Assembly: GCA_001803045.1 (NCBI GenBank)
Contig: MHAR01000053.1
Coordinates: 1-64,000, forward strand
Direction of reading: 5' to 3'
DNA length: 64,000 nt
Origin: Ignavibacteria bacterium RIFOXYB12_FULL_35_14
GTDB taxonomy: Bacteria; Bacteroidota; Ignavibacteria; Ignavibacteriales; Ignavibacteriaceae
The first letter of the stretch is position 1, and each line of letters starts with the position of its first letter. Below, one piece after another: positions 1 through 64,000 of this stretch. Both the position numbers and the translations under genes were made by a program. Below the pieces are notes generated by a model that worked only from the letters and a program-made list of their open reading frames with translations, did no database searches and was not told where the DNA came from.

Positions 1-35
1 ACAGGTAATAAGGTTTTGTTCTCCCATTTTAGATT

Positions 36-158
36 GTTACTAAGGTTAGCTAAAATGCAGATAAGGTTTTATTAAATCAGGCCGTGACTTAAGAAAAATT
101 ATTTTGCTTTGCTCAAAAGAATATATGCAGTATTATTCAAAGAATTAACCTTAGTAAC
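36..158. repeat. 13-bp inverted repeat with wide spacing
   Basis: GTTACTAAGGTTA at 36-48 is the exact reverse complement of TAACCTTAGTAAC at 146-158. A second pair, GATAAGGTT at 60-68 and AACCTTATC at 181-189, lies in the same stretch. The roughly 97-nt separation makes a simple hairpin or operator unlikely. It could be the ends of a decayed small mobile element. No function is visible. Confidence 0.5.
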
Positions 159-216
159 TAGAATATGCACTAATTTTTTAACCTTATCACTTTATTATTT
201 TGTAATCTTGAATAGC

Positions 217-245
217 TTGAATCGATAGCTGGTCGACTTTATAAA
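217..245 (+). promoter_or_regulatory. Candidate sigma-70 promoter for the sodium symporter gene
   Basis: TTGAAT at 217-222 and TATAAA at 240-245 are separated by exactly 17 nt. Transcription would start near 252, giving a leader of about 36 nt before the ATG at 288. No clear Shine-Dalgarno sequence follows. Confidence 0.5.
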
Positions 246-287
246 GTAGTATAAAAAAATTTATTAGATAATCAATTTGGTAATAGA

Positions 288-1844
288 ATGAGCCAAACAG
301 GTGAACGCGAACAGTGGGGAACCAGGATCGGTTTAATTTTAGCTGTTGCCGGTAATGCAGTTGGATTAGGAAACTTTTTGAGATTTCCTGTTCAAGCTGC
401 ACAAAACGGCGGCGGTGCCTTCATGATTCCATACTTTGTGTTCTTTTTAATCCTTGGTATCCCTCTGATGTGGATTGAGTGGGGAATTGGAAGACACGGT
501 GGAAAATTTGGGCACGGAAGCGCACCGGGAATGTTTGATGTGATCTGGAAAAACCGAGTCGCAAAATATTTCGGTTCATTAGGATTGATTATCTCTCTCG
601 TCATAATGATCTATTATACTTACATTGAATCATGGACACTGGCATTCAGTTTTTTTTCTATCACACAAACATATTTTGATTTGCATACTTTTGATGCGAT
701 GAGAAATTTCCTCTACAGTTTTCAAGGGAAAGAAACCAGCGCATATTTTTCGAGCATTTGGCCATCCTATATTTTTATGATCGTTACTTTCTGTTTAAAC
801 TTTTGGATAATATACAGAGGCATTTCAAAAGGAATAGAAAAGCTGGCGAAGATAGCAATGCCAATGCTTTTTCTTTTTGCAATAATATTAGCAATTAGAG
901 TTTTAACTTTAGGTACACCAGATTCGGCTAATCCCGATAACAACGTAATCAATGGATTAGCATTCATTTGGAATCCTGATTTCTCACAGCTTGGAAATGC
1001 TTCTGTTTGGTTAGCTGCTGCGGGGCAAATCTTTTTCACATTATCAGTTGGAATGGGAACAATTCAAGCCTATGCAAGCTACTTAAAACCGAAAGATGAT
1101 ATTGCACTTTCCGGGCTTAGCACATCTGCAACCAACGAATTCGCTGAAGTTGTTCTCGGCGGCTCAATCGCAATTCCTGCTGCAGTAGCATTTTTCGGAG
1201 TGGCTATGACTACACAAATTGCAAAAGGAGGAGCTTTCGATCTTGGTTTTGTTTCGATGCCGTTAATCTTTGAACAAATTCCATTTGGTTCTTTCTTTGG
1301 ATTCATCTGGTTTCTTCTTTTATTTTTTGCAGGAATAACTTCTTCCGTTGCGATGGGGCAGCCAATCATAGCTTTTCTTGAAGATGAATTTAAGATCAGC
1401 AGACATAAAGCTACTGCAATTCTTGCTGTTGTTGTTTTGATAAGCGTTCAGTTTGTGGTTTTCTTTTTAAAGTATGGTTTCCTTGATGAAATGGATTATT
1501 GGGCAGGAACTTTTGGGCTTGCTGTTTTCGCATTAATTGAAACAATTTTATTCATGTGGGTTTTTGGCGCCGACAAAGCTTGGAAAGAAATGAATGAAGG
1601 CGGAGACATTGCAATCCCAAAAATCTTTTATTACATCATGAAGTACATCACGCCTGTTGTTCTATTTGTTATAATGATTTGGTGGTTTGTAAATGATGCA
1701 TTACCTATACTGGTGTTAAAAAATGTAAATCCTCAAAATGTTCCTTACATTTGGGGCGCAAGAATTTTGATGATAGTTCTTATGCTGGGCCTTTTCTTCT
1801 TGATTAAATTGGCATGGGATAAGAATAAGAAAAAGGTAATTTGA
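288..1844 (+). CDS. Sodium-dependent transporter, neurotransmitter:sodium symporter (NSS/SNF) family
   Basis: A 518-residue polytopic inner-membrane protein with about twelve hydrophobic segments. The N-terminus has the NSS signature GNAVGLGNFLRFP followed by a glycine-rich NGGGAF, which in LeuT-type transporters is the unwound part of TM1 that binds substrate and sodium. Family members couple sodium entry to uptake of amino acids or related solutes; the substrate cannot be read from sequence. The start at the ATG is supported by the conserved motif lying about 25 residues in, as in homologues. A TTGAAT-17-TATAAA promoter precedes it, and a 620-bp non-coding stretch separates it from kup, so it is probably monocistronic. 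Confidence 0.93.
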   Translation: MSQTGEREQWGTRIGLILAVAGNAVGLGNFLRFPVQAAQNGGGAFMIPYFVFFLILGIPLMWIEWGIGRHGGKFGHGSAPGMFDVIWKNRVAKYFGSLGLIISLVIMIYYTYIESWTLAFSFFSITQTYFDLHTFDAMRNFLYSFQGKETSAYFSSIWPSYIFMIVTFCLNFWIIYRGISKGIEKLAKIAMPMLFLFAIILAIRVLTLGTPDSANPDNNVINGLAFIWNPDFSQLGNASVWLAAAGQIFFTLSVGMGTIQAYASYLKPKDDIALSGLSTSATNEFAEVVLGGSIAIPAAVAFFGVAMTTQIAKGGAFDLGFVSMPLIFEQIPFGSFFGFIWFLLLFFAGITSSVAMGQPIIAFLEDEFKISRHKATAILAVVVLISVQFVVFFLKYGFLDEMDYWAGTFGLAVFALIETILFMWVFGADKAWKEMNEGGDIAIPKIFYYIMKYITPVVLFVIMIWWFVNDALPILVLKNVNPQNVPYIWGARILMIVLMLGLFFLIKLAWDKNKKKVI

Positions 1845-2048
1845 TTTAAATATGATCGATATAATAACTCATGTAACTCTAAGTAATGATATAAATTCGC
1901 AAACAAACCCAGTTCCTTTGATTATAGGACTATGCGTTCTGAAATGGATTTGCATACCTCACTTTTGAGCAAGAGGAGTTAATAATTATAGTTCATCATA
2001 AAGATGCGTACCTATAGTAAGGATACTATTAGATGTTTTTTGTCTAAA

Positions 2049-2090
2049 CCCCACGCTTCTCCCATAGGGATGCCTCTGGCAAGCGTGGGG
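2049..2090. repeat. Long imperfect hairpin, left unit of the element
   Basis: Outer arms CCCCACGCTT (2049-2058) and AAGCGTGGGG (2081-2090) pair perfectly. An inner hairpin, CCATAGG (2062-2068) with CCTCTGG (2073-2079), pairs at six of seven positions around a GATG loop. The core GATGCCTCTGGCAA (2069-2082) recurs exactly at 38168-38181. Confidence 0.75.
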
Positions 2091-2362
2091 AGTTTAATAC
2101 ACCAAGAATAAGATCGGGCTTTAGCCATAAATCGAGGGTAGTTATATCGCATGTTAAAATATGAGTACACACAGCTTGGGCTACTAAATACTAAGAGCAC
2201 ATATTGAGTAAAAATGTTAGAAAACAACTTTTCCAGCATTTGCGTGAGAACGTAAAAGAGAAATAGTTTAAATCGATTTCATTAATGGAGGTATGAAAAA
2301 CATACACCGAATGGTTTTAATCATCATGGCTAAAGCCCAGACTGCAGGTAGTTGTTGGGGTT

Positions 2363-2384
2363 ACCCCACGATAAATCGTGGGGT
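2363..2384. repeat. Near-perfect hairpin, right unit of the element
   Basis: ACCCCACGAT and ATCGTGGGGT are perfect inverted arms of 10 bp around an AA centre; a physical hairpin would probably use the outer 8 bp. It mirrors the left-hand CCCCACG hairpin. There is no T-run, so it does not look like an intrinsic terminator. Confidence 0.7.
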
Positions 2385-2512
2385 TAATTCATGTCTCGAA
2401 GAAACAACTCTTCGGAAAAAGTATGCATTATTATGATGAACCATAATTATTATATCCAAAAAATTTGGAGGGATCAAAAAAACCATTAGCTAGTCTATTC
2501 GGTTTTGATTCA

Positions 2513-4333
2513 ATGGCTGAGAAACATACTTCGTTTTCAATATTAGATAACATAAAAGCAATGGGACTTGTATTTGGAGACATTGGTACAAGCCCCATTT
2601 ACACTTTAACCGTAATCTTCACCCTCACTTCTCCAACAATTCAAAATGTAATGGGAGTATTATCTCTCATTTTCTGGGCTTTAATTGTTCTGGTTACAGT
2701 TGAGTATTCCTGGCTTGCAATGAGCTTAAGCACTAAAGGTGAAGGTGGAATAATTGTTCTAAAAGAAATTCTAAGTTCAAAAGTAAAAAAAGGAAGAAGA
2801 AGCTTATTCGCGGTTTATCTTGGGTATTTAGGAGTTTCTCTCTTAATGGGTGATGGAGTTATAACACCCGCGATAAGTATCCTTTCCGCAGTTGAAGGAT
2901 TAAAGCTTTTCCCAGGACTTGGAAATATATCTTTAGAAACGATTCTATTAATTACTTGTGCTATCACAATAATACTTTTTGCATTTCAACATAAAGGATC
3001 GGATAAAGTTTCTTCATCATTCGGTCCAATAATGATATTATGGTTTTTGGCGCTATTTACTTCAGGTATGTTTTATATTTTTAAAATTCCAAGTGTGCTA
3101 ATGGCAGTCAGCCCTCACTATGCCATAGATTTCATGCTTCATAACGGACTCCCAGGTTTTTTCATTTTAAGTGAAGTGATACTTTGCGCAACGGGAGGTG
3201 AAGCTTTATATGCTGACATGGGTCATTTGGGGGCAATACCAATACGACAAGCATGGTATCTTGTGTTTGTGGCTTTGGTGATAAATTATTTCGGTCAAGG
3301 TGCTTACCTTCAATTATATGGAAAATCTGAGTTCATACTTTTTGAAATGGTTCACAAAGTTTCAGATATACTTTATATACTGTTTATTATTCTGGCTTTG
3401 TTTGCAACGATCATCGCTTCTCAGGCAATGATAAGTGCGGTGATGTCTTTAGTTTATCAAGGAATAACAACAAGAATTTTCCCTTTGATGAAAATTAAGT
3501 ACACGTCCACTCATTTAAAATCCCAGATTTACATAGGTGCGGTTAATTGGATGCTTTTGGTCGCAGTGATAATAATGATCTTCCTTTTTAAGAAATCCGA
3601 AAATCTTGCCGCAGCATACGGTTTAGCGGTAACGGCTACGATGACAATCAGCGCAATATTTATGATTTGGATTTTTAAGGTAAGTAATATCAAAATTAAA
3701 TTTTACGCAGCGATTTTTGTTTTGATTATAGATTTGCTTTTCTTATTAGCCGTGTTTACAAAAATTCCTCACGGGGGTTATTGGTCATTAATCATTGCTT
3801 CTATCCCGTTTTTTGTGATAATGCTCTGGACAGTCGGTAACAAGAATTTGCAGATAGCGTTCAGATCATTATCAATAGATACTTTTCTTGAAAGCTATAA
3901 TCAGATATACAGTTTAGGAAACAATATAAAAGGCACAGCATTATTTCTCACAAAAAATTTAGAAAGAGTGCCGCCATACGTAGTTCACTGTATGCTGCGT
4001 ACAAGTATTATGTATGAAGAAAATATATTTATTTCTATCTCAACATCGGATTATCCATACGGAATAGATGTAACTAAGGTTGAAGAAATAGCTCCAGGAC
4101 TTAAAGGTTTAATAATTAGCTGCGGATATATGGAGTATCTTGACATTCCAGGAGTCCTCAAGAATGCCGGAATAAATGAGAAAGTGATCTTTTATGGTAT
4201 CGAAGAAATTTCAGCTAGAAGACCATTCCTTAGATTGTATGCTTTCCTAAAGAAAATTACTCCTCACTTTGTTGCATTCTATAAATTGAATTATCGAAAG
4301 TTACACGGAGTTGCAACTCGAATAGAATTCTAA
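2513..4333 (+). CDS. kup: Kup-type low-affinity potassium transporter
   Basis: A Kup/HAK/KT family potassium:proton symporter of the inner membrane. The signature VFGDIGTSPIYT lies near the N-terminus, followed by about twelve membrane segments and a soluble C-terminal domain of roughly 150 residues starting near residue 440, as in the family (about 620 residues). The start is uncertain: an in-frame TTG at 2465 gives 622 residues but overlaps the GGAGG that would be its own ribosome binding site, whereas the ATG at 2513 gives 606 residues with a weak upstream signal. I prefer 2513. The upstream flank is the end of the inverted-repeat element, so the native leader may have been altered. Confidence 0.92.
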   Translation: MAEKHTSFSILDNIKAMGLVFGDIGTSPIYTLTVIFTLTSPTIQNVMGVLSLIFWALIVLVTVEYSWLAMSLSTKGEGGIIVLKEILSSKVKKGRRSLFAVYLGYLGVSLLMGDGVITPAISILSAVEGLKLFPGLGNISLETILLITCAITIILFAFQHKGSDKVSSSFGPIMILWFLALFTSGMFYIFKIPSVLMAVSPHYAIDFMLHNGLPGFFILSEVILCATGGEALYADMGHLGAIPIRQAWYLVFVALVINYFGQGAYLQLYGKSEFILFEMVHKVSDILYILFIILALFATIIASQAMISAVMSLVYQGITTRIFPLMKIKYTSTHLKSQIYIGAVNWMLLVAVIIMIFLFKKSENLAAAYGLAVTATMTISAIFMIWIFKVSNIKIKFYAAIFVLIIDLLFLLAVFTKIPHGGYWSLIIASIPFFVIMLWTVGNKNLQIAFRSLSIDTFLESYNQIYSLGNNIKGTALFLTKNLERVPPYVVHCMLRTSIMYEENIFISISTSDYPYGIDVTKVEEIAPGLKGLIISCGYMEYLDIPGVLKNAGINEKVIFYGIEEISARRPFLRLYAFLKKITPHFVAFYKLNYRKLHGVATRIEF

Positions 4334-4377
4334 AAAATATTTTTATCTTTACAGTAATCATTAACGGAAAATAATCT

Positions 4378-5676
4378 ATGGAACATTCTTCTCTTCACAT
4401 ACCTGAAATTAGTATGCTGCCGTTTGTGCTTATGCTTGCATCTATTGCAATTTTACCCTTAACCTTAAATCATTATTGGGAGAAGAACAAGAATAAACTT
4501 ATAATAGGGTTGATTCTTAGCATTCCAGTAGTAATTTATTTGCTCTCTACCGGTTTAACAGGTGCATTATATCATACTATTGTTTTTGATTACATACCTT
4601 TTATAATACTTCTCGGCTCTCTTTTTGTGATCACCGGTGGCATTTATTTGACAGGTGACATTGAAGCTAAACCGACAATCAATACCTTGTTTCTGGGAAT
4701 TGGTGCAGTGCTTGCCTCATTCATGGGAACGACAGGTGCTGCCATGCTATTAATTCGTCCAGTAATACAAACCAATAAAGAAAGAGAATATAAAGTCCAT
4801 ACAATTTTATTTTTCATAGGAATTGTTGCTAACTGCGGCGGTTTACTTACTCCGCTCGGCGATCCCCCATTATTTATGATGTATTTGCGCGGAGCCCCAT
4901 TTACATGGTTCTTCAGCCTATTTATGGAATGGCTTTTAACAAATTCTCTATTACTAATAATATATTTTTTAGTTGACAGCTACTTTTATAAAAAGGAAAA
5001 ACCGAGTGCTATTCGTATTGATAAAGCTGTTATCAAACCGATTAAAATAGAAGGTAGAATTAATTTTTATTATTTAGTTGGGGTTATCTTAGCTGTAGCA
5101 TTACTTAATGAACAATATCTTCCGTTCATAAAAACAAATCATTACTTAAAATTCATCCGTGAGTTTGCAATTCTTGCACTGGCTTATTTATCAATGTTAA
5201 CTACGCCCAGGTTAACGAGAACATCCAATAATTTTACATGGGGACCGATTGAAGAAGTGGCATACCTCTTTCTTGGTATTTTCATTACAATGGTTCCATG
5301 CTTGCTTTATCTCGAAGCAAACGCTAAAACTCTTGGTGTAACATCAACAACTCAATTTTATTATTACACTGGCTTATTAAGCAGCTTTCTTGATAACACG
5401 CCAACTGCAGTGACATTTCATTCACTTGCATTGGGACTAAAACAATCTGCTCCATCCATTGTTGCAGGAATACCAGAAGAAATCCTTAAAGCCATTTGTA
5501 CAAGCGCGGTATTTTTTGGCAGTATAACATACATTGGCAATGGTCCTAACTTTATGGTAAAGGCAGTTGCAGAAGAGAACAATATTAAAATGCCGGATTT
5601 CTTCAGCTACATGTTAAGGTTTTCTATAATCGTTTTGTTACCAATTTTTATTATGGTTCAATTAATTTTAATGTAA
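4378..5676 (+). CDS. Sodium:proton antiporter, NhaD/CitMHS-like (ion transporter superfamily)
   Basis: A 432-residue polytopic membrane protein with about eleven hydrophobic segments. Two regions fit the ion transporter superfamily fold: FMGTTGAAMLLIRPV with the following NCGGLLTPLGDPP, and the second-half counterpart SSFLDNTPTAVTFH. Related proteins are annotated as putative citrate transport (CitMHS_2) or sodium:proton antiporters; I favour cation antiport but the substrate is not proven. It starts 44 nt after kup and could be co-transcribed with it. With the upstream sodium symporter and kup it forms a run of cation transporters. Confidence 0.8.
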   Translation: MEHSSLHIPEISMLPFVLMLASIAILPLTLNHYWEKNKNKLIIGLILSIPVVIYLLSTGLTGALYHTIVFDYIPFIILLGSLFVITGGIYLTGDIEAKPTINTLFLGIGAVLASFMGTTGAAMLLIRPVIQTNKEREYKVHTILFFIGIVANCGGLLTPLGDPPLFMMYLRGAPFTWFFSLFMEWLLTNSLLLIIYFLVDSYFYKKEKPSAIRIDKAVIKPIKIEGRINFYYLVGVILAVALLNEQYLPFIKTNHYLKFIREFAILALAYLSMLTTPRLTRTSNNFTWGPIEEVAYLFLGIFITMVPCLLYLEANAKTLGVTSTTQFYYYTGLLSSFLDNTPTAVTFHSLALGLKQSAPSIVAGIPEEILKAICTSAVFFGSITYIGNGPNFMVKAVAEENNIKMPDFFSYMLRFSIIVLLPIFIMVQLILM

Positions 5677-5696
5677 TTATAAAATTTTAAAAACTT

Positions 5697-6734
5697 ATGA
5701 ATAGACTATTCATTTTCTTGCTTCTGATTTTTGCATCATCATGCAGTGCTGAACCACCAGCTAATACTGATACGCTATTCATTGCTTTTTGGAATCTTGA
5801 AAATCTGTTTGACACAATTGATGATCCTAATAAGGATGATCAAGAATTTTTAACTGATGGAGTAAAAGAATGGACTAACGAACGGCTAGATAAAAAAATG
5901 TACAACTTAGCACGAGTTATTAATTACATGAATGATTTCAAAGCTCCAGACGCTTTTGGCGTTGTGGAATGCGAAAATCAAGCCATACTTGAAGTCTTAG
6001 TTTCAAAATATTTTAAAGACAGGAATTATAAAATTGCGTACGCTGAATCGCCCGATAATCGTGGAATAGATTGCGGTTTTATCTATGATGCAGATAAATT
6101 CAAATTTCTATCAACTAAGGATTATCAAATTAAAAAGCTAAGTTCTTCACCAACAAGATCAATTCTTAATATTACACTTCAGACTAAAAATGGTGAGGAA
6201 ATAATTTTTTTTGTGAATCATTGGTCTTCTCGCCGTAATGGTGCAAGTGAATCTGAGTACAAAAGAGTTGAAGCTGCAAAGGTCTTAAAAAGGGAAGTCG
6301 ATAGAATATTTGATAAAAACGGGTATGCGAAAATTATTATCATGGGTGATTTTAATGATGAACCCGTTGATGAAGCAATTCTTAAAACACTTGGAGCAGA
6401 TCCGTTCAAATGCGACCCTTCAAATAATCGGAATGTTCAAATCCTGGGAAAGGAGCTTTACAATTTATCCTATAATCTTTTTGAGCAGGGTTTAGGTACA
6501 ATCAGCTTTCGCGGTGATTGGAATCTTTTTGATCAGATAATCATTTCTTCAGGACTTGTGACTCAAAAAGGATTAAGCTACTTATGCGATTCATTTGATA
6601 TCTTCAGTTCAGATTTGGTTGCAACACGTTCAGGAAAATATAAAGGTACGCCGTTTCCAACATACGGTGGTAACCGTTATTTGGGAGGATACAGTGATCA
6701 TTTTGCCGTTTCAGCAAAATTTATTTTAAGATGA
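5697..6734 (+). CDS. Secreted lipoprotein, endonuclease/exonuclease/phosphatase family
   Basis: A 345-residue protein with a lipoprotein signal peptide: hydrophobic stretch at residues 3-12, then lipobox FASSC with Cys16. The mature part shows the EEP (DNase I-like) fold motifs: FWNLENLFDT near the N-terminus with metal-ligand Asn and Glu, NHWSSRR in the middle, MGDFNDEP (catalytic Asp and Asn), and a C-terminal YSDHFAVSA with the catalytic His. Family members cleave phosphodiester bonds in nucleic acids, lipids or inositol phosphates. The envelope location suggests nutrient scavenging, but the substrate is unknown. It lies 20 nt after the antiporter and 4 nt before the SDR gene. Confidence 0.88.
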   Translation: MNRLFIFLLLIFASSCSAEPPANTDTLFIAFWNLENLFDTIDDPNKDDQEFLTDGVKEWTNERLDKKMYNLARVINYMNDFKAPDAFGVVECENQAILEVLVSKYFKDRNYKIAYAESPDNRGIDCGFIYDADKFKFLSTKDYQIKKLSSSPTRSILNITLQTKNGEEIIFFVNHWSSRRNGASESEYKRVEAAKVLKREVDRIFDKNGYAKIIIMGDFNDEPVDEAILKTLGADPFKCDPSNNRNVQILGKELYNLSYNLFEQGLGTISFRGDWNLFDQIIISSGLVTQKGLSYLCDSFDIFSSDLVATRSGKYKGTPFPTYGGNRYLGGYSDHFAVSAKFILR

Positions 6735-6738
6735 TTAG

Positions 6739-7431
6739 ATGAAAAAGGAACTACTTATCTTCGGTTCTAACGGAGCTTTAGGAAAAGGTGTTACAAAAGT
6801 TTTGTTACAAAAGGATTTTGATAAAATTTATCTTTTTGATTTTGATCTTACAAATGACAAAATCTCGATAAATAAAACGGTGAATATTCAAATTAAAGAT
6901 TTAACCAAAGAAGAAAACGTAATCACAGCTCTTAGCCAAATTAAACCGGATAAAGATATTTATTACTTTTTGTTTTCGACAATTGGTGGATTTTGGGGCG
7001 GGGAAACAATATGGGAAACAAAGTATGAGGATTGGAATCGTATGATCAATTTAAACTTAAATACAAGCTTTTTATTGGCGAAACACTTTTCTTGGTTGGT
7101 TAAAGCCTCAGCAGGCGGTTCGATATGTTTTACAGCAGCATTTACAGCAGAAAATCCTGAGGGAATGAAAGGTGCCTATGGTGCATCCAAAGGTGCATTG
7201 ATTCATCTTGTAAAAACCTTGGCCATAGAAGGGCAAAAAATAAATTTAAGTGCAAATGCTATTTCACCTTATATTATTGATACTCCGGCAAATAGAAGCT
7301 GGACGCCGGATGCTGATTTTAGCAAATGGATTAAACCCGAAGAAATTGGCGAAATTGTTTATTCATTGTTTAGTAACTTTAGTTATATAAGTGGCAATGT
7401 AATTACTTTAAAAGATCGTTTTAAAAGCTAG
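6739..7431 (+). CDS. Short-chain dehydrogenase/reductase, dihydropteridine reductase-like
   Basis: A 230-residue cytoplasmic SDR. The nucleotide-binding glycine motif is FGSNGALGKG near residue 8 and the active-site Tyr and Lys are in AYGASK. The canonical catalytic Ser about 13 residues upstream of the Tyr is not found (the region reads FTAAFTAEN). Loss of the Ser is known in quinonoid dihydropteridine reductases, whose active-site context (GMxGYGxAK) this protein resembles, so a pteridine or other quinonoid substrate is possible. It starts 4 nt after the EEP lipoprotein stop, so the two are probably co-transcribed although no functional link is evident. Confidence 0.8.
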   Translation: MKKELLIFGSNGALGKGVTKVLLQKDFDKIYLFDFDLTNDKISINKTVNIQIKDLTKEENVITALSQIKPDKDIYYFLFSTIGGFWGGETIWETKYEDWNRMINLNLNTSFLLAKHFSWLVKASAGGSICFTAAFTAENPEGMKGAYGASKGALIHLVKTLAIEGQKINLSANAISPYIIDTPANRSWTPDADFSKWIKPEEIGEIVYSLFSNFSYISGNVITLKDRFKS

Positions 7432-7471
7432 ATATTTTTTGCAATTATTAAAAAACATGACAATATTCTTA

Positions 7472-7500
7472 TTGACTTTGTTTTTTGAAATGATTATTGT
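7472..7500 (+). promoter_or_regulatory. Candidate promoter of the ExbB/ExbD cluster
   Basis: TTGACT at 7472-7477 and TATTGT at 7495-7500 have a 17-nt spacer. The expected start is near 7507, with a leader of about 70 nt ending in a strong AGGAGGT ribosome binding site at 7561-7567 ahead of the exbB ATG. Confidence 0.55.
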
Positions 7501-7575
7501 AGATAAGTTATTTTACAAAAATTGTACTAACTTTCCTTTGATTCATTAACATTATTTATTAGGAGGTCATTCTCT

Positions 7576-8271
7576 ATGCAATTTGCAAATGCTATTTATT
7601 CTATGGTAATTGTCATTGCACAAACCACACAAGATTCTGGGGTTTTAAACTGGCTAACATCAAAGTATGAAGCTGGTGGCTTATTTATGCATCCTATCCT
7701 GGCATGCTTGGTTCTTGGTCTAGCTTTCGTATTCGAAAGAATCTGGACTTTATCAAGAGCTAGAGTGAATACTAAAAATTTTATTATCAATGTTAAAAAA
7801 GCTCTGGATGATGGTGGCATCGAAGCAGCTAAAGAAGTATGTGCAAATACTCGAGGGCCTGTTGCATCAGTTTTTCATGCCGGCTTGTTAAGAGCTCACG
7901 AAGGCTTTGATGCTGCTGAAAAAGCTATTATGACCTACGGCGGTATTGAAATGGGATTTTTAGAAAAAGGATTGATTTGGATTTCTACTTTTATAACAAT
8001 TGCTCCAATGCTTGGTTTTACAGGAACGGTTCAAGGTATGATTACAGCTTTCGATGCCATTAAAGAAGCTGCGCAAATTTCTCCTGCAATTGTTGCTGAA
8101 GGTATTTCTGTTGCTCTTCTAACTACTTTGTTTGGTTTAGTTGTAGCCATGATTTTGCAAGTATTTTATAATTATTTCGTTTCAAGAATTGATAGATTAG
8201 TTGGCGATATGGAAGAAAGTTCCGTTGAGTTAATTGATGCTTTATACGATATGAAGGATAAGAAGAAGTAA
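7576..8271 (+). CDS. exbB: MotA/TolQ/ExbB proton channel family protein
   Basis: A 231-residue inner-membrane protein with three predicted membrane segments, near residues 35-53, 130-150 and 172-195, and a cytoplasmic loop between the first two. The motif APMLGFTGTVQGMI is the ExbB/TolQ signature on the second helix, including the Thr residues lining the proton path. With the two downstream ExbD proteins it forms the motor that energises TonB or Tol-like partners at the outer membrane. The start is fixed by the AGGAGGT eight bases upstream. ExbB and TolQ cannot be told apart with certainty; the lack of tolA/tolB/pal nearby and the presence of a TonB receptor in the window favour ExbB. Confidence 0.92.
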   Translation: MQFANAIYSMVIVIAQTTQDSGVLNWLTSKYEAGGLFMHPILACLVLGLAFVFERIWTLSRARVNTKNFIINVKKALDDGGIEAAKEVCANTRGPVASVFHAGLLRAHEGFDAAEKAIMTYGGIEMGFLEKGLIWISTFITIAPMLGFTGTVQGMITAFDAIKEAAQISPAIVAEGISVALLTTLFGLVVAMILQVFYNYFVSRIDRLVGDMEESSVELIDALYDMKDKKK

Positions 8272-8307
8272 TTTCTCCTTCTTAAATATTTGTTAATTAA
8301 TATTTAA
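8260..8307 (+). repeat. Two AT-rich inverted repeats between exbB and exbD
   Basis: AAGAAGAAG (8260-8268) pairs with CTCCTTCTT (8275-8283) at eight of nine positions, overlapping the exbB stop. TTAAATATT (8282-8290) pairs perfectly with AATATTTAA (8299-8307). They could tune mRNA stability between exbB and exbD; AT richness makes chance possible. Confidence 0.35.
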
Positions 8308-8315
8308 AAAATAAA

Positions 8316-8843
8316 ATGATTAGAAAAAGAAAAATTAAAGAAGCAACTATTCCTACCGCTTCAATGGCAGATATTGCATTTCTTTTGCTGCTTTTTTTCT
8401 TGGTTGCAACTGTAATTGATGTCGATACAGGAATAGGTTTAGCTTTGCCCGAACCGATAGAAGAAACAGATATTGTTCCTGTTTCCAAGGAAAGAATGGC
8501 TGCACTTTTGGTTAATGAAAATGGAGATGTTCTCCTTGATGGAACTCCGATTTCTATCTTTCAAATCAAGAATCAATTAAAACCACGAATTATATCAAAG
8601 ATTGAGCTTCCTGCAAACAAAAAATTAATTGTATCTATGAAAACAGATAGAAAAACTAATTACAACATTTATATTCAAACTCTTGATCAGGTGAAACTTT
8701 CATATTTTGAAATAAGAGATGAATATTCTAATGCAAATTTTGGCAGAAAGTATAATGATCTAGATGAAGAATCGCAAAAGCAGGTTCAGGATAAAATTCC
8801 AATCATAATATCTCTTGCCGAACCAGAATCAATAAAGAAATAA
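8316..8843 (+). CDS. exbD: ExbD/TolR family biopolymer transport protein (first copy)
   Basis: A 175-residue protein with a short basic cytoplasmic N-terminus, a single membrane helix at about residues 19-38 and a periplasmic domain. The helix begins with PTASMADIAF, where Asp19 corresponds to the essential proton-carrying Asp of ExbD/TolR. It lies 44 nt after exbB. At 175 residues it is longer than typical ExbD (about 140), the extra length being in the periplasmic part, so the two ExbD copies probably have different roles, for instance as a heteromeric stator-type pair. That difference is inference. Confidence 0.9.
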   Translation: MIRKRKIKEATIPTASMADIAFLLLLFFLVATVIDVDTGIGLALPEPIEETDIVPVSKERMAALLVNENGDVLLDGTPISIFQIKNQLKPRIISKIELPANKKLIVSMKTDRKTNYNIYIQTLDQVKLSYFEIRDEYSNANFGRKYNDLDEESQKQVQDKIPIIISLAEPESIKK

Positions 8844-8863
8844 ATTTTCTGAGGTAGGAATAA

Positions 8864-9277
8864 ATGAAATTCGAAAAAAGAAGAGCATCTACAAAACAAG
8901 AAATTCCGACGGCATCTATGCCCGATATAGTCTTCATGCTGCTTCTATTCTTTATGGTTACAACTACTCTGAGGGAAGTAGATGTACTTGTAGATTTTAA
9001 GCTTCCTGAAGCACAAGCAATTGAGAAGATTGAAAACAAAAGATTAGTTTCGTACATATGGGTTGGAAATACCGGGAGAATGCAAGTTAATGATAGCATC
9101 GTAAAGCTTGAAGAAATTCAAAACATTATGTACAAGAAACGTCAGGAACTGCCAAATGTTATCGTATCCATGAGGGTTGACAAGAATTCGGAAATGGGGC
9201 TGGTTACAGATATTCAACAAGAGCTTCGAAAAGCATATTGCTTAAGAATAAATTACTCGACTAATATTAAAATTTAA
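8864..9277 (+). CDS. exbD: ExbD/TolR family biopolymer transport protein (second copy)
   Basis: A 137-residue ExbD-type protein with one membrane helix starting at residue 20 and the conserved Asp21 in PTASMPDIVF. It is preceded by a GAGGTAGG ribosome binding site and starts 20 nt after the first exbD. Tandem exbD genes behind one exbB are common in the Bacteroidota/Chlorobi lineage. No tonB gene lies in the cluster. The transcript probably ends at the terminator starting at 9305. Confidence 0.9.
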   Translation: MKFEKRRASTKQEIPTASMPDIVFMLLLFFMVTTTLREVDVLVDFKLPEAQAIEKIENKRLVSYIWVGNTGRMQVNDSIVKLEEIQNIMYKKRQELPNVIVSMRVDKNSEMGLVTDIQQELRKAYCLRINYSTNIKI

Positions 9278-9304
9278 TTAGTGATTTATCTAAATTTATT
9301 TCAG

Positions 9305-9330
9305 AGGCAGGTTTGTTTACCTGCCTTTTC
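9305..9330 (+). terminator. Intrinsic terminator after the ExbD pair
   Basis: AGGCAGGT (9305-9312) and ACCTGCCT (9319-9326) form a GC-rich 8-bp stem with a 6-nt loop, followed by TTT. It separates the exb cluster from the yqeY gene. Confidence 0.8.
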
Positions 9331-9348
9331 TATTTAACAGGAATAGGT

Positions 9349-9795
9349 ATGAATTTAAAAGAAAGAATAAATCAGGATCTAAAGGACGCAATGAAATCCG
9401 GCGATAAAGTTAAGCTGGAGACCATTCGTTCCATCAGAGCATTAATACTCGAATTTGAAAAAAGCGGTGCCGGAAGAGAAATTAATCAAGATGATGAAGT
9501 GAAAATGCTGAGCACAGCAGTAAAGAAAAGAAAGGATTCGATAGAACAATTTCGTAATGCAGGCAGAGAGGAATTAGCATTAAAGGAAGAAAGAGAACTT
9601 GGGATTCTTCTGAGCTATCTTCCAAAACAGCTTGGTGAAGAAGAGATCGCTTCAGAAGTTAAAAAGATTGCATCTGAAATTGGAGCAAAATCAAAAGAAG
9701 ATTTTCCCAAGCTTATGCCATTGGTAATGAAAGAGCTTAAAGGTAAAGCTGACGGTAAATTAGTTAAAAGTGTTGTTGAAAAATTCTTAAGCTGA
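9349..9795 (+). CDS. GatB/YqeY domain-containing protein
   Basis: A 148-residue cytoplasmic protein matching the stand-alone YqeY family over its whole length: LKERINQDLKDAMKSGD at the N-terminus, the central IEQFRNAGREELALKEERE and a C-terminal helical tail domain (LMPLVMKELKGKADG). The tail domain is shared with the tRNA-binding end of GatB, so YqeY is thought to act on tRNA or amidation, but its function is unsettled. The ATG at 9349 is chosen because an in-frame TTG at 9313 lies inside the terminator hairpin. It is followed after 3 nt by the CvpA gene. Confidence 0.9.
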   Translation: MNLKERINQDLKDAMKSGDKVKLETIRSIRALILEFEKSGAGREINQDDEVKMLSTAVKKRKDSIEQFRNAGREELALKEERELGILLSYLPKQLGEEEIASEVKKIASEIGAKSKEDFPKLMPLVMKELKGKADGKLVKSVVEKFLS

Positions 9796-9798
9796 AAC

Positions 9799-10311
9799 GT
9801 GTTAATTCTTGACATCATAATTGTTGTTTCTCTCCTTGTAGGATTCATTCTCGGCTACAAAGATGGATTTATCAGAAAGCTAATTGGGCTTATTGGATTA
9901 GCTGTTGCAATTTATTTAGCGGTTGTGTTTGCATCTCCCGTTGGTCGTTTGGTTGAATCTACTCTTGGAATCGAATTCTATCTCTCCGAAATTATTGGGG
10001 GCGCAGTTATTTTTCTGCTCATCATGATCATTATTGCAATCATTAAAAGAGTTGTTCACCCTTTTGATAAAGTAAACAATGTATTAAACCAAATCCTTGG
10101 GGGAGCAGTTGGATTGATTCAGGTTTTGTTCTTCTTGAGCGCTGTTTTTATTATTATGAAGATATTCGATTTCCCAGGTGAAAAAACTGCTAAATCTTCT
10201 TTTGTTTATCATCCGGTTTATAGTGTAATTCCCAAAACCATTGATTACCTGCAGGAGTACACACCAGATTCACGAAAGATCATTCAGGATTATATTAATG
10301 AAAAAGACTAA
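9799..10311 (+). CDS. CvpA family membrane protein
   Basis: A 170-residue protein with four hydrophobic segments in the first 120 residues and a short hydrophilic tail, matching the CvpA (colicin V production) family. The motif ILGYKDGFIRKLIGLIG is typical of the first loop and second helix. CvpA homologues affect envelope stress resistance and membrane potential; the molecular role is not established. The start is a GTG at 9799, just after the yqeY stop and without room for an ATG. It is tightly linked to mutS2 (5-nt gap), an arrangement also seen in Firmicutes. Confidence 0.85.
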   Translation: MLILDIIIVVSLLVGFILGYKDGFIRKLIGLIGLAVAIYLAVVFASPVGRLVESTLGIEFYLSEIIGGAVIFLLIMIIIAIIKRVVHPFDKVNNVLNQILGGAVGLIQVLFFLSAVFIIMKIFDFPGEKTAKSSFVYHPVYSVIPKTIDYLQEYTPDSRKIIQDYINEKD

Positions 10312-10316
10312 CTTTA

Positions 10317-12653
10317 ATGAACTCCAAATCAGTTTTTGAAAAATTAGAGTTCATAAAAGTTCTCACTTACATTTCTAATTATTGCATTACTGAAAAGGGA
10401 AAGAACAAAATACTGTCCATTTCTCCTTTAATAAGTTTACCCGAAATCATCAAAGAAGGCGAACTGATAACGGAAGCAAAAGAGATCCTCACAAAGCACG
10501 CTAATCCCCCAATTGATTACATACAGGATCTGGAAAATATTCTTATACAGAGCACCATCGAAGGTGCATTGCTCGAAAGTAAAAAAATACTTGAAATTCT
10601 AAAGCTTGCAATAATTTCACGAAATTTATTTCAATTTCTAAGAGACAATACAGAGAAGAATTCACATCTGAAGGTATTAGGACAAAATCTGTTTGTTGAT
10701 AAAGCATTTGAAAACTATATACAACGAATAATAAATGAAAATGGCGAGATAAAAGATAACGCAAGTCTCAAGCTCTACGATATTCGTAAAGAGATTTCTT
10801 CACGCAAAGAGGAGTTGATTCGCTCGGTTAATAAAATTGTAAAACAGCTTAAGGAAGACAACTTAGTAAGAGAAGATTATGTTACTCTCAGAGATGGCCG
10901 AATAGTTCTGCCAATTAAAGCCGAACATAAAAGACATATCCGCGGGTTTATACATTCCGAATCCTCTACAGGTCAAACAGTGTATATTGAACCTGAAGAA
11001 ACACTCGAATTAAATAACGATATAATATCTCTAACCTTCTCTGAAAAAAGGGAGATAGAGCGAATACTTAAGGAAGTAACTAAGCGTATTGGTGGGGTAA
11101 GTACCGAATTGCAAGGAGCTTTGAATACAGTTACACAAGCAGACACAATTTTCGGCCGGGCAAAATATTCTATCGAAACCATCGGCTGTTTTCCTACAAT
11201 TGATATTTTAAAACCGATAAGCATTCAGAATGCAAGACATCCAATTCTTCTTAAAAAATTCGGTAGAGAAAGAACTGTTCCTCTCACCGTGAATGTAAAT
11301 TCGCAAAAAGTAATTTTGATTACCGGACCAAATGCCGGCGGAAAAACTGTTGTGTTAAAAACAATCGGGCTGCTGCATTTGATGATTAATTCCGGGATTC
11401 ATATTCCATGTAATCCCGATTCCAACTTTCATTTCTTTAAGGATATTTTAGTTGATATCGGCGATGAACAATCACTCGAAGATGATCTTTCCACATTCAG
11501 TTCTCATCTTTCAAACATTAATCACATTCTGAAATCTGCATCCAGCGATTCGCTGATTTTATTGGATGAAATCGGAACTGGTACAGATCCGGCAGAAGGT
11601 TCTGCATTAGCTGCGGGGATTCTAGTTTATCTCAGCCAGAAAAAGTCATTGGTTTTTGCCACCACTCATCACGGTAACCTGAAAATAATTGCACATGACA
11701 TGCCAGGTTTTGAAAATGCTGCAATGGAATTTGATCATAAAAACCTCAAGCCAACTTATAAATTCAAACAAGGAATTCCCGGTTCCAGCTATGCATTTGA
11801 AATTGCTAAGAGAATTGGTTTGGATGAAGGGTTAATGTCAACTGCACAAAATTATCTTGACTCTAATAAACATAATCTTGAGAATTTTCTCGTTAAGCTT
11901 GAAGAGAAATCTCAAGAATTGGAAGACCAGCTTAGCAAAGCGGAATCTGAAAATATCAAATTAAACGAGCTTTCTATTTATTACAAACAAAACATTGATA
12001 AGCTGAACAAAGAGAAAAAAGAAATTATTAAGAGAGCGAAAACTGAAGCTGATGATTATCTGAAAGATTTGAATAAAAAATTTGAAAAAATCATAAAGGA
12101 TTTGAAAGAATCTAATGCTAATAAAGAAGTGATTAAATCATCACAAGTGACAATCAAAGCATTAAAGGAGAAGAACAAAACCATTTTTTCGGAAACTTTA
12201 GACGTTAAGGATGAAAATGAAGTCCTGATCGTAGGGGATTATGTTCAAATAATAAATACTCATACTACGGGTGAAATTATTGAGATTAATAAAGATAAAG
12301 CTTTATTGGTTTCAGGTGGTTTGAAATTTCAAGCTTCCCTGAGTGATTTAGTAAAAACTAAAAGAGAAAAACAGGTTAAGGATAATTTTGTTAAATTACC
12401 TGTTACAAATTTGTCTCATCGTTTGGACATTAGAGGTGAGAAACCTGAAGAGGCTGAATTTGAGGTAATCAAATTTATTGATGAAGCTTACGTTTCAGGT
12501 TTAGCACGCGTTGAAATCTTACATGGAAAGGGCACAGGAGCACTAAAAAAATTAGTTAAAGAGATTCTTAAATCGCATGACAATGTTAAAGAATTTCATT
12601 TTGCACCTGTTGATATGGGCGGAGATGGAATTACAGTTGCCGAACTGAAATAG
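10317..12653 (+). CDS. mutS2: Endonuclease MutS2
   Basis: A 778-residue cytoplasmic protein. An N-terminal coiled core is followed by a MutS-type ATPase with Walker A GPNAGGKT (about residues 337-344) and Walker B LILLDEIGTGTDP, a long charged coiled-coil (about 520-620), and a C-terminal Smr nuclease domain with LDIRGEKPEEAE and HGKGTGAL. MutS2 lacks the mismatch-recognition domain of MutS; family members bind branched DNA and suppress recombination, and also act on collided ribosomes in Bacillus. Full length for the family. It starts 5 nt after the CvpA gene and is likely in the same transcript. Confidence 0.96.
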   Translation: MNSKSVFEKLEFIKVLTYISNYCITEKGKNKILSISPLISLPEIIKEGELITEAKEILTKHANPPIDYIQDLENILIQSTIEGALLESKKILEILKLAIISRNLFQFLRDNTEKNSHLKVLGQNLFVDKAFENYIQRIINENGEIKDNASLKLYDIRKEISSRKEELIRSVNKIVKQLKEDNLVREDYVTLRDGRIVLPIKAEHKRHIRGFIHSESSTGQTVYIEPEETLELNNDIISLTFSEKREIERILKEVTKRIGGVSTELQGALNTVTQADTIFGRAKYSIETIGCFPTIDILKPISIQNARHPILLKKFGRERTVPLTVNVNSQKVILITGPNAGGKTVVLKTIGLLHLMINSGIHIPCNPDSNFHFFKDILVDIGDEQSLEDDLSTFSSHLSNINHILKSASSDSLILLDEIGTGTDPAEGSALAAGILVYLSQKKSLVFATTHHGNLKIIAHDMPGFENAAMEFDHKNLKPTYKFKQGIPGSSYAFEIAKRIGLDEGLMSTAQNYLDSNKHNLENFLVKLEEKSQELEDQLSKAESENIKLNELSIYYKQNIDKLNKEKKEIIKRAKTEADDYLKDLNKKFEKIIKDLKESNANKEVIKSSQVTIKALKEKNKTIFSETLDVKDENEVLIVGDYVQIINTHTTGEIIEINKDKALLVSGGLKFQASLSDLVKTKREKQVKDNFVKLPVTNLSHRLDIRGEKPEEAEFEVIKFIDEAYVSGLARVEILHGKGTGALKKLVKEILKSHDNVKEFHFAPVDMGGDGITVAELK

Positions 12654-12684
12654 TTTTACGTAATTTACTAATCGGGCAGAGCTA

Positions 12685-14172
12685 TTGTTTAAAAAAATAT
12701 TAATAGTAAACAGGGGTGAAATTGCTGTAAGAGTAATTCGTGCATGCAAAGAGCTCGGAATCATTTCAGCAGCAATTTATTCTGATGCTGATAAAACTTC
12801 CTTGCACACTCTTCTCGCTGATGAATCTTATCATATCGGTGCTGCACCAGCGAGCGAATCATATCTCAACAAAAACAAAATATTAGACCTCGCTAAGAAA
12901 ATAAAAGCAGATGCAATTCATCCCGGATACGGATTTTTTTCTGAGAATTCCGATTTTATTCAAGCGGTTGAAAATGCTGGAATAATTTTCATAGGTCCAT
13001 CGTCAAAATCTGTGAGCAAGATGGGAAACAAAACTGAAGCAAGAACTTTGATGAGCCAAAATAAAGTTCCTATTGTTCCCGGCGCAACAAAACCCGTCAA
13101 AAGTATAAATGAAGGAATTAAGCTAGCCTCGCAAATTGGTTATCCGATTTTGCTTAAAGCAGTTGCAGGCGGTGGTGGAAAAGGAATGCGAAAAATAAAT
13201 TCGCAAGAAGAATTCTCTTCTTCTTTTGAAGCTGTTAAACGTGAAGCCTTGAAAGCATTTGCCAATGATGATATTTATATTGAAAAGTATATCAATAATC
13301 CCAGACATATTGAAGTTCAGGTATTTGGTGATAAGTTAGGGAATTATGTTCATCTGTTCGAACGGGAATGCTCAATTCAGCGGCGGCATCAAAAAATTAT
13401 TGAGGAAGCACCTTCATCATTTGTTGATTCAGAAACCCGTGAAAAGATTACATCGGCTGCAATTAAAGCTGCCAAAGCCTGTGGATATTACAATGCAGGA
13501 ACAATTGAGTTTCTTATGGATTCGAATAAGAATTTTTATTTTCTTGAAATGAATACCCGAATTCAAGTTGAGCATCCGGTAACAGAATTGATTACAGGTA
13601 AGGATTTAGTGAAAGAGCAAATTGCAGTTGCATCCGGAAAGCCATTATCTTTTACCCAGAATGAAATCAAAATAAATTGTCATTCAATTGAAGCAAGAAT
13701 TTATGCTGAAGATCCGCAAAATAATTTCTTACCATCAACAGGAAACATTTTGAATTATTACGAACCATCAGGTCCAGGTGTAAGAGTGGATTCAGGTATC
13801 AGGAGAGATTCAGCAGTTACCGTTTATTATGATCCTTTGGTTGCAAAGCTTGTTTGCTGGGATTCCAATAGAGATAACGCTATCAAAAAGATTTTGCGAG
13901 CGCTTGGTGAATACAACATTTCCGGAATAACAAATAATATATCTTTCTTAACAAAGATTTTGAGCAGTGAAAAGTTCATCAAAGGAGATTTTGACATAAG
14001 TTTTTTGGAAAGAGAAAAAATATTGTTTGATTCACCCGAGAGTAATCTCGTCGATGCAGATATGCAAAAAGCATCTGCTATACTTGCGGGTCTATTAAAA
14101 ATGAGAACTAATGTGTTTCAAAGGAAATCCGACGCTGTTTCAAACAAATGGATCGAACAGAATTATGAATGA
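12685..14172 (+). CDS. Biotin carboxylase subunit of an acyl-CoA (or related) carboxylase
   Basis: A 495-residue ATP-grasp enzyme that carboxylates biotin on a carrier protein. It begins directly with the conserved KKILIVNRGEIAVRVIRACK, which fixes the unusual TTG start at 12685. The ATP-binding glycine loop GGGGKGMRK lies near residues 161-169; the active-site FLEMNTRIQVEHPVTE is intact. It is about 45 residues longer than E. coli AccC, with a C-terminal extension like that of propionyl-CoA-type carboxylases. It overlaps the carrier gene by 8 nt, so the two are translationally coupled. No carboxyltransferase gene is in the window, so the acceptor (acetyl-, propionyl-CoA or other) is undetermined. 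Confidence 0.92.
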   Translation: MFKKILIVNRGEIAVRVIRACKELGIISAAIYSDADKTSLHTLLADESYHIGAAPASESYLNKNKILDLAKKIKADAIHPGYGFFSENSDFIQAVENAGIIFIGPSSKSVSKMGNKTEARTLMSQNKVPIVPGATKPVKSINEGIKLASQIGYPILLKAVAGGGGKGMRKINSQEEFSSSFEAVKREALKAFANDDIYIEKYINNPRHIEVQVFGDKLGNYVHLFERECSIQRRHQKIIEEAPSSFVDSETREKITSAAIKAAKACGYYNAGTIEFLMDSNKNFYFLEMNTRIQVEHPVTELITGKDLVKEQIAVASGKPLSFTQNEIKINCHSIEARIYAEDPQNNFLPSTGNILNYYEPSGPGVRVDSGIRRDSAVTVYYDPLVAKLVCWDSNRDNAIKKILRALGEYNISGITNNISFLTKILSSEKFIKGDFDISFLEREKILFDSPESNLVDADMQKASAILAGLLKMRTNVFQRKSDAVSNKWIEQNYE

Positions 14173-14668
14173 GTTCATTGTTTCATTGAACGGGAAGAAA
14201 AATCAGCTTAATTTCTTGAGCAATTCAAAAGTAATTTATAACGGCGAAGAGTTGGAATTCGAAATATTTGAAACAGTAAATAACGTTTATTTATTAAGAA
14301 TTGCCGAAAAAATTTACAATTTTACATGTGCGCATAAAAACAATGAGAATGTGATTCTCTTTTCACAAAGTGAAAAGTTTGAAATAACTGTTCGAACTTC
14401 GCTTCAAGAAAAAGCGAGTGAAATATTAGCTCAAAAAGTTTCTTCACATCATCGTTTAGAAGTTAAAGCTCCAATGCCGGGAATGATTTTGAAACTGAAG
14501 AAGAAAAAAGGTGATGAGGTGGATCACGGTGAGGCAGTGATGATTCTTGAAGCCATGAAAATGGAAAATGAAATTCGTGCTGTTAATAAAGGAAAAATAG
14601 AAGACATTTACGTTAAAGAGGGTGCCGCAGTTGAAAAAGGGGCTGTTCTCTTTTCAGTTGAAAATTAG
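14165..14668 (+). CDS. Biotin carboxyl carrier protein
   Basis: A 167-residue protein with a C-terminal biotinyl domain (from about residue 92, LEVKAPMPGMILKL) carrying EAMKMEN, in which Lys132 is the biotinylated residue. The N-terminal 90 residues are a small beta-rich region like the linker of propionyl-CoA or oxaloacetate carboxylase carriers rather than the Ala/Pro-rich arm of AccB. The ATG at 14165 overlaps the biotin carboxylase stop (ATGAATGA), indicating coupled translation. Positions 14439-14494 recur as an 89% identical fragment at 19205-19260. Confidence 0.92.
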   Translation: MNEFIVSLNGKKNQLNFLSNSKVIYNGEELEFEIFETVNNVYLLRIAEKIYNFTCAHKNNENVILFSQSEKFEITVRTSLQEKASEILAQKVSSHHRLEVKAPMPGMILKLKKKKGDEVDHGEAVMILEAMKMENEIRAVNKGKIEDIYVKEGAAVEKGAVLFSVEN

Positions 14669-14725
14669 GTGCTAAAAATTCAAAAACTAACTATATCTAT
14701 AGTTTAGCAATAGTAGGTCATTTAA

Positions 14726-14932
14726 AGCTTTTTTCTATTCTGTATTCTGCTACTAGCATTTTCTGTTGAGAATGTTAATGCAGGAGGGTTCCAATTGATT
14801 GAACATGTTGCAAAACCGATGGGAATGGGCGGAGCATTTACCGTAATTGCCAACTATACATCTGCAATATATCGGAATGGCGCCGGATTAACTCAATTAA
14901 CCGTACACGATCAATATTTGGGACTGCATTAA
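14726..14932 (+). pseudogene. Remnant of a FadL/OmpP1/TodX-type outer membrane transporter gene
   Basis: Reading from 14726, the frame gives a hydrophobic signal-peptide-like stretch (FFLFCILLLAFSVENVNA), then GGFQLIEHVAKPMGMGGAFT and SAIYRNGAGLTQL, and stops at TAA 14930-14932. This is the mature N-terminus of FadL-family long-chain fatty acid or hydrocarbon porins (pattern: GGFQL.E...R.MGMGGAFTA..DDPSAIY.NPAGL). It lacks a start codon (in-frame TAA just upstream at 14723) and has only about 68 of the expected 400 or more codons, with no later beta-barrel. It is a decayed fragment. The remaining non-coding part, 14933-15292, shows no gene. Confidence 0.75.
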
Positions 14933-15292
14933 TTAAGCCGAGTTCATCTTTCCTTGTTGTCTATCTTTAATTAGATGAATAAAAAATTCTCTCCAAATAA
15001 AGTCGGGATCAGAATGACTTTCTGTATTTTTCATATGCTCCCATTAGTAAATTCAATTTATAGTTTTATTTGTTTTATGGTTTTCTTACAAAATTAAATA
15101 GTCGTTATCATAGTCTTTTATTGTAGCTCCTCTATTAAAGATATTAGCATAACTGCCATTATTCCTATTGGTGCCTAGGAAATTTTCACCCTATTGAATA
15201 TTGCGGTGACTATTATTAAATTTTACTAAAATTTTAATACTTTAATTAGATTTTGCTAAACATCGTAAAAAACATAGTTTTAAATAATTTTA

Positions 15293-15321
15293 TTGACTGT
15301 TATTGATTCTTTAGCTAAAAT
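15293..15321 (+). promoter_or_regulatory. Candidate promoter of the lipoprotein gene
   Basis: TTGACT at 15293-15298 and TAAAAT at 15316-15321 with a 17-nt spacer. The start would be near 15328, giving a leader of about 44 nt to the TTG start, with GGAGG at 15363-15367. Confidence 0.6.
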
Positions 15322-15371
15322 TAACGGCCTTAAATAAATATATTTTTTCACTAATAAAATTTGGAGGATGT

Positions 15372-16172
15372 TTGAAATCTCTCACAAACAAATTTTTTGC
15401 ATTCTTGTTCATAGCAGGATTATTCTTTACATCACTAAGCTATATGGGCTGTAAAGATGAAGATAGTGGTACAACCAATCCACCTGCAACAGACACTTCT
15501 GTTCCGAAAGAAATATTTCCATTAGTTCCCGGCAGAGTAATAGAATATAACAGCGGAACATTATTATCTTTCGATTCTTCAACACCTATTGCCGGTAGTG
15601 AAATTGGTTATCAATCTAAGTGGATTATTGCAGGACCAACACCGTATTTACCTCCTTACTCTTCACCGACTGCAATTATTGATACCACTAAAACACTTGG
15701 ATTAACACTCCTAAGAACATTTTTAATTCACCGCGATACTACAGCTAATATTTACTATTTCTTGACAAACCTTGGATACTTCTTTAGAAGTCAAAATATT
15801 CAGGATGGTACTGGAAGTATTAGGGGTGATTCTTTACGATGGATTGCTTTGGCAAAACCAGGTGAAGGACTAAAGAAAAAATGGATTGCCTTCAGTGAAT
15901 CATTCACTAGTGCTACAATTGGCGCTGTTAAATTAGAGATTACCGGTGAATTCGAAGAAAAAGAATCTCTAACTGCTGCCGGTTCAACTTACACTACTTA
16001 TAGAACAGTGGCCACAAGAAATATTTTTCTTGGTACATCAACCACACCAGTTTCAACTGGTATAACTGCAAGATTGTGGATGGTTGAAAATGTTGGCCCG
16101 ATTAAAATTGAACTACGCGGTGATGCCGAAAGTCATGGTAAACTTCAAACTATGACAGGCAAAAACTTTTGA
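15372..16172 (+). CDS. Hypothetical lipoprotein
   Basis: A 266-residue protein I do not recognise beyond its export signal. The N-terminus has basic residues, a hydrophobic core (FFAFLFIAGLFFTSL) and a lipobox-like SYMGC with Cys27, followed by a low-complexity linker rich in Thr, Asp and Pro. The mature part begins IFPLVPGRVIEYN, a phrase found in several uncharacterised Bacteroidota/Ignavibacteria lipoproteins that read like single small beta-rich domains. The start is a TTG at 15372, chosen because GGAGG lies four bases upstream and the frame carries the signal peptide. It precedes the TonB receptor gene by 347 bp; a shared role in uptake is only a guess. Confidence 0.75.
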   Translation: MKSLTNKFFAFLFIAGLFFTSLSYMGCKDEDSGTTNPPATDTSVPKEIFPLVPGRVIEYNSGTLLSFDSSTPIAGSEIGYQSKWIIAGPTPYLPPYSSPTAIIDTTKTLGLTLLRTFLIHRDTTANIYYFLTNLGYFFRSQNIQDGTGSIRGDSLRWIALAKPGEGLKKKWIAFSESFTSATIGAVKLEITGEFEEKESLTAAGSTYTTYRTVATRNIFLGTSTTPVSTGITARLWMVENVGPIKIELRGDAESHGKLQTMTGKNF

Positions 16173-16247
16173 TTCTTAATTAATTCTGGAAGTTGTCTTA
16201 GAAGAGAATTTGTCATTTTATAATGGGATGTGGTTGTTTTATAAGTT

Positions 16248-16307
16248 AAAAATTGTCAGTCAGAGCTTGCCTGCCTGCTGCAGGTGGGTCGAAGACTGAC
16301 AATTTTT
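16248..16307. repeat. Long perfect stem-loop, dispersed-repeat-like
   Basis: AAAAATTGTCAGTC (16248-16261) is perfectly complementary to GACTGACAATTTTT (16294-16307); the 32-nt loop contains CTTGCCTGCCTGCTGCAGG, itself partly palindromic. The arm ends in a T-run, so it may act as a terminator for the lipoprotein gene. Its form (GTCAGTC-TGAGC-like arm, GC-rich loop, GTCGAAGACTGAC) resembles short palindromic repeats scattered through genomes of this group. The rest of 16173-16519 holds no gene; GAGGTATTAG just before 16520 is the ribosome binding site of the next gene. Confidence 0.7.
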
Positions 16308-16519
16308 GGTAAATCATACTTTGACAAACTTAGAGTGACAGCAAAAATGACTTTTGAGACAACCTCTTTTGATTTGAAAAAATTTTCTCATTTTTTTTAA
16401 TCGATAATCATTCACGCACTAATTGAATATAGAATGGGATAAACAGAATGACTCTTTCGCAACAACCTTATTTTTATTTATAAAAATCAATCTCCTACTA
16501 TTTTAAAAGAGGTATTAGA

Positions 16520-18757
16520 ATGAAAATTCTGCCAAACTTTTTTAGAGTCTTAATTATATTCCTGATCTACATTTTAACAAGTTTTAATACACTGGGTCAA
16601 TCAGGTATTGTTAAAGGAAAAATTATCGAAGAGGGAACTGATCTTCCCCTCCAACAAATAAATGTTTTCCTGCAAGGAACCGCACTTGGTGATGCTACCG
16701 ATAAAGATGGAAATTTCAGGATTGTTGGTGCAGAGCCCGGTAAATACGTGTTAAAAGCTTCCGGTATAGGATATACAACAGTAACTTCAGAAGTTACTAT
16801 TGAGAATGGAAAAGAGATTGTTATAAATTTCTCGATGAAAATTCATTCTATTGATGTTGGTGAGGTTTTAGTTTATGGTGCTTCATTTAGGAAAGAAAGA
16901 ATTACTGATGCTCCATCTTCCATATCGATAATTAATGCAAAAGAAATTGAACGTTTTGGTAGTCATGGTCAACTTGCAAAACTTCTTGAAATGGAGCCTG
17001 GCGTAGACATTGCTCAAAGCGGTCTATTTGATTTCAACATTAATACTAGAGGATTTAATAGTTCCTTAAACCGTAGACTACTTATTCTGCTTGATGGAAG
17101 AGACCTTGGAACTGCATTTCTCGGTGCAACCGAATGGAATGGTTTATCAGTTCCGCTTGAAGAACTAGGAAGTTTGGAGCTGGTTAGAGGACCAGGTTCT
17201 GCATTGTATGGTGCAAATGCATTTAATGGAGTGATTAATATTACTTCTCTTCGTCCATCAGAAAATCCCGGAACAAGATTAACTCTTTCGGGGGGAGAAT
17301 CAAGCTCATTTAGAGGTGATATACGTTATGCAGCAAAACGAGGAAACCTTGAGTATAGATTTAACCTTGGCGGATATCAGGGTAAATCTTTTGCTACTTC
17401 AAGGAAGGATTATAATTTTGAATATACCGGGTTAACAGCACTCAACAATGAACAATTAGACCTCGCCACCGATCCAATAAGATCAACTTATGCATCTGGT
17501 AGAATTGACTATACATTTGAGGGTGGCAGTTTTGCTACTGTTGAAGGCGGGCTTACTCAAGTTGAAAATGAAATTATTGTTACTGGAATTGGTAGAGTGC
17601 AAGTTCAAAAAGCAACTAAACCATATCTTAGGTTTAATTATAACGGGAATGGTTTAAATGCTATGTTATGGACCAATGGCAGAAATAACGTTCTTCCTGA
17701 AAAATCTCTTGCCACAGGATTAGATTTGATCCAAAATGCCTGGATTACCCATGCTGAAGTTCAATATAATTTCTCGTTATTACAAAATAAGTTGTTCGTT
17801 GTAACAGGTGCTTCTCACCGTTTTGTGAATATTGATACAAAACAAACTTTGATGTTGGAAAAAAGAAATGATAATGTTTCAGGTATTTTTGCTCAAATGG
17901 AATATAAGTTTACCGAGCAATTTAAATCAGTAGCAGCCATACGTTGGGATAGAAGTTCATTACATGATGATGAAATTTCTCCAAAAGTTGCTCTGGTCTA
18001 TTCAATAAATAAGGACCATACAGTCCGGGCAACTTATAATCGAGCGTTTCAATCACCAAACTACTCAGAACAATATTTATACGTTAAATCACCTCCTACC
18101 ATTCCACCATTTACAACATCAACTCTTTACATAGGTAATCCTAATCTTATAACTGAAAAAATAACTGGATATGAAATTGGGTATAAGGGAATTTTATTTG
18201 ATAGTAAAGTATTTCTTACTTTGGATGGATACTTTAATAAGCTAAAAGATTTTATCACCGATTTGGGACCAACCGGTGGTGAACCCCTTGTTATAAACAA
18301 TATTCGATATGCTCTCTGGAGTTACAACAACGCTGGTGAAGTTAATGAATACGGTTATGAAGTTGGAATTAATTACTATCCCAACGAGCACTGGATTATT
18401 GATGCTAATTATTCGAATTTTAAGTTTGATATAATTAAAAAAGATCCAAAGGATTATCTGCTACCCAACAGCCCGGATTATAAAATTAATTTTGGCTTAA
18501 CTTATTTGACCCAATCAGGTCATGATATATCGGCTAAATTTAAGTATGTACCTACATTTCCTTGGGCCGCAGGAATATTTCGAGATGGTGTAATACTGGC
18601 CTATACAATCGTAAATATAGCGGGAACATACAAATTCTCACCGAATCTTTCTTTGAATTTAAACATTTCTAATTTGTTTGATAGAAGACACTATGAGATT
18701 TTAGGTGGTTCAATTCTTAGACGACGCGCACTGATTACACTTACATATTCAATTTAA
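16520..18757 (+). CDS. TonB-dependent receptor with N-terminal carboxypeptidase-regulatory-like domain
   Basis: A 745-residue outer membrane receptor. A signal peptide (about 1-26) is followed by a CarboxypepD_reg-like beta-sandwich (about 30-108: VKGKIIEEGTDLPLQQINV, then GNFRIVGAEPGKY), a plug domain (about 120-235) with DAPSSISIINAKEI and the closing LELVRGPGSALYGANAFNGV, and a 22-strand barrel ending with LITLTYSI. The N-terminal domain is typical of Bacteroidota receptors. The substrate cannot be assigned; no SusD partner is adjacent, so polysaccharide import is unlikely and a siderophore or vitamin is more plausible. It would be energised by the ExbB/ExbD proteins encoded in this window plus a TonB located elsewhere. 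Confidence 0.93.
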   Translation: MKILPNFFRVLIIFLIYILTSFNTLGQSGIVKGKIIEEGTDLPLQQINVFLQGTALGDATDKDGNFRIVGAEPGKYVLKASGIGYTTVTSEVTIENGKEIVINFSMKIHSIDVGEVLVYGASFRKERITDAPSSISIINAKEIERFGSHGQLAKLLEMEPGVDIAQSGLFDFNINTRGFNSSLNRRLLILLDGRDLGTAFLGATEWNGLSVPLEELGSLELVRGPGSALYGANAFNGVINITSLRPSENPGTRLTLSGGESSSFRGDIRYAAKRGNLEYRFNLGGYQGKSFATSRKDYNFEYTGLTALNNEQLDLATDPIRSTYASGRIDYTFEGGSFATVEGGLTQVENEIIVTGIGRVQVQKATKPYLRFNYNGNGLNAMLWTNGRNNVLPEKSLATGLDLIQNAWITHAEVQYNFSLLQNKLFVVTGASHRFVNIDTKQTLMLEKRNDNVSGIFAQMEYKFTEQFKSVAAIRWDRSSLHDDEISPKVALVYSINKDHTVRATYNRAFQSPNYSEQYLYVKSPPTIPPFTTSTLYIGNPNLITEKITGYEIGYKGILFDSKVFLTLDGYFNKLKDFITDLGPTGGEPLVINNIRYALWSYNNAGEVNEYGYEVGINYYPNEHWIIDANYSNFKFDIIKKDPKDYLLPNSPDYKINFGLTYLTQSGHDISAKFKYVPTFPWAAGIFRDGVILAYTIVNIAGTYKFSPNLSLNLNISNLFDRRHYEILGGSILRRRALITLTYSI

Positions 18758-19204
18758 AGCATTGTTGGTGAGTGTTCAAATAAGTCAATCTGGGTGTAAA
18801 GTTCCCAAATAGTTGGTGAAATAGCTATAAGTTATTCCCTGGTACCGATAGTGTGTTCAAATTGAATGAGCCTCAAATAAAAAAATGTATCCATTTCAGT
18901 TCCAGACCTGGCAATACGAAAGGTTAAGACTTTCATTCCATTAAGATTTACAAGTAAAATAATAAGTGTTTCAGATTAATTGAATAGTAACCCCTCAATC
19001 TATTTGCTCTAAATTATTTTCATAAATGTTATGCTAGTAGTATATAAATTAAGTTTAAAATAATCATCGCTGTTGCAGTCATGGGAATAAGCCAGATCAC
19101 TCCACCCTTCGGTGAAATCTCATCCAGTCTGTTAAATAAAAATTCTTTTGCCTTATCATATTACTTCCTTCGAAATCATTATATGAGTAATTACAATTTT
19201 AAGA

Positions 19205-19262
19205 TTTCTTCTCACTATCATTTAGAAGTTAAAGTTCCAATGCCGGTAATGATTTTGAAATA
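19205..19262 (+). pseudogene. 56-bp duplicated fragment of the biotin carrier gene
   Basis: Positions 19205-19260 match 14439-14494 of the biotin carrier gene at 50 of 56 bases (about 89%), then run into a TAA. Translated, it reads SSHYHLEVKVPMPVMILK against SSHHRLEVKAPMPGMILK in the intact gene. It lacks the biotinylation motif, so it cannot function as a carrier. Confidence 0.8.
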
Positions 19263-19415
19263 AAAAAATTGCAACGGATTAATTTAAAAAGTTGCTTAAT
19301 TTTTTTTCTAGTTTGTAGAGGTAAGATCACCTCGTGGGCTACCTGTCTTTGAAAAAGGCACTTTAGACAATTTATTATTATGATTTGAAATACTAGTTTA
19401 TAGAATATTTCTAAC

Positions 19416-19444
19416 CCGAACTCATTTTAGAGGTCGGATTTTTT
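19416..19444 (+). terminator. Terminator-like hairpin
   Basis: CCGAACTC (19416-19423) and GAGGTCGG (19430-19437) pair at seven of eight positions around a 6-nt loop and are followed by ATTTTTT. There is no intact gene just upstream, so it may be a leftover of a lost gene. Confidence 0.5.
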
Positions 19445-19544
19445 CATTTTAGCCCACTTTTACAGTTTCGATAAGATGGTATTTATTCCTAAGTTTGATT
19501 AAATTGAAATAAATTCTTAACAAAATAATTTTTAGAGGTGCTTT

Positions 19545-19964
19545 ATGGCTTTTTCACTGAACAGAATTATGTTAATTGGACATTTAGGAAAAGATTGTGA
19601 AACTCGTTTCACAACAGGCAATGTTTCCGTTACAAATTTTACTCTTGCTACAACCCATAGTTATAAAGATAAAAACGGCAATTGGAAAGATGAAACTACA
19701 TGGCATAATGTGGTTTCTTTCAGCTTGTCGGATTATATGAAGGAAAATCTAAAAAAAGGTAAGAAATTTTATGTTGAAGGACGCTTAACAAAAAGAGATT
19801 ACACAGATAAAGACGGAAATAAAAAATATTTTACTGAAGTTATTTCGGAACGTCTTCTGCCTTTAGAAGGTACCGCAGGTTCTTCAACTGAAGAAAGCAG
19901 AGCATCAGCCACCGAAGCGACACCGGAAATAACACCGGAAAACAATGAGGATCTTCCATTCTAA
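19545..19964 (+). CDS. ssb: Single-stranded DNA-binding protein
   Basis: A 139-residue SSB with an OB-fold over about residues 4-105 (LNRIMLIGHLGKD at the start, TTWHNVVSF and GKKFYVEGRLTKR in the middle), a short acidic linker and the C-terminal tip EDLPF, which recruits repair and replication proteins. It functions as a tetramer coating single-stranded DNA. The start is supported by AGAGGTG six bases upstream. It is followed 36 nt later by the CNNM/CBS gene, and they may share a transcript. Confidence 0.95.
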   Translation: MAFSLNRIMLIGHLGKDCETRFTTGNVSVTNFTLATTHSYKDKNGNWKDETTWHNVVSFSLSDYMKENLKKGKKFYVEGRLTKRDYTDKDGNKKYFTEVISERLLPLEGTAGSSTEESRASATEATPEITPENNEDLPF

Positions 19965-20000
19965 ATATTTTGTTTAACAAACTGGGAGTGATTTTTTTGT

Positions 20001-21284
20001 TTGGATATTGATTGGCAGTTCAGAATCCTATTTCTTATTCTATGTTTTATTATATCCGCTTTTTTTTCAGGTTCGGAAGTTGCATTATTTTCTCTTGACA
20101 GAAAGAAAATTAAAAATACTTTTACAAATTCTACTTTAATTCAGCATTATCTTAATAATCTGCTCGAACATCCGAGAAGATTGCTGGTGACTATTTTAAT
20201 TGGAAATACAGTTATTAATGTTACTGCCTCCATAATTGCAGTGTCGCTGGCATTGGAATTAGCCGAGTCATTTGGCTTTTCGCGGAACATCGTTCTTACA
20301 TTTCAAATCATCCTCCTTACTTTTCTTATCTTAATGCTTAGCGAGATCACACCTAAAATATGGGCTTCAAAAGATCCGATTTCTTTTGCAAAAATTATTG
20401 CAATTCCAATGTATTGGGTCAATGTTATGATTTTCCCAATTTCCGAAACAATAACAGAGGGCATAAAATTTTTTGCTTCTAAAATAAGTATAGACAAAAA
20501 AAAATCGGCTATTAAGCATGACGAAATAAAAGAGTTAGCAACATTAGGTCTGGAGATGGGAACTATTGAGGATGAAGAGCATGAACTTATTCACAGTATA
20601 GTTGGATTCAAATCGCTTTCAGTCAGTGAAATTATGACGCCGCGTGTCGATATGATTGCAGTATCTTCGGATTCGGATTTTTCTGAGCTTGTCAATGAAA
20701 TTACAAAAACCGGCAGAAGTAGAATTCCATTATATAAAGATGATCTTGATGACATTATTGGAATTATCTATGCAAAGGATTTATTGCCGTACTTTAAAAA
20801 TGCTGAACTGCGTAAAAATATTTCACTCGCTAAGATAGCTCGCAAACCGATGTTTGTTCCCAAAACAAAAATGATTGATGCTCTTATGCATGAGTTCCAG
20901 GAAAAAAAGATGCACATTGCAATTGTAGTTGACGAATATGGCGGCACTGCGGGTTTGGTTTCATTGGAGGATATCATCGAAGAAATAATCGGTGAAATTA
21001 GAGATGAGTACGATAAAGAGGAAAACACTGTAACAAAACTTGATGACAATAATTTTATGGTGCTAGGCAGAATTTCCATTGATGAACTGAAGGAAATTTT
21101 AGATATTAATATCAATACGGAAGAAGCTGAATATGATACCATTGCTGGATTAGTATTAAATTTTGCCGGCCAAATTCCAAAGGAGGGTTATTCTTTTGAG
21201 TTTGAAAATCATAGATTTACAGTCAAAGAAATTATGAATAAGAGGATTAAAAAAGTCCAGATAGAAATACTTTTAGAAGCATAA
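20001..21284 (+). CDS. CNNM/DUF21 and CBS domain membrane protein (hemolysin C/CorC-like)
   Basis: A 427-residue protein with an N-terminal CNNM (DUF21) membrane domain of four segments (about 1-180, containing FFSGSEVALFSLDRK and LSEITPK), two CBS domains (about 200-320; VSEIMTPRVDMIAV, then IVVDEYGGTAGLVSLEDI) and a C-terminal CorC_HlyC domain. Relatives are magnesium/cobalt transport or efflux proteins; the old hemolysin label reflects homology only. In some Bacteroidota a variant (GldE) has this architecture and supports gliding, but nothing adjacent here points to that. The start is the TTG at 20001, with GGGAGTG upstream at 19984-19990. Confidence 0.88.
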   Translation: MDIDWQFRILFLILCFIISAFFSGSEVALFSLDRKKIKNTFTNSTLIQHYLNNLLEHPRRLLVTILIGNTVINVTASIIAVSLALELAESFGFSRNIVLTFQIILLTFLILMLSEITPKIWASKDPISFAKIIAIPMYWVNVMIFPISETITEGIKFFASKISIDKKKSAIKHDEIKELATLGLEMGTIEDEEHELIHSIVGFKSLSVSEIMTPRVDMIAVSSDSDFSELVNEITKTGRSRIPLYKDDLDDIIGIIYAKDLLPYFKNAELRKNISLAKIARKPMFVPKTKMIDALMHEFQEKKMHIAIVVDEYGGTAGLVSLEDIIEEIIGEIRDEYDKEENTVTKLDDNNFMVLGRISIDELKEILDININTEEAEYDTIAGLVLNFAGQIPKEGYSFEFENHRFTVKEIMNKRIKKVQIEILLEA

Positions 21285-21290
21285 TCAAAA

Positions 21291-21650
21291 ATGAAGAAAG
21301 GGTGTTTCATAACCGCTGTTGTTGTCTTTACTATACTTCTCGGTACGGCGCTGTACATTTTTCAAAATCATTTTGATGATTTGGTTGTGAATCCAGGTAA
21401 AAAATGGTTAGCCGGTTTTGTGAAAGATGAATTAGATGCAAAATTAATTTCTGTTATTGATTCTCCTGAAAAAACAGAATTGAAAAAACTCATAAGCGAT
21501 TATTCTGAAAATACGGAGGCATTAAAAAAGTTTAGCGAAAAGGATATTAATAAATTGATAACCGCTGTTGAATCAGCAATGTCTGACAGCATAATTCAGA
21601 AATTAGAACTTGAAGAAATATCACTCATAATTAAATCAAAATCAAAATGA
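21291..21650 (+). CDS. Hypothetical membrane-anchored protein
   Basis: A 119-residue protein of no family I recognise. A single membrane anchor at about residues 5-24 (CFITAVVVFTILLGTALYIF) leads into a helical, charged extracytoplasmic part. It lies 6 nt after the CNNM gene and overlaps the next gene by 4 nt (ATGA), so it is probably translated with the MlaD-like protein and could be its partner at the membrane; that is inferred from coupling alone. Confidence 0.7.
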   Translation: MKKGCFITAVVVFTILLGTALYIFQNHFDDLVVNPGKKWLAGFVKDELDAKLISVIDSPEKTELKKLISDYSENTEALKKFSEKDINKLITAVESAMSDSIIQKLELEEISLIIKSKSK

Positions 21651-22561
21651 AAGATCAACGTAAAACAGAGCTAAAGGTTGGAATTGCAGTTATTGTGGGA
21701 CTAATACTTTTTATCTGGATTCTTACCTGGGCAAAAAATTTCAGTTTATCCACTACTGAAAAAAGTATACTTGTAAGTTTTAAGAATGTTTCCGGCCTCG
21801 AAATTGGCGATGAAGTATCGATTAATGGCGTGAAAAAAGGATTTGTGGATGACTTTAAAATTGAAGGCGATAATGTTATTGTAAAATTGTCACTTGAAAA
21901 TGATACTCCGATTAAAGAAGATGCTGTGTTTAGGATAGCAATGCTCGATTTAATGGGAGGTAAAAAGGTTGAAATATACCCTGGAATTTCGCCTCAAAAT
22001 ATTGACTATTCGAAGGTGCAAACCGGATCTTTCACTGCGGATATTGCTTCTGTGATGGCGATGGTCGGCGGAGTTCAAGACGATATTAATTCTTCTATAA
22101 AAGATATGAAAATCACTTTGACTGCATTGAATAATTACTTAACTGATAAGCAGTTAAATCAAAATATTAAAAGCTCAGTGGATAACTTAAGCGAAGCTGC
22201 TAAAAAATTGAACTCAATGATGGATGAAAATAGGGAGAACTTAAAAAAGCTCATAGGTAACAGTGTTGAACTTAGTGAAGAAGCAAAATTAATCCTGAAT
22301 CAGAATAAGGATGAGATAGGGAAGACATTCAAGGAAATGAAAATCTTGCTTGAAAGAACAAATTCTTTAGTTACTAAAGCAAATGATTTTGCCGATGAAA
22401 TTAAAAACAAGAATAATACTCTTGGTAAATTATTATATGATGATGAACTATATTCTTCTCTTACCAAATCGATCACTCAATTGAATGAACTAACTATCTT
22501 GATACTTGAGCAGCTAAAAGGGGATGGATTTAAGGTTGATGCAGATGTCGATTTATTCTAA
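21647..22561 (+). CDS. MlaD/MCE domain lipid-transport protein
   Basis: A 304-residue protein with one N-terminal membrane anchor (about 12-30), an MCE domain (about 38-115; FKNVSGLEIGDEVSINGVKKG is the defining start) and a long helical C-terminal part with coiled-coil character. In MCE systems such proteins form periplasmic hexamers that carry phospholipids between membranes, working with an MlaE permease and MlaF ATPase. Neither of those is adjacent, so here the MCE protein is an orphan linked instead to a small membrane-anchored protein and a gamma-glutamyltransferase. Confidence 0.88.
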   Translation: MKDQRKTELKVGIAVIVGLILFIWILTWAKNFSLSTTEKSILVSFKNVSGLEIGDEVSINGVKKGFVDDFKIEGDNVIVKLSLENDTPIKEDAVFRIAMLDLMGGKKVEIYPGISPQNIDYSKVQTGSFTADIASVMAMVGGVQDDINSSIKDMKITLTALNNYLTDKQLNQNIKSSVDNLSEAAKKLNSMMDENRENLKKLIGNSVELSEEAKLILNQNKDEIGKTFKEMKILLERTNSLVTKANDFADEIKNKNNTLGKLLYDDELYSSLTKSITQLNELTILILEQLKGDGFKVDADVDLF

Positions 22562-24248
22562 AAAGGTATTTCTGGTTTTTTGCATTTTATTTTTTGTACC
22601 AGAATTTTCTGTTCGAGCTGATGCACCTGATCCCGTACGAAGAAAAAATGGAATGGTCGTATCCGCAAGCAATTTGGCTTCCAAAGTTGGTTTACAAGTT
22701 TTAAAGAAGGGCGGGAATGCTGTCGACGCAGCAGTTGCAGTTGGATTTGCCTTAGCGGTTACTTATCCTTCTGCGGGAAATATTGGCGGCGGCGGTTTCA
22801 TGGTTATTCATTTAAAAGATGGAAAGAACATCACAATTGATTACCGTGAAAAAGCGCCAATAAATGCTGCAAGTGAAATGTATTTTGATGAAAAGGGAAG
22901 TGTTGATACTAATAAAATCCAAGAAGGAGTTCTTTCCTCAGGAGTTCCGGGAAGTGTTGCAGGATTGATTTATGCACTCGAAAAATATGGTACGTTGAAA
23001 TTGGCAGATGTGATCCAACCTGCTATCAATCTCGCTGAAATAGGTTTTCCTTTAGAATATAGATTAGCTCAATCATTTAAAAGTTATTTAGATTACTTTA
23101 AGAAGTACGAATCATCACTCAAAATATTTTCTAAGAACGGTTTACCCTATCTCGAAGGTGAAATTTTCAAACAGCCGGATCTCGCTTTCACACTAAAACA
23201 AATTAAAGAAAAAGGAAGAGACAGTTTTTATAAAGGAAAAGTTGCCGAGCTGATCGTTCAACAGAGTAAAAAACTTGGCGGAATTATTACACTAGAAGAT
23301 TTGGAAAATTATCAAGCTGTCGAACGGCAAGCGATCACCGGTAGTTATAAAGAATTTGAAGTCGTGTCAATGGGACCTCCAAGCGCAGGTGGAATTGGTC
23401 TTATTCAACTGTTAAATGTGCTTGAGAATCTCAACTTTAGCAAAGCCGAATGGGGCAGCAGTAAATATATTCATGTATTAGTTGAAGCTATGAAATATGT
23501 TTATGCGGATAGAAGTGTTCACCTCGGTGATGAAGATTTTTATCCTGTGCCCAAGGGTTGGCTATTATCTAAACGATATTCAAAAGAGATTTTTGGAAAA
23601 ATCTCAGATGAAGCAATTGCATCTGAAAAAGTTTTTGCAGGTAATCCTAAATTGTATAAGGAGAGTGAAGAGACAACTCATTATTCTGTTTACGATGGAC
23701 AAGGAAATGCCGTCAGTACAACCACCACAATAAATTCAGGATATGGTTCTAAAGTGGTGGTAGATGGTGCAGGTTTCTTGCTGAATAATGAAATGGATGA
23801 CTTTAGTGTTCAGCCGGGATTTGCAAATCAATTCGGATTGATAGGAAGTAAAGCCAACTCGATTGAACCCGGGAAAAGAATGTTAAGTTCAATGACTCCG
23901 ACAATTATTCTTAAAGATGGATTTCCATATCTTATTGCTGGTTCACCAGGCGGTTCAACAATTTTAACTGTTGTTCTGCAAGTGATTCTAAATTGTATCA
24001 ACTTTAAGATGGATATTCAAGAAGCAATTAACCAGCCAAGGTTTCATCATCAGTGGCTTCCCGATCAAATTGATTATGAAGAATTTGGGATGGCCGTAGA
24101 TGTGATAGATAACCTGGTTAAACGCGGACATAAGATTGGTCAAATAAAATCTTTAGGCAGAGTTGAAGGAATTTTAATTGATATAGAAAATAATATAATT
24201 TTCGGAGCAACTGATCCGCGAGGTTTTGGATCGGCTGAAGGATACTAA
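22545..24248 (+). CDS. ggt: Gamma-glutamyltransferase
   Basis: An N-terminal nucleophile hydrolase that cleaves gamma-glutamyl bonds such as in glutathione. An export signal (about 1-25) precedes the enzyme; the precursor is cut autocatalytically before the Thr of TTHYSV (residue 377 from this start), giving large and small subunits. Other family marks are GGNAVDAAVA, NIGGGGFMV and SPGGSTI. The start is uncertain: ATGs at 22524, 22539 and 22545 are in frame; AAGG at 22532-22535 suits 22545 best. All overlap the end of the MlaD gene by 17-38 nt. Length about 567 residues, normal for the family. Confidence 0.93.
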   Translation: MSIYSKKVFLVFCILFFVPEFSVRADAPDPVRRKNGMVVSASNLASKVGLQVLKKGGNAVDAAVAVGFALAVTYPSAGNIGGGGFMVIHLKDGKNITIDYREKAPINAASEMYFDEKGSVDTNKIQEGVLSSGVPGSVAGLIYALEKYGTLKLADVIQPAINLAEIGFPLEYRLAQSFKSYLDYFKKYESSLKIFSKNGLPYLEGEIFKQPDLAFTLKQIKEKGRDSFYKGKVAELIVQQSKKLGGIITLEDLENYQAVERQAITGSYKEFEVVSMGPPSAGGIGLIQLLNVLENLNFSKAEWGSSKYIHVLVEAMKYVYADRSVHLGDEDFYPVPKGWLLSKRYSKEIFGKISDEAIASEKVFAGNPKLYKESEETTHYSVYDGQGNAVSTTTTINSGYGSKVVVDGAGFLLNNEMDDFSVQPGFANQFGLIGSKANSIEPGKRMLSSMTPTIILKDGFPYLIAGSPGGSTILTVVLQVILNCINFKMDIQEAINQPRFHHQWLPDQIDYEEFGMAVDVIDNLVKRGHKIGQIKSLGRVEGILIDIENNIIFGATDPRGFGSAEGY

Positions 24249-24275
24249 GCAATATTTTTTACAGCAAAGATAAAA

Positions 24276-24662
24276 ATGGTTATTGGAATTGGAATAGATA
24301 TCATCGAGATAGATAGAATTAAGGAAAGTATCGAAAAGTTTGGCGATCGTTTTCTTAATAAAATTTATACGCAAAAAGAATTAGACTACTGCCTAAAAAA
24401 GAATAACAAATATCAGCATCTTGCAGCACGATTTGCTGCTAAGGAAGCGGTCTACAAGGCTTTAGCCACCGGCTGGGATGCAGATGTAAGCTGGCAAAAT
24501 ATCGAAATTTCAAATGAGCCGAATGGAATGCCAATTGTTACGCTTCAAGGAAAATTGAAAAAATTTTTACACAAAGGAAAAGATTTAAAGATTTCTATGA
24601 GTCATTCACGAGATTATGTTGCTTGTATGGCAATTGTTTACAAAAGCGATTCCGATAAGTGA
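24276..24662 (+). CDS. acpS: Holo-[acyl-carrier-protein] synthase
   Basis: A 128-residue phosphopantetheinyl transferase that converts apo-ACP to holo-ACP using coenzyme A. It begins with GIGIDIIEIDRI, whose Asp8 is a magnesium ligand, and has RFAAKEAVYKAL with the second ligand Glu and the CoA-binding Lys, and the C-terminal ISMSHSRDYV. Full length for AcpS. It lies 27 nt after ggt. Confidence 0.95.
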   Translation: MVIGIGIDIIEIDRIKESIEKFGDRFLNKIYTQKELDYCLKKNNKYQHLAARFAAKEAVYKALATGWDADVSWQNIEISNEPNGMPIVTLQGKLKKFLHKGKDLKISMSHSRDYVACMAIVYKSDSDK

Positions 24663-24674
24663 TAGTATGGATAT

Positions 24675-24705
24675 TAAACTTAACTTTTACTTGATGCTAA
24701 GTTTA
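24675..24705. repeat. 8-bp inverted repeat downstream of acpS
   Basis: TAAACTTA (24675-24682) and TAAGTTTA (24698-24705) are perfect inverted arms with a 15-nt gap. There is no T-run. It lies in the 100-bp space before a small membrane-protein gene and might be an operator or weak mRNA hairpin. Confidence 0.3.
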
Positions 24706-24762
24706 GTAATAGCAAAAGCATTTCTAATTTTTTATATTTGTACAAATTAAATTAGTGATACC

Positions 24763-24963
24763 GTGGACAATCAGAAAAAGTTCGAAATATTCAGTTACAT
24801 CTCAATAGGATTTGTTGCGATTGTTTTAGTTCTGATGTATACTGAGGTGATTCCATTGTCATGGTTTATTCCAATTTTAATTTTCAGCTTAATTCTTTTA
24901 GGAATAAGATTCGCTTTAAGATTTTATTTTATAATTAAAAATAAAAAAATCAATAAGGAGTAA
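24763..24963 (+). CDS. Small hypothetical membrane protein
   Basis: A 66-residue protein with two hydrophobic segments (about 10-27 and 34-56) and a Lys-rich C-terminus; no family recognised. The start is a GTG at 24763. It lies in a 346-bp interval between acpS and the HNH gene, and its stop TAA is followed within 50 nt by the next gene in the same frame. TATATTTG at 24733-24740 matches the -7 element of Bacteroidota promoters, but no -33 partner is clear. Confidence 0.55.
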   Translation: MDNQKKFEIFSYISIGFVAIVLVLMYTEVIPLSWFIPILIFSLILLGIRFALRFYFIIKNKKINKE

Positions 24964-25008
24964 GTCTTCGAACCCTCAAAACCGCTTAATGGAAAATTAA
25001 ATGCCAAA

Positions 25009-25500
25009 GTGCTGATTCTGAACCAAAGTTACGAACCTCTAACAGTCTGCAATATAAAAAAAGCAGTGGTGCTCGTTTTTCTTGGAAAAGCTGAAATGGT
25101 GCTCAAAGATGCAAAAAAGAATCTTCATACTGTTTCAAAAACTTATCCATGGCCAAGCGTTATCCGTCTGAGCCGTTTTGCTCATGTTCCATACAAGCGA
25201 GTTGTGCTTACCCGTAAAAATATTTTAAGGAGAGACAGCTATAAGTGTGGATATTGCGGAAGGGGAGATTTGCCTTTAACAATTGATCACGTGGTTCCAA
25301 AAGCTCGTGGTGGATCGGAAAGCTGGGAAAATTTAATTTGTGCTTGCACAACCTGTAATAATAAGAAGAGTGATCATACCCCTGAAGAAGCAAAAATGCA
25401 TCTTCGTCACAATCCTTTTAAACCGAGCCACATAATGTTCATAAAACATGCTGTCGGTAAGCTCGATGAAAGCTGGAAACCTTATCTTTACTTGTCTTAA
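25009..25500 (+). CDS. HNH endonuclease family protein
   Basis: A 163-residue protein of the widely conserved HNH family that begins VLILNQSYEPLTVCN. The HNH core occupies about residues 75-125: YKCGYCGRGDLPLTIDHVVP (His as general base) and CTTCNNKK (two CxxC pairs binding structural zinc). These stand-alone chromosomal proteins are common in bacteria and not linked to restriction; their role is unknown. The start is a GTG at 25009; the frame is open upstream to the TAA at 24961 but contains no ATG, so the true start may be a few codons earlier. Confidence 0.85.
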   Translation: MLILNQSYEPLTVCNIKKAVVLVFLGKAEMVLKDAKKNLHTVSKTYPWPSVIRLSRFAHVPYKRVVLTRKNILRRDSYKCGYCGRGDLPLTIDHVVPKARGGSESWENLICACTTCNNKKSDHTPEEAKMHLRHNPFKPSHIMFIKHAVGKLDESWKPYLYLS

Positions 25501-25589
25501 TTTCTTATCTGACAAGAGATAAATACAAGATTATTACAATCTTAATTCGTATTTTTCACATCAAAGTTTTAGAAAATTAATAATCTTAC

Positions 25590-26570
25590 ATGCGCATAAA
25601 AAGAATTTTAAGCGGAATGCGGCCCTCTGGAAAACTGCACATAGGCCATTATGTAGGTGCATTGGAAAATTGGGTTCAGCTTCAAAATAATTATGAAAAT
25701 TTTCATCTAATTGCAGATTACCATGTTTTAACAACAGATTTAGACTCAAGTCAAATTCATGATAACACGATCGAAATGTTGATTGATTGGTTATCTGCCG
25801 GTTTAGATCCGAACAAAAGCCCGATGTTCAGACAATCGCAGATTAAGGAACACACCGAGCTAAATTTAATTTTTGGAATGTTGATAACAGTGAATCGCCT
25901 CGAAAGAAATCCAACACTTAAAGATCAGATTCGCGATCTTCACATTGACTATGTAACATTTGGACATTTTGGTTATCCTGTTCTTCAAGCCGCAGATATT
26001 CTTTTATACAAAGGTGAATTCGTTCCTGTAGGAGAAGATCAGGTACCGCATGTAGAAATTTCAAGAGAAATTGCCCGCAAGTTCAATAACCAATACGGGG
26101 AAGTTTTTCCTGAACCTGAACCTTTGCTTACAAGATTTTCACGTCTTCCCGGTTTGGATGGTAATGCTAAGATGAGTAAATCTTTAGGCAACACAATTCT
26201 TCTTTCTGATGATACTGAGACGATAAAAAGTAAATTGAAAAAGGCAGTCACTGATCCAAATAAAATCAGAAAAGGCGATCCGGGAAATCCGGACATTTGT
26301 CTTGTTTTTGCCTATCATAAAAAGTTCAATTCCGGTCAGGTTGATGAAATCGAGGCAGGATGCAGATCAGGAGCTTTGGGTTGTGTTGATTGTAAGATGA
26401 ATTGCAGTTCGAAAATTTCAGAATTACTTGAACCAATAAGATCAAAAAGACCATATTTTGAAAACAATCTTTCTGAGGTCCAAGAAATTCTTCATGAAGG
26501 CGAAATAAAAGCGAGATTAATTGCTGGCGAAACAATGAAACAAGTCCGTGAAAAAATGAAGATAGGCTAA
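25590..26570 (+). CDS. trpS: Tryptophanyl-tRNA synthetase
   Basis: A 326-residue class I aminoacyl-tRNA synthetase charging tRNA-Trp. It has GMRPSGKLHIGHYVG (HIGH signature at residues 17-20) and AKMSKSLGN (KMSKS loop). The length is normal for bacterial TrpS. The next gene, scpA, begins at the base after the stop codon, placing trpS at the head of a compact operon with scpA, scpB, rluB, dacB and lysS. Confidence 0.97.
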   Translation: MRIKRILSGMRPSGKLHIGHYVGALENWVQLQNNYENFHLIADYHVLTTDLDSSQIHDNTIEMLIDWLSAGLDPNKSPMFRQSQIKEHTELNLIFGMLITVNRLERNPTLKDQIRDLHIDYVTFGHFGYPVLQAADILLYKGEFVPVGEDQVPHVEISREIARKFNNQYGEVFPEPEPLLTRFSRLPGLDGNAKMSKSLGNTILLSDDTETIKSKLKKAVTDPNKIRKGDPGNPDICLVFAYHKKFNSGQVDEIEAGCRSGALGCVDCKMNCSSKISELLEPIRSKRPYFENNLSEVQEILHEGEIKARLIAGETMKQVREKMKIG

Positions 26571-27290
26571 GTGTATAAAATTAAGTTAGAACAATTTGAA
26601 GGACCGCTTGATCTTCTTTTGTTTTTTATCAAACGGGATGAGCTGAACATCTATGATATTCCGATATCCAGAATTACTAAGGAATTTTTAGAATACGTGA
26701 ACCTTATCAAGCTGCTTGATCTTGAAATCGCGGGTGATTTTATTTTGATGGCATCGACCCTAATGCATATAAAAGTTAGGATGCTGCTGCCTCGCGAAGT
26801 GGATGAAAAAGGCGAAGAGATTGATCCGCGTGCAGAGCTTGTAGCTGCATTGTTGGAGTATAAAAAATATAAGGAGATGTCCGAGGAATTATCATTCTTC
26901 GAATCCAACCAAAGAAAAATTAGCTTTCGGGGTAATTATTCTGTTGATCCTAAGGAAACTTTTTCGGAGTACGATGTTCTCTTAAAAGATGTCAGCATTT
27001 ATGATCTTGCAAAGACTTTCAAGAGAATAATTGAAGGAATAAAAGAAGAACCTATTCATGAAATAATAAAAGTAAACGTCTCGATCGATGAACAAATAGA
27101 ACACATACTTAATTTGATAGAAGCCAAACTTGAAATTAGTTTCTTGGAATTGATAGAGGGAATGAAAGAAAAAATTAGAATAGTTGTAACATTTATTGCT
27201 CTGCTTGAACTGACAAAAATGGGAAAAATAGGTATTAAAGCTGCAAAGGATTTTAACAACTTTACACTTTACAAATTAGCCAATGGATGA
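26571..27290 (+). CDS. scpA: Segregation and condensation protein A
   Basis: A 239-residue kleisin that bridges the heads of the SMC dimer in the bacterial condensin complex. The N-terminus KLEQFEGPLDLLLFFIKRDEL and MASTLMHIKVRMLLP are diagnostic; the C-terminus is a winged-helix that contacts the SMC head. The start is a GTG directly after the trpS stop. It overlaps scpB by 8 nt. Confidence 0.95.
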   Translation: MYKIKLEQFEGPLDLLLFFIKRDELNIYDIPISRITKEFLEYVNLIKLLDLEIAGDFILMASTLMHIKVRMLLPREVDEKGEEIDPRAELVAALLEYKKYKEMSEELSFFESNQRKISFRGNYSVDPKETFSEYDVLLKDVSIYDLAKTFKRIIEGIKEEPIHEIIKVNVSIDEQIEHILNLIEAKLEISFLELIEGMKEKIRIVVTFIALLELTKMGKIGIKAAKDFNNFTLYKLANG

Positions 27291-27927
27291 TATTTACAAG
27301 TCCGTAATTGAAGCAATAATTTTTTCATCGGATGAACCAATTCCGGAATCCGAAATTATTAAAGCGATAAAAGCAATCGATGGCGATGAGACTGAAATGT
27401 CTCAAGAAGATGTTCAGAAAGCCGTAGATGAGCTAAATTTATTTTATGTTGCAAATGGCTCGGCAGTGAACATTGTTAAAATTGCAGATGGATTCTTGCA
27501 CGCAACAAAACCTGAGTATGCAAAATATGTTGGTTACATTTCCTCTGAAAAAAGCAAAAAAAGATTAAGCCAAGCTGCTTTGGAAACCCTTTCCATAATT
27601 GCTTACAAGCAGCCAATCACAAAGCCTGAACTCGAATCGATTCGCGGAGTCAATTGTGATTACATGCTTACAGCACTTTTAGAAAAGAAATTAATTACGA
27701 TTGCAGGAAGAGCTGAAACTATCGGACGACCGTTGCTCTATAAAACCACCGATGAATTTCTAAAGTACTTTGGTTTAAAAAATTTAAGCGATCTTCCTAA
27801 ACCGAGAGAAATTGAAGATATAATGCAAGATGAGGATTTTATTGAACAAAAGAAAAGAATTATGATGAACCTGATGGAAGAGAATTTGGAAAAAGAAATT
27901 AAAGATGAATCTGAAAATGCAGATTAG
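27283..27927 (+). CDS. scpB: Segregation and condensation protein B
   Basis: A 214-residue partner of ScpA, consisting of two winged-helix domains. SIIAYKQPITKPELESIRGV is the family signature, and GRAETIGRPLLYKTT follows. A charged tail ends the protein. The 8-nt overlap with scpA and the overlap with the downstream pseudouridine synthase gene indicate coupled translation. Confidence 0.95.
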   Translation: MDDIYKSVIEAIIFSSDEPIPESEIIKAIKAIDGDETEMSQEDVQKAVDELNLFYVANGSAVNIVKIADGFLHATKPEYAKYVGYISSEKSKKRLSQAALETLSIIAYKQPITKPELESIRGVNCDYMLTALLEKKLITIAGRAETIGRPLLYKTTDEFLKYFGLKNLSDLPKPREIEDIMQDEDFIEQKKRIMMNLMEENLEKEIKDESENAD

Positions 27928-28627
27928 AATTAATAAATATTTATCCGATTGCGGAATCGCTTCAAGGAGAAAAGTTGAAGAGTTCATTCTTCAGGGCAGG
28001 GTAATGGTTAATAATAAAACTGTTGGCAATCTATCAATAAAAATTGATTCTGAAAATGATTTTGTTCATGTTGATGGCGAAGTTGTCTCCATTAAAAAGC
28101 ATGTTTACTACCTATTAAACAAGCCTAAAGGCACAATTACGACTACAAAGGATGATAAGGGACGCACAACAGTAGTTGATCTAATAAAGAGTGATCAAAG
28201 CATTTACCCGATAGGACGATTAGATTTTAATACTACTGGTGTTCTTCTGTTAACGAACGATGGTAATTTTTCATATTTGCTTTCTCATCCCAAACATAAA
28301 GTTCCCAGAGAATATGATGTTAAGCTTGACAGAGAATTAACTGAAGAAGATAGGAAAAGATTAGTATTAGGCATCGTGCTCGAAAAGAAACAAAGTAGAT
28401 TTGAATCAATAACTTCACCTCAAAAGAAAAACAAGGTTTTGCTTCGTGTCAAATGCTATGAAGGAAAAAACCACTTTGTAAAAAGAATGTTCGCAAGTTT
28501 GGGTTATACAGTTATATCATTAAATCGCTGCAGTTATGCGGGTTTGACAGCGGATATTCCGGTTGGTGCATATCGTAAATTATCTCTTTCAGAAATTAGT
28601 AAAATCACGAGTCACTATGCGTTATAG
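27917..28627 (+). CDS. rluB: Ribosomal large subunit pseudouridine synthase B-type
   Basis: About 236 residues, of the RsuA/RluB/E/F family. An N-terminal S4 RNA-binding domain (INKYLSDCGIASRRKVEEFI) is followed by the catalytic domain with YPIGRLDFNTTGVLLLTNDG, whose Asp attacks the uracil. RluB modifies 23S rRNA (U2605 in E. coli); RluB is the default call for scpB-linked members, though RsuA or RluE specificity cannot be excluded. Two in-frame ATGs, 27905 and 27917, are possible; the second better matches homologues. It overlaps both neighbours. Confidence 0.92.
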   Translation: MQIRINKYLSDCGIASRRKVEEFILQGRVMVNNKTVGNLSIKIDSENDFVHVDGEVVSIKKHVYYLLNKPKGTITTTKDDKGRTTVVDLIKSDQSIYPIGRLDFNTTGVLLLTNDGNFSYLLSHPKHKVPREYDVKLDRELTEEDRKRLVLGIVLEKKQSRFESITSPQKKNKVLLRVKCYEGKNHFVKRMFASLGYTVISLNRCSYAGLTADIPVGAYRKLSLSEISKITSHYAL

Positions 28628-30110
28628 TTTTTTATTTATGACAATCATAATTCTTACCCTTAACCTAAATGCACAGATAACTGTTAAGGACACACTAACA
28701 AAATATTCATACACAACTGTTTCAGATTTTTGGGCTCAGATGGATGATATTTTTAACGATCCGAATTTTAGCAATGCACATTGGGGAGTTTTAATTCAGT
28801 CATTAGAAACAGGAGAATATTTTTACAAGCGTAATGAAAATAAATTATTCATGCCTGCTTCTAATCTCAAGCTTTTTACTAGCAGCGCGGGATTAGTTTT
28901 ATTAGGTGATGATTACAAATTCACAACAAACATTTACATGCGCGGAAGGATGGATGGATCATCACTTATTGGTGATATTGTTGTTCAAGGTAGAGGAGAC
29001 CCAACTCTGTCCGGAAGATTTTATCAAAATGATGTATTAAAAGTATTTAATGATTGGGCTGATTCATTACTTGAATTTGGTATTGATGAGATTACTGGTA
29101 ATATTATTGGAGATGATAACGAATTTGATGATCTCGGACTTGGTGAAGGATGGCAATGGGATTATGAAAGTGATTGGTATGCAGCTCAGTCTTCAGCACT
29201 ATCATTTAACGACAATTGCATTGATATTATTGTAACCGCTGATTTACTTACCGGTCAAGCAAAAATTGATATCAATCCAAATACTAAATACGCTGTGATA
29301 GTAAATAAAGTATCGGTAGTTGGTGATGATTCAACGACCTCAATTGAGGTTTATCGAGAAAGAGGGACAAATGTAATTTCCGTTGCCGGTACAATTCGAA
29401 ATTCAGATTCGCTTAAAACATTTGTTACGGTAAACAACCCAACTCAGTTTACGATGGTTGTTCTGAAAGAAGTTTTAGAAAGCAAAGATATAATTGTTGG
29501 CGGATTCCCAATGGACATTGATGATATGTCTTCACCGGTAGATTATAACGAGCTCTCTAAATTGTTCACTCATAGCTCCCCTAACCTTAAAGAGGTTGTT
29601 AAAATTATTAATAAGAACAGCCAAAACTTTTTTGCCGAACAGCTGCTGAAAACTATCGGGTTAGAAATTGAGCATTTTGGTTCTGCTGAAAATGGAATTG
29701 CCTCATGCAATTCTGTTTTTCAAGAAATGGGAGTAAATCCCGAAAATATGAGCATGGTTGATGGGAGCGGTTTATCAAGATTAAACTTAGTAACTCCAAA
29801 GCAAATTGTCTCGTTGTTAAACTTCATGTACCAGCATAAATATTATCTGCCTTTTTATAATTCACTTCCAATTTCGGGAATTGACGGTACACTTGGAAAT
29901 AGAATGAAAGGTACAAAAGCTGAAAACAATGTTCGTGCAAAAACGGGTTATATTGGTTCTGTCAGAAGCCTCTCAGGCTACGTAAACACCGGAGATAATG
30001 AACCAGTAACTTTTTCCATTATTGCAAATAATTTTACAGTACCTTTAAAACTGTCCGATAACATTCAAGATCTCGTTTGCATCAGATTAGCTAACTTAAG
30101 AAGAAAATGA
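28617..30110 (+). CDS. dacB: D-alanyl-D-alanine carboxypeptidase/endopeptidase, PBP4 type
   Basis: A 497-residue exported peptidase (S13 family) that trims or cuts peptidoglycan cross-links. The signal peptide (about 1-22, ending NLNAQ) is followed by PASNLKLFT, with nucleophile Ser82 and Lys85, DGSGLSRLN in the last third, and RAKTGYIGSV carrying the KTG motif. The large insertion between the first and second motifs is typical of PBP4. The ATG at 28617 overlaps the rluB stop by 11 nt and gives a proper signal peptide; a longer version would start inside rluB. Confidence 0.93.
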   Translation: MRYSFLFMTIIILTLNLNAQITVKDTLTKYSYTTVSDFWAQMDDIFNDPNFSNAHWGVLIQSLETGEYFYKRNENKLFMPASNLKLFTSSAGLVLLGDDYKFTTNIYMRGRMDGSSLIGDIVVQGRGDPTLSGRFYQNDVLKVFNDWADSLLEFGIDEITGNIIGDDNEFDDLGLGEGWQWDYESDWYAAQSSALSFNDNCIDIIVTADLLTGQAKIDINPNTKYAVIVNKVSVVGDDSTTSIEVYRERGTNVISVAGTIRNSDSLKTFVTVNNPTQFTMVVLKEVLESKDIIVGGFPMDIDDMSSPVDYNELSKLFTHSSPNLKEVVKIINKNSQNFFAEQLLKTIGLEIEHFGSAENGIASCNSVFQEMGVNPENMSMVDGSGLSRLNLVTPKQIVSLLNFMYQHKYYLPFYNSLPISGIDGTLGNRMKGTKAENNVRAKTGYIGSVRSLSGYVNTGDNEPVTFSIIANNFTVPLKLSDNIQDLVCIRLANLRRK

Positions 30111-30120
30111 AGGAGCTAAA

Positions 30121-31632
30121 GTGGAAGAAAATTTAAATCAGGATCTCGGAGTTTTAATTCAAAGAAGGTATGAAGAGTTAGCCGAACTTAAGCAAAAGGG
30201 AATCGAGTCTTTCGCTTATTCTTATGATGTAACCAGTGACTCCGAAAATATTAAAAGTAATTTTAATGAAGAAGAAAAACGCATTGTAAAAATTGCCGGA
30301 AGAATTATGGCAATTAGAAGAATGGGAAAAGCGTCCTTCACTCACATACAAGATCACACTGGTAGAATCCAGATTTATTTGAAGAAAGATGATCTCGGGG
30401 AAAGCTATGATGTATTTAAATTGCTGGACATAGGTGATATAATCGGAGTTGAAGGTTACGTTTTCAAAACCAAAACGGGTGAAATATCTGTTCATACTAA
30501 CAATCTAACTTTGCTTGCCAAATCTTTGCGGCCACTACCAATTGCTAAAGAAACTACCGATGAATCTGGAAACAAAGTTATTCATGATCAATTCTCTGAT
30601 AAAGAATTAAGATATCGCCAGCGATATATCGATTTGGTGGTAAATCCTGATGTTAGAGAAGTTTTCACAAAAAGAAGTAAAATAATTTCTTCCATGAGAA
30701 AGTTCCTTGATTATTACGAATTTCTTGAAGTCGAAACTCCTATTCTTCAACCTTTGTATGGAGGAGCATCTGCAAGGCCTTTTACTACTTATCATAATAC
30801 ACTTGATACAACTTTATATTTAAGAATTGCTGACGAGCTTTATCTAAAGCGATTAATTATCGGTGGATTTAAAGGTGTTTACGAAATCTCAAAGGATTTC
30901 CGGAATGAAGGAATGGACAAGATGCATAATCCGGAATTCACTATGATGGAGCTGTACGTTCCATACAAAGATTATGAATGGATGATGAGCTTTGTTGAAA
31001 AAATGATTTCATCCATTTGTCTTGAAGTTTTTGAAACCGTTAAATTTAATTTTGAAGACAACATTATTAATTTTACTCCGCCCTGGAAAAGAATTTCGCT
31101 TGTTGATACCTTAAACGAAAAAATAGGTACAGATATTCTAACCACCAGCATCGATGAGCTTAAAAAAATATCTAAAAAATTTAATATAGATGTAGAGAAA
31201 ATTGAAAACAAAGCTAAGCTTATTGATGAACTATTCAGTTTTACTGTTCAGAAAGAGATAATTCAGCCGGCATTCGTCAAGGATTATCCTCTCGATCTTT
31301 CACCTTTGGCTAAAAAACATAGATCAAAAGAAGGCTTGGTTGAAAGATTTGAGGGATTTGTTAGCGGACGAGAAATTTGCAATGCTTTTTCAGAGCTGAA
31401 TGATCCGATAGATCAGAAGAAAAGATTTGATGAGCAGATGAAAATGCGCGAAGCCGGTGATGAAGAAGCTCAGCAAATTGATGAGGATTTCTTGAAAGCT
31501 TTGGAGTATGGTATGCCGCCGTCTGCAGGATTAGGAGTTGGCATTGACCGTTTGGTCATGCTTCTGACTAATCAATCTTCAATCCGGGATGTGATCTTCT
31601 TTCCGCAAATGAAACCGGAATCCAAGTCATAG
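30121..31632 (+). CDS. lysS: Lysyl-tRNA synthetase, class II
   Basis: A 503-residue class II synthetase charging tRNA-Lys. An N-terminal OB-fold anticodon-binding domain (about 55-150) precedes the catalytic core with motif 2 (YEISKDFRNEGMDKMHNPEFT) shortened here, and motif 3 (PPSAGLGVGIDRLVMLLT). The GTG start at 30121 has AAGGAG at 30110-30115 in front. It is the last gene of the trpS operon; the DUF2279 gene follows after about 50 nt. Confidence 0.97.
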   Translation: MEENLNQDLGVLIQRRYEELAELKQKGIESFAYSYDVTSDSENIKSNFNEEEKRIVKIAGRIMAIRRMGKASFTHIQDHTGRIQIYLKKDDLGESYDVFKLLDIGDIIGVEGYVFKTKTGEISVHTNNLTLLAKSLRPLPIAKETTDESGNKVIHDQFSDKELRYRQRYIDLVVNPDVREVFTKRSKIISSMRKFLDYYEFLEVETPILQPLYGGASARPFTTYHNTLDTTLYLRIADELYLKRLIIGGFKGVYEISKDFRNEGMDKMHNPEFTMMELYVPYKDYEWMMSFVEKMISSICLEVFETVKFNFEDNIINFTPPWKRISLVDTLNEKIGTDILTTSIDELKKISKKFNIDVEKIENKAKLIDELFSFTVQKEIIQPAFVKDYPLDLSPLAKKHRSKEGLVERFEGFVSGREICNAFSELNDPIDQKKRFDEQMKMREAGDEEAQQIDEDFLKALEYGMPPSAGLGVGIDRLVMLLTNQSSIRDVIFFPQMKPESKS

Positions 31633-31684
31633 TTGTGATTGACTAGTGGCTGTTTTTTCGTTTAAGAAATTTATATTGATTGGC

Positions 31685-32662
31685 ATGCGAAGTTCTCTGT
31701 TTAGAAAATATATTTTCCTCTTATTTAGTTATTCATTCATTGCCTGTACAATATTTCCACAATCTATTGATTCGGTGAAAGATAATTCCATAAATGTAAA
31801 AGCGTCATTTAATTCGCTAATATATTCTAAGATTCCAGAAGTTATGTCCTCTTACCGCGAAGGTTATCAATTCAATCCTTTTAGAAGCAAAATTAATTAC
31901 CCCGTTCTTGCCGGAATGAGTGCAGCATTTTTAGGAACTGGTACTGCTATTCATTTATATCAACAGAAAGCTTGGTGGAGCGATCAGCGAACAGATTTCC
32001 ATTTTGAAAATGATTGGGGTTACGCACTCTGGATTGATAAAATTGGTCATGCATATGGTGCAATGTTAATTCAACATGGAATTTCTGCAGGATTGGAAGC
32101 TGCTAACTTAGAAGCTGAACAATGCGTTTGGTATGGTTCACTTGCAGCTTTATCATTTCAGACTTTCATAGAAATTGAAGACGGATTCGGTCCTCAGTGG
32201 GGGTTCAGTCCCGGCGATTTTTACGGTAATGTTTTTGGATCCGCATATCCTGTTTTGCAATATTATGTTCCGTTTTTTAAAAATATTATGTTCAAGGCAA
32301 GCTATTTGCCAAAGGATTTGAATAAAACGAATCCAAACAGCGGACAAAAACATATTATTGTGGATGATTATCACGGACAAAAATTTTGGATATCAGCTAG
32401 AATGAAAAACCTTCTTCCTGAAAGTGTTGCCAAAGTATGGCCTGAATTCTTAATGCTTGCTGTCGGAATGGGTGTAAAAAATCTTGATGGCAGCGGAGGA
32501 GGACAAAGAGAGTTTTATATTGCTTTTGATTTTGATGCCGAGACTATTCCTTTATATGGAGATATGTGGCAGTTTGTAAAAAATACTCTGAACTTCATCC
32601 ATTTTCCTATGCCGGGAATTCGGATATCACCTGACGCAGCTTTTTTTGCATTGTGTTTTTGA
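31685..32662 (+). CDS. DUF2279 (YfiM-like) exported protein
   Basis: A 325-residue protein with a signal peptide (about 1-26: KYIFLLFSYSFIACTIFPQS) and a DUF2279 domain (from about residue 75) with DKIGHAYGAMLIQHG and FGPQWGFSPGDFYGN. Members are outer-membrane-associated proteins of unknown function. I choose the ATG at 31685 over an upstream in-frame GTG (31646) because it places the signal peptide at the N-terminus. The C-terminus overlaps the possible start of the glycosyltransferase gene by up to 10 nt. Confidence 0.8.
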   Translation: MRSSLFRKYIFLLFSYSFIACTIFPQSIDSVKDNSINVKASFNSLIYSKIPEVMSSYREGYQFNPFRSKINYPVLAGMSAAFLGTGTAIHLYQQKAWWSDQRTDFHFENDWGYALWIDKIGHAYGAMLIQHGISAGLEAANLEAEQCVWYGSLAALSFQTFIEIEDGFGPQWGFSPGDFYGNVFGSAYPVLQYYVPFFKNIMFKASYLPKDLNKTNPNSGQKHIIVDDYHGQKFWISARMKNLLPESVAKVWPEFLMLAVGMGVKNLDGSGGGQREFYIAFDFDAETIPLYGDMWQFVKNTLNFIHFPMPGIRISPDAAFFALCF

Positions 32663-33399
32663 GTGATAAATTGAAATATAGCATAATAATACCCACACTT
32701 AATGAAGAAGCATTGCTTCCTAAACTTCTCAATCAGTTAAATGATAAAAAACTTAGGAGCAGTTATGAATTCGAAATTATTATTTCTGATGGAGGCAGCA
32801 AGGATAAAACGTTAGAAATCTCTCGAAACCTGGTTGACAAAATTATTCTTAACCAAGATCAAGTATCACAAAATATTGCTGCAGGGCGAAACATAGGTGC
32901 AAAGTCTGCTTCCGGTGAAATATTGATTTTTCTGAATGGAGATGTTATTCTGAACGATGCTTTTTATTTCTTTGATTATTTAGAGAAACATTTTAATTAT
33001 TCCAATTACTTAGCGTTCACATGCGATGTTTGGATTTATCCTGAAGAGGAAAAATTTAGCGATAAAATTTATCATACTATCTATAATAATTATTTTGGGA
33101 CTTTAAACTACATTGGTGTTGGAATGGGAAGAGGTGAGTGCCAGGTTATTAGAAGAGACGTTTTCATAGAAGTTGGCGGCTATAATGAAAAATGTGCTGC
33201 AGGAGAAGATTTTGAACTGTTTAAGAGGATTAGGAAGATGGGAAAGATTCTATTTTCCAAAAATGTTTTTGTTTTTGAATCACCAAGGAGATTTAGAAGA
33301 TTTGGGTATGCGAAGGTCACTCTTTCATGGATGGTCAATAGCTTTTCAGTTATCTTTAAAAAGAGATCCATGCTAACAGAATGGGAACAAGTTAGATAA
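32653..33399 (+). CDS. Glycosyltransferase, family 2
   Basis: A GT-A fold transferase of up to 248 residues using a nucleotide-sugar donor. Visible motifs: SIIIPTLNEE at the start, ISDGGSKDKT, FLNGDV (DXD-like metal site) and GEDFELFKRI near the C-terminus. The acceptor is unknown; adjacency to a Wzi-like barrel protein suggests surface glycan assembly. The start is unclear: GTG 32653, TTG 32659 and TTG 32671 are in frame; the last gives the typical KYSIIIPTLNEE beginning. A basic, hydrophobic patch at the C-terminus may contact the membrane. The next gene starts directly after its stop. Confidence 0.87.
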   Translation: MFLSDKLKYSIIIPTLNEEALLPKLLNQLNDKKLRSSYEFEIIISDGGSKDKTLEISRNLVDKIILNQDQVSQNIAAGRNIGAKSASGEILIFLNGDVILNDAFYFFDYLEKHFNYSNYLAFTCDVWIYPEEEKFSDKIYHTIYNNYFGTLNYIGVGMGRGECQVIRRDVFIEVGGYNEKCAAGEDFELFKRIRKMGKILFSKNVFVFESPRRFRRFGYAKVTLSWMVNSFSVIFKKRSMLTEWEQVR

Positions 33400-35049
33400 A
33401 TGAAAATAATAATTTTTTTCCTAGTATTATCCTTTAATTTATTTCCGCAAGCTGAATACGTGAGTGTGAGTAACCGCATTTATGATTTTCTGGAAAGGAT
33501 GGATAATCTTAATCTAGTCGAAAAATATAATTCATTCGAAATTCCTAAAACCAGGCAAGAGCTAGCAGATTATCTAAAACAGATTATTTCCTTATCAAAT
33601 CAATTGGATGAAGTTGATAAACAAATGCTCGAAGATTTCAAGATTGAATTTGAATATGAATTGTTCGGATCATTAGAAAAATCCGAATCAATTATAGGAA
33701 ATAACGATTATGATTTTTTATCTCAGAAGGAAAAATATTTTTATTACTTCTCCAAAGAATCGAAACTGAGCTTATTCATAAATCTCATCGCGGAAGGAGA
33801 ACTAATATTTAACAGAAATAGTATAGCCAACAACACGAGTTCTGCTACATTAGTTAATGTTGGCGGTGAATTGCGTGGAACTGTATTGGATAAAGTTGGT
33901 TTTTACTTGAGGGGAACAAATGGAATTGCACGTGGTGATCGTAATACCGCAATGCTGAAAAAAGAATTGCTTTATAATTTTAAGTTCACCGAAAAACCTG
34001 ATGAAAGATTTTTTGATGAAACTCAAGCTTATGTTTCTGCCGATTTCGATCTTATCAAATTAAAATTAGCAAGAGACCGTCTCGAACTTGGTTACGGTAC
34101 AAATAAGTCTATTTTGGATGATAACTCGCCGTTGTTTGATTATCTCTCATTCAAGATTGATTATGACTTTTTCAACTTTTCATATGTTCACGGGAAGTTA
34201 TTAGGTGACAGTAAGTTCATAAATGATAGCATAAGCGGAAGTTATAACCTTATCCCAGAGAAATATTTTGCTTACCACCGAATGGGTTTTGATATTTCAC
34301 CTCATTTTAATTTTGGTTTGGGTGAAGTGGTTGTTTACGGCGACCGACCATTTGATTTAAGCTATCTTGTTCCATTCAGTTTTCTAAAATCCGTAGAACA
34401 TTCAAATCGTGACCGGGATAATACAATGCTTTTCTTCGATTTTATTAACCAGACTATTCCGAAGACAAAAGTATATTTTACTTTTTTGATTGACGATATT
34501 TCATTTAGCAAAATAGGAAAAGCGTGGTGGGGCAATCAAACTTTATTCAATATCGGATTGCAATCATCACCGTTTTATCAATCAATTCCTATTGATGTTA
34601 AGTTTGAATATTTACGTCTTCAGCCTTATACTTTTTCTCACAGGTTGAGCAGAAACAGTTTTACGCACTATGGGTACAATTTAGGTACATCTGTACAACC
34701 AAATAGTGAATTGTTTTTTTTAGGAATAAGTTATAGGTTTACAAGTAGATTAACTCTTGCGGCCGATTTTAGTTACAGCAACCACGGTGCCAATTTTGTT
34801 AATAATGACGGTACGATTCAGAATGTCGGAGGAGATATAAAACTAGGACATCGAACTTTTGATTGGGAGACAACAAAATTTTTAGATGGGGAGCTAGAAA
34901 TCTTTAGAAATATTTCCGCAAAAATTTATTACGAACCAATTAATCAATTTTCCTTTTTCCTTAATGCTGCATATACTTCTAATTCAACAAGCAAATTAAA
35001 ATTACAGAACGACACCCAGATCTTTTTTGGAACGAGCTTAAATTTTTAA
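33400..35049 (+). CDS. Capsule assembly Wzi-family-like outer membrane protein
   Basis: A 549-residue protein with a short signal peptide (about 1-18, ending LFPQ), an N-terminal helical region (RIYDFLERMDNLNL, then QELADYLKQI) and a long C-terminal beta-barrel-like part rich in alternating aromatic strands. This layout and phrases such as LARDRLELGYG and RGTNGIARG fit the Wzi capsule-assembly family as found in Bacteroidota. Wzi of E. coli anchors capsule polysaccharide on the surface; no wza/wzb/wzc genes are here, so the role is inferred. It starts at the base after the glycosyltransferase stop. Confidence 0.7.
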   Translation: MKIIIFFLVLSFNLFPQAEYVSVSNRIYDFLERMDNLNLVEKYNSFEIPKTRQELADYLKQIISLSNQLDEVDKQMLEDFKIEFEYELFGSLEKSESIIGNNDYDFLSQKEKYFYYFSKESKLSLFINLIAEGELIFNRNSIANNTSSATLVNVGGELRGTVLDKVGFYLRGTNGIARGDRNTAMLKKELLYNFKFTEKPDERFFDETQAYVSADFDLIKLKLARDRLELGYGTNKSILDDNSPLFDYLSFKIDYDFFNFSYVHGKLLGDSKFINDSISGSYNLIPEKYFAYHRMGFDISPHFNFGLGEVVVYGDRPFDLSYLVPFSFLKSVEHSNRDRDNTMLFFDFINQTIPKTKVYFTFLIDDISFSKIGKAWWGNQTLFNIGLQSSPFYQSIPIDVKFEYLRLQPYTFSHRLSRNSFTHYGYNLGTSVQPNSELFFLGISYRFTSRLTLAADFSYSNHGANFVNNDGTIQNVGGDIKLGHRTFDWETTKFLDGELEIFRNISAKIYYEPINQFSFFLNAAYTSNSTSKLKLQNDTQIFFGTSLNF

Positions 35050-35064
35050 TTCATTGGAGTTAAA

Positions 35065-36678
35065 ATGAAACTTAAAGAAATGAAATTTCCATTTATCATC
35101 TTCATACTAGCAATCGGAATTGCAATCGGCTTTTTGATTGATAAAGTATTTTCCGGCGATAATCTTCGTGAAAGCATCACTAAGTTTAACGATGTGCTGA
35201 CCTACACTGAAAAATATTACGTTGAACAGGTTGATACACATAAACTGGTTGAAGCCGCCATCAATGGTATGCTAAGCAAATTAGACCCACATTCGGTTTA
35301 CATTCCTGCAAAACAAATGGAAGGAGTTGAAGAATCCTTCCGCGGTGATTTTGAAGGAATTGGAATTGAATTCCAGGTTGTAAATGATACACTGACCGTT
35401 GTTTCACCAATTACAGGGGGACCAAGTGAACAGCTAGGAATAATGTCAGGAGATAGAATTATTAAAATTGACGGCAAACAAGTCATAGGTATCAGCAATG
35501 AAGAAGTGAGAAAAAAACTTCGAGGTAAAACCGGAACCAAAGTTACAGTTTCTATTTTAAGAGTCGGGCTTAAAGGAGAATTGAACTATGAAATTACTCG
35601 CGATAAAATTCCGATTTATTCTGTAGACACCAAACTTATGCTTGATGACAAAACAGGCTATGTAAGTGTGTCCCGCTTTGCTGATAAAACTTATGACGAG
35701 TTAGTGGATGCTCTAAATGAACTAAATAATCAAGGAATGAAACAATGCATTCTCGATCTTCGCGGAAATCCGGGAGGATATCTTAATCAAGCATTTAAAA
35801 TTGCAGATTTGTTTGTTCCCGGGAAAAATAAAATTGTTTATACTGAAGGAAGAAGATCCGAATTTAATGAAGAATATTTTGCATCCGAGCCATCTCCTTA
35901 CGAAAAAATTCCGCTTGTAATTTTAGTAAATAAAGGAAGTGCTTCCGCCAGTGAAATTGTATCCGGTGCAGTTCAAGATTGGGATAGAGGATTAATCGTC
36001 GGCGAAACCACATTTGGAAAAGGTCTCGTTCAAAGGCAGTTTACTTTACCAGATAACTCAGCAGTTCGGTTGACCATTTCAGAATATTTTACTCCTTCCG
36101 GAAGACTGATTCAAAGAGATTACAAGGAAAAAAACGATAAGGCGGAATATTACAGCGATGCCGGTTTGGAGAATGAAACTGAAGGCGAGAATCTATATCA
36201 TTCAGTGGAAAAAGATTCAACGCGGCCAATTTACAAAACAAGCAAAGGCAGAACTGTTTATGGCGGCGGAGGAATTACTCCTGATTATATTGTCAAATCA
36301 CTGGATTTAACCGAATACACCGTTAAGCTTTTGAGGAATAATGTTTTTTATCTATTTGCTTTATCGTTCATTGATTCCAACGGAAGAGAGATTATTTCTA
36401 AATATGGAAAAAGCTTAAACAAATTTCGAAATGAGTTCTCGTTTTCCGAAAACGAAATTGATAAGTTTATTGAATTCGCTTCGCAAAAAGATGTGAAATT
36501 AGTTGAAAACGATTTTCAAAAAGATAAAGATTTTATTTTAGCAAGACTAAAAGCACAAGTAGCCCGTAATTATTGGAAAAATGAAGGCTGGTATTCTGTT
36601 CTAATTTCAGTTGACAATCAAGTTGAAAAAGCATTAACATTATTTGAGGAAGCAAGAGATTTAGCAAACTTGAAATGA
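35065..36678 (+). CDS. Carboxy-terminal processing protease (S41 family)
   Basis: A 537-residue membrane-anchored serine protease. One N-terminal membrane segment (about 8-24) is followed by a PDZ domain (about 90-170; FEGIGIEFQVVND and GDRIIKIDGK) and the S41 catalytic domain, with LRGNPGGYLNQA, NKGSASASEI (nucleophile Ser) and GETTFGKGLVQ (general-base Lys). CtpA/Prc proteases trim periplasmic proteins and control peptidoglycan hydrolases. A C-terminal extension of about 130 residues follows the core, as in many Bacteroidota homologues. It overlaps the DUF3108 gene by 4 nt. Confidence 0.93.
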   Translation: MKLKEMKFPFIIFILAIGIAIGFLIDKVFSGDNLRESITKFNDVLTYTEKYYVEQVDTHKLVEAAINGMLSKLDPHSVYIPAKQMEGVEESFRGDFEGIGIEFQVVNDTLTVVSPITGGPSEQLGIMSGDRIIKIDGKQVIGISNEEVRKKLRGKTGTKVTVSILRVGLKGELNYEITRDKIPIYSVDTKLMLDDKTGYVSVSRFADKTYDELVDALNELNNQGMKQCILDLRGNPGGYLNQAFKIADLFVPGKNKIVYTEGRRSEFNEEYFASEPSPYEKIPLVILVNKGSASASEIVSGAVQDWDRGLIVGETTFGKGLVQRQFTLPDNSAVRLTISEYFTPSGRLIQRDYKEKNDKAEYYSDAGLENETEGENLYHSVEKDSTRPIYKTSKGRTVYGGGGITPDYIVKSLDLTEYTVKLLRNNVFYLFALSFIDSNGREIISKYGKSLNKFRNEFSFSENEIDKFIEFASQKDVKLVENDFQKDKDFILARLKAQVARNYWKNEGWYSVLISVDNQVEKALTLFEEARDLANLK

Positions 36679-37499
36679 AACTACGAATAATTCTGTTGGC
36701 GTTTGTACCTTTTATTTTTAGTATTGGTGATAATTCTTTCAAAACAACAGAATTGTCCTATAATTTTTCTTTCAGTTCTGAAAAAAAGCTGCTTCCCGGC
36801 GAAGAATTAAATTATGTTGTGAGTTATTCGTTTATCAACCTTGGTGAAGTAAAAATTCGTGTGAAAGATAAAAAGTCAATCAACGGAATGAATTATTATA
36901 ACGCAGTTGCATATATCGATTCTTACGATGGCATTCCCTTTGTGAACTTACATCAGATTTACGAAAGCAAAGTAAACCAAGATTATTACTCAGATTTTTT
37001 CCGCGGAATCGTGAAAGGCGATGAATACACAACCTACACTGAATATTATTTTGATTACAGCGATTCTAAAATCCGGATAAAAAAAGGAAAGTTCAGCCCA
37101 AGAGAACTTTGGGTTGATTCAACAGCATCAGTAGAAAAACAATTTCATGATGGGCTGTCTATTTTCTTCTTTGCTCGAATGAATTCCGGTAAAAATAACT
37201 CGATGCTTCTTCCGTGCTTTGTGAATGAGCAAAAGGTTTACACTAGAATAAATTTTTATGAAAGTACAATTCCAGTGTCAATTGATGCGATTGACTACGA
37301 TGTTGAATGTGTAAGATTGGACGGTGATATGGATTTTATAAGTATATTTGGATTAACAGGCTATTTTGAAGGTTGGTTCTCAAATGATGAATCGAGCATT
37401 CCAATAGTGGCTAACATGAAAGTTATAATTGGCAATATTACACTCGAATTAAAAAGTTGGAAGAGAGAAGGATGGACACCTCCCAAATACAAAAATTAA
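36675..37499 (+). CDS. DUF3108 domain-containing exported protein
   Basis: A 274-residue protein with a short signal peptide (about 1-18) and a DUF3108 beta-rich domain over most of its length, starting with LLPGEELNYVVSYSFINLGEV, which is the usual opening of the family. Function unknown; members are periplasmic and often near envelope genes. The ATG overlaps the protease stop (ATGA), indicating translational coupling, so a link with CtpA is plausible. Its 3' end overlaps the carbonic anhydrase-like gene by about 28 nt. Confidence 0.8.
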   Translation: MKLRIILLAFVPFIFSIGDNSFKTTELSYNFSFSSEKKLLPGEELNYVVSYSFINLGEVKIRVKDKKSINGMNYYNAVAYIDSYDGIPFVNLHQIYESKVNQDYYSDFFRGIVKGDEYTTYTEYYFDYSDSKIRIKKGKFSPRELWVDSTASVEKQFHDGLSIFFFARMNSGKNNSMLLPCFVNEQKVYTRINFYESTIPVSIDAIDYDVECVRLDGDMDFISIFGLTGYFEGWFSNDESSIPIVANMKVIIGNITLELKSWKREGWTPPKYKN

Positions 37500-38035
37500 A
37501 TCTTGAGGAAAAATTATTTTCCTATTTGGATTATTATCCGAAACTTGGACAAAACATTTTTTTGGCTTCCGGTGTAAAAATAATTGGTAATGTTGAGATT
37601 GGTAATAATTCAAGCGTGTGGTATAATACCGTTATTCGAGGCGATGTACATTACATTAAGATTGGTTCTCAAACAAATATCCAGGATTGCTCAATGCTTC
37701 ATGTTACTAATGGTAAGTATCCGCTTAACATTGGCAATAAAGTAACGATTGGTCATTGTGCAAAACTGCATGGCTGCACTCTTGAAGATTTATGCTTTAT
37801 TGGAATTGGCGCTATTGTGCTCGATGGTGCCGTAGTGGAAAAAGAATCAATGGTCGCGGCAGGAACTGTTGTGACACAAAATTTTGTTGTTCCCTCAGGT
37901 AAGTTAGCAGCAGGTGTTCCTGCAAAAATTATTAGAGATCTTACAGATGAAGAGATTGCTGATTTCGAGAAGTCAGCCGAACGTTACATGAAGTATACAG
38001 AGCTTTCTGTTGAGTCGTTACAAAGGAAATGGTAA
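37472..38035 (+). CDS. Gamma carbonic anhydrase family protein
   Basis: About 187 residues forming a left-handed beta-helix from hexapeptide repeats (IIGNVEIGNNSSVWYNTVIRG shortened). Three potential zinc His residues are present in MLHVT, IGHCA and KLHGC, as in the gamma class. Members are trimeric; some are active carbonic anhydrases and others (YrdA, PaaY) have other or unknown roles. An upstream TTG (37457) is in frame, but the ATG at 37472 with AGAGAG ahead is more likely. It overlaps DUF3108 by 28 nt and is the last gene before a 383-bp non-coding region. Confidence 0.88.
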   Translation: MDTSQIQKLNLEEKLFSYLDYYPKLGQNIFLASGVKIIGNVEIGNNSSVWYNTVIRGDVHYIKIGSQTNIQDCSMLHVTNGKYPLNIGNKVTIGHCAKLHGCTLEDLCFIGIGAIVLDGAVVEKESMVAAGTVVTQNFVVPSGKLAAGVPAKIIRDLTDEEIADFEKSAERYMKYTELSVESLQRKW

Positions 38036-38111
38036 CTTGATATTTCAAGACACCTTGCGATTAAGATTTTATAGCATTTTTTTAGAAGTCAATTGCTGAA
38101 GGAAAAACTTA

Positions 38112-38140
38112 TTGACTCACTTTACGCATATTTTTATTTG
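38112..38140 (+). promoter_or_regulatory. Candidate promoter at the edge of a structured intergenic region
   Basis: TTGACT at 38112-38117 and TATTTG at 38135-38140 with a 17-nt spacer. Transcription would begin near 38147, at the foot of the first hairpin (38150). It could drive a structured leader of ybeY (start 38419) or a separate RNA. Confidence 0.45.
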
Positions 38141-38149
38141 TACATAGCC

Positions 38150-38340
38150 CCACCATTTTCACATTGTGATGCCTCTGGCAATGGTAGCGGGCAAGTGAAC
38201 ATTGAACTTCGGGCGTTAGCCCAATAATAACCGGTTTTTAATGGCTATCCATAGGATTTCTTTGGAAAAACCGTCATTTATGATGTTATAAAGTCCACCT
38301 CCTGAAGGATTTGGTTAATCCATTCAGGGTCTTGCGCAAG
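38150..38340 (+). other. Hairpin-rich non-coding region, possible structured RNA or repeat element
   Basis: At least four inverted repeats follow one another: CCACCATT/AATGGTAG (38150-38187) enclosing the core GATGCCTCTGGCAA (38168-38181); CGGTTTTT/AAAAACCG (38232-38239 and 38266-38273) with an inner ATCC-ATA-GGAT; a strong stem CCTGAAGGATT/AATCC-A-TTCAGG (38301-38328); and the palindrome CTTGCGCAAG (38331-38340). The core and TCGGGCGTTAGCC (38209-38221) recur, with similar spacing, in the element at 1981-2451. No reading frame is supportable. The flanks 38036-38111 and 38341-38418 show nothing else. It could be a diverged repeat or a transcribed RNA; the sequence alone does not decide. Confidence 0.55.
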
Positions 38341-38418
38341 GTGACTTAATAAGTAAAAATGTTTAGTTAAACTAAGTATTCCGTACGTTTATAAACATAA
38401 TTAGCTGGTATTGAAATT

Positions 38419-38850
38419 GTGGTCAAGAATTTAAGAATCTACAATAACACAGTGATTAAAAAGCTTACCATTCATAAACTAATTAGCCTGCTAAAAAAGG
38501 AATTAGACTTTAGTATCAATAATCTTGAAATTTCATTTGTAAAATCAGCAGATATTATCCGTCTGAATAATAAATATTTAAATCATAAACATTCTACTGA
38601 TATAATTACTTTTGACTATTCAAAGTTAGATTCATGTCTCGAAGGTGAAATCTTAATTTCAACTAACGATGCTCTTGATAACTCAAAGAGATTTAAAACT
38701 TCATTTAATGAAGAATTAATAAGGCTTGTAATACATGGTGTTCTTCATTTGCTTGGGTATAAGGACAAAAGAAAGAGTGATAAAAGAGTTATGAAGATGA
38801 AAGAAAATTTGTTAATGCATAAATACAAATTTCTCTTAAATGAAAAGTAA
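38419..38850 (+). CDS. ybeY: Endoribonuclease YbeY (rRNA maturation)
   Basis: A 143-residue metalloprotein of the UPF0054 family acting in 16S rRNA 3'-end maturation and ribosome quality control. The zinc region reads HGVLHLLGYKDKRKSDKRVM: the first two His ligands are present, but the third His of the canonical HGxLHLxGYDH is replaced, the motif here being GYKDK. The same change is usual in Bacteroidota YbeY, where Asp may take the role. The start is a GTG at 38419 with no obvious Shine-Dalgarno sequence. It is preceded by the hairpin-rich region. Confidence 0.88.
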   Translation: MVKNLRIYNNTVIKKLTIHKLISLLKKELDFSINNLEISFVKSADIIRLNNKYLNHKHSTDIITFDYSKLDSCLEGEILISTNDALDNSKRFKTSFNEELIRLVIHGVLHLLGYKDKRKSDKRVMKMKENLLMHKYKFLLNEK

Positions 38851-38874
38851 ATTGATAAGTATTTTAGATCATCA

Positions 38875-38903
38875 TTTTTGCATACTAGCAAGAATTTTAT
38901 AAT
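38875..38903 (+). promoter_or_regulatory. Candidate promoter of topA
   Basis: A perfect -10 TATAAT at 38898-38903 lies 17 nt after a poor -35, TTTTTG (38875-38880). The start would be near 38910, leaving a leader of about 70 nt to the topA ATG. Confidence 0.4.
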
Positions 38904-38979
38904 TTCGCAGCAATCATTTTAAACAGTTGTAATCTGATTGAAACGTATTAGAATAATTTAGATAAAGAAAACTAAGGTA

Positions 38980-41310
38980 ATGAGCAAAAATTTAGTTCTT
39001 GTAGAATCTCCCGCCAAAGCAAAAACAATAAATAAGTATTTAGGTAAGAACTATTTCGTTGAAGCTACTATCGGGCATATTAAGAATCTCCCCAAAACCC
39101 GTCTTGGTGTAAAAATCGAGGATGATTTTCAACCCGAGTATGTAACTATCCGCGGTAAAGGGGATACAATCAAAAAAATAAAAGGGCTTGCGGCTAAATC
39201 TAAAGCCGTTTACATAGCTACCGACCCTGACCGTGAAGGTGAAGCAATAGCACAGGATGTCGCCGATATTCTAAATGGAAAATCGGAGACAAAGCTTTAC
39301 AGAGTTCTGTTCAATGAGATCACTAAATCCGGTGTTGAGAAAGCGATGAAACATCCACGGGAAATTGATTTTCATCTTGTTCAATCTCAGCGTGCAAGAA
39401 GAGTTATGGACAGAATCATCGGCTATAAGATGAGCCCTTTCTTGTGGAAAGCGATTATAGAAAATTCGGGAAGCACTTCTCTTTCTGCAGGAAGAGTTCA
39501 ATCTGTTGCATTGAAATTAATTTGTGATAGAGAAGCTGAAATTGACAAATTCAAAACGATTGAGTATTGGTCAATTTGGGCTATCTTCAAAACTGAAAGC
39601 AATGAATTCTTCAAAGCAAAACTTTTTAGTATTGCCGGTAAAGACATAAAAGTTCCTCATAAGCTTGATATGAGCATTGAAGAAAGAAATGAATTTAATG
39701 AAAGAAATATTGCTATCAGCACTGAAGGCAAGGCTCAAAAATATTTTGATGCGATTTCCGGTATCAAACAATTTTTAATTTCGAACATAATTAAAAGACA
39801 CACTAGAAGAATTGCTCCAGCGCCTTTCATCACGAGTACTCTTCAAGCTGAAGCTTCCAGACGATTAAGAATGAGACCTAAACAGACGATGATGCTTGCC
39901 CAAAAGCTTTATGAGGGTGTTGAGTTAGGGAAAGAAGGTCTTGCCGGTTTAATAACTTATATGAGAACCGATTCAACCCGAATTAGCGAGGAAGTTTTAC
40001 CTAAGGTTCGAGATTATATTAAAGATAAATTTGGAGATGATTATTTACCAGATTCACCAATACTATATGACAAGAAGACTACATCCAATGTTCAGGATGC
40101 TCATGAGGCAATCAGGCCAACGTCTTTAGAATATACTCCCGAATTTGTTAAGCAATATCTGGATGATAAATCTTTTAAACTTTATGAACTAATCTGGAAA
40201 AGATTTATTGCCTCACAGATGAATCCTGCTTTATTCGAAACTACAGTAATTGAAATTTCTGCAAAGGAATTTGTGTTCAAAGCGTTGGGATCTGCTATAT
40301 TATTTAACGGATTTCAACAAGTCTATGAAGATATTCCCGAACCAAAGGAAAATGCAGAGGATAAAGAAGAATATAGAAATGAAAAGATTCCTCTTGGTTT
40401 AGAAAAAGATCAAACACTTGGATTGAAGGAGCTTCAAAAAACTCAACACTTCACAAAACCTCCTGCAAGATATACCGAAAGTTCGCTAATTAAAGCATTA
40501 GAAAATAGAGGAATCGGCAGGCCTAGTACCTATTCAATGATTGTTAGTACAATTCAAGATAGAAAATATGTTCATTTAACTGAAAGAAAATTAGCTCCAA
40601 CTATGCTTGGAAAAAAAGTAAGTGAAATATTAGTGAAGAATTTTCCGGACATCATCAATGAAGACTTTACTGCTGCCATGGAAAATGAGTTAGACCAAAT
40701 AGCGCAGGGTGAAAATGAATATAAAGTAGTGCTCGCAGATTTTTATAACCCTTTTGCTAAAGCGTTAAAGCTTGTTGAAAATAAAATTGAAAAAATTATC
40801 TGCGAAAAATGTGGTGGTGAACTAGTCATTAAAATCGGCCGATTTGGTAAATATTTGGCTTGCAACAATTACCCTAAATGTGAGAATATAAAATCTTTTC
40901 GTGAAGTGTATGCACAGCAGAAAGAAGTCGAATACACGGGTGAAACTTGCGCAAAATGCGGAAGTAAAACTATTTTCCGCGAAGGGAAATTTGGAAGATT
41001 TATCGGCTGCGAAAAATATCCGGAATGCGATTATGTAAAAAACATTACGCTTGGCATTTCCTGTCCGAAATGTAAGGAAGGCGAAATTCTTGAAAGAAAA
41101 TCAAAAAGGAATAAAGTCTTTTACGGCTGTTCTCACTATCCAAATTGTGATTTTGTGAGCTGGCATAAACCATTTCTTCAAGCTTGTCCCAATGGAGATT
41201 CCGAAATAATGGAAGAAAGATATTCTAAAAAGAAAGGTAATTACTTAAAATGCCCTACTTGTGCGGAAGAATTGATCGCTGAAGAAGTGAAAGAAGAAGA
41301 TGAAAATTGA
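38980..41310 (+). CDS. topA: DNA topoisomerase I (type IA)
   Basis: A 776-residue enzyme that relaxes negative supercoils. The TOPRIM domain is at the N-terminus (LVLVESPAKAKTI; ATDPDREGEAIA), the active-site Tyr is in GLITYMRTDSTRIS, and RPSTYSMIVSTIQDRKYV belongs to the core. The C-terminus has three clear four-Cys zinc ribbons (starting about residue 608: CEKCGGEL...CNNYPKC, CAKCGSKT...CEKYPEC, CPKCKEGE...CSHYPNC) and a fourth, degenerate one. It overlaps the recombinase gene by 11 nt, a topA-xer arrangement also seen in other phyla. Confidence 0.97.
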   Translation: MSKNLVLVESPAKAKTINKYLGKNYFVEATIGHIKNLPKTRLGVKIEDDFQPEYVTIRGKGDTIKKIKGLAAKSKAVYIATDPDREGEAIAQDVADILNGKSETKLYRVLFNEITKSGVEKAMKHPREIDFHLVQSQRARRVMDRIIGYKMSPFLWKAIIENSGSTSLSAGRVQSVALKLICDREAEIDKFKTIEYWSIWAIFKTESNEFFKAKLFSIAGKDIKVPHKLDMSIEERNEFNERNIAISTEGKAQKYFDAISGIKQFLISNIIKRHTRRIAPAPFITSTLQAEASRRLRMRPKQTMMLAQKLYEGVELGKEGLAGLITYMRTDSTRISEEVLPKVRDYIKDKFGDDYLPDSPILYDKKTTSNVQDAHEAIRPTSLEYTPEFVKQYLDDKSFKLYELIWKRFIASQMNPALFETTVIEISAKEFVFKALGSAILFNGFQQVYEDIPEPKENAEDKEEYRNEKIPLGLEKDQTLGLKELQKTQHFTKPPARYTESSLIKALENRGIGRPSTYSMIVSTIQDRKYVHLTERKLAPTMLGKKVSEILVKNFPDIINEDFTAAMENELDQIAQGENEYKVVLADFYNPFAKALKLVENKIEKIICEKCGGELVIKIGRFGKYLACNNYPKCENIKSFREVYAQQKEVEYTGETCAKCGSKTIFREGKFGRFIGCEKYPECDYVKNITLGISCPKCKEGEILERKSKRNKVFYGCSHYPNCDFVSWHKPFLQACPNGDSEIMEERYSKKKGNYLKCPTCAEELIAEEVKEEDEN

Positions 41311-42181
41311 CCAGGTGATTGATCTTTATTTGAGTGAGCTTAAAAGTGTTAAAAGATACTCGCCGAATACGGTTAAGTCTTATAGAGAAGATCTGCGCGG
41401 TTTTTTAAGTTTCTGTCAAGCGAATCAAAAAAATGATATTGAGAACATTACTAACAAATTCATAAAGCATTTCTTAATGCACCTAAATGAATTGGGTTTA
41501 GACAAAAGATCGATAGCAAGAAAACTCGCTTCAGTAAGAGGACTGTTTAAGTATTCGTTTCAAAGAGATATATTAGAATCAAATCCAGCACTTCAAATCT
41601 CAAATCCTAAGCTGGATAGAAAGTTACCAGAAGTTGTTCCATTGAACTCTTTCTTAAAGATTTATAATATTGCAGATGAATCTGAGGAAAATCCTATTCT
41701 AATCAAAGTGATTTTTGAAATATTGTACTGTTGTGCATTGCGTGTTTCGGAACTATGCAGTATTAATAATGTTGATGTTGATCTTAAAAACAAAGTAATA
41801 AAAATTAGAGGTAAAGGAAATAAGGAACGAATTGTTCCTGTTGGTGACAAATCTTTAGAAATCATTCGAACGTACATGGTGTGGAGAAAAAATGTCGCTG
41901 GTACAAATGCTTTTTTAGTAAATGTTAAGGAGGATAGAATCTACCCAAGATATGTTTATCGACTAGTTCATAAATATTTGGGGAAAGTTTCAGATATCAA
42001 AAAGAAAAGTCCCCATGTTTTACGGCATACAGCCGCAACGCATATGCTGGATAGAGGTGCAGATATTAGAGCTGTTAAAGAAATTTTGGGACATGAAAAT
42101 TTATCTACTACACAAATTTATACTCACGTGAGCATTGAAAGATTGAAATCAACCTATAAAAAAGCTCACCCTAAATCATAA
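41300..42181 (+). CDS. Tyrosine recombinase XerC/XerD
   Basis: A 293-residue tyrosine recombinase with an N-terminal SAM-like core-binding domain (about 1-90; YSPNTVKSYREDLRGFL) and a catalytic domain with the full set: Arg in CALRVSELC, HVLRHTAATHML (His, Arg), LGHENLSTTQIYTHV (His and nucleophile Tyr). Length and lack of neighbouring mobile genes point to the housekeeping enzyme resolving chromosome dimers at dif. XerC versus XerD cannot be settled. Coupled to topA by an 11-nt overlap. Confidence 0.92.
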   Translation: MKIDQVIDLYLSELKSVKRYSPNTVKSYREDLRGFLSFCQANQKNDIENITNKFIKHFLMHLNELGLDKRSIARKLASVRGLFKYSFQRDILESNPALQISNPKLDRKLPEVVPLNSFLKIYNIADESEENPILIKVIFEILYCCALRVSELCSINNVDVDLKNKVIKIRGKGNKERIVPVGDKSLEIIRTYMVWRKNVAGTNAFLVNVKEDRIYPRYVYRLVHKYLGKVSDIKKKSPHVLRHTAATHMLDRGADIRAVKEILGHENLSTTQIYTHVSIERLKSTYKKAHPKS

Positions 42182-42198
42182 ATATTATTGGAGGTTAA

Positions 42199-42504
42199 AT
42201 GAACATTATAATAACTTCAAGAAAATTTAAAGCTCGTGATATTCTTAAAGATTTCATCACGACAGAAGTGAAATCGTTACAAAAATATTATGACAGGATA
42301 TTAAGTGCAGATGTCATTTTAAGTTATCAAAATTCCCGTGACAGTATTAAAATCGCCGAAATAATTTTACAAGTCCCTGGTCAAACCTTAACAGCTACTG
42401 AAGAATCGGATGAATATAAGAAAGCTGTAAGCGCGGCAGTTGAAAAACTCTCTAGACAATTAAGTAAACGAAAATCAAAAAAAACTGCAAGAATTAGAGC
42501 ATGA
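42199..42504 (+). CDS. hpf: Ribosome hibernation-promoting factor, short form
   Basis: A 101-residue HPF/RaiA (sigma-54 modulation) protein with only the ribosome-binding domain: starts MNIIITSRKFKARDILKDFI and has the basic C-terminal tail KRKSKKTARIRA. Such factors bind the 30S decoding site and help form inactive 100S ribosomes in stationary phase. A strong TTGGAGGTT lies just upstream, and the gene overlaps hprK by 4 nt (ATGA). Confidence 0.93.
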   Translation: MNIIITSRKFKARDILKDFITTEVKSLQKYYDRILSADVILSYQNSRDSIKIAEIILQVPGQTLTATEESDEYKKAVSAAVEKLSRQLSKRKSKKTARIRA

Positions 42505-43514
42505 ACATAAGTCAGAAGTCCATATCTAGGAAAGAATATATTACCGTCGATTATTTGGTCGAGAATTCAAAAGATCTCTTTAAATTAAAATTGTTCTCAG
42601 ACAATTCTGGATTTGATAGAAAAATAATCGATCAGAATCTTCATCGTCCCGGTTTAGCTTTGGCAGGATTTGTTGACCTGTTTTCCTATTCCAGGGTTCA
42701 GATCTTCGGAAATACCGAGATGCGCTACCTCAGTCAACTCAGCGAAGAAAAAAAGGCAGAATCGATTGAAAGAATATTTAAGTTTAGTATACCATGTATC
42801 ATCTTAACCGATGGAAATCAACCCTTTCCAAAGCTAATTGAATTAGCAAATAAATATCATATCACGGTTTTTGGAACTCCATTCTCAACAACAAAACTTA
42901 TTTATCTCGTGGGGGATTTTCTTGATGACCAGTTTGCCGAGAGAATTTCTCTGCATGGTTCCTTTGTTGATGTTTATGGAGTGGGGATTCTGTTTATTGG
43001 AAAATCCGGGGTCGGAAAAAGTGAAGTCGCACTCGATTTAATTGAAAGGGGACACAGACTTGTAGCCGATGACCACATCATCCTTACTAAAAAAGGTGAA
43101 GGTATTTTGATGGGATCGGGAACAAATCTTGCCAAGCACTTTATGGAAATCCGTGGTTTAGGCATTATTGATGTTGAACGAATGTTTGGGGTTAGAGCAA
43201 TACGTTATCAAAAAAGACTTGAAATCGTGGTTGAACTTGAATTGTGGGATGAAAAAAGTGAATATACAAGAACGGGACTTGAGGAAAACACAGTCAATAT
43301 TTCTGGTATAGATATACTTCATGTAAAGCTTCCAATTCTTCCAGGAAAAAATATCACCGTAATCTCCGAAGTTATAGGTCTTAATTATCTTCTAAAGCAT
43401 TATGGCTACGATGCTCCAAAATTATTTCAAGATCGTCTAAAAAAAGAAATCAGTAAAAATGAAAAAGAGCAAGATTTGAGAGGTGTTAAGTATTTTGAGC
43501 ATGATTTTGAATAA
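42501..43514 (+). CDS. hprK: HPr kinase/phosphorylase
   Basis: A 337-residue bifunctional enzyme that phosphorylates or dephosphorylates Ser46 of HPr. The N-terminal domain (about 1-135) is followed by the kinase domain with a Walker A GKSGVGKS (about residues 161-168), DLIERGHRLVADD and the family signature MEIRGLGIIDVERMFGV. No HPr, EI or other PTS gene is nearby. The hpf-hprK link suggests a regulatory role joining carbon or phosphate status to translation, but that is inference. It overlaps hpf by 4 nt. Confidence 0.95.
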   Translation: MNISQKSISRKEYITVDYLVENSKDLFKLKLFSDNSGFDRKIIDQNLHRPGLALAGFVDLFSYSRVQIFGNTEMRYLSQLSEEKKAESIERIFKFSIPCIILTDGNQPFPKLIELANKYHITVFGTPFSTTKLIYLVGDFLDDQFAERISLHGSFVDVYGVGILFIGKSGVGKSEVALDLIERGHRLVADDHIILTKKGEGILMGSGTNLAKHFMEIRGLGIIDVERMFGVRAIRYQKRLEIVVELELWDEKSEYTRTGLEENTVNISGIDILHVKLPILPGKNITVISEVIGLNYLLKHYGYDAPKLFQDRLKKEISKNEKEQDLRGVKYFEHDFE

Positions 43515-43531
43515 AATATTCAAATTCTAAC

Positions 43532-43560
43532 TTGACAAAATACGTGTATTTCTTTACATT
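43532..43560 (+). promoter_or_regulatory. Strong candidate promoter with almost no leader
   Basis: TTGACA at 43532-43537 and TACATT at 43555-43560 with a 17-nt spacer, the best -35 match in the window. The predicted start (about 43567) is only about 6 nt before the ATG of the peptidase gene at 43573, implying a very short leader without a Shine-Dalgarno sequence. Confidence 0.65.
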
Positions 43561-43572
43561 CACCCACCAATT

Positions 43573-44499
43573 ATGCGAAAATTATATTACTTTTCGAAAT
43601 CGAACCTAAAACTCAAACAGTTTGAGTATCTGAATCCAAAATCGATACTTATCTATGTTATTGTTGTGCTTTTTCTATTAGGAATATCATGGGGAACGCT
43701 TAGTCTTATAGATCATTTCACTTCATCTTCAAACAGCATCTCTGCCTTAGAAAACGAAAATAAAATACTTCGTGAAAAACTTAAGAGCTTAACTGCATTG
43801 TACAAGGATGTTGATAAAGATCTGAAGGAACTTTGGACTGAAAACAATTATCTTCGTTTGGCAGCAAATTTACCACCCTTATCAGAGGATGAGACAGCTT
43901 TAGGAGTTGGTGGTAGTGAGTTTGAGGCTTCAATTAAATCAAATGTTGGTTTGTTAATAGATTTGCATGATTTATCAAAATACGTCGAGAAATTATCTCT
44001 AAAGCTTAAATTTGAGAAATCTGAACATCAGACTATTTCGAGTAAACTCAAAGAGAATAAAATATTGTTTGCTTCTATTCCGGCGATCAAACCTTCCGAA
44101 GGAGTGATTGGGCTAAATGGATTTGGAATGCGGGAACATCCAATACTTGGGCTAAATAAAATGCATGAGGGAATTGATATTATTACAGATGTTGGTACAA
44201 ATGTTCGATCTTCCGGAAGTGGTCTGGTTTCCTTCGTTGGGTTTAAAGGCGGATACGGTTTAACAGTTGAGATAGAACATGCTTCGGGTTACAAAACTAT
44301 TTATGCTCATTTATCCCGTTCATTAGTGAAGGTTGGTCAAAAAATTACAAGAGGGAAAGTAATTGCGTCAACAGGTAATTCCGGTTTATCAACTGGCCCG
44401 CATTTACATTATGAAGTACATCATGATGGAATTAAATTGGATCCGACCCAGTTTTTTTTCGATGATTTAGCTCTATTCGAACAAAAAATAAAAAAATAA
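43573..44499 (+). CDS. M23 family (LytM-type) metallopeptidase, membrane anchored
   Basis: A 308-residue cell-wall hydrolase or divisome activator. A basic N-terminus and one membrane segment (about 25-45) are followed by a coiled-coil (about 55-95), a linker, and the LytM domain (about 180-300) with the zinc motifs HEGIDI (HxxxD) and HLHYEVH (HxH), both complete, so it is probably an active endopeptidase. GFGMREHPI is typical of the family. Similar proteins neighbour bactofilin genes in many genomes, but none is present here. Its own TTGACA promoter sits immediately upstream. Confidence 0.93.
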   Translation: MRKLYYFSKSNLKLKQFEYLNPKSILIYVIVVLFLLGISWGTLSLIDHFTSSSNSISALENENKILREKLKSLTALYKDVDKDLKELWTENNYLRLAANLPPLSEDETALGVGGSEFEASIKSNVGLLIDLHDLSKYVEKLSLKLKFEKSEHQTISSKLKENKILFASIPAIKPSEGVIGLNGFGMREHPILGLNKMHEGIDIITDVGTNVRSSGSGLVSFVGFKGGYGLTVEIEHASGYKTIYAHLSRSLVKVGQKITRGKVIASTGNSGLSTGPHLHYEVHHDGIKLDPTQFFFDDLALFEQKIKK

Positions 44500-44519
44500 A
44501 TCTAACGGAGTTTTTAAAC

Positions 44520-44741
44520 ATGATCTGGACAGTAGAACTTGCCTCATATCTAGATGATGCCCCGTGGCCGGCTACTAAAGAGGAATTGATTGATTATGCT
44601 GATAGAATTGGTGCTCCATTAGAAGTTATTGAAAACCTTAAAGAGCTTGAGGAATCTGACGAGCCCTACGAATCGATAGAAGATATCTGGCCCGATTATC
44701 CGACTGAGGAAGATTTCTTCTATAACGAAGATGATTTTTAG
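44520..44741 (+). CDS. DUF2795 domain-containing small acidic protein
   Basis: A 73-residue, strongly acidic protein. The first part, VELASYLDDAPWPATKEELIDYADR, shortened here, fits DUF2795, a small helical family of unknown function; the C-terminus is a run of Asp, Glu and Phe. ACGGAG lies upstream of the ATG. It sits between the LytM peptidase and holB genes, 20-30 nt from each, so it is probably co-transcribed. Confidence 0.82.
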   Translation: MIWTVELASYLDDAPWPATKEELIDYADRIGAPLEVIENLKELEESDEPYESIEDIWPDYPTEEDFFYNEDDF

Positions 44742-44771
44742 TAAAATAAATTAGAAATAAACTTCCTGTCT

Positions 44772-45884
44772 ATGAATAAAAATTGGAACGGTATTTATGG
44801 ACATAAAAATAATAGGGAAGTATTAGATCGAATTATTGCCTCCTCTAACATACCACATGCATTTCTTTTCATAGGCAAACAAGGTGTTGGTAAAGATTAC
44901 TTTGCACTGCATTTAGCCCAATCCATTAACCGAAAATTCGCTTTAGGTGAGGAACAATCTCATGTTCTAAATGGAATAGCCAATCTTACTGAACCATACA
45001 TAAAATTTATTTTTGCTTTACCTCGCGGAAAAAATGAAACAGATGAATCAACTCCCTATGAAAAACTAAATCCCGATGATCTTGAAGAAGTTAAAAAAGA
45101 GATTAAAAAGAAAATTATAAACCCTTATCAGCGAATTCAAATTGGCAAGGCTAATGCTATTAAAGTCAGCAGCATTAGAGATATAAACAAGTTTTTGTCG
45201 CTTCAGTTCGAACAATCTTTCTATCGCTTTGTCCTCATTTCGGATGCTCATTTGATGAATGAAACTTCTCAAAATGCTCTACTTAAAAATCTAGAGGAGC
45301 CCCCGGAGAAGGTAATTTTCATTTTGACTACTCCATTTCCAGAACTTTTACGTGAAACGATTAGATCCAGGTGTTGGGCTCTGTATTTCAGTCCTCTGAC
45401 TGTTGATGATATTACTCAAATTCTGGTTGAATATTTTCAAATTGATAAAAGCCTGGCAAATGAAGTCGCCGTATTTGCGGATGGATCAGTAACAACTGCG
45501 AATCAACTTATTGAACATGACTTCCGAATGCTAAAAGACAGAACGATAAACTTTTTAAGATATTCACTTGGGAAAAAATTTCATTCGGCATATCAGGAAA
45601 TTACCAGCGTTTTAACTGATGGAGACACTTCCACATTTAAGCTATTCATTCAAATGATCATTACATGGCTTAATGATTTGCAGAGGTTTAGAACATCAAA
45701 TGTTGATTTCTTTTATTCCGACTATCGAGAGACTTTAGAAAAATTCAATAAAAAATTTCCTAATTCCAATATTCACGATGCCGTATATAAACTAGATTAT
45801 TTAAGTTCGCTTGTTCAAAATAATGTTAATTCTAATTTACTTGCAGCAAACTTAATTTATAGTATTTCAACACTGACTAAATAA
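44772..45884 (+). CDS. holB: DNA polymerase III delta' subunit-like ATPase
   Basis: A 370-residue clamp-loader AAA+ protein. It starts with WNGIYGHKNNREVLDRII and has Walker A GKQGVGKD (the Asp replaces the usual Ser/Thr, as often in delta' proteins that do not hydrolyse ATP), SQNALLKNLEEPP and the sensor/Arg-finger region TIRSRCWALYF. Delta' opens or loads the beta clamp together with delta and tau. Residues about 75-115 form an insertion rich in Lys and Glu, seen also in Bacteroidota homologues. Confidence 0.9.
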   Translation: MNKNWNGIYGHKNNREVLDRIIASSNIPHAFLFIGKQGVGKDYFALHLAQSINRKFALGEEQSHVLNGIANLTEPYIKFIFALPRGKNETDESTPYEKLNPDDLEEVKKEIKKKIINPYQRIQIGKANAIKVSSIRDINKFLSLQFEQSFYRFVLISDAHLMNETSQNALLKNLEEPPEKVIFILTTPFPELLRETIRSRCWALYFSPLTVDDITQILVEYFQIDKSLANEVAVFADGSVTTANQLIEHDFRMLKDRTINFLRYSLGKKFHSAYQEITSVLTDGDTSTFKLFIQMIITWLNDLQRFRTSNVDFFYSDYRETLEKFNKKFPNSNIHDAVYKLDYLSSLVQNNVNSNLLAANLIYSISTLTK

Positions 45885-45921
45885 TTTTTTATTGGTTTTA
45901 AATTTCAACATGGAGGTAAAA

Positions 45922-47103
45922 ATGAGTAAAACAGTTATTGTTGGTGCCAAGCGAACCGCCATCGGATCATTCGGCGGAATTTTAGCTTCATACAGTGCTC
46001 CACAGCTTGGTAGTTTAGCAATCAAATCAGTTTTAGAAGATTCGAAGATGGCGACTGACTCGGTTGAAGAAGTAATTATGGGAAATGTTTTAGCGGCAGG
46101 GTTGGGACAAGCACCTGCACGACAAGCGGCTTTGTTTTCGGGTCTTTCTGAAAAAACTGAATGCTTGACCATTAATAAAATGTGCGGCAGTGGTCTAAAA
46201 GCTGTTATGCTTGCTCATCAGGCTATTCTCTTGGGCGATGCGGAGATAGTCATCGCTGGCGGTCAAGAGAGCATGAGCAATGCGCCATATTTATTGCCTA
46301 ACGCAAGATCTGGTTATCGCTTGGGTGATGGTCAAATTATTGATTCAATGATTAAGGATGGGCTTTGGGACGTTTACAACAACATTCACATGGGTAGTTG
46401 TGCAGAAAAATGTGCGAAGGATTTCAACTTCAAAAGGGAAGAACTTGATGAATTTGCAATTAATTCATATCGCAAAGCACTCGATGCTCAAAGATCAGGA
46501 AGATTCAATGATGAAATTGTAAAGATCAAACAAAAATCTAAAACGGGGGAGACTGTGATAGACAAAGATGAAGAACCAGAGAAAGTCAAATTCGATAAGA
46601 TTCCAGCTTTGAGGCCTGTCTTTGATAAGGACGGAGTTGTAACAGCAGCAAATGCATCGAGCATTAATGATGGTGCGGCTGCACTTTTAGTTATGTCCGA
46701 AAAGAAAGCCCTTGAAATGGGATTTGTACCACTTGTTGAAATCATCGCTCAGAGTTCAGCAGCAAAAGCTCCTATTGAATTTACCACTGCACCCGCTGAT
46801 GCAATAAATAAGGTTTTGATGAAGGCAAACTTAAAAAAAGAAGATATTGATCTTTTTGAGATAAATGAGGCATTTGCTGTAGTATCTTTAGCTGTGAATA
46901 AAATTTTAGGATTGGATGGATTCAATGTTAATGTTAATGGTGGTGCCGTTGCACTTGGACATCCAATTGGTGCAAGCGGAGCAAGGATTCTTGTTACTCT
47001 TATTCATGAAATGCAAAAGAGAAATTCCAAGTATGGTTTGGCTTCACTTTGCATTGGCGGCGGGGAAGCATCAGCTTTAATTATCAAAAAGTATGAAAGG
47101 TAA
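45922..47103 (+). CDS. Acetyl-CoA C-acetyltransferase (thiolase)
   Basis: A 393-residue thiolase. Active-site residues are complete: Cys88 in KMCGSGLKA, His in GHPIGASGA (about residue 347) and the second Cys in SLCIGGGEA. FEINEAFAVV is also conserved. It condenses two acetyl-CoA or cleaves acetoacetyl-CoA. The ATG at 45922 follows a GGAGGT at 45912-45917; a longer in-frame start would lie inside the holB spacer. It precedes the 3-hydroxyacyl-CoA dehydrogenase gene by 5 nt, so together they supply two consecutive steps of butyrate-type synthesis or of beta-oxidation. Confidence 0.95.
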   Translation: MSKTVIVGAKRTAIGSFGGILASYSAPQLGSLAIKSVLEDSKMATDSVEEVIMGNVLAAGLGQAPARQAALFSGLSEKTECLTINKMCGSGLKAVMLAHQAILLGDAEIVIAGGQESMSNAPYLLPNARSGYRLGDGQIIDSMIKDGLWDVYNNIHMGSCAEKCAKDFNFKREELDEFAINSYRKALDAQRSGRFNDEIVKIKQKSKTGETVIDKDEEPEKVKFDKIPALRPVFDKDGVVTAANASSINDGAAALLVMSEKKALEMGFVPLVEIIAQSSAAKAPIEFTTAPADAINKVLMKANLKKEDIDLFEINEAFAVVSLAVNKILGLDGFNVNVNGGAVALGHPIGASGARILVTLIHEMQKRNSKYGLASLCIGGGEASALIIKKYER

Positions 47104-47108
47104 TTGAA

Positions 47109-47960
47109 ATGGAATTTAATAAAATTGCAGTGGTAGGCGGCGGAACTATGGGTAATGGAATCGCTCATGTTTTTGCCTTGAAAGGTTTTCATGTCAATTT
47201 GATTGAAATGTCCGAAGAGCTTGTGCGTAAGGCAATTAAAACGATTGAAGGAAATTTAGATCGTCAGTTAAAAAAGCAATTGATCGATGAGAAGTCAAAG
47301 AGCGATGCTCTCGCAAGAATCTCACCTATTGTCGGACTGGAAAATACTCCAGGTGAAGTTGATTTAGTTATCGAAGCAATTTATGAAAATAAAGATGCTA
47401 AAATATCTTTATTTAATAAGTTACAAAACATAATTAAGCAAGAGTCTATATTTGCCAGCAATACTTCATCAATCTCTATTACCGAACTTGCCTCGGCATC
47501 ACGACCTGATAAATTCATCGGTATGCATTTCATGAATCCTGTTCCAATGATGAAGCTTATCGAAATTATACGCGGATATTCAACCAGTAATTCAACGTAT
47601 AATGCCATAAAAGAATTATCTCTTAAGATTGATAAAGTTCCGGTTGAGGTTCATGATTATCCTGGCTTCATTTCAAACCGAATACTTATGCCCATGATAA
47701 ATGAAGCTATCTACACTTTAATGGAAGGCGTAGCAAGCGCTGAGGACATTGACACTGTGATGAAGTTAGGCATGAATCATCCTATGGGACCTTTGACCTT
47801 AGCAGACTTTATTGGATTAGATGTTTGCCTGGCAATAATGGAAGTGCTTTATAATGGATTCAATGATTCAAAATATCGTCCTTGCCCGTTATTAAAGAAG
47901 ATGGTGACAGCAAAAAAATTAGGCAGAAAAACCGGAGAAGGTTTTTTCAAATACAGCTAG
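47109..47960 (+). CDS. 3-hydroxybutyryl-CoA dehydrogenase
   Basis: A 283-residue NAD(P)-dependent enzyme. The Rossmann motif VGGGTMGNGIAHVFAL opens the protein, then FASNTSSISITELA (catalytic Ser), IGMHFMNPVPMMKLIEII (catalytic His and Asn) and GFISNRILMPMINEA in the helical C-terminal domain. It oxidises or reduces 3-hydroxyacyl-CoA/acetoacetyl-CoA. It is a stand-alone Hbd-type protein with no enoyl-CoA hydratase fusion. Last plus-strand gene before the strand switch. Confidence 0.95.
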   Translation: MEFNKIAVVGGGTMGNGIAHVFALKGFHVNLIEMSEELVRKAIKTIEGNLDRQLKKQLIDEKSKSDALARISPIVGLENTPGEVDLVIEAIYENKDAKISLFNKLQNIIKQESIFASNTSSISITELASASRPDKFIGMHFMNPVPMMKLIEIIRGYSTSNSTYNAIKELSLKIDKVPVEVHDYPGFISNRILMPMINEAIYTLMEGVASAEDIDTVMKLGMNHPMGPLTLADFIGLDVCLAIMEVLYNGFNDSKYRPCPLLKKMVTAKKLGRKTGEGFFKYS

Positions 47961-48076
47961 AGATCAAAGACTAAACAAAGTCCATATCTAATAAATACCG
48001 TGTCAGTTCAAAAGTAGTACTAGAGGGTCACATCTGTCCGATAATATATATTATGTAAACTATGAAATACCCTAAT

Positions 48077-48283
48077 CTATATAGACCCTATGAGTTTCAG
48101 GTATAAGTAAATAACCATCAAAATCAATACAATCCAGATAATGGGACTTCTCTTTCTTTGAATTTGTTTCCGCTTAGATGCAAACCCTAGCTTTCTTTTT
48201 TTACGTTCCTTTTCATCTAACTCAGGCTTATAAAACCTTGGCGAATAATCAAAGACTCTATGTTGCGGTTTTTTCATAAACAT
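48077..48283 (-). CDS. Small hypothetical protein with C-terminal membrane helix
   Basis: A 68-residue protein of no recognised family. The first 45 residues are highly basic (KPQHRVFDYSPRFYKP, then a Lys/Arg-rich run) and the last about 20 form one membrane helix (IIWIVLILMVIYLYLKLI). It starts 9 nt downstream of the ftsY stop, so it belongs to the purF-to-ftsY transcription unit. The tail-anchor layout suggests a membrane-tethered nucleic-acid or ribosome-contacting protein; that is a guess. Confidence 0.65.
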   Translation of the reverse strand: MFMKKPQHRVFDYSPRFYKPELDEKERKKRKLGFASKRKQIQRKRSPIIWIVLILMVIYLYLKLIGSI

Positions 48284-48292
48284 TTTGTTATC

Positions 48293-49222
48293 TCAATTAA
48301 TATCAACAATTGCTGAAATAAATTCTTCAGCATTAAATGGTTGAAGATCAGTTATATCTTCACCGACACCGATATATTTTACAGGGATTTTCTGTTTCTC
48401 AAATATTTGAAAAACGATTCCGCCTTTTGCTGTCCCATCAAGTTTTGTGATAACCAATCCTGTAATGAGAGCTGTCTTAGAGAACTCATCTGATTGTACA
48501 ACAGCATTTTGTCCTGAGTTCCCATCAAGTACAAGCAAAGTTTCATCGGGAGCACGATTAAGTTTTTTTGTAATAATTCGATTAAGCTTCACCAGTTCGT
48601 CCATTAGGTAAGATTTAGTATGCAGTCGACCCGCAGTATCAATCAATAAAACATCATATTTCTCTTTATGTGCTTTTTCAATGGCTTCATAGGCTACTGC
48701 TGAAGGATCAACTGATTTTTCACTTATTACTATATCAGCTTTTGCTCGTTCGGACCAAATTTCTAGTTGCTCACTTGCCGCAGCTCTAAAGGTGTCGGAA
48801 GCGGCGATCAGTACTTTTTTTCCTTGTTCCTTGTAATTATAAGCCAGCTTACCTATGGTAGTTGTCTTCCCTGCCCCGTTTACACCAATAACCAAAATAA
48901 TATAAGGTTTTGCTTGATTATTTGATTCACTTACTCTTGAGGTGGAATTATTATCAAATATTTTTTTTAATTCGGATTTTACAACATCAAAAATTATTTT
49001 GTCGCTTGTCCTATCTTTTGTGTTAAGCATTTTGGTGCGGACGTTTTCAATTATTTTATTGGAAAGATAATATCCGACATCGGACGAAATTAAAATTTCC
49101 TCTATCTGCTCAAGTGTATTCGAATCTATACTGGCTTTGCCTGAAATAGTTTCTTTAATTCGATTAACAAGATTATTCCTGGTTTTTGAAAGTCGATCTC
49201 GAAGACTATTAAATATGCTCAT
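48293..49222 (-). CDS. ftsY: Signal recognition particle receptor FtsY
   Basis: A 309-residue SRP GTPase comprising only the N and G domains; the long acidic A domain of E. coli FtsY is absent, as in many bacteria. Motifs: GVNGAGKTTTIGKLA (P loop), DTFRAAASEQL, DTAGRLHTK, TKLDGTAKGG and GVGEDITDLQPF at the end. It docks ribosome-SRP complexes at the membrane. It overlaps the pgsA gene by 14 nt. Confidence 0.96.
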   Translation of the reverse strand: MSIFNSLRDRLSKTRNNLVNRIKETISGKASIDSNTLEQIEEILISSDVGYYLSNKIIENVRTKMLNTKDRTSDKIIFDVVKSELKKIFDNNSTSRVSESNNQAKPYIILVIGVNGAGKTTTIGKLAYNYKEQGKKVLIAASDTFRAAASEQLEIWSERAKADIVISEKSVDPSAVAYEAIEKAHKEKYDVLLIDTAGRLHTKSYLMDELVKLNRIITKKLNRAPDETLLVLDGNSGQNAVVQSDEFSKTALITGLVITKLDGTAKGGIVFQIFEKQKIPVKYIGVGEDITDLQPFNAEEFISAIVDIN

Positions 49223-49781
49223 TCTGTTTATTCATTTTTAAAAATTCTAAAGCGCGAACTACGTAACCTACCAGCGAAGCATAAATAAGAAATATGCTGC
49301 TGTAGTAAATAATTATAAATATTAAATTCTTTTTATTCAATCCAGCAATTACAAGCAAGAAAACAAAGCCTATAACCGTAACAGTAATTTTTCCTAATAA
49401 ATTTGATGGAAGAACTTTCTTTAGCTTTAGTGAAATTAGAATTCCACCTGTAAATATAATTACATCTCTTAGTAAGATAATGAGCAGAAAATAACCGCTC
49501 AATTCTCCAATGAGGTATAATTTAATGGTAAGAACTGCAACCAAAATTTTGTCTGCAAGAGGATCGATTATCTTACCTATTTCGGTAATTTCATTTCTTT
49601 TTCTTGCTACATAACCATCCAGATAATCAGTTATTGCTGCTACTATGCATAAAGTGAAGGTAAGGGTGCGATAAGTTCCATCGTGAAAGTTGCTTAAACT
49701 AAACCAGACTGGGAAGATAAGCAGCAGTCTGAAAAAGCTTAGTACATTTGAAATGGTAAATAATTGATTTCTTTCAATCAC
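49209..49781 (-). CDS. pgsA: CDP-diacylglycerol-glycerol-3-phosphate 3-phosphatidyltransferase
   Basis: A 190-residue inner-membrane enzyme making phosphatidylglycerophosphate. The CDP-alcohol phosphotransferase motif is complete: the DYLDGYVAR start and the GKIIDPLADK end supply the DGxxAR...GxxxDxxxD metal and substrate residues. About five membrane segments. PgsA is the likeliest member of the family, but another CDP-alcohol transferase cannot be excluded. Its ATG overlaps the stop of the subtilisin gene by 4 nt. Confidence 0.9.
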   Translation of the reverse strand: MIERNQLFTISNVLSFFRLLLIFPVWFSLSNFHDGTYRTLTFTLCIVAAITDYLDGYVARKRNEITEIGKIIDPLADKILVAVLTIKLYLIGELSGYFLLIILLRDVIIFTGGILISLKLKKVLPSNLLGKITVTVIGFVFLLVIAGLNKKNLIFIIIYYSSIFLIYASLVGYVVRALEFLKMNKQNEHI

Positions 49782-52700
49782 CGGACTACCGCAAACTTGC
49801 CGATTTTTTCTTCAACTTCATTTCCCGTATTATCCAATCTTACAATTCGATAAATATATATCCCGGAATTCAATGGTTCACCATTTTGATCTTTTAGAAA
49901 AAACTCCACTCCCCCATCGCCGTTATTCTCTTCAACTGTTGCAATTTGTTTTCCCTGCAAATTAAGAATTAATATTTTTGCCTTATTTGAAAGATTTGCA
50001 AAAGTGATTTTACCTAAACCGTTTTGAACATTAACTGGCTGCGGATAAACATAAACATCAGATAAATCTTTAGCAAAGCTTGTCAATACAAGGTAGCTTC
50101 CGGCACCCGATGCAATCTGGATACTTCCTGTTTGAGTGGACGATTTTATGTTGCTTATTTTTAATACATACTCTTTACCTACTGAACCAACAGGTTTCTG
50201 CTTATCCCAGCTTAAATAAATGCTTTTCTTATCGCTCTGGTCAACTGTGATTGATGTAACATTTATCAAAGGATTAAAAACGTAATTATCAGAATTTTGA
50301 ACTGTGCTTTCATCAACTTCGAGATTAAAAGTAATTCTTACTTTATATGGATTAACTAGCTGATGCGATGTGATAAAAAACTGTTCCTGTTGAACTATTA
50401 TCGTATCAACCACGAAAGCAACTGTATCCGTTTTAATCGGTGAGCCATAATAATCACGAATGTCCATTATGATTAAAGAATTACTACCGAGGGGAAGATT
50501 TCTATTAAATGTCAGAAGCAAAGAATTTTGATTTTGTGGAGAAATAGAATTCGGAATTCCTAATTTAATTAACGTAAAAGAGCCAAGATTATCAATTGTG
50601 TTACTTATTCTTTCCGTGAATGTGACTATTATGCTTTTTGCTGTCGTCGAAGTAATTAACTTAATCTTAGCAGGTGAATGTGAATAAATTTTTACAATCT
50701 GGCTAAAGTTTGAAATCGGATCTGGTTTTGAGGCATCATAGGATATGACTGCATAAAAATAATTTTTATTATTTATTACAGATAAATCTGTGTATTCAGT
50801 ATTTAAAACTGAATCAATTAGAAACAAACTGGATTCGCTCTCGCCGCAATAAACATAAAACTTGTTACCAAAACCATTCCATTGCAAATAAATGCTTGAT
50901 GAATCTTTGCTGTATCCTGCTAAATCATAAGGAGTATTAGCTTTATTGGAAAAGGCAAACTCATAAAACTTAATGCCTTCGTTAGTCGGAAATGCGACGT
51001 CCTTTACCCCATTTCTGTTTAAATCCCCAACAAATATCGTACTTGAGTTTACATTTTCCTTATAAGAGACAACCAGATTCTGAGATGCGGTTGATTTGAA
51101 AATGTAAGAATACGGAAAAATAAAAACGATCAGTTCCTGTTTTCCATCCAAGTCAAGATCGGCAAATTTAATGCTGCTTTCAGCAGATCTAAAGGAACTA
51201 TTGAATTCAACTGAAGCATCAATAAAAGCCTGATCATAAAGCGTACTCAAATTACCACCAGCGTAAGTAAATATAATTAACCGGTAAAATGGAGCAATAT
51301 CAAGCTCGTCGATGGAGTGAATTAAAACTGCAATGTCCTGAAAACCATCTCCATTGTAATCACCTGCGTCAATTAAAGCCGAAGAACCTAAAAACTCGGT
51401 TGAAAATATTTTGTCCTTCACATAAGTATTTGGGCTTTGAATTTCATAAGAAAAAACATCGCCATCACGGTCAACCATCCAAATTTCATTTTTGCTATCG
51501 TTATCTGTATCAGTGATTACTGAATTTGGTGCATCAACTAGATTTCCACCGAATCCTTCCGGAGTGAAGTTTGATAATTTACGGGGATTTTCTAATCCAA
51601 GGTTGGAATTAACTTTCCAAATGATTATGGACGTATCGCTGTCAACTGCTAACACCTCTATAATTCCATCAAGATCGATATCTTTAGCCATAATTGGCCA
51701 GAACATGCCTGAAGAGTCTGCGAATTTATTTGTGAAAGTAAACGAACCTAATGAGGTCTGTTCATCAATATAACCATTTCGTTGAATTGAACTCAACAAG
51801 TCCACTTTACCATTGAAATTAAAATCTCCGACATCTCTTGGTAATTTATTTAATATTGAGTCAATCTTGATGAAATTATTTCCCTCTAATTTATACAAGC
51901 TGTAAAATAAATCTTGTGTCGGATAAAATTCACTGAACAAAACTTCATTAAAATTTTGAGATAAGTAGTTCGTGGGTTTTTTAAATATTGTTCCTTTATT
52001 TAAAGAATATGGTAATTCAATTTCCGAACTGATCAAAGAACTGAACTCAGTCGTAACTGTGAATAACGAATCATTAAACCGAACTACGGTGCTTTTTAAT
52101 CCAACTAAATTTTCAATTTCAAAGTAAATATCGTAAGTAGCATTCTGTTCTACTAAATGCTTGGGGATGAAACCATAATGCAGTTTTTTTGCAAACTGAT
52201 TGTTGGAGGCAAAACCGTCTAAAGTTACAAAGTTGAAATTTGGTTCTCCCTGCTTTCTGTAAAACATTCGAACGATGGATGGTTCATTGCTTTGAACAGC
52301 AGCAAGAATTGTAGTTCTATTTCCATAAAAAGCCGGGCCAAATGAAATCAGTTCTCCTAATGGAGCTGATCTATCAATATGAAAATTGACTCTTTCTTCC
52401 AACGTTCTCCCGTTGTTAAGATAAACAACTAATCTCAGATTATAAACAGTATCCGCAAATGCTGAAATATCTAACGAATAAATATTTTGATTGCTGAATT
52501 GATTCAATCCATTTTGAATTAACTGCGTCCAATTATTTGGATTTAGTCCGACACCATAGTAAAGTTCATACTTCGTAAAATATGGCGACAAGATTGTTGC
52601 ATTTATTTCTAAAGTATTGTCAAAAGTAGCAAAGTCTTGAGAAGGATTATTTATTTTTATTTTTGATGGAGCAATAACGCTTAATGCTTTGAATAAATTT

Positions 52701-54010
52701 AATCTTCCTGCACCACTCTTCAGGTCCCAACCCGGTGTACCTATGTCGTCTGATGTTGATTTTAGAATTTGTTTTACTTCTTCATTGGAAAAATTTTTGA
52801 GCGATAGAATAAGTGCTGCGGCTCCAGAAACAAATGGAGCAGATGCTGATGTTCCACTTATTACTGCGTAATTATTATCTTTCGCTGTTGTTATGATTAG
52901 AGAACCAGGTGCAACCAAATCTATAGTTGAGCCAAAATTTGAACTGCCTGCAACAAAATCATCGGAAGTGGAATTTCCAACACAAATCACTTCCGAATAA
53001 CCTGATGGATAGTGCGGACTGCTTAACCCCGAATTTCCTGCACTCGCAATTAATACAACACCTCTCGAGTAAGCATATCTGATTATATCTCTCAGAACAT
53101 ATGAAAATGCATTATCACCAAAACTCATGTTGATTACTTTTGCTCCCATCTGTATAGCATATAAAATTGCAGCGGCAACATCATCTTCTTCACCGTATCC
53201 ATTTGGATCGAACGCACGAATATTAATTAATCTTGTACCGGGAGCTATTCCTGCAATTCCATAAAGATTATTGATGCTTGCACCGGCAATTCCAGCGATA
53301 TATGTTCCATGACCATGCTCATCTTTAGGATTATTATCCCAACCTAAATAATCACCACCAGTAGAATCAAAAGGAAAACCCACTCGATCGGTAAAATCCC
53401 ATCCCATGAAATCATCGATAAAGCCGTTGTCATCATCATCAATTTTATTTGTTCGTTTCTGATTGCCGAAGGCATCTATTCCATCTTCTCCACGGTTGTA
53501 GTATATCTGAGAAGTTAAATCCAAATGATTAAAATCAATTCCAGTGTCAATAATTCCAATTAAGACAGTGTCACTGCCTAAAGTAATATTCCATGCATCA
53601 AAAGCCTGGATTTTATTCAAAGCCCATTGCTCTGAAACCAAACTATCATTAGGAGTGTAATCGACTTTATAAACATTACCTTTTTGAATGTATTCGATTA
53701 CTGGATCATTGGCTGCAACCGCGAGAAAATTATTAGCTTGCAGTTCTGAGCTGAATGTTACCTTAACAATTCTTGATAGTTCATCAATATCTTTAGCAAT
53801 ACCTTTGGCAAAATAATCTACAGAAATGTTCTCGGTTTTTAGGAGAGCATTTTTATTTGTAGAAAGAATTTCCTTGGTACTAATTCTCTCCTGAACTTGA
53901 GATTTATTGACAAAATCTTTGTATTTAATAAAATATTTTGTCGTTTGTGCATTAGTGAAGGAAAAGATAAATATTAAAAGGAACAGACACAAAACAGACC
54001 TATATTTCAT
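49778..54010 (-). CDS. Secreted subtilisin-like protease (S8) with FG-GAP repeats and type IX sorting domain
   Basis: A 1410-residue exported protein. Signal peptide (1-22), a prodomain-like segment (about 25-115), then an S8 domain with the full triad: Asp155 in IIDTGID, His234 in HGHGT, Ser388 in SGTSAS, and Asn326 as oxyanion residue. The middle holds about six FG-GAP/VCBS-type calcium sites (DFNFNGKVDL, DIDLDGIIEV, DTDNDSKNEI, DYNGDGFQDI, DLDLDGKQEL, DLNRNGVKDV), then Fn3- and Big-like beta domains. The last about 85 residues (VYPQPVN through GIYIYRI to KIGKFAVVR) are a type IX secretion sorting domain. The ATG at 54010, with AAAGGA ahead, overlaps the purF stop by 11 nt; a longer frame extends into purF without a signal peptide. 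Confidence 0.92.
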   Translation of the reverse strand: MKYRSVLCLFLLIFIFSFTNAQTTKYFIKYKDFVNKSQVQERISTKEILSTNKNALLKTENISVDYFAKGIAKDIDELSRIVKVTFSSELQANNFLAVAANDPVIEYIQKGNVYKVDYTPNDSLVSEQWALNKIQAFDAWNITLGSDTVLIGIIDTGIDFNHLDLTSQIYYNRGEDGIDAFGNQKRTNKIDDDDNGFIDDFMGWDFTDRVGFPFDSTGGDYLGWDNNPKDEHGHGTYIAGIAGASINNLYGIAGIAPGTRLINIRAFDPNGYGEEDDVAAAILYAIQMGAKVINMSFGDNAFSYVLRDIIRYAYSRGVVLIASAGNSGLSSPHYPSGYSEVICVGNSTSDDFVAGSSNFGSTIDLVAPGSLIITTAKDNNYAVISGTSASAPFVSGAAALILSLKNFSNEEVKQILKSTSDDIGTPGWDLKSGAGRLNLFKALSVIAPSKIKINNPSQDFATFDNTLEINATILSPYFTKYELYYGVGLNPNNWTQLIQNGLNQFSNQNIYSLDISAFADTVYNLRLVVYLNNGRTLEERVNFHIDRSAPLGELISFGPAFYGNRTTILAAVQSNEPSIVRMFYRKQGEPNFNFVTLDGFASNNQFAKKLHYGFIPKHLVEQNATYDIYFEIENLVGLKSTVVRFNDSLFTVTTEFSSLISSEIELPYSLNKGTIFKKPTNYLSQNFNEVLFSEFYPTQDLFYSLYKLEGNNFIKIDSILNKLPRDVGDFNFNGKVDLLSSIQRNGYIDEQTSLGSFTFTNKFADSSGMFWPIMAKDIDLDGIIEVLAVDSDTSIIIWKVNSNLGLENPRKLSNFTPEGFGGNLVDAPNSVITDTDNDSKNEIWMVDRDGDVFSYEIQSPNTYVKDKIFSTEFLGSSALIDAGDYNGDGFQDIAVLIHSIDELDIAPFYRLIIFTYAGGNLSTLYDQAFIDASVEFNSSFRSAESSIKFADLDLDGKQELIVFIFPYSYIFKSTASQNLVVSYKENVNSSTIFVGDLNRNGVKDVAFPTNEGIKFYEFAFSNKANTPYDLAGYSKDSSSIYLQWNGFGNKFYVYCGESESSLFLIDSVLNTEYTDLSVINNKNYFYAVISYDASKPDPISNFSQIVKIYSHSPAKIKLITSTTAKSIIVTFTERISNTIDNLGSFTLIKLGIPNSISPQNQNSLLLTFNRNLPLGSNSLIIMDIRDYYGSPIKTDTVAFVVDTIIVQQEQFFITSHQLVNPYKVRITFNLEVDESTVQNSDNYVFNPLINVTSITVDQSDKKSIYLSWDKQKPVGSVGKEYVLKISNIKSSTQTGSIQIASGAGSYLVLTSFAKDLSDVYVYPQPVNVQNGLGKITFANLSNKAKILILNLQGKQIATVEENNGDGGVEFFLKDQNGEPLNSGIYIYRIVRLDNTGNEVEEKIGKFAVVR

Positions 54011-55481
54011 ACATTTCCTTTGTGACAGTCGAATCAATTGAGGAAGGATATATGCCTGAAAAACATGCTGTACAAAAATTTTCAGCATTCGCTTCGGCAA
54101 CTGCTTCCAACATTTCTTCTATGGTAAGATATTCTAAACTATCAACCTCCAAATAATTTTTAATTGAATTGATATCAACATTGAACCGATTTGCAATTAG
54201 CTCTTCCTTACTTGGAAAATCCATACCATAATAGCAAGGATGAGTAATCGGCGGTGATGAAATCCGCAAATGAATTTCTTTGGGATTAGCTTCTCTTATT
54301 AGGTGAACCAATTGTTTTGATGTTGTTCCCCTAACAATGGAATCATCTATCAACACTACCGTTCTACCGTTAAGAACACCTTTTACCGTGTTAAATTTTA
54401 TACGAACTCCCACTTCCCTATTTCCCTGTCCTGGAATTATAAAAGTTCTGCCTATGTAATGACTTCTAATAAGCCCTATTTCCAATTTAGAACTTATATT
54501 TTGCTTTTCGAGTTCGGTTTGATAACCAAGCGCCATAGTATTTGAACTATCGGGAACACTAATAACTATAACTTTCTCACCATCACGGTCACGAACCGGA
54601 TGTTTTCTAGCCAGTACTTTGCCAAGTCTTCGTCTCATCTTATCAACATTATGACCGAAAATAAAGCTATCCGGGCGAGAGAAATATATATATTCAAATA
54701 TGCAATGCTTTTGAGGAAAATCTAAATTATTTATTTGATAAGATTCTGGTATTTCGTTGATAAGCGTTCTATCATTTATAACAACTATTTCACCTGGTTC
54801 AACCTCTCGAAGAAAACTTGCCGAGATCAAATCAAAGGAACACGTTTCCGATGCGAACACAAATGCCTTATTTAATTTCCCTAATGAAAGAGGTCTAAAG
54901 CCATAGGGATCACGTGCAGCGATTAATTTATCGTCAGTTAGAATAACTAACGAGTAGGCTCCTTCAATTCTTAAAAGGGCTTCCTTAATCTGCTCAATTT
55001 GACTATCTAATTTGCTTCTTGCGATTAGATGTAAAATAACTTCAGTATCACTAGTAGTTTGAAAGATAGCGCCTTCATTCACGAGTTCCTCTCTGAGCAG
55101 CTTAGCGTTGGTAAGGTTACCATTATGAGCGACCGCCAAATTTCCTAATCTATAATTAACTACAAAAGGTTGAATGTTCTTTCGTGATTTCGAAGCACCG
55201 GTTGTTGAATATCTGTTGTGGCCTATTGCAGCAGTACCGGGTAAAGAAGAATGGAAGACTGATTGATCAGCAAACACTTCGGTTACAAGTCCAACTCCCT
55301 TATGGATATTAAAAACATTATGCCCTCTTGAATTGATATTTTTACTTACAATTCCAGAAGCTTCCTGTCCTCTATGCTGTAAAGCATGAAGTCCATAATA
55401 AGTTTGAAGTGCAGCATGTTGAGCACCAAAAATCCCGAAAATTCCGCAATGACATTTTGGTTTATCTGGTTGAATGATCAT
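54000..55481 (-). CDS. purF: Amidophosphoribosyltransferase
   Basis: A 493-residue enzyme for the first committed step of purine synthesis (PRPP plus glutamine to phosphoribosylamine). An 11-residue propeptide ends at Cys12 (HCGIFGIFG), which becomes the N-terminal nucleophile. The glutaminase part has LQHRGQEASG and AHNGNLTN; the PRPP site is VVLIDDSIVRGTTS. Cys residues in CIFEYIYFSRPDS, HPCYYGMDFPS and NFCTACF correspond to the four ligands of the 4Fe-4S cluster in the Bacillus-type enzyme. It heads a transcription unit with the subtilisin, pgsA and ftsY. Confidence 0.97.
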   Translation of the reverse strand: MIIQPDKPKCHCGIFGIFGAQHAALQTYYGLHALQHRGQEASGIVSKNINSRGHNVFNIHKGVGLVTEVFADQSVFHSSLPGTAAIGHNRYSTTGASKSRKNIQPFVVNYRLGNLAVAHNGNLTNAKLLREELVNEGAIFQTTSDTEVILHLIARSKLDSQIEQIKEALLRIEGAYSLVILTDDKLIAARDPYGFRPLSLGKLNKAFVFASETCSFDLISASFLREVEPGEIVVINDRTLINEIPESYQINNLDFPQKHCIFEYIYFSRPDSFIFGHNVDKMRRRLGKVLARKHPVRDRDGEKVIVISVPDSSNTMALGYQTELEKQNISSKLEIGLIRSHYIGRTFIIPGQGNREVGVRIKFNTVKGVLNGRTVVLIDDSIVRGTTSKQLVHLIREANPKEIHLRISSPPITHPCYYGMDFPSKEELIANRFNVDINSIKNYLEVDSLEYLTIEEMLEAVAEANAENFCTACFSGIYPSSIDSTVTKEMYEI

Positions 55482-55492
55482 TTATTAGCAAG

Positions 55493-55521
55493 ATTATAAC
55501 TGAAAAATAAACTACGAATAA
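55493..55521 (-). promoter_or_regulatory. Candidate promoter of purF
   Basis: On the minus strand a perfect -10 TATAAT (55498-55493) lies 17 nt after a weak -35, TTATTC (55521-55516). The predicted start is about 5 nt before the purF ATG at 55481, again implying a very short leader. Confidence 0.4.
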
Positions 55522-55562
55522 ATATAAGTAATGTATGAAAAAATATTGGCAGGAGTAAAAAT

Positions 55563-55585
55563 AAAAAAGGTACTTAACGTACCCT
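55563..55585 (-). terminator. Intrinsic terminator after tRNA-Pro
   Basis: On the minus strand GGTAC and GTACC (55583-55579 and 55573-55569) form a short stem around GTTAA-type loop sequence, followed by six T at 55568-55563. It separates the tRNA from purF. Confidence 0.6.
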
Positions 55586-55590
55586 CATAG

Positions 55591-55664
55591 TCGGAACGGC
55601 GGGATTTGAACCCGCGACCACCTGAACCCCATTCAGGTACGCTACCGGGCTGCGCTACGTTCCG
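55591..55664 (-). tRNA. tRNA-Pro (anticodon GGG)
   Basis: A 74-nt tRNA on the minus strand. The acceptor stem CGGAACG pairs fully with CGTTCCG, the anticodon stem CCTGA/TCAGG encloses the loop ATGGGGT with anticodon GGG, and the T arm is CGCGGGTTCAAATCCCGC-type. C1:G72 is characteristic of bacterial tRNA-Pro. The CCA end is not encoded. Its 5' end is the base immediately after the TAA stop of the MerR gene, so it must be released from a merR-tRNA transcript by RNase P unless a promoter lies within merR. Confidence 0.96.
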
Positions 55665-56063
55665 TTAAGTTAAATATGATTTAATATTTTCCAGAACGTT
55701 TTTTATTTCTTCTAAATCTTTTTTAAGAGAGGGCTTTTCCCTTTTACTTGTAGTTTTATTCATTCCCTTATCGTTTCTACCGAACTCAATTTCTTCCTGG
55801 AAGGATTCTTCTGTCGGTACATCTGTTGCCAAGATATTTTTAGCACCTTCAATCGTGTATTTTTTTTCCCTTAAAAGATTTTTAATAAGCAGTATAGTCT
55901 GAATATCTTTGTTTGTATATATTCTATTGCCCGCTCGATTTTTTTGTGGCTTGAGCTGTTCAAACTCCGTTTCCCAATACCGCAAAACGTACTGCTCAAC
56001 TTCAGTAATTTTACTCACTTCGCTTATGGAGTAATACAATTTTTTAATTGATAGATCTTTCAT
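55665..56063 (-). CDS. MerR family transcriptional regulator
   Basis: A 132-residue protein with an N-terminal MerR winged helix-turn-helix (about residues 10-78: YYSISEVSKITEVEQYVLRYWE, then NRAGNRIYTNKDI) and a short charged C-terminal region with a small coiled-coil. It lacks an obvious metal- or drug-binding domain. Such single-domain regulators linked to tRNA genes are found throughout the Bacteroidota/Chlorobi group, their targets being unknown. Its stop codon directly abuts the tRNA-Pro gene. Confidence 0.9.
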   Translation of the reverse strand: MKDLSIKKLYYSISEVSKITEVEQYVLRYWETEFEQLKPQKNRAGNRIYTNKDIQTILLIKNLLREKKYTIEGAKNILATDVPTEESFQEEIEFGRNDKGMNKTTSKREKPSLKKDLEEIKNVLENIKSYLT

Positions 56064-56154
56064 TAGAGCTGATATTTATCTTAAAGAAAAATAAAGATTT
56101 ACCTTTGTAAAAGCAACATATAACTATTTTTTAATCAACAACTTTAACTAAGTA

Positions 56155-56838
56155 TTATAATCGATTCTCTTTAATGATAATGTCTTCCAACTCCCTAATA
56201 TCCTTCAAGTCATAATCAGCATTGTGATGTTCTGTGTTAAATGTATCGCCATATCGTGCAAATGCGGTTTTCATCCCAACTTTTGACGCCCCGACAATGT
56301 CTCTCTCTACCCAATCTCCAACCATCAGAGCCTCAGCAGGTTTCACTTGAAGTTTTTTTAGAATAGCATTGAATGGTTTTGGGCTTGGTTTTCTTTCTCC
56401 AGTTTCTTCGAAAGTAACAACCTCATCAAAAATATGATGAAAATTCAGATAAGCCAGTCTTAGCCATGCCTCCTTAACCGGAGCATCTGAAAGAATTCCC
56501 ATTTTTATTCCCAGCTTGGATAATTTATTTAAGGTAGGATATACATGCGGATAAGGTTTAAGAGCTGCTTCTCGAGCTCTTCTATAGGCAACAATGCCTG
56601 CTGAAAGAATTTTATAATTTATTTTATGAAGAACCCTCTTCAAAAATTCATCGAACACTTGCTGATATTCTATTCCCTGCTCTTTGTAAATTTCATCGAT
56701 AAGTTTATTTGCATATTCGGGAGTAATATCAAGCCCGGCATCAATCATTGCAGGAATTGCTTCCTCAATTGATCGTCTTTTCATTTTCATGAAATCAACT
56801 AGAGTGTTATCCAAATCAAACACAATGGCTTTAATCAC
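56155..56838 (-). CDS. HAD family hydrolase
   Basis: A 227-residue HAD phosphatase with a helical cap. Motif I is FDLDNTLVD (nucleophile Asp9), motif II GILSDAP, motif III Lys in GERKPSPKPF, motif IV MVGDWVERDI. It resembles the YjjG/TIGR02253 group of nucleotide or sugar phosphatases; the substrate cannot be assigned. It overlaps aroQ by 4 nt and is the last gene of a four-gene operon with aroQ and two unknown proteins. Confidence 0.9.
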   Translation of the reverse strand: MIKAIVFDLDNTLVDFMKMKRRSIEEAIPAMIDAGLDITPEYANKLIDEIYKEQGIEYQQVFDEFLKRVLHKINYKILSAGIVAYRRAREAALKPYPHVYPTLNKLSKLGIKMGILSDAPVKEAWLRLAYLNFHHIFDEVVTFEETGERKPSPKPFNAILKKLQVKPAEALMVGDWVERDIVGASKVGMKTAFARYGDTFNTEHHNADYDLKDIRELEDIIIKENRL

Positions 56839-57278
56839 AATTCCCTCTTCTTTTTATTTATAATTTTATGAAGCAGATAAACAGCAGCCTTGTAACTATT
56901 TTCTTTGAAGCCTGATATGTAACCTTCACAAACAGAAGCAGTTAGTAAAACTTGTCTGAAATTTTCACGACTGCTAAGATTTGATAAATGCACTTCTACT
57001 TTTGGCAATTTAGAATCTGCTAATGCATCTCTAATTGCAGCCGATGTATGAGCATAACCACCCGGATTTATAATTATTCCATCAAATTTATTCTCCGCAT
57101 TTTGGATTTGTGTTACTATTTCTCCCTCGATATTCGATTGGAAGAAAGTAAATTTATCTTTTTGAAATTCTTTCTCGATTAAGGAATTTATTTTTTTAAG
57201 AGTAAAAGTCCCATAGACACTTTTATCTCTCTTACCAAGAAGATTTAAATTTGGGCCATTGATTATTAATAACTTCAA
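56835..57278 (-). CDS. aroQ: 3-dehydroquinate dehydratase, type II
   Basis: A 147-residue dodecameric shikimate-pathway enzyme. The N-terminal INGPNLNLLGKRD with the following SVYG carries the catalytic Arg and Tyr (Tyr in a flexible lid), GIIINPGGYAHTSAAIRDAL holds the active-site Asn and His, and VEVHLSNLSSRENFR provides the final conserved His and Arg. In most homologues the last motif reads EVHLSNIHAREEFR. It overlaps both neighbours by 4 nt. Confidence 0.95.
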   Translation of the reverse strand: MKLLIINGPNLNLLGKRDKSVYGTFTLKKINSLIEKEFQKDKFTFFQSNIEGEIVTQIQNAENKFDGIIINPGGYAHTSAAIRDALADSKLPKVEVHLSNLSSRENFRQVLLTASVCEGYISGFKENSYKAAVYLLHKIINKKKREL

Positions 57279-57547
57279 TTTGATTCCGACATTTCCTCTA
57301 TTATTTCCCTCATTCTGGGAGTAAGGTAGATTTTATCAACTCCTAATTCCTTCAACGCCATCGATAAAACGATTACCTTCCGCTGCAAGTTTGTCATTTT
57401 GTTAATTACAATTACCTTACTATCCTTTAAAATACAATATCCGCCTTTGAAATCACCCTTTTCATATCTTACTTCAGCACCTAGCTGGGCAGCAATTGAT
57501 TTAAGATCTTGTACGATTTCCTCGAACTCTTTCTCTTTTATTTTCAT
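57275..57547 (-). CDS. Conserved-looking hypothetical protein in the aroQ operon
   Basis: A 90-residue soluble protein I cannot place in a named family. It has an amphipathic N-terminal helix, a central beta part (AEVRYEKGDFKGGYCILKDS, then KVIVINKM) and C-terminal helices ending LTPRMREIIEE. No metal or catalytic motif is evident. It overlaps aroQ by 4 nt and the upstream membrane-protein gene by 4 nt, so its frame is well supported by operon context. Confidence 0.8.
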   Translation of the reverse strand: MKIKEKEFEEIVQDLKSIAAQLGAEVRYEKGDFKGGYCILKDSKVIVINKMTNLQRKVIVLSMALKELGVDKIYLTPRMREIIEEMSESN

Positions 57548-58074
57548 TCAGCCAACTTTCTATTTGTACCTTTAAGCGGTTGAAACAAAAATAAATAGAT
57601 GATTGCAAAGTATGATAAGATTTCAACTATTGGGAAACTACTTAAGACTGTAAATCGCTTAACAACTAAGTTTAATACCTCTTTGGAATTAAAGTTATCA
57701 TTTAAAACCACAATTACTAATTTATAATCAATAAGCATAAGGTAAAGTTCGAATGGTAGAGAAATAAGGATCAGCACAGCAGAGATAAACAACCAGCCGT
57801 TAAGCTTTAAATTAAGTTTTGATGTAATAATGAACAGAATGAACGCAGTGATCATCACCAAATATAAAATCAGATTAATTGATACAGAAGCAATTAATGA
57901 TTGAAAAATTCCAGCTAAATTCTGATCACTTACGAATTCTTTTAAGGCAAAATTTGGGGGTTGAAAGATATGGTAGAACAACGATAACCTTGTAATGTAA
58001 CTTCCAAGCCAGATAGCCCCGGAAGACACAAAGAGGAATAAAAATATTTTTGAAATTTTACTTAACTTATTCAT
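57544..58074 (-). CDS. Hypothetical membrane protein
   Basis: A 176-residue protein with four or five hydrophobic segments (about 8-26, 58-85, 92-115, 145-168) and no family I recognise. It is the first gene of the operon that continues with the 90-residue protein, aroQ and the HAD phosphatase, overlapping the next gene by 4 nt. It diverges from the Ppx/GppA gene across a 39-bp space. Confidence 0.75.
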   Translation of the reverse strand: MNKLSKISKIFLFLFVSSGAIWLGSYITRLSLFYHIFQPPNFALKEFVSDQNLAGIFQSLIASVSINLILYLVMITAFILFIITSKLNLKLNGWLFISAVLILISLPFELYLMLIDYKLVIVVLNDNFNSKEVLNLVVKRFTVLSSFPIVEILSYFAIIYLFLFQPLKGTNRKLAE

Positions 58075-58113
58075 AAAGAGAAAATCATTTACATCAAAAA
58101 ATAAATAAAAATA

Positions 58114-59028
58114 ATGACTATTGCCTCGATTGATTTGGGAACCAATACTATTCTTCTTCTAATTGCAAAGTTAGATTTTAAGAATAAAAAAATCCACGTG
58201 ATATTTGAGGATCAAAAAATACCAAGAATTGGTGAAGGATTGAAACCCGGCTCCCCTATTTCCAAAAATAAAGAGAAGCGGCTCCTGGATATTCTTGAAT
58301 TTTATAAAAATTTGGCAAATCATTACCAATGCGAGCACATTTTAGTGACGGCTACCAATGCCTTCCGCATTGCATCAAACAGCGATTATTTGGTTAAAAA
58401 GATTAGCAAAATGTTTAACCTAAAAGTAAATATAATTTCCGGAGAGGAAGAAGCCGAACTGACTTTTCTCGGATGTACTTCTGAAATTGAACTAGATACT
58501 AATGTTGCTGTTATTGATATTGGAGGTGGAAGCACAGAGATTGTTTTGGGGAAAAATAGAAAAATTATAGCCAGCAAAAGTTTACCTTTGGGAGTTGTTA
58601 GTTTAACTGAAAATTACTTTTCGAATGATCCTCCCAATGAGGAAGAAATTCTGGTAATTAGATCAACAATAAATAAAGAATTACAAAATTTGATTGGAAA
58701 AAAATTAAAATTCGATAAAATTATCGCAGTGGCTGACACCCCAACAACTCTTGCTTGTATTAAAAAAGGTACGATTAGCTATAACGAAGCATTAATTGAA
58801 GGTGATTTACTAACTCAATCCGATTTGGAAAATTTCATAAATCAGTTAGCAGTCATGAATTCGGTTGAAATTAAAAATAAATTCAAGAGTGTGGTTGACG
58901 GACGTGAAGATGTTTTATTAGCTGGTACAATGCTATTATTTGAGGTGATGAATTTTTTTAAAGCAACAGAATTAGTTGTAAGCACAAAAGGTGTACGGTA
59001 CGGAGCTATCTATGAATTATTCTTTTGA
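58114..59028 (+). CDS. Ppx/GppA phosphatase family protein
   Basis: A 304-residue member of the ASKHA superfamily comprising only the two catalytic lobes. SIDLGTNTILLLI is the phosphate-1 motif, ATNAFRIASN and NIISGEEEAELTFLG follow, and VIDIGGGSTEIVLG is the second phosphate motif. Length matches the short exopolyphosphatase form rather than E. coli Ppx/GppA (about 500 residues). Members hydrolyse polyphosphate or pppGpp; which one applies cannot be told. It is the only plus-strand gene in the last 16 kb and ends 5 nt from the convergent nadB stop. Confidence 0.9.
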   Translation: MTIASIDLGTNTILLLIAKLDFKNKKIHVIFEDQKIPRIGEGLKPGSPISKNKEKRLLDILEFYKNLANHYQCEHILVTATNAFRIASNSDYLVKKISKMFNLKVNIISGEEEAELTFLGCTSEIELDTNVAVIDIGGGSTEIVLGKNRKIIASKSLPLGVVSLTENYFSNDPPNEEEILVIRSTINKELQNLIGKKLKFDKIIAVADTPTTLACIKKGTISYNEALIEGDLLTQSDLENFINQLAVMNSVEIKNKFKSVVDGREDVLLAGTMLLFEVMNFFKATELVVSTKGVRYGAIYELFF

Positions 59029-59033
59029 TCGTT

Positions 59034-60656
59034 CTAAAGCTCTCTATTTTGGATAATAGTATCCTTTGGTTTTGATTTATCATCAAGATTTGGATAATCA
59101 ATCGTATAATGCAATCCCCGGCTTTCTTTTCTAAGCAAAGCAGATTGAATGATCATACCGGCACAGCTAATAATATTTCGGAGTTCTATTATATCATTAA
59201 AAACTTTTGTTTTCTTATACAAATGTTCGATTTCATCGGACAGATTAGTGATTCTTCTCTGCGCCCGCTCAAGCCGATTGTTGGATCTAACAATACCAAC
59301 ATAATCCCACATGGTTTGCTTGGCTTCTTTTAAGCTATGTGTAATAAGAACCAGTTCATCACTAGACAAAGTACCAGAATCATCCCAATGGGGAATTTCA
59401 GGAATAGAAGTATCATAATCCTTAAGCATTTCTTTTATTTTAATTGAGGCTCTGTTTGCATAAACAATCGCCTCAAGCAAGGAATTGCTGGCAAGCCTGT
59501 TGGCGCCATGAACTCCAGTCATTGACACTTCACCACAAGCAAATAATCCGTTAATAGTTGTTTGTGAGAATTCATTCACTTTAACTCCACCGCAAGCATA
59601 ATGTGCAGCCGGAACAACAGGAATAAAATTCTGTGTGATGTCAATTCCTGAATTGAAGCAAGTCTGGTAAATATTTGGGAAATGTTGGATAATCTCGTCT
59701 TTAGATTTGTGAGTTATATCTAAGTAAACAAATTCTTCACCGCTTTTTTTAATTTCAGAGTCAATTGCTCTTGCCACAATGTCTCTTGGTGCAAGTTCTT
59801 CTCGTGAATCATACTTTGCCATAAAAGCTTCACCCTTTTTTGTACGAAGAATTCCGCCAAATCCTCGTACGGCTTCAGATATTAAAAAGGAAGTTTTTCC
59901 AGCAGTAGTATTTTTATTTGGTTCATAGTAAGATGTTGGGTGAAACTGAACAAACTCCATATTGCCAATTCGTGCTCCCGCCCTATATACCATTGCAAAT
60001 CCATCTCCTGTAGCAATCAGTGGATTTGTAGTATGTTGATAAACTTGTCCTAATCCACCTGTCGCTAAAATAGTAACTTTAGAATTAATCGTAACGACTT
60101 TACCTTGATTTCCATCCAGTACATATGTACCCCAACAATTTCTTTTATCCAAAGGTGAATTGCGAAGATCGGGAATGTTATGTTCAGTAATCAAATCAAT
60201 AGCTAAGGTATTCTCTATAACATGTATATTTTTTATATTATTAGTCATTGAAATTAAAGCTCTTTCAATTTCTTTTCCTGTTAAATCCTTGGCGTGAACA
60301 ATTCTTGGCATTGAATGCCCGCCCTCTCTAACTAGATCAAGCTTGCCGCTTTTTTGGGTAAACTGTGTTCCTAAAGCCATTAGTTCTTTTATCCTGTCAG
60401 GTCCTTCCTTAACCATTAATTCTACAGCTTTGGAATTACATAAGCCTGCCCCAGCAATGAGTGTATCGTTAATGTGCTTTTCAAATGAATCCGATTTATC
60501 TATTACAGATGCAATTCCTCCTTGTGCATAGTTTGTGTTTGACTCGGCTTTATCTTTTTTAGTAACCAAAATCACATTCGCAAATTCTGAGATTTTAATG
60601 GCAGCAAATAATCCGGCAATTCCGCTTCCAATAATAAGAACATCTGTTTTTAACAT
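59034..60656 (-). CDS. nadB: L-aspartate oxidase
   Basis: A 540-residue FAD enzyme that oxidises aspartate to iminoaspartate, the first step of de novo NAD synthesis. The N-terminal dinucleotide motif is IGSGIAGLFAA; SNTNYAQGGIASV and the later VPAAHYACGGVKVNEF and GVHGANRLASNSLLEA are typical of NadB and separate it from succinate dehydrogenase flavoproteins. nadA and nadC are not in the window. Promoter not identified. Confidence 0.95.
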   Translation of the reverse strand: MLKTDVLIIGSGIAGLFAAIKISEFANVILVTKKDKAESNTNYAQGGIASVIDKSDSFEKHINDTLIAGAGLCNSKAVELMVKEGPDRIKELMALGTQFTQKSGKLDLVREGGHSMPRIVHAKDLTGKEIERALISMTNNIKNIHVIENTLAIDLITEHNIPDLRNSPLDKRNCWGTYVLDGNQGKVVTINSKVTILATGGLGQVYQHTTNPLIATGDGFAMVYRAGARIGNMEFVQFHPTSYYEPNKNTTAGKTSFLISEAVRGFGGILRTKKGEAFMAKYDSREELAPRDIVARAIDSEIKKSGEEFVYLDITHKSKDEIIQHFPNIYQTCFNSGIDITQNFIPVVPAAHYACGGVKVNEFSQTTINGLFACGEVSMTGVHGANRLASNSLLEAIVYANRASIKIKEMLKDYDTSIPEIPHWDDSGTLSSDELVLITHSLKEAKQTMWDYVGIVRSNNRLERAQRRITNLSDEIEHLYKKTKVFNDIIELRNIISCAGMIIQSALLRKESRGLHYTIDYPNLDDKSKPKDTIIQNREL

Positions 60657-60683
60657 ATAAAATTCTAGTTAGTTAGTAATACA

Positions 60684-61388
60684 TCAATAAAGATAAAATG
60701 ATAGCACGAACTGTGAACCAAACATCAATAAACCAAATAAGATTCCCATCACGATAGCACAAAATACATTTTTAGTTAAAGTGTATGAAGCCATAATCGC
60801 TAAAAAGAATGTCCATACTACAAGTAAGAGTTCAAGCACAAGCATTATGTATGCAACTGTTTCTTTGATAATAAAAGGCGAGGGATTATTGGAAAACAGA
60901 TATTCCCCGAAAAAAATTAACTCCAGTGGAAAAAATATTGCCAGCGCAAAAATATTTGGAATTAAAGAATAGGATAAAATAGAGAAGATATCTTTTACTC
61001 TGGTTACTAAACCTGATATTTGATTGGTAATTTTAATCAGAAGAGAGAATAATGATATTATCACCACAACTGACAAAAGCAATATCAAATAATTTCTAAT
61101 TATATTAGCCGAGGATAAATTTGTTAGAGGATTCGTCAGAAAAAAGAAAATAGTATTTAAATAAAACTTAAATGACGCAATCAGAATTATAAATACTATG
61201 AAATTCTTTTGTTCGGAATAAATGATCTTAGTAAAACCATTTTTAGGGCTTTCAATAAGTTGTTCCAGCAGCTTCCAAAGATCGAGGTTGTAAACTCGTT
61301 CACGAAGATACGACTTACAATTCCGGCAAGTTAATTCATGGAATGGATTTAGAGTTTGGCAATTCTTGCAGACCATTTCATTTTTCAT
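60684..61388 (-). CDS. Yip1-like membrane protein with N-terminal zinc ribbon
   Basis: A 234-residue protein. Residues 7-24 hold a two-CxxC zinc ribbon (CKNCQTLNPFHELTCRNC), followed by a linker and five hydrophobic segments in the last 170 residues, the Yip1 arrangement. The function in bacteria is unknown. The LYNLD-like segment and a helix before the first membrane segment are also usual in the family. It overlaps the DUF5683 gene by 4 nt. Confidence 0.78.
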   Translation of the reverse strand: MKNEMVCKNCQTLNPFHELTCRNCKSYLRERVYNLDLWKLLEQLIESPKNGFTKIIYSEQKNFIVFIILIASFKFYLNTIFFFLTNPLTNLSSANIIRNYLILLLSVVVIISLFSLLIKITNQISGLVTRVKDIFSILSYSLIPNIFALAIFFPLELIFFGEYLFSNNPSPFIIKETVAYIMLVLELLLVVWTFFLAIMASYTLTKNVFCAIVMGILFGLLMFGSQFVLSFYLY

Positions 61389-61909
61389 CGTAAGTTAATT
61401 CTTAAATTTAGTCTTGGCTGTCCTGTTAAAAAATCCTCATCAACGCTAAAATCAAAAAGCTGAGCATCAACGTATGCGTCAACAAGGTTAAGTATGTAAG
61501 TTAAGCCCATATAAATTGTGAAGACATCTCTTTGGTCGCGATAAAACGTTCGTAAGGTTCGATAATCTTCATCACTGGTTTGAATGTATAAATCTCTATT
61601 TTCTTTATAGCTATTATTGTTTTGAACCCAATTATAAACAAACCATCCTGATAACGCCCAAAATATGGGTGCTTTCCAATATGATTCATTATAAATTTGT
61701 CCCGCACCGGGAATCACTGCACTCATTAAAACAGCTGTCCATGGTGATTTAGTTGACACAAAAACAGAATCGCTTTTTACGGGTTTATCTTCTGCATTTT
61801 CGATTTGAGCAAACGCAGCGTTGAAGAAAATTAAAACGAAGAAAAATGTTTTAATGATATGATTTATTGATGATTTCGAAGAGTTCAAATAATCTTTCCA
61901 ATTCATCAT
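61385..61909 (-). CDS. DUF5683 domain-containing exported protein
   Basis: About 174 residues. A signal peptide-like stretch (IIKTFFFVLIFFNAAFAQ) is followed by KSPWTAVLMSAVIPGAGQIYN and a helical region with WKAPIFWALSG and GLTYILNLVDAYVDAQLFDF, the DUF5683 pattern common in Bacteroidota. Function unknown. The ATG at 61909 gives about 20 residues before the hydrophobic core and overlaps parB by 59 nt, unusually long; a TTG at 61888 would reduce the overlap to 38 nt. Confidence 0.82.
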   Translation of the reverse strand: MMNWKDYLNSSKSSINHIIKTFFFVLIFFNAAFAQIENAEDKPVKSDSVFVSTKSPWTAVLMSAVIPGAGQIYNESYWKAPIFWALSGWFVYNWVQNNNSYKENRDLYIQTSDEDYRTLRTFYRDQRDVFTIYMGLTYILNLVDAYVDAQLFDFSVDEDFLTGQPRLNLRINLR

Positions 61910-62798
61910 TTGAGTAATATTCAATTGTAATCTCACCGGAACCATCTTGCCTTTGACGGCAGTTTACTTTTGTTCCGAATACGCTGCGGAGTCTCGCCTC
62001 AACATCCTTAATGTTAGCCGATTTGATAATTAAATGCGCTGTGTTGTTTATTGATTTGCGTATTGTTCCATTAGCCGAAGTTAATTTCTTCATCAACTGT
62101 TCAACTTTTCTAACAGATAAATTCCCCTCTAATATTTTCTTTAATGCTTCAAGTTGAAGCTCTGGTGTCGGTAAATTAATCATTGCACGAGCATGACCTG
62201 CGGTTATCTCTTCCTTAATTAAACTATCCTGAATTTCTTTTGGAAGTCTTAACAATCGTATTGTATTTGCAATTGTAGTTCTATCCTTACCAACTTTGTC
62301 TGCTATCTGTTCCTGTGTCAGATGACATTCATCCATAAGTCGCTTGTAGGCAAGTCCAATTTCAATGGGATTTAGTTTTTCCCGTTGAATATTTTCAATC
62401 AATGCTAATGCAAGCATTGCCTCATCACTATCGACTTTAATTATATATGCAGGAATTTCTTTGTAGCCAATTTCATAACAGGCTTTTAATCTTCTTTCAC
62501 CAGAAATCATCTGATAACGGAAAGGTGCAATTCTTCTAACAGTAACCGGTTGAATTAGCCCATTAGATAAAATAGACTTTTTTAATTCTTCAAATGCTTC
62601 GGGTTCAAAATGAATTCTGGGCTGAAAAGGATTTGGTGAAATAGAATCTATAGGAATTTTGGCAAGAATATCATTCTGTTTACCGTCATCCTTTTTAACT
62701 TCAGCATAATCAGCTGCTCGATCATCGGCAGGCGGATAATTTTGTTGTTTAATCAGCGCGTCTAATCCTCTGCCAAGACCTGTTTTTAACTTGTTCAT
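61851..62798 (-). CDS. parB: Chromosome partitioning protein ParB
   Basis: A 315-residue ParB/Spo0J. The CTPase/ParB domain has SISPNPFQPRIHFEPE and MISGERRLKACYEIG (GERRxRA box), followed by the helix-turn-helix region LTQEQIADKVGKDRTTIANTIRLL and a C-terminal dimerisation domain. It would load at parS sites near the origin and interact with ParA and SMC. It begins 1 nt downstream of the parA stop. scpA and scpB of the same segregation pathway are encoded elsewhere in this window. Confidence 0.96.
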   Translation of the reverse strand: MNKLKTGLGRGLDALIKQQNYPPADDRAADYAEVKKDDGKQNDILAKIPIDSISPNPFQPRIHFEPEAFEELKKSILSNGLIQPVTVRRIAPFRYQMISGERRLKACYEIGYKEIPAYIIKVDSDEAMLALALIENIQREKLNPIEIGLAYKRLMDECHLTQEQIADKVGKDRTTIANTIRLLRLPKEIQDSLIKEEITAGHARAMINLPTPELQLEALKKILEGNLSVRKVEQLMKKLTSANGTIRKSINNTAHLIIKSANIKDVEARLRSVFGTKVNCRQRQDGSGEITIEYYSNDELERLFELFEIINKSYH

Positions 62799-62799
62799 C

Positions 62800-63576
62800 T
62801 TAATTTTCGGTTATTAAAGTTGAATTCCTTAATAATAATTCTGATGCGAGCGACATATAATTTTTTGATCCGGAAGAAACAGCATCATAAAGAATTACTG
62901 GTTTACCAAAGCTTGGCGCTTCCGATATTCTCACGTTACGGTGTATAATTGTATTAAAGACCTTCTCACCAAAATATTTTTTAACTTCATCGGCAACCTG
63001 GTGTGAGAGACGTAATCTTGTGTCAAACATAGTTAATAATACACCCTCTATCTGAAGGTTTTTATTGAAGTGCTGCCTGACAATATTCACAGTATTTAAA
63101 AGCTGACCTAGTCCCTCAAGAGCAAAATACTCACATTGAACTGGAATTAAAACCGAATCAGAAGCAGAAAGTGCGTTCAATGTTAGGATTCCTAATGATG
63201 GAGGGCAATCAATAATAATATATTCATATTTATCTCTAGTTTCTTCTAGTGCAGATTTTAACAAGCTCTCACGATATGGCATTTCGACCATTTCAATTTC
63301 AGCACCAACCAAATTTATATTTGACGGAAGAATATCTAAATAAGGCATGAATGAGTTAATGATAACATCATTCATTTTCAGTTGACCAATCAATACTTCG
63401 TAAACAGATGGCGAATGATTACTAATATCTAGACCGGACGAAGAATTTGCCTGAGGATCAGTATCAATAAGAAGGGTTTTCTTCTCTGCGGCTGCTAATG
63501 AAGATGACAGATTTATGGCTGTTGTTGTTTTACCAACACCTCCCTTTTGATTTGCGATGGAAATTACTTTTGACAC
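62800..63576 (-). CDS. parA: Chromosome partitioning ATPase ParA (Soj)
   Basis: A 258-residue deviant Walker ATPase. [19 protein letters not shown] contains both the signature Lys11 and the P-loop Lys; [12 protein letters not shown] and [13 protein letters not shown] are Walker A' and B. No N-terminal extension is present, so it is of the chromosomal Soj type. The start is a GTG at 63576, fixed by the conserved N-terminus, with AGAAGAAC upstream. Confidence 0.96.
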
Positions 63577-63659
63577 TCTATAATGTTCTTCTTGTTAGCT
63601 GTAATATTATAAATAAAAATAAATTTAATTTCATAAAAAATAAAAATTAAAATACTAAA

Positions 63660-64000
63660 CTAAAGTATAATCTCCTCTCCAAATTTTAGTACTTTGCATG
63701 AAATTCCTTTAGCCTCAACTATTTTTTTGAATTCATTTGGATCGGCATTAATTACAGGGAATGTGTTATAATGCATTGGTATTGCAACTTTAGGATTTAC
63801 CAATTCTGCGGCTTTCACTGCATCGGTTATTCCCATTGTAAAATTATCCCCGATTGGCAGAAGCATATAATCAATTGGTGTCATCTCTCCAATAAGTTTC
63901 ATATCGTAAAATAATCCAGTGTCCCCGGTATGATATACATTCTTATTTTCAACTGATAAAACTACTCCGGAAGGTTCGCCGGTATATTGATTATCGGGAG
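63660..64000 (-). CDS. Metal-dependent hydrolase, metallo-beta-lactamase fold (UPF0173), 5' end missing
   Basis: The 3' half (about 113 codons) of a gene that runs off the end of the window. The frame is open to base 64000 and includes VYHTGDTGLFYDMKLIGE, upstream of the first internal Met, with the metal-binding His and Asp, and IPMHYNTFPVI near the C-terminus with the last His ligand. This matches the UPF0173 family of MBL-fold hydrolases (about 225 residues), whose substrate is unknown. It ends 83 nt before parA and is transcribed in the same direction. Confidence 0.88.
   Translation of the reverse strand, partial: PDNQYTGEPSGVVLSVENKNVYHTGDTGLFYDMKLIGEMTPIDYMLLPIGDNFTMGITDAVKAAELVNPKVAIPMHYNTFPVINADPNEFKKIVEAKGISCKVLKFGEEIIL

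Follow-up and report, generated by a model that had tools for sequence, protein, structure and literature searches.

The 64,000-nt stretch of DNA analyzed here (the window) contains two sites, A and B, at which the 14-mer GATGCCTCTGGCAA occurs exactly (2069-2082 and 38168-38181), each core lying within a hairpin and each followed by a second motif, TCGGGC(T/G)TTAGCC (2114-2126 and 38209-38221), just as a first-pass annotation of this DNA had claimed. Its further claim, that the hairpin arms differ between the sites with pairing kept, also holds: the inner hairpin reads TCCC/GGGA at site A and TCAC/GTGA at site B, the apex pair reads CTT/AAG and ATT/AAT, respectively, and both differences are compensatory. 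The outer stem of copy B, CCCCACCATT / AATGGTAGCGGG, is less regular. The features assigned at the two sites are as follows:

1975-2011, plus strand: left arm of the outer inverted repeat of A, 37 nt, 84% complementary to 2421-2457
2049-2090, plus strand: hairpin at the left end of the putative decayed IS200-like element A, its apex occupied by the 22-nt unit; this hairpin lacks the insert in relatives with an intact tnpA
2060-2081, plus strand: unit copy A, TCCC-ATA-GGGA-TGCC-TCT-GGCA, absent from the relatives' hairpin and dispersed elsewhere
2114-2126, plus strand: second motif TCGGGCTTTAGCC, the subterminal hairpin directly preceding tnpA, in the identical place in intact relatives
2141-2330, plus strand: tnpA (Y1 transposase) remnant with stops and deletions, located by tblastn
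2326-2338, plus strand: ATGGCTAAAGCCC, which follows the tnpA remnant and is the second motif in inverse form; the inverted repeat is found likewise in relatives
2364-2393, plus strand: right-end hairpin CCCCACGATAAATCGTGGGG and TTAATTCATG, present in 12 of the order's 146 genomes
2421-2457, plus strand: right arm of the outer inverted repeat of A, pairing with 1975-2011
38047-38059, plus strand: left arm of the outer inverted repeat of B, 13 nt, 92% complementary to 38335-38347
38148-38191, plus strand: diverged left-end-type hairpin of the putative element B, CCCCACCATTT / ATGGTAGCGGG, its apex holding the unit, assigned by local alignment to A and C
38159-38180, plus strand: unit copy B, TCAC-ATT-GTGA-TGCC-TCT-GGCA, with a compensatory change in hairpin 1, assigned from its sequence and the stem-variant scan
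38209-38221, plus strand: second motif TCGGGCGTTAGCC of the putative element B, assigned by sequence
38335-38347, plus strand: right arm of the outer inverted repeat of B, pairing with 38047-38059

Taken alone, the 14-mer core is weak evidence and near chance, because TGCCTCTGGCA, allowing one mismatch, gave two matches against 0.42 expected, a number equalled in 6 of 100 shuffles. The second-motif pattern CGGGCKTTAGCC gave three matches against 0.10 expected (0 of 100 shuffles), and sites A and B align over ~48 nt with an E-value of about 5e-6. A third copy of GATGCCTCTGGCAA is found in the window's own genome (G000:C90:5253-5266; copy C, locus L003), where it is flanked by genes reading as lemA and htpX, and a stretch of about 400 nt can be aligned between copies C and A. 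Judging by these alignments, the two window sites and the third site elsewhere in the genome are homologous structures. Exact matches to GATGCCTCTGGCAA outside this genome were coding-looking or unrelated, except for a diverged unit in L041. A YbeY query against the genome contigs found no relatives.

Each of the three sites looks like a decayed IS200-like (Y1 TnpA) transposon. The shared right end, ATAAATCGTGGGGTTAATTCATG (up to three mismatches), was recovered in 12 of the 146 genomes of the order, and at several of these loci it belongs to a frame with the order outer inverted repeat, CCCCACGCTTCAGCGTGGGG, GGGCTTTAGCCC, a gene of ~145 codons, ATGGCTAAAGCCC and CCCCACGATAAATCGTGGGG. At L064 the protein of this frame is a Y1_Tnp (PF01797, 90.7 bits) with PDB matches to the transposase IS608 TnpA, and Y1_Tnp is encoded in the relatives L058 and L061-L065. 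As the same frame surrounds the Y1_Tnp gene in these relatives, we take the second motif to be part of the IS200-like transposon, as its subterminal hairpin. Like members of the IS200/IS605 family, the host elements carry a Y1 (HUH) TnpA gene alone between their ends and have subterminal hairpins at both the left and the right end; the window copies differ from that family in being decayed. The catalytic motif of the host-element TnpA, YIKSQEEHH, is similar to that of subclass 1.2 in PMC6006769, a subclass listed there without flanking hairpins. The tnpA of copy A is broken, with internal stops (63% over 41 aa in a tblastn search with the L064 TnpA, E 2e-14), and less of the gene remains in copy C than in copy A. 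No tnpA was detectable in copy B, which retains the left hairpin and the subterminal motif only, and it is these two features that suggest that it belongs to the IS200-like family. In G001, a genome of the same genus, the whole element B stretch is missing at the orthologous site. Parts of element A were also observed in other arrangements: at L034 (G000:C23:34850-35170), between genes reading as thioredoxin and phosphoglycerate dehydrogenase, its outer arm and right end occur with the nested palindromes GTTGACTTCAGTCAAC and GGCTTCAGCC replacing tnpA, and at L036/L020 (G000:C71:64500-65200) its right outer arm lies downstream of a different Y1 tnpA, with GTCCC..GGGAC hairpins flanking.

On comparison with these relatives, the 14-mer core is part of a 22-nt insert in the apex of the left-end hairpins of the decayed transposons. 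This unit has the form TCCC-N3-GGGA-TGCC-N3-GGCA, that is, two hairpins, each with a 4-bp stem and a 3-nt loop, abutting without a linker; as read from the sequence, the two ends of the folded unit also abut, giving a nicked 8-bp dumbbell (GGGATGCC over GGCA^TCCC). Copies A and C carry the identical unit in the same host hairpin as CTTC-TCCCATAGGGATGCCTCTGGCA-AGCG, and the intact relatives read CTTC^AGCG or CTTT^AGCG, a difference of exactly 22 nt with no leftover. The site is likewise empty of the 22-nt unit in L060, the G001 orthologue of copy C. Because both the intact relatives and this same-genus orthologue lack the core, we rejected the idea that it belongs natively to the transposon end. 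The core is a separate double hairpin rather than, as first supposed, the loop of a single RNA motif whose stems drift; the outer stems change from site to site because the unit sits in the apex of host hairpins. We note as a caution that a pattern of conserved loop and changing stems can come from nested insertion and not from an RNA family.

The 22-nt gain is exact and without target duplication. At four filled/empty pairs (L148, L216, L077 and L166) the 16+16-nt flanks showed no mismatch in 32 positions and zero gap, and no target duplication was seen; at L148 and L216 the filled sites are tRNA 3' copies beside intact tRNA genes, and at L077 and L166 they lie in other repeats. A likeness of the L166 hosts to integron attC sites was one of sequence look alone and was not established. 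A stem variant at L087:5490 likewise compares with an empty tRNA site with flanks free of mismatch and zero gap. The fetched loci hold 102 unit copies whose flanks are dissimilar; T stands at -2 in 79 of them and A at +2 in 66, with -1 and +1 variable, yielding the consensus-like target TTN^NAA. Thirteen units lie in a T-arm context resembling TTC^GAA. When flanks are joined, 18.6% of insertions fall in the apex of a stem of at least 6 bp, against 7.4% of nearby control positions (p 2e-4); hairpin-apex targeting is an enrichment and not a rule.

The unit occurs within the arms of tRNAs, in coding sequence and in tandem repeats, and most of its sites are outside stable RNAs. The T-arm copies are mostly in 3' fragments of tRNA genes, which led us to reject tRNA introns as an explanation; the sole otherwise complete gene is a tRNA-Thr(CGT) at L117:7109-7185 (minus strand; 32 bits in Rfam) with the unit in its T-loop. 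Duplicated tRNA 3' ends, each with a unit in the T-arm, were observed downstream of an intact tRNA at L148:2323-2640, L216:1499-1644 and L143:5472-5840. A separate observation concerns coding sequence: in Ignavibacteriales CROMO_A_84 (L085:647-3427, minus strand) one open mutS frame contains two units in opposite orientations, at about residues 135 and 383. The first adds SRRDAFG relative to E. coli MutS, and in that comparison the net gain of the mutS copy is 21 nt, not 22 nt.

Further copies and compensatory stem variants had been set beforehand as findings whose absence would count against the first reading, and many copies, variants included, were found. With up to one mismatch, CCNNNNGGGATGCCTYTGGCA is present in 46 of the 146 genomes of the order, in up to 32 copies each, and a reversed-pattern control gave a single match in the same 146 genomes. 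In contigs of 84,980 species, TCCCNNNGGGATGCCTYTGGCA marks at least 119 loci, where we estimate about four chance matches; 117 of the loci listed are, by record title, in FCB phyla (Bacteroidota, Ignavibacteria/Chlorobiota, Balneolales, Calditrichota and Neomarinimicrobiota), and the exceptions among the loci listed are L104 (Acidobacteria) and L129 (Gammaproteobacteria). Because many copies are carried inside larger repeats, the number of copies is not the number of insertion events.

In the ~1.29 Mb of DNA fetched, we counted 230 perfect double hairpins of 4-3-4/4-3-4 geometry where about 19 would be expected; the main family, for which most of the loci had been selected, makes up 169 of them. 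The loop rule of the unit (first loop RNA, second loop TNY) is followed by 11 of the other 61, on contigs likewise selected for the main family, against about 1.4 expected (p 1e-7), and the stems of these 11 include CTCC, ACCC, TGTC, TGGC, TCAC and CCAC. Unit members with other stems keep both the geometry and the loop rule. Among 172 units chosen by hairpin 2 and the flanking T/A, with pairing in hairpin 1 not required, hairpin 1 was TCCC/GGGA in 145, the compensated TCAC/GTGA in two, changed by G-T-type substitutions in three and mismatched in three.

In light of these observations we propose that the unit is probably a 22-nt non-autonomous mobile element, defined by its structure, which inserts exactly; a trans-acting enzyme may move it in the form of a folded single strand. 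We infer the single-stranded form: the unit would fold on itself until its ends meet as a nicked 8-bp dumbbell, and the enzyme would then join the folded strand in near TTN^NAA sites, preferentially though not only in hairpin apices, with no target bases duplicated or deleted. The compensatory changes in the stems could instead be read as those of a structured RNA family (cis-regulatory or small RNA), its three-way junction being an RNA fold conserved in leaders, and the window and C copies do lie upstream of co-directional genes. We regard this as very improbable, given that the adjoining and downstream genes are of unrelated types, that coding sequence, the arms of tRNAs and tandem repeats host the unit too, and that the outer stem is a part of the host element. 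A known RNA family was rejected, as an Rfam search of the window at gathering score gave no match at the motif sites, the only hit being a tRNA at 55591-55664. What survives of the first-pass proposal is a structured repeat whose core is conserved and whose arms change; the functional RNA family, lacking both an Rfam match and a common gene type, found no support.

Template switching in palindromes can yield compensatory changes, so that replication slippage, template switching or gene conversion between palindromes might account for the copies with no transposition at all, a reading with which the identical unit in the same host hairpin of A and C and the many copies inside larger repeats are in keeping. 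It is hard to reconcile with an exact-ended 22-mer in about 100 contexts with dissimilar flanks and in several phyla, and we consider it improbable. Spread at the RNA level, in which structured RNAs such as tRNAs and terminators would acquire the hairpin pair by RNA joining and carry it back to DNA via reverse transcription, would explain the preference for T-arms and hairpin apices and the unit in the T-loop of the otherwise complete tRNA-Thr gene; we give it similarly little credence, since most sites are outside stable RNAs and both orientations occur, even in one mutS gene. On our favored reading of a mobile folded strand, a single-strand DNA transposase of the Y1/HUH type, of the IS200/RAYT kind, is a tentative candidate for the mover. 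Y1 transposases are present in most of the genomes surveyed for the unit, and counts of Y1_Tnp and of the unit across genomes are correlated (Spearman 0.30, p 3e-4, uncorrected for phylogeny), a correlation too weak for Y1 transposase count to be retained as the driver of unit number. Given this and the three unit-bearing genomes in which no Y1_Tnp was detected, the Y1 transposase is a lead only. It is also conceivable, though we hold it with some doubt, that the unit represents a shape-defined class of mobile DNA, in which any nicked 22-nt dumbbell with 4-bp stems and an RNA loop followed by a TNY loop would be inserted exactly, with no duplication of the target, into the DNA of Bacteroidota-related bacteria by an activity that joins single strands and favors hairpin tips and tRNA T-arm sequences.

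Among known systems, we read the unit as akin to the double-hairpin elements of mitochondria and the small dispersed repeats of cyanobacteria. The latter (Elhai 2008, Genome Res. 18:1484) are reportedly mobile repeats of 21-27 nt with no coding capacity. They share with the unit very small size, noncoding nature and mobility, belong to a different phylum, and are likened to it here by description; Elhai's work is cited in PMC3116915 and PMC3733652. The double-hairpin elements (DHEs) described from the mitochondrial DNA of fungi (Paquin 2000, cited by PMC10085805) and the sponge RHEs (PMC2800124) resemble the unit in that two adjacent hairpins form one dispersed unit, which lies in intergenic DNA and structured RNA genes, encodes no protein and is presumed mobile. 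The unit differs in residing in FCB bacterial chromosomes, in being only 22 nt long, in its exact ends without target duplication, and in stems that vary while geometry and loops persist. DHE is a descriptive class. REPs and REPINs, mobilized by RAYTs (PMC3116915), are likewise short palindromic non-autonomous repeats, but they have a GTAG/GTGG guide tag at the foot of the hairpin, where the unit is flanked by TTN^NAA, and a basal stem of 7-20 bp (PMC6006769), where the unit has two 4-bp stems; the unit is moreover inserted singly and exactly. Based on guide tag and stem length we rejected a RAYT-type REP identity. The GC clusters of yeast mitochondria (GC42, PMC4478555) are also short, GC-rich, palindromic mobile units, but carry AG/ACT target duplications, none of which were seen for the unit. 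A full-text literature search of incomplete coverage retrieved no paper with the unit sequence and none on tandem hairpins; a prior description is possible.

If mobile as proposed, the unit would rank with the smallest mobile DNA units known, its range covering a superphylum, and would offer a test of whether insertion can be specified by nothing more than a folded single strand; its exact insertion boundaries make the responsible enzyme searchable. It may also account for hairpin motifs that recur in the genomes of Bacteroidota and Ignavibacteria, and for small insertions in proteins and interruptions of tRNA arms there. The unit was also observed on three viral contigs (L262, L263 and L264), in two of them in a T-arm-like context, and such contigs are a possible route between hosts. 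Finally, L115:5800-7010 contains four decayed IS200-like left ends within 1.2 kb, two with the unit and two from which it is absent.
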